DNA from: Chloroflexota bacterium
GTDB lineage: Bacteria > Chloroflexota > Ktedonobacteria > Ktedonobacterales > Ktedonobacteraceae
Assembly (NCBI GenBank): GCA_902810755.1
Contig: CADDYT010000126.1
Coordinates: forward strand, 1 to 19,162
Length of the DNA: 19,162 nt
Direction of reading: 5' to 3'
A model generated the notes under the pieces. The model was not told the DNA's origin. It saw nothing but the letters and a program-made list of their open reading frames with translations, and made no database searches. The position numbers and the translations under genes were made by a program. This document shows positions 1 through 19,162 of the stretch, piece by piece (position 1 is the stretch's first letter; every line of letters begins with the position of its first letter).

Positions 1-2
1 AT

Positions 3-55
3 CTACTATATACGTCATCACCACGGGTCGCACGACCGCCCGTCGTGTATAGTAG
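3..55. repeat. Large imperfect palindrome
   Basis: The outer arms at 3-14 and 44-55 pair over 12 positions, with one G-T wobble. An inner stem pairs ACGGG (23-27) with CCCGT (39-43), and a further TCG/CGA pair (28-30 with 33-35) closes on a two-base loop. An 8-nt bulge (15-22) and a 3-nt bulge (36-38) break the helix. No T-run follows on the plus strand, and the left flank is cut by the window edge. It could be a terminator for an unseen neighbour, a REP-like element or a protein-binding palindrome; the sequence does not decide. Confidence 0.6.
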
Positions 56-65
56 GGCCACCCCT

Positions 66-130
66 GGCGGGTGGCCTGTCGGCGGGTGGGTGGCCTGTCG
101 GCGGGTGGCCTGGGGCGGGTGGCCTGCGTC
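66..130. repeat. GC-rich tandem repeat, four units
   Basis: Four copies of the core GGCGGGTGGCCTG run head to tail at 66-80, 81-99, 100-113 and 114-130. Unit length is about 15 bp; the second copy carries a 4-bp insertion. The first copy's GGGTGGCC (69-76) also pairs perfectly with GGCCACCC at 56-63 across a 5-nt loop. It lies beyond the end of valS, and no gene can be supported here. Origin by slippage is an inference. Confidence 0.7.
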
Positions 131-170
131 GCGCTCGCACCGGCTTCAGGTAACGCTTCTGAGGGCCACG

Positions 171-192
171 CCTTGCCGGTGGCCTGGCAAGG
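171..192. other. Inverted repeat just downstream of valS
   Basis: CCTTGCC (171-177) and GGCAAGG (186-192) form a perfect 7-bp stem around an 8-nt loop, 24 nt beyond the valS stop codon. Read on the minus strand it could end valS transcripts, but no T-run follows, so it is not a classical intrinsic terminator. It may act as a 3' stabilising hairpin. Confidence 0.4.
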
Positions 193-215
193 TTACCATT
201 CTCTCTCAACCCTGT

Positions 216-2660
216 CTACATGACGCTCAGGCTTTGTAGTGTCTCCGCATCACCAGCTTCCTTCCAGCTGATCTCTCTTGCCCGTGTCGCGCTCTGGATG
301 TCGATGAGCGCGGCTTCGAGCAGGGGACGCTGCTTCGGCGTGGCGCTGATGCGCAGCGAAGCCAGGGGCGCGGCGATGGAGAGGCCGCGTTCGGCTTTGT
401 AGCGGCGAACCCGGTGCAACAGTTCCAGCAGCGTCTTGCCCATCTCTTCGGCTTCGGCATCGATCCATTCGGGCCGCTCCGCAGGCCAGGGGGCAATGTG
501 GATGGAGGCCGCGCCTTCCCATTGACGGAAGAGACCCTGGTAGATTTCTTCCGTGATATAGGGCAGGTAGGGAGCCAGCAGCTTCAGGACGGTCAGCAAC
601 GCCCGGTAGAGCGTCCACTGCGCGGCATAGCGTTCTGGCCTGGCCTCGCCATAGAGACGCGCCTTCGCCAGTTCCAGGTAGTTATCGCACAGATCCGACC
701 AGAAGAAGCGTTCGATCTCCGCGCGAGCCGCCGCGTACTCGTAGCTGTCCAGTTCGCCGGTAGCAATGGCAATCGTGCGCGCCAGACGCGAGAGCAGCCA
801 GCGGTCGGTCGGTAGCAGCCCATCCGGCAAGGTCTCGTCTGTGAGAGCGTGACCATCCAGGGCTTGCAGGCGACCTTCGGCGAAGCGGCTGGCATTCCAG
901 AGCTTGGTGACGAGCCGTCTGCCGTTGGCAACGGTCTCCTCGCTGTAGGGACTATCGGCCCCTGTGCGCGCCGAAGCGGCCCAGTAGCGCAGGGCATCCG
1001 CCGACTCACGCTCAATCGCCTCAACCGGCGAAATCTCCTGATGGCTCTTCGACTTGGAGATTTTGCGCCGCTCTGCCGAAAGGCCATGGCCGGAGATCAT
1101 CGTCTCGCGCCAGGGAATGTCGCCCTGGTGATAGAGCGACTTGACGATGGTGTAGAAGGCCCACGTGCGAATGATATCGTGCGCCTGGGGTCGCAGGCTG
1201 GCCGGGAAGTGCTGCGCGAACCTGGCCGGGTCATCCGTCCAGCGTCCGATAATCTGTGGCGAGCAAGACGAGGTGGCCCAGGTGTCCATAACATCCGTCT
1301 CCGGCTCAAATTCGCTACCGCCACACTCGCATGGTTCCGGCGGAGAACTTATCCGTGGGTCGACAGGCAACTGCTCGAAGGCAGCCAGTTTCAGCTTGCC
1401 GCAGGCTTTGCACGTCCAGGCCGGGAAGGGAACGCCAAAGTAGCGTTGGCGCGAGATGCACCAGTCCCATTGCAGGTTCTCAACCCAGCGTTCGTAGCGC
1501 GCCAGCATGTGTTCAGGATGCCAGGCAATCCTGCGCCCGGCCTCCAGCAGACGTTCCTTCTGATCGAGAATGCGAATGAACCACTGGCGCGTGTGCAGGT
1601 ACTCGACAGGGGTGCCGCAGCGTTCATGCACGCCGATGGTATGCTCAATCGTCTCCTGCCCCAGAATTTGTCCATGCTCTGCCAGTAGTTCAAGGATACG
1701 CTGGCGAGCATCCGCCGTCGGCAAACCGGCAAGCGGGCCGACCAGGGCCGTCATGCACCCGGCGCGATCAATGGCGGCACGTAAGGGCAGATCATGCGTG
1801 CGCCACCAGCGAACATCGGTCGAATCGCCGAAGGTGCAGCACATGACGGCCCCGCTACCCTTCGTCGGATCGGCCAGTTCGTCCGTCAGAATAGGAACCT
1901 CGATGAGCGGCCTGTCGGCAAAGGCATCACTCTCGATCCTGGCCGTCGAGCCGATCAGGGCCGCATAGCGCGCATCGGCGGGATGGACGAAGATGGCGAC
2001 GCAGGCAGGCAGCAATTCGGGGCGCGTCGTGGCGATGGGTAGCATGCTCCCATCGGGCAAGCGAAAGGCCAGCGTAGTGAACAGCGTCGGCAGCGTCGTG
2101 TCATCAACCTCGGCCTGCGCGATGGCCGTCTGGCATTCGGGACACCAGAGCGTCGGCGCGAGCCGGGTGTAGGCGCGACCAGACCGATACAACTGGATGA
2201 ACGACCACTGCGACGTCTTCTGTGCCTGCGGCGAAATCGTCGTGTAGCGATAGCGCCAATCAACGCTCAGACCGAGCCGCCGCCAGAGGGCCTCGAAGCG
2301 ATCTTCGACCTCCCGCGTGAGCCTGCGGCAGGCGGCGATAAAGGCTTCATGCTCCATCTCGTTCGCCTTGCGTCCAAGCTGCTTTTCGGCGAAACGCTCG
2401 GTGGGCAAACCGTTATCATCAAAGCCCATCGGGTAGAAGACACGCTCGCCCCGCATGCGCCGATAGCGGGCAATGATATCGGCCTGCGTGTAGGAATAGC
2501 AGTGGCCGATGTGCAACTCGCCAGAAACCGTTGGCGGCGGCGTGTCAATGGTAAAGAGCGGGCCGGAGCCGTGCGGGTCAAAGGCATACAGATCGGCCTC
2601 GGCCCAGAGACGAGCCAGGCGTGGCTCCGCCTCACGGAAATCATAACGGTTGGGCAACAT
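216..2660 (-). CDS. valS: Valine--tRNA ligase, archaeal-type
   Basis: Class I aminoacyl-tRNA synthetase that charges tRNA-Val with valine in the cytoplasm (814 aa). HIGH lies at residues 50-53 and the KMSKS-loop equivalent reads KISKS at 533-537. The CP1 editing domain is marked by TTRPE (211-215) and GSGAVM (268-273). Cysteine pairs (173/176, 417/420, 444/446) look like zinc ligands. The sequences TDVMDTWATSS (455-465) and RPQAHDIIRTWAFYTI (490-505) resemble the archaeal/Rickettsia-type enzyme more than the common bacterial form; this is from memory of the family. The chain ends soon after the anticodon-binding domain, and I see no long C-terminal coiled-coil arm. I chose the ATG at 2660 because AGGAG (2674-2670) sits 9 nt upstream and the protein then begins with the family-typical MLPNRYDF. 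A longer open frame to 2762 runs back through the T-box terminator and is rejected. Expression is controlled by the T-box leader upstream. Confidence 0.95.
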   Translation of the reverse strand: MLPNRYDFREAEPRLARLWAEADLYAFDPHGSGPLFTIDTPPPTVSGELHIGHCYSYTQADIIARYRRMRGERVFYPMGFDDNGLPTERFAEKQLGRKANEMEHEAFIAACRRLTREVEDRFEALWRRLGLSVDWRYRYTTISPQAQKTSQWSFIQLYRSGRAYTRLAPTLWCPECQTAIAQAEVDDTTLPTLFTTLAFRLPDGSMLPIATTRPELLPACVAIFVHPADARYAALIGSTARIESDAFADRPLIEVPILTDELADPTKGSGAVMCCTFGDSTDVRWWRTHDLPLRAAIDRAGCMTALVGPLAGLPTADARQRILELLAEHGQILGQETIEHTIGVHERCGTPVEYLHTRQWFIRILDQKERLLEAGRRIAWHPEHMLARYERWVENLQWDWCISRQRYFGVPFPAWTCKACGKLKLAAFEQLPVDPRISSPPEPCECGGSEFEPETDVMDTWATSSCSPQIIGRWTDDPARFAQHFPASLRPQAHDIIRTWAFYTIVKSLYHQGDIPWRETMISGHGLSAERRKISKSKSHQEISPVEAIERESADALRYWAASARTGADSPYSEETVANGRRLVTKLWNASRFAEGRLQALDGHALTDETLPDGLLPTDRWLLSRLARTIAIATGELDSYEYAAARAEIERFFWSDLCDNYLELAKARLYGEARPERYAAQWTLYRALLTVLKLLAPYLPYITEEIYQGLFRQWEGAASIHIAPWPAERPEWIDAEAEEMGKTLLELLHRVRRYKAERGLSIAAPLASLRISATPKQRPLLEAALIDIQSATRAREISWKEAGDAETLQSLSVM

Positions 2661-2685
2661 GGTATGGTACTCCTTTGTGCATACG

Positions 2686-2721
2686 AAAAAACGCTGCCAC
2701 CTCGCAAGGACGAGGGCAGCG
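2686..2721 (-). terminator. T-box intrinsic terminator before valS
   Basis: CGCTGCC (2721-2715) pairs with GGCAGCG (2698-2692), extended inward by CTCG (2714-2711) with CGAG (2704-2701), and six T follow (2691-2686). The CTCGT segment (2714-2710) can instead pair with ACGAG (2728-2724) just after the T-box motif, giving the competing antiterminator. It lies 25 nt before the valS start codon. Confidence 0.9.
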
Positions 2722-2968
2722 CGCTCGTGGTACCACCTTGTTTCGACAATCGGCCCACCCAACCAGATTCAGGCCAATTATCCTCTTCGCCGCGATAACG
2801 GGCGCGCCCGGAACACCCTACCGCGATATGCTGCCATATCGCCTCAAGTATTCGACTAGCGAGTCACGTTCAAGGGCCGTATCCGAAGGAGGCTCGCACC
2901 CGGTGACCTCCACTCTCTGGCAGACCGCATCCCTCTACTCCACTCGCATCGCGTCTTTTTTCTCTTGT
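2686..2968 (-). promoter_or_regulatory. T-box leader of valS, candidate GUG specifier
   Basis: Leader RNA that senses uncharged tRNA-Val and switches between termination and read-through. The T-box motif AAGGTGGTACCACG is at 2739-2726; its TGGT can pair with the ACCA end of tRNA. In stem I the basal helix GCGAGT (2947-2942) pairs with ACTCGC (2864-2859). The specifier loop shows the loop-E pattern: AGTA (2939-2936) opposite GAA (2871-2869). After GAAC comes GTG (2867-2865) followed by A, which fits a valine specifier codon. The leader is about 280 nt, a normal size. The class is secure; the exact specifier is inferred from one pairing scheme done by eye. Confidence 0.92.
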
Positions 2969-2974
2969 GCTGGT

Positions 2975-3003
2975 AGTATACCCTGTCCTGCACGAAGAGT
3001 CAA
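2975..3003 (-). promoter_or_regulatory. Strong sigma-A-type promoter of the valS leader
   Basis: TTGACT (3003-2998), a 17-nt spacer, then TATACT (2980-2975) is close to the housekeeping consensus. The predicted start is an A near 2968, just ahead of T-box stem I. The -35 box begins 16 nt after the stop codon of the preceding gene. Confidence 0.85.
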
Positions 3004-3019
3004 GCAGAGAAAGTCACTG

Positions 3020-4108
3020 TTACGAGCTATGTCCCCAAATTTGCTTACATGCCGCTATCCCTTCCTCTATACCCATCTCGATACCGGTATTATTCGCAGG
3101 CGTCTGCATTCCTGTTCCAAACGTTGAGTCATCCCAACCATAATAGACTATCCCGGTTGCCCCATGCTCACAAAAGCTCTTACTTTGCGTGACAATATCA
3201 TTAGCATCTGGTGTTGCCCAGTAAAGATTCGTATTGCGACGAGGGCCACCAAATGCCTGAACGATACCAATTAATGGCTCCCTGGCAATATTCCACCCGC
3301 GCTTCCCCAGACTGGCAAACACAGCAGGCAGCACCTTTGTCATCGACCAATCATAGTATGATGCAGGGAGGTCGACAGCAGGCGTAGGAGTATAGATATA
3401 GAGACCTACCATATCGCAGCCCTGCGGTGAGAAATTATCGGCCAGCCTATCGAGCCAACCAAAACCGGCCCCGGCAGGTCTTCTTCCCAGGAAGCCTCCG
3501 AATCCACAAATGGCCGGACGCCCAGGCGTATCTTGCTGGATAAGATCATGCACTTTAATCAGTAACCCACGTGCGCTCCCCACATCCCAGGGAACCCAAT
3601 CATCCAGCACCCAGTAGCCAGCAATCAAATGATTACGGCCCACTTGCTGCAAATGTGCCGCAATCACAGCAAGAACTGCCTCCTCATCGATCAACTCTGG
3701 ATGAAAGTCGGTCGCGCAATATGCCCTCACCCCTGGTGGAGGCGGCTTCACCGTCTGCGTGCGGTGGCACTCGTAATAATAGAGATAGCTGGCAATAAAA
3801 CCATCCACCACATGCATGTGCAGCGCCTGCAACTTCTGCCCCAACTGGCTATTCTCGGCAGGAGGTTGCCCGTAGTAGAATACGACCTGCACTCCCTCGT
3901 CGGCTGCCGTCGCTACCTTCTCAGGGGTATCAACACTAAAGCCCCCGGTAAGGTGCATTGGTGCCTCGCCAGTATTGCTTTGCTGTATGTGCTGTACCTC
4001 GATTAATGTTAGCGATAGCAGAACAGCAATAACAACAGGAAGAGCAAAGAGACACCATTTTCTCTTGAGAAATCGATATCTAGCCAACTTCAACTCCCAC
4101 AGTTGCAT
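3020..4108 (-). CDS. Membrane-anchored putative TIM-barrel protein (unrecognised family)
   Basis: I do not recognise this 362-residue protein with certainty. A basic N-terminus (RFLKRKW) is followed by one hydrophobic segment at about 19-36, which looks like an uncleaved signal anchor, so the remainder should face outside. The body has a glycoside-hydrolase-like character: alternating hydrophobic strands rich in aromatic and acidic residues, including YWVLDDW (165-171), GLYIYTPTP (235-243) and VYYGWDDSTFGTG (321-333). Six cysteines lie outside the membrane segment (114, 131, 201, 231, 313, 354). The ATG at 4108 overlaps the end of the upstream gene by 29 nt, with GGAG directly before it, so coupled translation is likely. 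As the last gene of the polysaccharide run it may trim, bind or release the polymer. That role rests on context and general fold character only. Confidence 0.8.
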   Translation of the reverse strand: MQLWELKLARYRFLKRKWCLFALPVVIAVLLSLTLIEVQHIQQSNTGEAPMHLTGGFSVDTPEKVATAADEGVQVVFYYGQPPAENSQLGQKLQALHMHVVDGFIASYLYYYECHRTQTVKPPPPGVRAYCATDFHPELIDEEAVLAVIAAHLQQVGRNHLIAGYWVLDDWVPWDVGSARGLLIKVHDLIQQDTPGRPAICGFGGFLGRRPAGAGFGWLDRLADNFSPQGCDMVGLYIYTPTPAVDLPASYYDWSMTKVLPAVFASLGKRGWNIAREPLIGIVQAFGGPRRNTNLYWATPDANDIVTQSKSFCEHGATGIVYYGWDDSTFGTGMQTPANNTGIEMGIEEGIAACKQIWGHSS

Positions 4109-6260
4109 GCTCCATCACCAGTACAGGCGAAAAATATGTGGCTCGCAGCAACCTGCGTCGCAGCATCTCAGCACTGTGATAGCATTTCACATATTCCCTG
4201 GCTCGTTGCCCCATCTGATAGCAACATTCCCTGTCAGCACACAGGCGGACAAGTGCCATCGCAACAGAAAGAGTATCACCCGGCGTCACAGCAATACCAC
4301 GCCCATCAGCCAGCAATTTTGCATTTGATTGAGGAGAGGTTGAGGCAACAACAGCACAGCCAGCCGCCATTGCTTCGAGTACGGCCATAGAATAATTTGT
4401 ACCCCGTGTGCCAGTGTAAAGAAAGATATCGCTTATTGCCAGAAGTGCTACCACCTCCGCAGGTTTAGCCTCACCGACAAGCGTGCAACTACCATCCAGT
4501 TTGTACCTCTGAATAGCAGCCTCCACCTGCGAGCGCAACGGTCCTTCTCCAGCAATGAGTACCTTCACCCGTTGCTGTATCCTGATCGGTAACTGTGACA
4601 GGGCCAGAGCTATCCCCTGTATTGCAACATCCAATCCCTTCTCCGGCGCAAGACGATTAATAAGCGCAATCACAATGTCCTCTCGCTCAAGTCCCTGGCC
4701 TGCCCGCATACACGCTCGAACCTCTTGCGATGGCGGTGTGTAACGCTGAGCATCAATCATGTAGGTATAGCGAATAATGCGATCTGAAGCAACGCCAAAC
4801 CTTTCGCGATACACATCATTCACCTCATCACCAGCAACAAGGAATTGATCGGTGGAACGTGCCGCGATAAATGCCAGAAGACGCAGCGAGGGCCAGTAGA
4901 GGTTAAAACACAGACAGCCAAAAAGCCGTTTTGGCCAGGAATAGCCCGCAAGGGTCAGGAGACGCTCTTTGTGGAAGGTTGGATTATCCAGCCAGGTGAC
5001 ATTCCCATGATCCATGCAAACTACGCGCACTCCAGCTATTTTACCCATCAGCGCGGCAAACGCGCCGGTAAAAATGCCATCCTGTGGCAGGATCACCCCA
5101 TAGCCGGAAGCAGTGCGCAGGAGGCCAAAGAGCTTGCAGCAGCCAGTCAGAACATAGAGCCAGACAGCAGGGAACTGCCAGGGAGCCGTGAATCTGCGAC
5201 CAAATACCTCAATATTCAGCCCTGCTGGATTCTCGCCTTTATAATTTGTAAGATAGAGCATTTGCCATTGTTTCCCTACTACCTGGGCAACTCCTGCAAG
5301 CACGCCACGCATGCCGCCTGCAACCGGAAATGCAGGTATGGGGATACATACGCGATTGAGTGCGGCTGAATCCGTCATATCAAGGTCAGGAAAAACCATC
5401 TGACGGAGGCGTTGGGCCAGACCACTTACATAACCGGTCAGCCAATTAGTAATCAGAAAACGCAGGCGGCAGGCAACATTTGACTGGTATTGCGCCCAGC
5501 GTGTTGCCAGCCCCGCACAATACTCACATCCGCTATATTTTGCCAGCCATGCAAGCAGAATTACATGCATTGCATGTTCAGATGGTGAAGCAAGGCGCTT
5601 ATGGAGTAGATCAGAGCGTGTCCAGTAGCCCGTATCAAAGAGGGCAAGCAGGGTATGCAATGTCTCGCTACTTCGCTGTATCAGGTCCTTGATTCTGCTC
5701 TCTCCTGCCACAGCTACGTAATCATAGAGACCAAGCAGTGCCATCATACATCCGGTGAGGATATGAGCCGCTGGATAAACCGCCACTTCCTCAAAGAAAA
5801 TACCATCTTCGCCCACCTGGGAACGCACTCCGCCATCAAGGATATCCAGTTCAAAAGCGCGGACGGCACGGTGCGCCGCCTGTAAAAACGCCTCATCCTC
5901 CGTCAACAGATATGCGCGCACAAGAACAGAGAGCACGCAGCCCTGCGCCAGCGCCGACAACCAGGGACGGAAAGCGTAAAATTCTGGCCTTCTTAGAGAG
6001 ATCGGCCACGCTCCAATCCCGTTGGCAAGGGGAATCTGCTGGGCCAGTAACCAGCGAGCCTGAATAAGGAAGATTCCTTTATGCTCAATATCTTCATCTA
6101 TAAGGTACGCATTCCAGTGAGCAAGAGCATAGTGGGCAATACTCGTTGGGTGATATCTCTCCTCTGGAGTACAAGAAGGAGCGCCGGAAAGGACTCCCGC
6201 ACCATCCAGATAGTCAAGCGGCAAAGTAAGTAATGGGGAGAAATCAACTGGATACTTCAT
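4080..6260 (-). CDS. Fusion of degenerate glucuronyl C5-epimerase-like domain and GT4 glycosyltransferase
   Basis: Two-domain protein of 726 aa. Residues about 30-260 match the C-terminal domain of D-glucuronyl C5-epimerase: WLSALAQG (100-107), LVRAYLLT (113-120), the helix ending in GLYDY (177-181), and FDTG (208-211). Three tyrosines I recall as important in the animal enzyme appear replaced: EEYP reads EEVA (157-160), YDL reads SDL (216-218) and YH reads EH (228-229). Residues about 300-726 form a GT4 glycosyltransferase: a Rossmann half with GIFTGAFAALMG (395-406), the donor-site stretch NRLAPEKGLDVAIQG (535-549), GEGPL (571-575) and VLEAMAAG (627-634). In the EX7E motif the first Glu is Thr621. 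I chose the ATG at 6260 because it lies directly after the upstream stop (6262); longer frames reach 6419 but only within the upstream gene. No strong ribosome site is visible, so coupling is likely. The GT half should be cytoplasmic and add a sugar to the repeat unit. Confidence 0.85.
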   Translation of the reverse strand: MKYPVDFSPLLTLPLDYLDGAGVLSGAPSCTPEERYHPTSIAHYALAHWNAYLIDEDIEHKGIFLIQARWLLAQQIPLANGIGAWPISLRRPEFYAFRPWLSALAQGCVLSVLVRAYLLTEDEAFLQAAHRAVRAFELDILDGGVRSQVGEDGIFFEEVAVYPAAHILTGCMMALLGLYDYVAVAGESRIKDLIQRSSETLHTLLALFDTGYWTRSDLLHKRLASPSEHAMHVILLAWLAKYSGCEYCAGLATRWAQYQSNVACRLRFLITNWLTGYVSGLAQRLRQMVFPDLDMTDSAALNRVCIPIPAFPVAGGMRGVLAGVAQVVGKQWQMLYLTNYKGENPAGLNIEVFGRRFTAPWQFPAVWLYVLTGCCKLFGLLRTASGYGVILPQDGIFTGAFAALMGKIAGVRVVCMDHGNVTWLDNPTFHKERLLTLAGYSWPKRLFGCLCFNLYWPSLRLLAFIAARSTDQFLVAGDEVNDVYRERFGVASDRIIRYTYMIDAQRYTPPSQEVRACMRAGQGLEREDIVIALINRLAPEKGLDVAIQGIALALSQLPIRIQQRVKVLIAGEGPLRSQVEAAIQRYKLDGSCTLVGEAKPAEVVALLAISDIFLYTGTRGTNYSMAVLEAMAAGCAVVASTSPQSNAKLLADGRGIAVTPGDTLSVAMALVRLCADRECCYQMGQRAREYVKCYHSAEMLRRRLLRATYFSPVLVMEHATVGVEVG

Positions 6261-6261
6261 C

Positions 6262-7218
6262 TCATGAATCAACTGCAACACGCTTTCCCTCTCGTTCCAG
6301 ATGCATAAACAGAGACTTAAGACCCGCTTCAAGCGAGATTGTCGGCTTGAACTGGTAGGCTGAGGCAAATGGCTCTGGATCGATGAAAAAACGGATGTAT
6401 TCAGCAGGCGCGCCTTCATGGTGGATATCCGGCTCCAACCCGAAGGTATGTGCCGCTCGTGTCACCACCGCGTTGACGCTTTCTCTACTGCCAACACCCA
6501 GGTCTATACAACGAATCCCTTCTGTTGGAGGCGAGAGTAAAACGGCCAGAAGTGCCCTCACCGCATCGTCGATATACATGGCATCAATATAGTTTTCGCC
6601 ATCACCTGTTACCGTAAAGAATGGATTGCGCTCAAAAGCGAAACGGCGCACCAGTTTTGTATAAAGTTTACGAGGTGGTTCATACGGGCCATATGCTCCG
6701 AAGAAACGGATAACCGTTGCAGAGCGAGGCGTACGTTTATGCATAGCAAATGCCCGGATATACTGTTCCGCTGCCAGCTTCGAGATGGCATAGGGCAATG
6801 TCGGTGAGAGCGCAGCAGCCGGGCCAACGAGGCCCTCCAGCCCGATATAGACTGCGCCAGACGAAAGATAGACCAGATGCTCTATAGAACAGGTTTGCAA
6901 TACCTGCAGCAAGCCGCTCACGTTCGTCGCAAGGTCATACAGGGGCCGCTCAATAGAATCGGGGATGGAGGTGTTGCTTGCCAGGGCAAGGCAGCTATCA
7001 AAATCTCCGCCGATCTCTTTGAAAACCCGCCCAACCTGTTGCTGGTCGGTAAGATCACAGGCTACCGGCTGGACATGTTGAAGGGAGTGAGTTTCCAGAA
7101 AGGAGAGGAAACCGGCATTGTCGGGACGATACAGAGCAACTACCCGCCACTCTTGAGGAACAGCCAGGAGGATATTGCGTCCCAGAAAACCAGAAGCTCC
7201 CGTTACCAGCAATCGCAT
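6262..7218 (-). CDS. NAD-dependent epimerase/dehydratase (extended SDR)
   Basis: Cytoplasmic sugar-nucleotide enzyme of 318 aa. The NAD-binding motif GASGFLG is at 7-13, SSG with the catalytic-type residues at 119-121, and YAISK (143-147) supplies the Tyr-Lys pair. RFFGAYGPYEPP is the usual substrate-side sequence of nucleotide-sugar epimerases and dehydratases. The exact reaction cannot be read from sequence: 4-epimerase, 4,6-dehydratase and 4-reductase are all possible. The ATG at 7218 overlaps the upstream stop as TGATG and has AGGGAG 7 nt upstream; an in-frame TTG at 7224 is less likely. Two consecutive SDR genes suggest two steps toward one activated sugar used by the neighbouring glycosyltransferases. 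Confidence 0.88.
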   Translation of the reverse strand: MRLLVTGASGFLGRNILLAVPQEWRVVALYRPDNAGFLSFLETHSLQHVQPVACDLTDQQQVGRVFKEIGGDFDSCLALASNTSIPDSIERPLYDLATNVSGLLQVLQTCSIEHLVYLSSGAVYIGLEGLVGPAAALSPTLPYAISKLAAEQYIRAFAMHKRTPRSATVIRFFGAYGPYEPPRKLYTKLVRRFAFERNPFFTVTGDGENYIDAMYIDDAVRALLAVLLSPPTEGIRCIDLGVGSRESVNAVVTRAAHTFGLEPDIHHEGAPAEYIRFFIDPEPFASAYQFKPTISLEAGLKSLFMHLEREGKRVAVDS

Positions 7219-8219
7219 CAGCAAGCTCCCTTCTGGTTGACCTCAGCACGGGTCCGATAAAACTCCACCGTTCGCGCTAAACCCTCATCAATACTCACCT
7301 GTGGCTCAAAGGCAATGAGGTTCTTCAAAAGCGTGATATCCGAGAGGTGGCGGCGCACGTCACCCGGGCGCGGGTCAAGATAGCGAGTGGGTATCTCCCA
7401 ACCCAGAATCTGTTCTATCTTCGTCTTGAGATCAATCATGCTAATCTCCTGACCGGAGCCAATATTCACCACCTGCCCCTGCGCCTGCGAACATTGATAC
7501 AATGCCAGTGCCGCACGCACCGTATCAGTGACATAGATATAATCTCGTGTCTGTTTTCCATCCCCTAAGAGGGTAAACGCACGCCTCTCAAAGGCACAGC
7601 GCAGCAGCGTCGGAATGATACCGGCATATTGCTGATCGTTCTGCCTGGGACCATAATTGTTGAATGGGCGCACGACCAGCGCGTCCACTCCGAAGGTGGC
7701 CGCATACGTCCGCACCAGATGATCGCTGGCGGCTTTGCTGGCAGCGTAGGGCGTGAGAGGTTCAAGTGGATGCTGCTCGCTCATTGGAATCCTTCTGGCC
7801 GAACCATATGCCTCCGATGAGGAGAAATGTACCAGCGTTGCGAAGTGGCCCTCGCGTAATAGCTCACAGAGTATCGAGGTGATGCTGACATTGGTATCGA
7901 AGCAGAATTTTGGTCGCTCCAACGAGGTAGGAAGAGGAATCACCGCCAGGTCAAACACCACGTCTACAGCATGCAGCCGCCGGAATACATCACGAACGGC
8001 ACGCTCATCAGCCCCATCGACGGCAATAATCTGCAATTCTGGCATCTTATCGCGTGCTTCCTGCAGATTAGCATATCTTCCCAGAAAGAAGTTATCAATG
8101 ATGGTAAGTTTTCCCGCCCCTTCAGCTATCAGAAGATCAACCAGGTGACTGCCAATAAACCCGGCCCCTCCGGTAACTACTACATGTTTTCCTTTTATCG
8201 TTCGTTTTGATAGACCCAT
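7218..8219 (-). CDS. NAD-dependent epimerase/dehydratase (extended SDR, nucleotide-sugar type)
   Basis: Cytoplasmic sugar-nucleotide enzyme of 333 aa. GGAGFIG (17-23) binds NAD, SSSEAYG (133-139) and YAASK (158-162) carry the catalytic Ser, Tyr and Lys, and RPFNNYGPRQ follows at about 184-193. The pattern resembles UDP-sugar 4-epimerases, dTDP-glucose 4,6-dehydratases and UDP-glucuronate decarboxylases, and I cannot separate these by eye. Several in-frame starts reach 8288. I prefer the ATG at 8219 because GAGGA lies 8 nt upstream and the protein then starts close to the Rossmann fold; the ATG at 8234 has its GGAGG directly adjacent with no spacer. This is the first gene of the second minus-strand run, whose promoter should lie in the divergent gap to the methyltransferase. 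Confidence 0.9.
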   Translation of the reverse strand: MGLSKRTIKGKHVVVTGGAGFIGSHLVDLLIAEGAGKLTIIDNFFLGRYANLQEARDKMPELQIIAVDGADERAVRDVFRRLHAVDVVFDLAVIPLPTSLERPKFCFDTNVSITSILCELLREGHFATLVHFSSSEAYGSARRIPMSEQHPLEPLTPYAASKAASDHLVRTYAATFGVDALVVRPFNNYGPRQNDQQYAGIIPTLLRCAFERRAFTLLGDGKQTRDYIYVTDTVRAALALYQCSQAQGQVVNIGSGQEISMIDLKTKIEQILGWEIPTRYLDPRPGDVRRHLSDITLLKNLIAFEPQVSIDEGLARTVEFYRTRAEVNQKGAC

Positions 8220-8417
8220 CAACGTATTCCTCATCCTCCAACGTGAGACTTCATAGCAGAATGATATTCTTGCTTCATCACCGGACACTGCATCTGCCGT
8301 GCAGAGAGGTTTCTGTCACAGCCCCTACAATACATGATACTGCCGATGCCAAATGGGCCGTCTCACCTCATCATTTGTACGCACGAGTATACTGGATTGA
8401 AAAAAGAGGTGATATGC
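8220..8417. promoter_or_regulatory. Divergent intergenic region with weak candidate promoter
   Basis: This 198-nt gap separates the diverging SDR and methyltransferase genes and must hold their promoters unless they are read from further away. On the plus strand TATACT (8388-8393) is a good -10 box, with a start expected near 8400, but no -35 box is visible at a normal distance. On the minus strand TATCAT near 8265 is a poor candidate. I see no hairpin terminator, RNA element or operator. Confidence 0.35.
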
Positions 8418-9146
8418 ATGGAACGGATAACGATAACCTTTGAGCAGGAACTTGCGCGCATTCAGAAGGAATATACCTGTCGGGCTAGCTGCGAAGCATT
8501 TGCTGCACGCTATAGCCTGTTTAACGAGGCGACGCTACTCCAGCTTCACAGCATAGAGCGCAACTTACTTGCTTTGCTCAAACAGCATAGATTTACTGAT
8601 TTAGCGGATAAAAAGATTCTGGATATAGGTTGCGGCACAGGTATGCATCTCCAACGCTTCCTCGCCTACGGCGCGCAGGCGGGCAATCTTGTCGGTATCG
8701 ATCTTATGCCTGAACGAGTGGCCCTTGCAAGGCAGAAGAATCCTGCTATTGACTGGCGGCAGGGAAGCGCGCACGAGCTTCCTTATCCAGATGCGAGCTT
8801 CGACCTGATAACGCTCTTCGTTGTATTTAGCTCCATTCTCAATGAGCCGCTCCGACAACGTATCGCCGCTGAAATCTGGCGAGTCCGCAAGCCAGGAGGG
8901 CTGATCCTCTGCTACGACTTCACCTACTCCAACCCCAGAAATCCCGCTGTCGTCGGCATCCCACGACGACAAATCCGCCATCTCTTCCAGCACCCCGGCG
9001 CACAATTCGATTTCCGACGCATCACACTCGCTCCACCTCTCGCACGGCTCATTGCCCCACGAGCATACGGCCTGGCCAATCTCCTTGAGCAGTTCAAGCT
9101 TCTTAACACTCATATGATCTGTAGCATCAAGCTGGATGATAAATGA
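8418..9146 (+). CDS. Class I SAM-dependent methyltransferase
   Basis: Cytoplasmic methyltransferase of 242 aa, the only plus-strand gene in the window. Motif I, LDIGCGTG (68-75), binds S-adenosylmethionine; VGIDLMPERV (92-101) gives the acidic residue of strand 2. ELPYPDASFDLIT and VRKPGGLILCYDF follow in the usual order, and TLAPPLARL near the C-terminus is a phrase I associate with methyltransferases in polysaccharide clusters. The substrate is probably a sugar or lipid-linked glycan, inferred from context. The ATG at 8418 has GAGGTG (8406-8411) 6 nt upstream; the longer frame from 8334 adds unrelated sequence. The gene ends 20 nt inside the 3' end of the opposing glycosyltransferase gene. 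Confidence 0.9.
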   Translation: MERITITFEQELARIQKEYTCRASCEAFAARYSLFNEATLLQLHSIERNLLALLKQHRFTDLADKKILDIGCGTGMHLQRFLAYGAQAGNLVGIDLMPERVALARQKNPAIDWRQGSAHELPYPDASFDLITLFVVFSSILNEPLRQRIAAEIWRVRKPGGLILCYDFTYSNPRNPAVVGIPRRQIRHLFQHPGAQFDFRRITLAPPLARLIAPRAYGLANLLEQFKLLNTHMICSIKLDDK

Positions 9147-10137
9147 TTGTCCGGTAAAGTTCTTCCAGCCTTCCTGCAAGTACCCGATAGTCGTGATTAG
9201 CTATCACCCATTCTCGCGATTTTTTTCCTAGAGCGATTCCCACTTCTGGATGCTGATAGAGATTTTCAAGGTGCGCATCAATTTCCTCTGCTGTAGAAGC
9301 GCGAAACAGAGGAGGAGGAGTAGGATAAGCATCATCGTAGCGAAATGAGCAGATAACAGGTTTTGCACAACTCATTGCCTGTAATTCTGATATCCCTAAT
9401 GCTCCCAGAGCAAACTGACCAACAATGACATCAGCGGAACAAATTAGCTGCTCTACTTCATGTGAAGCAACAGGAGGAACAAACTCAAAACGATCGCCAT
9501 AGCGCCTTTTATATTCTGTGCGCAACGATCCCCAATCCAACAAACGCACACAAACATGCGGATGACGCCGGATAAAACGCCTTATCCCCTCAATCGCAGT
9601 TTCTGATCCCTTGGTAGAACAGAGGCGGGCGAACAATAAAATAGTCCATATATGCGAGGAAAGCCGATTCTCGGCTTCCACCGGTACAAAACGTTCTATA
9701 TCCAATGGAGCGGGTAAGAACAAAGCACCCGAATGAATCGACTGGACAACAGGCAACAGATCTGGCGTAATACAAAGGACTGCTGCGGCTCGCCGCAAAA
9801 TTGGGGTCAGCAGCGAACGAAAGAAAGGCTGCTGCAAGCGATAGCGCACATCGCTGCCATGACATTCCACAATATAGGGGATACGACTGACTAAACCCAG
9901 TATCCCGTAGCTGGCCCAGTGGATATGAGCAAGATCAAAGTATGTTGCATCAAGACGCCCCACGACTTGCCGTAAATCGAATAGCCTTGCAGGCATCAAG
10001 GCCAGCTTAAGAGGCAAGATACTGTTACCCCCGCTCAGATCTGGCTCATACAGATGGATCAAATGGCCCTGACTGGCAAAATACTTTCCATAGGTTTCCG
10101 CAACCTGGTTAATACCGTGTACGTACAGAATACGCAT
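9127..10137 (-). CDS. GT4-family glycosyltransferase
   Basis: Cytoplasmic or membrane-associated GT-B glycosyltransferase of 336 aa that likely adds one sugar to the lipid-linked repeat unit. The N-terminal half shows MRILYVHGINQVAETYG, HIHWASYG (71-78) and HGSD (93-96); the donor half shows LLFARLCSTKGSETAIEGI and GALGISELQAM. In the EX7E position the second Glu is Glu251, while the first is Ala243. I chose the ATG at 10137 because GAAGGG lies about 5 nt upstream and the protein then begins at the first Rossmann strand. A 53-nt gap separates it from the preceding GT gene. Donor and acceptor cannot be predicted. Confidence 0.88.
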   Translation of the reverse strand: MRILYVHGINQVAETYGKYFASQGHLIHLYEPDLSGGNSILPLKLALMPARLFDLRQVVGRLDATYFDLAHIHWASYGILGLVSRIPYIVECHGSDVRYRLQQPFFRSLLTPILRRAAAVLCITPDLLPVVQSIHSGALFLPAPLDIERFVPVEAENRLSSHIWTILLFARLCSTKGSETAIEGIRRFIRRHPHVCVRLLDWGSLRTEYKRRYGDRFEFVPPVASHEVEQLICSADVIVGQFALGALGISELQAMSCAKPVICSFRYDDAYPTPPPLFRASTAEEIDAHLENLYQHPEVGIALGKKSREWVIANHDYRVLAGRLEELYRTIIYHPA

Positions 10138-10190
10138 ACTAGCCCTTCCCCCGCCGTCAAGCAAGCCCACCTGGAAACGCTCAGATATTC

Positions 10191-11426
10191 CTATTTCGCT
10201 TCTTTCTTCCAGATACCCTGGTAGAAGCTAACGAGTCGCTCGCTTTCTTTCTCCCAGTTCAACTCTTGTCGGCAAGCAGCCAGAGCATTGTTTTGCATAC
10301 CGATAAGGGTATCGTAGTCATTGAGCATTCCACTGATAGCTGCCGCAACATCTTCGGGTACAAGAGAATATACTACCTTTCCAACATTATGAGTTTCAAC
10401 AAGACTGGCAACCGCGTCCAATGGCGTAGCCAGTACCGGCACATCCGCCATCAAATACTCAAAGAGTTTGTTGGGCAAACACCACTGAATATTAGCAGAA
10501 TACTCAGGGGAGTAGAGAATCAAGCCGATATCGGCTGATGCCGTCCATGTCAGGAGTTCCGCGTAAGGAACAGGTGGCAATATTTTGACGCAATCGACAA
10601 CTCCCTCCTCTGCGATAAGCACTTCCAGTTGCCTCTGTGTAGTTCCAACATTTTTCCCCATAAGAACAATTACTATCCCTTGCTCCAGAAATTTCGCAGC
10701 ACGCACCAACTGCTCCAGCCCTCGATCTGGCTGCAAATTCCCTTGGTAAAGAGCAATCCGTACATCTGAGCGAAGCTCCAGCACCTGCCTCAACCTATCA
10801 CTTTTGGAAATAACTTGATACGCCGGAATATTGCGCACCAGGACGACCTTCTTTGCACGATATGAGCGGTAAATTACCTGCTCTATCGGAGCAGAAACAG
10901 TGATGACTCCCGTACAGCGTGAGATCATATGCGCCAGTAGCCATATCAGGATTACAGTGAACCAGTTCTTTTGTTCCTCCAACCCGTGCAAGGGCAACTC
11001 ATGAGCGTCAAATACCAGAGGCTTATGGTGCCAACGTGCCGCAATATAACAGGCAGGCAATGCGCTCACATCATGCGCGTGATAAATATCCGCAGGCATG
11101 TGCATCAACACGAAAGTACCGCAGAGCATCTTCTGAAGCGTTCTGATAAGACGCAAGAGCTTAAAATGCACCGGGATAAGCCAGTGGGGTTCGATAATAT
11201 GCCGTACATGGATGCCACTGATATCTTCTTCAACAGGGCAATCAAGATCACTTTCAACATCTACAACTGAAACGGCATATCCCGCTGCTGAAAGTGTCCT
11301 GGCCTCCCGTAACACGCGAATATCTGTGCGAACCACACCGCACACATACATACATACCTTGACCGACTCAGCTAACGCAGGCACATCTCTTTTTGCTGAG
11401 AGGCTCGCATGAGCAGATACATCCAT
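10191..11426 (-). CDS. GT4-family glycosyltransferase
   Basis: GT-B glycosyltransferase of 411 aa. VCMYVCGVVRTDIRVLREA (24-42) forms the first strand and loop, HAHD (116-119) and FDAHELPLH (139-147) lie in the acceptor half, and YQGNLQPDRGLEQLVRA plus PNKLFEYLMA (318-327) mark the nucleotide-sugar half. A hydrophobic stretch at about 156-168 may help it bind the membrane. The first 20 residues before the fold are poorly conserved in appearance. The ATG at 11426 follows the flippase stop by one base, and GGAGG inside the flippase 3' end sits 10 nt upstream, so the two genes are coupled. The sugar transferred is unknown. Confidence 0.88.
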   Translation of the reverse strand: MDVSAHASLSAKRDVPALAESVKVCMYVCGVVRTDIRVLREARTLSAAGYAVSVVDVESDLDCPVEEDISGIHVRHIIEPHWLIPVHFKLLRLIRTLQKMLCGTFVLMHMPADIYHAHDVSALPACYIAARWHHKPLVFDAHELPLHGLEEQKNWFTVILIWLLAHMISRCTGVITVSAPIEQVIYRSYRAKKVVLVRNIPAYQVISKSDRLRQVLELRSDVRIALYQGNLQPDRGLEQLVRAAKFLEQGIVIVLMGKNVGTTQRQLEVLIAEEGVVDCVKILPPVPYAELLTWTASADIGLILYSPEYSANIQWCLPNKLFEYLMADVPVLATPLDAVASLVETHNVGKVVYSLVPEDVAAAISGMLNDYDTLIGMQNNALAACRQELNWEKESERLVSFYQGIWKKEAK

Positions 11427-11427
11427 A

Positions 11428-13071
11428 CTACTTCATCCTCCACCACGAAAAGTTCGCTTTTCTAAGTGCAGACAACCATCCCCCGGCTAGAGCCAGACCT
11501 GCACCAAAACAAAGCCATATAGCCAACAAGACGGCCCAGGTAAGATATTCCCCCATACCTTGAACAAAGAAATTACTCGCGATATAGACCGCTACCCCTA
11601 CTCCCAGTGAGAAAATGAAAAAACCAATTTCGTAGGGAATAGGATAGATGCGCTGATTCACAATACAGGCAATGCAAGCAAGTAGCGCATATGCCAGAAG
11701 CGTTGATAAAGCGGCACCTGTAGAGCCATAGAAGGGAATCAAGATTAAATTCAATGCAACATTAACAAAGGCAGCGATACCAGTGAAAAGCACAGCAAAC
11801 CATGTTTTTCGTTTGAGAGCAATTCCCGTTGTGAACATGTTATAGATACCATAAAACATGGTGGACAGAGCAATAATGGGAATAATTGGGGCAGCAGCAT
11901 GATAGGCAGGAGGAAAGAAAATATAAAGGGTGAAGGTACTCACCAGGGAGAGGCCATAGGTAGCAATAAGCAACACAATACTATACCAGCGAAAGATCAG
12001 CCGAAAGATTTGAGGAGCATTCTCTTTTCTGCCAATCTTATACATAGCTGATGGCCAGGCCAGTGAAAATGGAGAGAGGACTACAATACTCACTATCCCA
12101 CCGAGGCTATAGGCAACTGCGTAGCTTGCCGTTTGAGAAAGAGAGCCTAGCCGACCTAATAGTAAGCGATCGGAGAGTTGTAAAACCCATGCAGAGATAA
12201 AGTTCGAGACATTGGGTAATCCAAAGCCGAGCAATCCCTTTGCAACATCGACACGGAGGCGCAGCCCCGCCTGCAAGATGATGACCGGTAATGTGCAAAG
12301 CACTACACCGGCATAGCCCAATGCCGTTGCCATAAGCGAACCAACAATCCCTGCATGAAGACTACCCACCAGAAAAATATTCGCCCCCAGAGAGATGAGC
12401 AAATTGACGATAGAGAGCAGAGAAAACTGTAATGCCCGATTTTCTGCACGTAGCCATGCGAAACCAGGTACCGTAAGATTCTGGAGCAGGATAATCAGCC
12501 CGGTAAGCTTCAGAGAATCACCCAACGCGGGTGAATTAAAAAGCAAGAATGAGAACCAGGAAGCAATACCTACGAACAGCAGGGCAGTTGGCAGAGATAA
12601 GAGGAGTAATAGAATAACTACTGTCGAAAGAACAGCATCCCGGTCTTCCCGAGATTCATAATCATAGTTGTACGAGCGAAAAAAAGCAGAGCTAAGGCCG
12701 AGTTGGGTGATTCCTGCCACCAGAGCAATAGTTGTATTCAATACCGCAAGTACCCCATAGTCATTATGAGACAGATGCCGCGTTAAGAATGGAGCGAGTA
12801 CCAGCGAAACCAGAGGAGAGGCCAGAGAAGATAGAATATAAATCCCTGAGCTTTTGATCAAATGGCGTAGATACAACACATAGCTCTCAGAACTTCTTAC
12901 TTCACTTCCCGATCCCGATGTTGAAACTACCCCACCTGACAATGCAGGCATAATCCATGTAACCTGCTCTTCAATGGGCAATCCTCCTACGGCATCAGAA
13001 TATATTGATTGGGAGGAATTAAATATAACCGGAAGCTGAACCTCAGTAGGGTATTTATCAACTGGTATCAT
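11428..13071 (-). CDS. Wzx-like polysaccharide flippase (MOP superfamily)
   Basis: Integral membrane protein of 547 aa that should move the lipid-linked repeat unit across the cytoplasmic membrane. After a hydrophilic N-terminal stretch of about 70 residues come roughly 13-14 hydrophobic helices. The first carries the family-like arrangement SPLVSLVLAPFLTRHLS followed by NDYGVLAVLNT, typical of RfbX/Wzx proteins. The chain is longer than the usual 420-480 residues mainly because of the N-terminal extension. The ATG at 13071 shares its A with the stop of the polymerase gene (TAATG), and AAGGAGGT lies only about 2 nt away, unusually close. An alternative ATG at 12951 has no good ribosome site. 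Translational coupling to the polymerase is likely. Confidence 0.9.
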   Translation of the reverse strand: MIPVDKYPTEVQLPVIFNSSQSIYSDAVGGLPIEEQVTWIMPALSGGVVSTSGSGSEVRSSESYVLYLRHLIKSSGIYILSSLASPLVSLVLAPFLTRHLSHNDYGVLAVLNTTIALVAGITQLGLSSAFFRSYNYDYESREDRDAVLSTVVILLLLLSLPTALLFVGIASWFSFLLFNSPALGDSLKLTGLIILLQNLTVPGFAWLRAENRALQFSLLSIVNLLISLGANIFLVGSLHAGIVGSLMATALGYAGVVLCTLPVIILQAGLRLRVDVAKGLLGFGLPNVSNFISAWVLQLSDRLLLGRLGSLSQTASYAVAYSLGGIVSIVVLSPFSLAWPSAMYKIGRKENAPQIFRLIFRWYSIVLLIATYGLSLVSTFTLYIFFPPAYHAAAPIIPIIALSTMFYGIYNMFTTGIALKRKTWFAVLFTGIAAFVNVALNLILIPFYGSTGAALSTLLAYALLACIACIVNQRIYPIPYEIGFFIFSLGVGVAVYIASNFFVQGMGEYLTWAVLLAIWLCFGAGLALAGGWLSALRKANFSWWRMK

Positions 13072-14528
13072 TACCTCCTTCCTCCCTCAGATGTATCATC
13101 AACCTTTACCTGTTCTATACTCACGAAGCGAGAAGCCATAGCTCCCAAAACCAGCCACCCAATTGCCGCCAGTGGTGGCAGTGTCCAGGCATTCACACTC
13201 AAGCTATTGATACTCAACGCAACCACAGCAGCAAGTCCTCCACTCAACAGTACGCGCAGACGAACTTCGCCAGACTTCCAGTTCCGCCAGGCTTGCCAGA
13301 AAGCAAACAGCAAAAGAGCTAGAAATAAGAATAGAACCGGAAGCCCTCCCATCGCACCTAATTCCAGGTATGAGTTATGGGGATGCGCCAGCGGACGATA
13401 CTGCGCCGGTACCCGATACGTCTCAGCGCCTTGCAAATACACTGATAATCCCAGACCAAGCCCTGTAAGCGGGAAGGCTTGAATGACCTGGATAGCAGTT
13501 TGCCACGCGCCGAGACGCAATAATAAGGTCGATGGATTTGCCAGTCGATTGAGCAGTATATTTACCTCCGAAGGGAAAAGCGCCATCACCAGTAGACCAA
13601 CAATAAGCACAAGCGAGGGAATCAGAACTCGATAACGGCCACGGCCCGCAAAGAGTACGAAAGCCATCATTCCTCCTAAAGCCGCTATCCAGGCTCCCAG
13701 CGTATAGGTAAAAAGGAGGGCGAGCATCATGAGAAAAATCTCGACAAGATAAAGGAACTTGCCGAGAAAAGATTTACTTTGAGCAAAAAGACCTATCGGG
13801 AAAAAAAGCATTATGGCAAAAAACGCCCCGTTCCAATCAGGATTGAGGAGCAGCGATCCTGTACGACTGGTATGAGCATTCAGAATTTGAAAATCGGATA
13901 CCTGTGTCAGATATGTACTAAGATGTCCTGTCTGGAATACAAATACGCCAGTTGTCGCCTGGATAATGGTATGAATTGCAAACAGCGATCCAACAAAAGC
14001 AAGCATCTTGAAAAGAGTAGCCAGACGTTCCTGATGAGTTGTGATAACCATGCCCAACCAGAACATCAACAATGCTCCCAAGATTATATTAGGGTAGTAG
14101 TAAGCAGCATCGGTATGCGAAACAGCCCCTCTGTCTGCCGGGGAGATAGCTACCAGCAAAAACAGCCCCCAGAGCCATAATGCGCGAGGCTGCGTCCAGG
14201 GATGTTGTGGTGAGCGAAAGAGGAAGTAGATCACGAGCAGCGCAAAGGCTAGTAGCTGCCCTATTATGAGATAGCCCATATACCAGTCAAAACAGATATG
14301 CACCACCAGCACAAGCGATACCGTCAGTGGATCCCAGCGCAGAATAATAGATGCGATCATAATGATGGCAATCATAATGGCCAGAATATACGAAATATCC
14401 AGAATTCTAAAAGCGCCTGTCAATAACACAGCTGTGACCACTGCTACCAATGTGAAAGGTATCGTCAAAGAGGGAAGGCTCCATCTATCTGTCGATGCCT
14501 CCCCTGCCTTATAGTCACTTTTTATCAT
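13071..14528 (-). CDS. O-antigen ligase/polymerase-like membrane protein (Wzy type)
   Basis: Polytopic membrane protein of 485 aa with about 11-12 hydrophobic helices. It most likely polymerises repeat units on the outer face of the membrane; a ligase role is the alternative within the same family. The Wzy_C region is recognisable: FPLTGLGLG, then a polar outer loop of about 20 residues leading into HPHNSYLELGAMGG (382-395) before the next helix. The central region about 190-240 is another large polar loop. I prefer the ATG at 14528, which has GGGAG 8 nt upstream; an in-frame ATG at 14543 adds five residues and has a weaker site. It lies between the phosphatase and flippase genes, a standard Wzx/Wzy arrangement. 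Confidence 0.87.
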   Translation of the reverse strand: MIKSDYKAGEASTDRWSLPSLTIPFTLVAVVTAVLLTGAFRILDISYILAIMIAIIMIASIILRWDPLTVSLVLVVHICFDWYMGYLIIGQLLAFALLVIYFLFRSPQHPWTQPRALWLWGLFLLVAISPADRGAVSHTDAAYYYPNIILGALLMFWLGMVITTHQERLATLFKMLAFVGSLFAIHTIIQATTGVFVFQTGHLSTYLTQVSDFQILNAHTSRTGSLLLNPDWNGAFFAIMLFFPIGLFAQSKSFLGKFLYLVEIFLMMLALLFTYTLGAWIAALGGMMAFVLFAGRGRYRVLIPSLVLIVGLLVMALFPSEVNILLNRLANPSTLLLRLGAWQTAIQVIQAFPLTGLGLGLSVYLQGAETYRVPAQYRPLAHPHNSYLELGAMGGLPVLFLFLALLLFAFWQAWRNWKSGEVRLRVLLSGGLAAVVALSINSLSVNAWTLPPLAAIGWLVLGAMASRFVSIEQVKVDDTSEGGRR

Positions 14529-14575
14529 TCCATCTTCTCCCATCCTACCCTGTTAACTGCTTTCTCCAACTTCGC

Positions 14576-15298
14576 TTATGCCTGATACCATTCGTTGCTC
14601 ACAATCACTCGCGGCCATAGTTCGCTTAATTGATGGAGGCGCTGTTGAGGGAGCAGCTTTGCAGCGGCCTGCAAGCCTTGAGCAACGGCAGGGGGGCGTT
14701 TGTGCAGGCCGTGAGCATCTGAACCAAGACAGTGAATCAGTCCCTTCTTCAGTAAGGTTTCCGCGCTGCGTTGGGCCGTTCTGCCCTGCATGCCCACCAG
14801 ACTGCCTGCGGTGATCTGCGCCAGCACGCCCTGTGAAAGTAATGAGGCCAGCTTCTGTGGGTCGCGCTGGATCGCCTGGTAGCGTTCGACGTGGGCGAGG
14901 ACGGGGACGATGCCTGCCGCCCGCAGTTCAAAGATAACGCGCTCCGTTTCCGGCAGCCAGCTCGTGGACCACATTTCCAGCAGCAGGTAGCGACTGCCGT
15001 TGAGGGTGGCAACTCGCCCGCTCTGAATGTCCTCAACCAGTCCTGGCTTAATCAGCACCTCGTGGCCTGGAAAGAGCCGCAGGGGAATACCACGACGCTC
15101 CAGCACCTGCTGCACTTCGTAGACCCGCGCCTGTATCTCCGCCGCTGGATAGCGTGGATATTCGTCGTTATAGTGCGGGGTCGCAATGGCAGCACGAACC
15201 CCTTCCTGCACCAGCACTGTGGCTAACGCAATGGTCTCTTCCATCGTCTCCGGTCCATCGTCCACGCCCGGCAAAATATGTACGTGTGTGTCAATCAT
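14576..15298 (-). CDS. PHP-family tyrosine-protein phosphatase (CpsB/YwqE type)
   Basis: Metal-dependent phosphatase of 240 aa, expected to dephosphorylate the Tyr-rich tail of the BY-kinase encoded two genes upstream. Metal ligands appear in family order: DTHVH (His5, His7), TPHY (His42), GHE (Glu80), LLLEMW (Glu108), LAHVERY (His136) and GSDAHG (Asp194, His196). The length is normal for the family. I chose the ATG at 15298, with GAGGA about 5 nt upstream, over an in-frame GTG at 15310. The gene lies 41 nt after the DUF4012 gene and 47 nt before the polymerase gene. Kinase plus phosphatase normally sets polymer amount and chain length. Confidence 0.93.
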   Translation of the reverse strand: MIDTHVHILPGVDDGPETMEETIALATVLVQEGVRAAIATPHYNDEYPRYPAAEIQARVYEVQQVLERRGIPLRLFPGHEVLIKPGLVEDIQSGRVATLNGSRYLLLEMWSTSWLPETERVIFELRAAGIVPVLAHVERYQAIQRDPQKLASLLSQGVLAQITAGSLVGMQGRTAQRSAETLLKKGLIHCLGSDAHGLHKRPPAVAQGLQAAAKLLPQQRLHQLSELWPRVIVSNEWYQA

Positions 15299-15339
15299 CT
15301 TCGTCCTCACCAGCCTGCCAGCCTGTGCGTGGCCACCTC

Positions 15340-17364
15340 TCAGCAGGAGTAATCAACTCCTATGCTGAAATCCTCATCCATTACCCTGTTCAGTGTCATC
15401 GTGCGCGCGCCGTCGGCTGTTAGCCCGCCCTGTTTATCCAGCACCGTCGCGCAGGCTGGCAGCGTGATATGCAAATGAACCTGCCAGCGTGTCCCGGCCT
15501 GATGCTGGATGAAGTCCTGATAGCGCCAGCCGCTCCCCTGCCGTGTCGCTGCATGCGGCCTGATCCATGTCAATGTCACCGTCCGCGTCTGGCCGTAGCG
15601 CAGCGAGATCAAACCGGCCCACACCGTGTGCGCAAAGGCTTCGCTCTTCCCCTGCGGCGTCCAGCCCTGCTGGCTCTGCATGACGCTGCCCTGTGGCAGA
15701 TAGACGCGGACGTAGTCGCCATAGACAGGCGAGCCATAGTTCTGACCCGGCAGTATCCAGGCGTAGCTCAGCGTCGTGTGATGCAGCGCGTTGCCTGCCG
15801 CGTCGATCGTCACCTCGTCATGCAGCGTGTTGACAATGAAACTGTTGGCCTTGCTGGGGTACACATTGGCATCGACCACCATGAAACCGTCGGCGGGTGT
15901 CGGCTGGATGGCCGCGTCCAATTGTAGCTGATGCAGGGCCTGTTCGGCGCCACGCTGATTGAAGTAGAGCTGGATATCTTTCGTGCGGACCGCCTGCCAG
16001 ACGATCTGCAACAATTTGAATTGCTGCGACAATGATAACTGGCGCACCCGTGCCAGAAGATGTTCCGCCAGCAATTCGGTGAACCGCTTGCGCAGCGACG
16101 AATGGCCGTCGGCTGAAGCGATTCTATCGCTCCCCTCACCGGCTGCGCGCCCGCCAAGCTGGTGGAAATGAATGCGAGCAACCAGGTTGCTGGCCGTCAC
16201 AACTTCATTATACTCAGGAACAGAAATTGGCCCTGTTACGGTCATGATCTGCTCGATAAGCATGGGGGTGATCGCCACGACGCCCTGTAAAGCTGCGGTG
16301 CCACCCTCGATATGGTAGTTCTGCTCGGCATAGCGCGCATCCGTCGGAAAATCCGCGTCCAGGTCCGAATCGCGCAGGCTCCACTTTTTCAGGGCAAGGG
16401 CATGCGCGAACCACTGGTACTGTACCGGAAAAGCGATTGCCTTGCCGGAAGCGGAGAACGGATAATCGAGCAGATCGACATCGGTAATGTGCGCCGTCTG
16501 CAGACGACCACCGGCCAGCGTCGCAATGCCATAATTGCCGACGAAACCTCCACCCGGACGCAGTTCCGTTGAATCGAGAACTTCAATCAAATAATTGGTC
16601 GGCTGAGAGACGCCCAGCAGCGTCGGCAGAGCGGGCAGAAGCTGCGAAATCGCCTCTACCCAGGCTTTGATGGTCGGAAGATTGCGTTGCAGGGCCGCGA
16701 CCTCTTGACTCAGGCCCGGCTCAAACTGCAGCTCGCCCGGCTGAAGCTGGCCCGCCTCACGCTCGATGATGGCGAACGCGGCCTTGATCTTCGCAGCCTG
16801 CGTATCGATGGCGGCGAAATCCGCCATCGTCAGGCCCCCCTGATGCGTGTTGAGAGGATCGTGGAAGCGCGCTATCAGGACATCCAGCACATCGCAGGCA
16901 GCAATGCCTGCCTGGGCCGCTGCCAACGCGAGCGGTACGAGATGGAAGGCGGCGGCAATGCGCGAGCCATATACCGGCAGCAGCGTACTGATGCCGGGAA
17001 CGCTTTGCATCGTCACCTGCAACTGTGCGAAATCATTCTCCGCTCTCACGAACGCCTGCCGCGCCTGCCTGATGGCCTGCACGTCAAACGGGTTGTGCTG
17101 CAATGCCAGCAGAGACTGCTCGGCCACCCGCAGTTGCTGCACTCCGTCTTTCGCCTGTTGCTGAGAGCGATTGTAGATGGAACTACCCGTTTGATAGAGA
17201 AAGAGAGAAAGCGTTGTAGCACCTCCCGCCAGCAAAAACAGGACACAGAGAACCAGCAAAAGAACCTTTTTCCTGTTCCTCCTGCTCTTTCTGACACGCT
17301 TCACCCGTTTGATACGAGTGCTATCTTTCTGATGAGCAACTTCCGCTGTGACTCTTTGCCACAT
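15340..17364 (-). CDS. DUF4012-domain membrane-anchored protein
   Basis: Protein of 674 aa with a strongly basic cytoplasmic N-terminus (RIKRVKRVRKSRRNRKK, 17-33) and one transmembrane helix at about 34-57; the rest should be outside. An alpha-helical, probably coiled region (60-240) precedes the DUF4012 domain, recognised by NYLIEVLDSTELRPGGGFVG (257-276) and the later SDLDADFPTDARYA (333-346). The molecular function of DUF4012 is not established to my knowledge; the family is often found beside polysaccharide genes in Actinobacteria and Chloroflexota. The ATG at 17364 has AAGG about 8 nt upstream and follows the kinase gene by 29 nt. Longer frames run into the kinase gene and are rejected. 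Its place between kinase and phosphatase suggests a part in polymer attachment or export control. Confidence 0.88.
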   Translation of the reverse strand: MWQRVTAEVAHQKDSTRIKRVKRVRKSRRNRKKVLLLVLCVLFLLAGGATTLSLFLYQTGSSIYNRSQQQAKDGVQQLRVAEQSLLALQHNPFDVQAIRQARQAFVRAENDFAQLQVTMQSVPGISTLLPVYGSRIAAAFHLVPLALAAAQAGIAACDVLDVLIARFHDPLNTHQGGLTMADFAAIDTQAAKIKAAFAIIEREAGQLQPGELQFEPGLSQEVAALQRNLPTIKAWVEAISQLLPALPTLLGVSQPTNYLIEVLDSTELRPGGGFVGNYGIATLAGGRLQTAHITDVDLLDYPFSASGKAIAFPVQYQWFAHALALKKWSLRDSDLDADFPTDARYAEQNYHIEGGTAALQGVVAITPMLIEQIMTVTGPISVPEYNEVVTASNLVARIHFHQLGGRAAGEGSDRIASADGHSSLRKRFTELLAEHLLARVRQLSLSQQFKLLQIVWQAVRTKDIQLYFNQRGAEQALHQLQLDAAIQPTPADGFMVVDANVYPSKANSFIVNTLHDEVTIDAAGNALHHTTLSYAWILPGQNYGSPVYGDYVRVYLPQGSVMQSQQGWTPQGKSEAFAHTVWAGLISLRYGQTRTVTLTWIRPHAATRQGSGWRYQDFIQHQAGTRWQVHLHITLPACATVLDKQGGLTADGARTMTLNRVMDEDFSIGVDYSC

Positions 17365-17393
17365 AAGCTCGCCTTTTTCTCCATCTTCTCCGA

Positions 17394-19148
17394 CTAGAAC
17401 TGGCTCGACCGGCCCTTTGTGGGCATGGGAACAGGCTCCGGCGTCGCAGGAGCAGGCACATGGCGCGCCTTCTCGCCCTGACCCCCCTCTGTATGCTGAT
17501 CGTGATCGTGGTGGCGATAGTAGTAATAGTATGAGTACGAGGTATCCTGGCGGCTGCGACGCTGCTTGTTGATGACACAACCCACAACGCGCGCGCCAAC
17601 CTGCTCCAGCTGCGTTTTCATCTGCCGGAGATGGCCCTTATTCGAGCGAGTCACATCCACTACGATAAGCGTGCCATCCACTTTTGAAGCAAGAATACTG
17701 GTATCCGAGAGGCCGCGAATAGGAGGCACATCAAAAATCACGATCTCTGCCCCACAGGTTGCCAGCATCTGCAAGAGCCGCTTCATCGCCTTCGATTCGA
17801 GCAGTTCCGATGGATTAGGCGGTAGCGGGCCAGAAGGCATGACGCGCAAGTTTGGAATGCCCACCGGGTGAATAAATGGCTCAATCGAAAAAGGAGTTGT
17901 AGTGGGCTGAGGAGCAAAGGGATGCCCGGAAGGGGGAATGATACGCTCACCTGTCCCCGATTGCCCTGTGGATGACATCCCCAGCGCCAGGATAGCGTTA
18001 CTCAACCCCATCCTGTCAGGTGGAAGCTGGAACTTCGCGTGCAGCGTCGGGCGGCGCAGGTCCGCATCGATCAACAGGGTATTTTTTCCGGCCTTCGCCA
18101 TGAAAATTGCCAGGTTGGCAGCCACCGTACTCTTGCCATCGCCGGGCATGGCGCTGGTCACAACCAGCGTTTGCAGCGATTTATCGACGGCAGAGAAGCC
18201 CACGTTTGTGCGCAAAATACGGTAGGACTCGATATTTACGTCATGCCCCTGTGGATTGATGATCTCCTCTTGCTGTGAAGAGCGGGCGCGCCAGATTGTG
18301 CCAAGCACCGTCCAGCCTGAAAGTTCGGTTAATTGCTCCGCCGTATGCACGCGCGTATCCAGTTGTTCATACAGTACCGCCAGCAGCATACCCAGGAACA
18401 AACCGGCCATAAAGCCTACTGCCGTATTCAGGAGAACATTGGGACGCGCCGGTCGGAGCGCAGGCTGCGCGGGCTGCGCAATGCGCAGGAAGTTGCCGGT
18501 CTGCGCCTGCGCCAGTTCCAGCTGCGCCAGGGCATTCTGCCACTGATCATAGTGGCTCTGCAAACCGTTCAATTGCACCTGGAGCGCCGCAATCTTGCCG
18601 ATATTCCCACCCGCTGCTTTTAGCGCGCTGAGCTGGCTGTTGACCGTCTCTATCTGCTTCTGCGTATTGTTTAGCTCCTGCTGTATCTGTTGCTGGGCCT
18701 GGCTGTTCTCCTGCTGAATTACCTGTGCCTGCTGGGCGATAAGCGTCGTGGCAATCGCATTGGCCAGGTCGGCGGCTCGCGCCGGGGACGGGTCCAGCAC
18801 CGAGATGCCAAAAAGTTGCGTGCTTGCCTGGGGTGAAGCGGTGGTATTGCTCGCCAGTGCCTCAACACTCATACCGGGGTAGTGTGCAACCACCGCTTGC
18901 AGCACCGGCTGACTGATCGCAAGCTGCGCCTCCGTCTGCACCAGCTGGTCGCTCGCCAGCAGGCTGTTATAATCCGCGCTGGTATTATTTTGAGAAGAAT
19001 GAATCTCAACCTGCACAATCGCCGTCGATTGATACATCGGGGTCATCAGCTTACTGACGATCAGCGTTCCCAACCCCACCACCACAAAACAGATGACCAC
19101 CAGTTTCCACTGTTTCGTCAGGATTACCCAGAATTGTTCAAAAGTCAT
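17394..19148 (-). CDS. Wzz/BY-kinase fusion (chain-length determinant and tyrosine kinase)
   Basis: Membrane protein of 584 aa controlling polymer length and export. TM1 at about 15-34 and TM2 at about 238-260 flank an external Wzz domain with a Gln-rich coiled coil (about 135-215); the proline motif before TM2 reads QPAQPALRPARP. The cytoplasmic kinase has YRILRTNVGFS (309-319), Walker A SAMPGDGKST (332-341), Walker A' LLIDADLRRP (358-367) and Walker B IVIFDVPP (469-476). A Ser/Pro-rich insert occupies about 391-430. The tail has a tyrosine cluster (538, 540-544), the expected autophosphorylation sites, followed by a His/Asp-rich stretch. The ATG at 19148 has GGGGAAGGA just upstream. It is probably near the head of the operon; the window edge hides the promoter. 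Confidence 0.94.
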   Translation of the reverse strand: MTFEQFWVILTKQWKLVVICFVVVGLGTLIVSKLMTPMYQSTAIVQVEIHSSQNNTSADYNSLLASDQLVQTEAQLAISQPVLQAVVAHYPGMSVEALASNTTASPQASTQLFGISVLDPSPARAADLANAIATTLIAQQAQVIQQENSQAQQQIQQELNNTQKQIETVNSQLSALKAAGGNIGKIAALQVQLNGLQSHYDQWQNALAQLELAQAQTGNFLRIAQPAQPALRPARPNVLLNTAVGFMAGLFLGMLLAVLYEQLDTRVHTAEQLTELSGWTVLGTIWRARSSQQEEIINPQGHDVNIESYRILRTNVGFSAVDKSLQTLVVTSAMPGDGKSTVAANLAIFMAKAGKNTLLIDADLRRPTLHAKFQLPPDRMGLSNAILALGMSSTGQSGTGERIIPPSGHPFAPQPTTTPFSIEPFIHPVGIPNLRVMPSGPLPPNPSELLESKAMKRLLQMLATCGAEIVIFDVPPIRGLSDTSILASKVDGTLIVVDVTRSNKGHLRQMKTQLEQVGARVVGCVINKQRRSRQDTSYSYYYYYRHHDHDQHTEGGQGEKARHVPAPATPEPVPMPTKGRSSQF

Positions 19149-19162
19149 ATTTTCCTTCCCCT

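Follow-up and report, generated by a model that had tools for sequence, protein, structure and literature searches.

Likely Recurrent Loss of Catalytic Tyrosines from a C5-Epimerase-like Domain Fused to a GT4 Glycosyltransferase in Ktedonobacteria

Introduction

The D-glucuronyl C5-epimerases (GLCE) of human and zebrafish (PDB 6HZZ and 4PW2) have an alpha-helical fold and a Glu-Glu pair that includes E499. PMC13308652 gives the key residues of the human enzyme as E499, Y500, N510, Y560, and Y578; PMC12834895 assigns the role of base to Y578 and that of proton donor to E499. Another system to compare is Halobacterium Agl32, described in the excerpt of PMC13308652 as a C5-epimerase without the GLCE catalytic residues and with limited structural similarity to GLCE.

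The window, the whole 19,162-nucleotide stretch of Ktedonobacterial DNA analyzed here, encodes a PF06662 C5-epimerase-like domain fused to a GT4 glycosyltransferase. Like the animal enzymes, the window protein has the alpha-helical fold and the Glu-Glu pair, and it shares the GLCE motifs WPI, SA-AQG, LVRAY, DTG, and HxxH. Unlike them, it has replacements at Y500, N510, Y560, and Y578, is fused to a glycosyltransferase (GT), and is encoded in a bacterial polysaccharide cluster. It resembles Agl32 in lacking GLCE catalytic residues, though not the acid Glu; Agl32 is reported to be active on GlcA in a tetrasaccharide (PMC13308652). Among top-ranked publication titles, under partial literature coverage, none on a PF06662-GT4 fusion was found. 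The features of the gene are as follows; stand-alones are PF06662 proteins without a GT domain.

4080..6260, minus strand: gene for a 726-aa fusion (length counted from this start) of a PF06662 C5-epimerase-like domain and a GT4 glycosyltransferase
5448..6260, minus strand: C5-epimerase-like domain, residues 1-271
4128..5363, minus strand: GT4 domain, residues 300-711
5787..5792, minus strand: Glu157-Glu158; E158 aligns with GLCE E499 (acid) and is kept
5784..5786, minus strand: Val159, aligned with GLCE Y500; family-wide in Ktedonobacteria
5775..5777, minus strand: Tyr162, invariant in fusions (136/136), variable in stand-alones (79/103)
5754..5756, minus strand: Thr169, aligned with GLCE N510; Asn in 103/103 stand-alones
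5613..5615, minus strand: Ser216, aligned with GLCE Y560; Tyr lost
5577..5579, minus strand: Glu228, aligned with GLCE Y578 (base); Tyr lost

Methods

A full-protein search returned 427 relatives, the best 120 of which are all two-domain proteins headed by the window's own; a domain-only search returned 137, of which the best 120 were listed. Both lists run in order of similarity to the window protein, so the proportion of degenerate fusions in them is a biased estimate. Scanning genomes yielded 45 loci; besides Ktedonobacteria, their sources include Latescibacterota, Thermoplasmatota, Calditrichota, Saprospiraceae, Bacteroidales, Clostridia, and Actinobacteria.

The stand-alone set (n = 103) comprises 101 of the best 120 of 137 domain-search matches plus L004 and L054. 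Left out were P0238-P0241, all shorter than 250 aa, and fifteen rows taken as fusion pieces (P0122, P0136, P0146, P0217, P0218, P0223, P0227, P0228, and P0231-P0237), 12 of which lack Tyr228. Six of the fifteen have a GT start recognizable by pattern, and the rest were excluded through their placement in a trait-free tree. By eye, the sequence resembles a GT start in P0218, P0223, and P0237; one was looked for in P0146, P0227, P0231, and P0235 and none was seen; P0122 and P0228 were left out through tree placement, a GT start not being demonstrated. For four short tyrosine-less proteins without a GT start, the tree placement was the sole ground for classing them as fusion fragments. The contig-cut L001 (tyrosines present) and L052 (tyrosines absent) were excluded from fusions and stand-alones alike.

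The site-mixture tree was built from 112 rows (86 fusions, 20 stand-alones, and 6 outgroup); seven trait columns were removed for this tree and for a FastTree tree. Residue retention was scored over the 45 residues that human GLCE has in common with 90% or more of the stand-alones. Weak partial PF06662 matches (G004, G005, G028, and G038-G041; E 1e-5 to 1e-3) were not counted as copies.

Results and Discussion

The window protein scores 121.7 bits against the PF06662 C5-epim_C profile, for which the curated cut-off is 23.3, and its N-terminal half has the alpha-helical fold of GLCE. This computed match bears out an earlier note on the same DNA, which had recognized an epimerase scaffold there and proposed a profile search and an alignment with GLCE; with a significant family match in hand, the two catalytic tyrosines are still absent. 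The other half matches GT4 by both profile and fold.

In pairwise and wide alignments, GLCE E499, Y500, N510, Y560, and Y578 correspond to E158, V159, T169, S216, and E228. Since E158 matches E499 and E228 matches Y578, the acid is retained and the base is gone. Compared with a functional D-glucuronyl C5-epimerase, the protein thus has the acid Glu158, with Glu228 in place of the base tyrosine and Ser216 and Thr169 in place of Y560 and N510. Val159 in place of Y500 is weak evidence because Val occurs in 101/103 stand-alone relatives, including those with the other catalytic residues intact. The earlier claim that key tyrosines are lost therefore stands for Ser216 and Glu228, whereas Val159 is rejected as a sign that catalysis has gone. 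Leu101 (WYSAMAQG to WLSALAQG), also read as a sign of loss, is ruled out in the same way, being likewise present in stand-alones with the other catalytic residues intact. Tyr162, which the note had placed near the lost sites, proved invariant in the fusions examined. Its constancy there and its variability in stand-alones suggest that it hardly belongs to the common chemistry, yet is wanted by the fusions.

Residue states were then compared across relatives. Asn169, Tyr216, and Tyr228 are each present in 103/103 stand-alone Ktedonobacterial proteins, the Tyr228 count becoming 106/118 if the fifteen left-out rows are counted as stand-alones. In 39 proteins from other phyla (L008-L045), Tyr228 is kept in 39/39, Tyr216 in 33 (Phe in the remaining 6), and Asn169 in 26 (Asp in 13). 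The 136 fusions examined retain Asn169 in 39, Tyr216 in 53, and Tyr228 in 49, and they retain Glu157 in 135, Glu158 in 123, and Tyr162 and Pro163 in all. At residue 228 a scatter of residues replaces the tyrosine (H, E, S, Q, D, C, T, and others), with His (24) and Glu (23) the commonest, and residue 216 scatters in parallel. Ser216 and Glu228 are fixed in the window's seven closest relatives among the matches listed, and one large fusion group also carries H229 to Leu and H232 to Gln. The comparison of two-domain relatives that the earlier note had suggested thus places tyrosine loss in the nearest relatives and repeatedly across the fusions.

Three kinds of protein can be set against one another. 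Stand-alones (L054, L004:9857-10954) are about 50% identical to the window domain, carry Val159 as well, and lie in the same cluster type where seen (L004, L073); they differ from the window protein in lacking a GT domain, in keeping all three catalytic positions, and in varying at Tyr162. Intact fusions (L002:9788-12211, P0104) share its two-domain order (P0104) and have similar neighbors (L002), but keep Asn169, Tyr216, and Tyr228 (26 of the 120 listed), whereas the window protein keeps none. Among these bacterial relatives of the heparan sulfate epimerase, four fusions named 'D-glucuronyl C5-epimerase family protein' (P0056, P0058, P0069, P0089) all lack Tyr228, so the database name may mislead for these four; some of the remaining fusions are named glycosyltransferases, and many are nameless.

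Two further observations concern PF06662 outside the fusions. Thirteen proteins from Saprospiraceae, Calditrichota, and others (L013-L015, L018-L021, L024, L025, L027-L030) carry Asp where GLCE has N510, have residues other than His at 229/232, retain Tyr228, and are possibly a functional subtype. In the Actinobacterial proteins L042, L043, L044, and L045, cell-wall-binding CWB2 repeats replace the GT, and Tyr216 and Tyr228 are kept; L042 and L045 have WbpB/E/dehydrogenase/WecB-like genes close by.

The two tyrosines tend to be lost together. Among 120 fusions (the best 120 of 427 matches), 42 have both, 64 neither, 9 only Tyr216, and 5 only Tyr228 (Fisher p 6e-18, with relatedness ignored). 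Of 670 columns, that of residue 216 gains the most entropy when the fusions are split by residue 228, and that of residue 228 gains the most when they are split by residue 216. Residue 169 ranks 35th and 27th, respectively. A first entropy comparison was set aside as partly circular because its classes were defined by the residues under test; the later split used one residue. Joint loss is the pattern expected from losing one shared function.

In the site-mixture tree, 85/86 fusions group together (SH-aLRT 98) with stand-alones outside, and one fusion, P0106, is placed among the stand-alones with weak support. The tree requires 14 changes at residue 169 and 16 each at residues 216 and 228 on thin support, 11/109 inner branches being starred and two long outgroup rows being joined. 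Well-supported branches carry only 4 independent contrasts, and residue 216 follows residue 228 in about 3 of them, which is not significant. The FastTree topology (295 rows, rooted on Actinobacteria), which set stand-alones inside the fusions and required 24, 21, and 18 changes at residues 169, 216, and 228, was not used because the site-mixture model with nearer outgroups put stand-alones outside the fusions. Recurrent coupled loss of Tyr216 and Tyr228 is likely.

The degenerate domain remains under purifying selection after tyrosine loss, although less strongly than the GT domain. Of the 45 shared residues, 35 are present at 80% or more in 87 fusions without Tyr228. The least kept are Tyr228 (by definition), Tyr216, and Asn169, followed by W100, H229, and H232 among others, whereas R115, Q106, W85, E157, and P163 stand at 98-100%. 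Across 15 pairs from six genomes (G039-G044), dN/dS is 0.107-0.369 for the degenerate C5 domain versus 0.040-0.108 for the GT domain, and the C5 value is the higher in 14/15 pairs. Mean C5/GT divergence is 0.87 in 26 intact fusions versus 1.00 in 64 that lost both tyrosines. The higher dN/dS and this rise indicate that constraint is partly relaxed. Full-length open frames persist in deep lineages (L058-L063). A domain that is without its catalytic residues yet retains its fold and stays constrained has the profile of a pseudoenzyme; the dN/dS values come from a group outside the window's clade.

The fusion occurs in 15/47 Ktedonobacterial genomes and lacks Tyr228 in 13/15. A stand-alone copy accompanies it in only 2/15, both with fusions lacking Tyr228: in Dictyobacter arantiisoli (G004) the two genes lie within one cluster, and in G008 the stand-alone gene follows the fusion gene on the same strand after a gap of 3 bases. 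Takeover of catalysis by a stand-alone copy is therefore ruled out as a general rule. In 11/13 genomes with a Tyr228-less fusion, for which completeness is not given, the search turned up neither an intact nor a stand-alone copy, so many cells seem dependent on the degenerate copy alone; one of these (G007) has a second, contig-cut copy, likewise without the tyrosines. The window holds no stand-alone copy. One of the 15 fusion genes (G006) is in two frames. The Dictyobacter kobayashii fusion (L078:8033-10074, also L006) is split into frames of 491 and 189 aa, as are WbpB-like and further cluster genes there, through either sequencing indels or decay.

The remainder of the window encodes a polysaccharide cluster:

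6262..7224, minus strand: SDR nucleotide-sugar epimerase/dehydratase (PF01370), directly upstream of the fusion; matches in L001, L002, L004, L007
7218..8288, minus strand: second SDR nucleotide-sugar epimerase/dehydratase (PF01370); matches in L001-L004, L007
8334-9146, plus strand: SAM methyltransferase (PF08241), opposite strand inside the cluster; relatives in L004, L074
9127..10170, minus strand: GT4-like glycosyltransferase
10191..11426, minus strand: GT4 glycosyltransferase
11428..13071, minus strand: Wzx-type flippase (PF13440, PF01943)
13071..14543, minus strand: Wzy/O-antigen-ligase type polymerase (PF04932)
14576..15310, minus strand: CpsB/CapC phosphatase (PF19567)
17394..19160, minus strand: Wzz/tyrosine-kinase-like chain length regulator (PF02706, PF13807)

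The 362-aa protein encoded at 3020-4108 matches neither Pfam nor NCBIfam at E 0.1; it is conserved, at about 53-59% identity, next to the cluster in L004, L005, L076, L077, and L078. The Acidobacteria-bin contig L001, probably misbinned, bears a Ktedonobacterial cluster in which the two SDR genes are 76-79% identical to the window's.

Genes near the fusions suggest which sugar is involved. Adjoining the G008 pair are a UDP-GlcNAc 3-dehydrogenase-like gene (NF040723, E 2e-94, below the curated cut-off), a nucleotide-sugar dehydrogenase (TIGR03026) and WecB, both above cut-off, and an aminotransferase and an acetyltransferase, each below the cut-off of its best model. This set resembles the Pseudomonas genes WbpA, B, E, D, and I, which make UDP-ManNAc(3NAc)A according to PMC4031482. 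A WbpB-like gene (E <= 1e-60) is present in 13/15 fusion genomes versus 5/32 others (Fisher p 5e-6 over 47 Ktedonobacterial genomes, relatedness ignored) and, in 9/13, shares a contig with the fusion and is no more than about 18 kb away from it. Of the two exceptions, G017 has no match at this threshold, and in G006 the gene is in two pieces near the fusion. The window, which ends inside the cluster, contains none. The neighborhood points to 2,3-diacetamido-uronic acid rather than glucuronic acid, and intact relatives may epimerize this sugar within a glycan.

GT4 enzymes carry the motifs RX4K and EX7E, the latter with two glutamates. In the window protein, we take R536 and K541 to be RX4K, E629 the second Glu of EX7E, and Thr621 (4398-4400) the first-Glu position. 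G315, G316, R536, K541, and E629 are invariant in 120/120 fusions (the best 120 of 427), in intact and degenerate classes alike. Residue 621 is Thr in 83/120 listed fusions, with Ala, Ser, or Ile in most of the others, whereas the retaining GT4 enzymes PimB', HepE, and BshA have the first Glu. Donor handling by the fusion GT half may differ from that of typical GT4 enzymes.

These data allow a mechanism to be proposed, which we favor by a modest degree. In Ktedonobacteria, a GT4 glycosyltransferase and a still intact C5-epimerase domain would have become fused in one event, after which both catalytic tyrosines, and in most cases the asparagine too, would have disappeared from many fusion lineages, the window's included. 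The fold, Glu157, Tyr162, His166, Arg115, Gln106, mostly Glu158, and the GT core would have been retained. The old cleft probably still holds a uronate-containing, lipid-linked glycan without epimerizing it, so that the N-terminal half would position or select the acceptor for the GT half. We infer from sequence comparison that activity was lost, that sugar is still bound, and that this bound glycan serves the GT as acceptor; of the readings of the N-terminal domain, one in which it presents glycan to the GT fits best. A module serving folding or GT support alone would be expected to leave much the same pattern.

It is unlikely that the domain is still an epimerase, with Glu228 (His in other clades) as base, Tyr162 helping, and Glu158 as acid. 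Glu158 is kept, which could be a sign of retained chemistry, Tyr162 never varies in the fusions, His and Glu are the commonest residues at 228, and Ser216/Glu228 are fixed around the window; however, scattered replacements at 228 and 216 argue against this, as do the changes at H229 and H232 in one large group and the unbroken retention of Tyr228 in the 39 proteins of other phyla. The scatter also argues against an enzyme with a different reaction. Similarly improbable is a redundant relic, retained merely through fusion to a needed GT and now being lost. Repeated losses and a dN/dS above that of the GT domain would fit a relic, but dN/dS is still 0.11-0.37, Tyr162, Pro163, and Glu157 are (nearly) invariant, and deep lineages keep full-length frames.

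Some polymerase pairs have inactive partners, and the degenerate half could by analogy recruit or activate a separate intact epimerase. The gene arrangements in G008 and G004 would suit such a partner subunit, as would eight more fusion/stand-alone pairs, suggested indirectly because the longest contigs given for the two proteins are equal in length (P0024/P0158, P0038/P0160, P0049/P0213, P0057/P0215, P0103/P0203, P0108/P0148, P0114/P0168, and P0120/P0182), in which the fusion lacks Asn169 in 8/8 and Tyr228 in 7/8. Set against the 11/13 genomes (completeness not given) and the window, where no stand-alone copy was found, this role is very unlikely.

Conclusions

Returning to the glycan-holding domain, we tentatively extend the proposal: within one bacterial class, a bifunctional epimerase-GT would have been converted repeatedly into a GT whose old epimerase cleft is a built-in lectin for 2,3-diacetamido-uronate glycans, in which Tyr162 would be a fusion-specific binding residue. 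The family supplies matched sets of intact stand-alone, intact fusion, and degenerate fusion, at about 50% identity and in similar gene clusters, so it is directly testable what an epimerase still does once its chemistry is gone. In these soil-type bacteria, the epimerase-like second half of a glycosyltransferase probably grips sugar chains without changing them.
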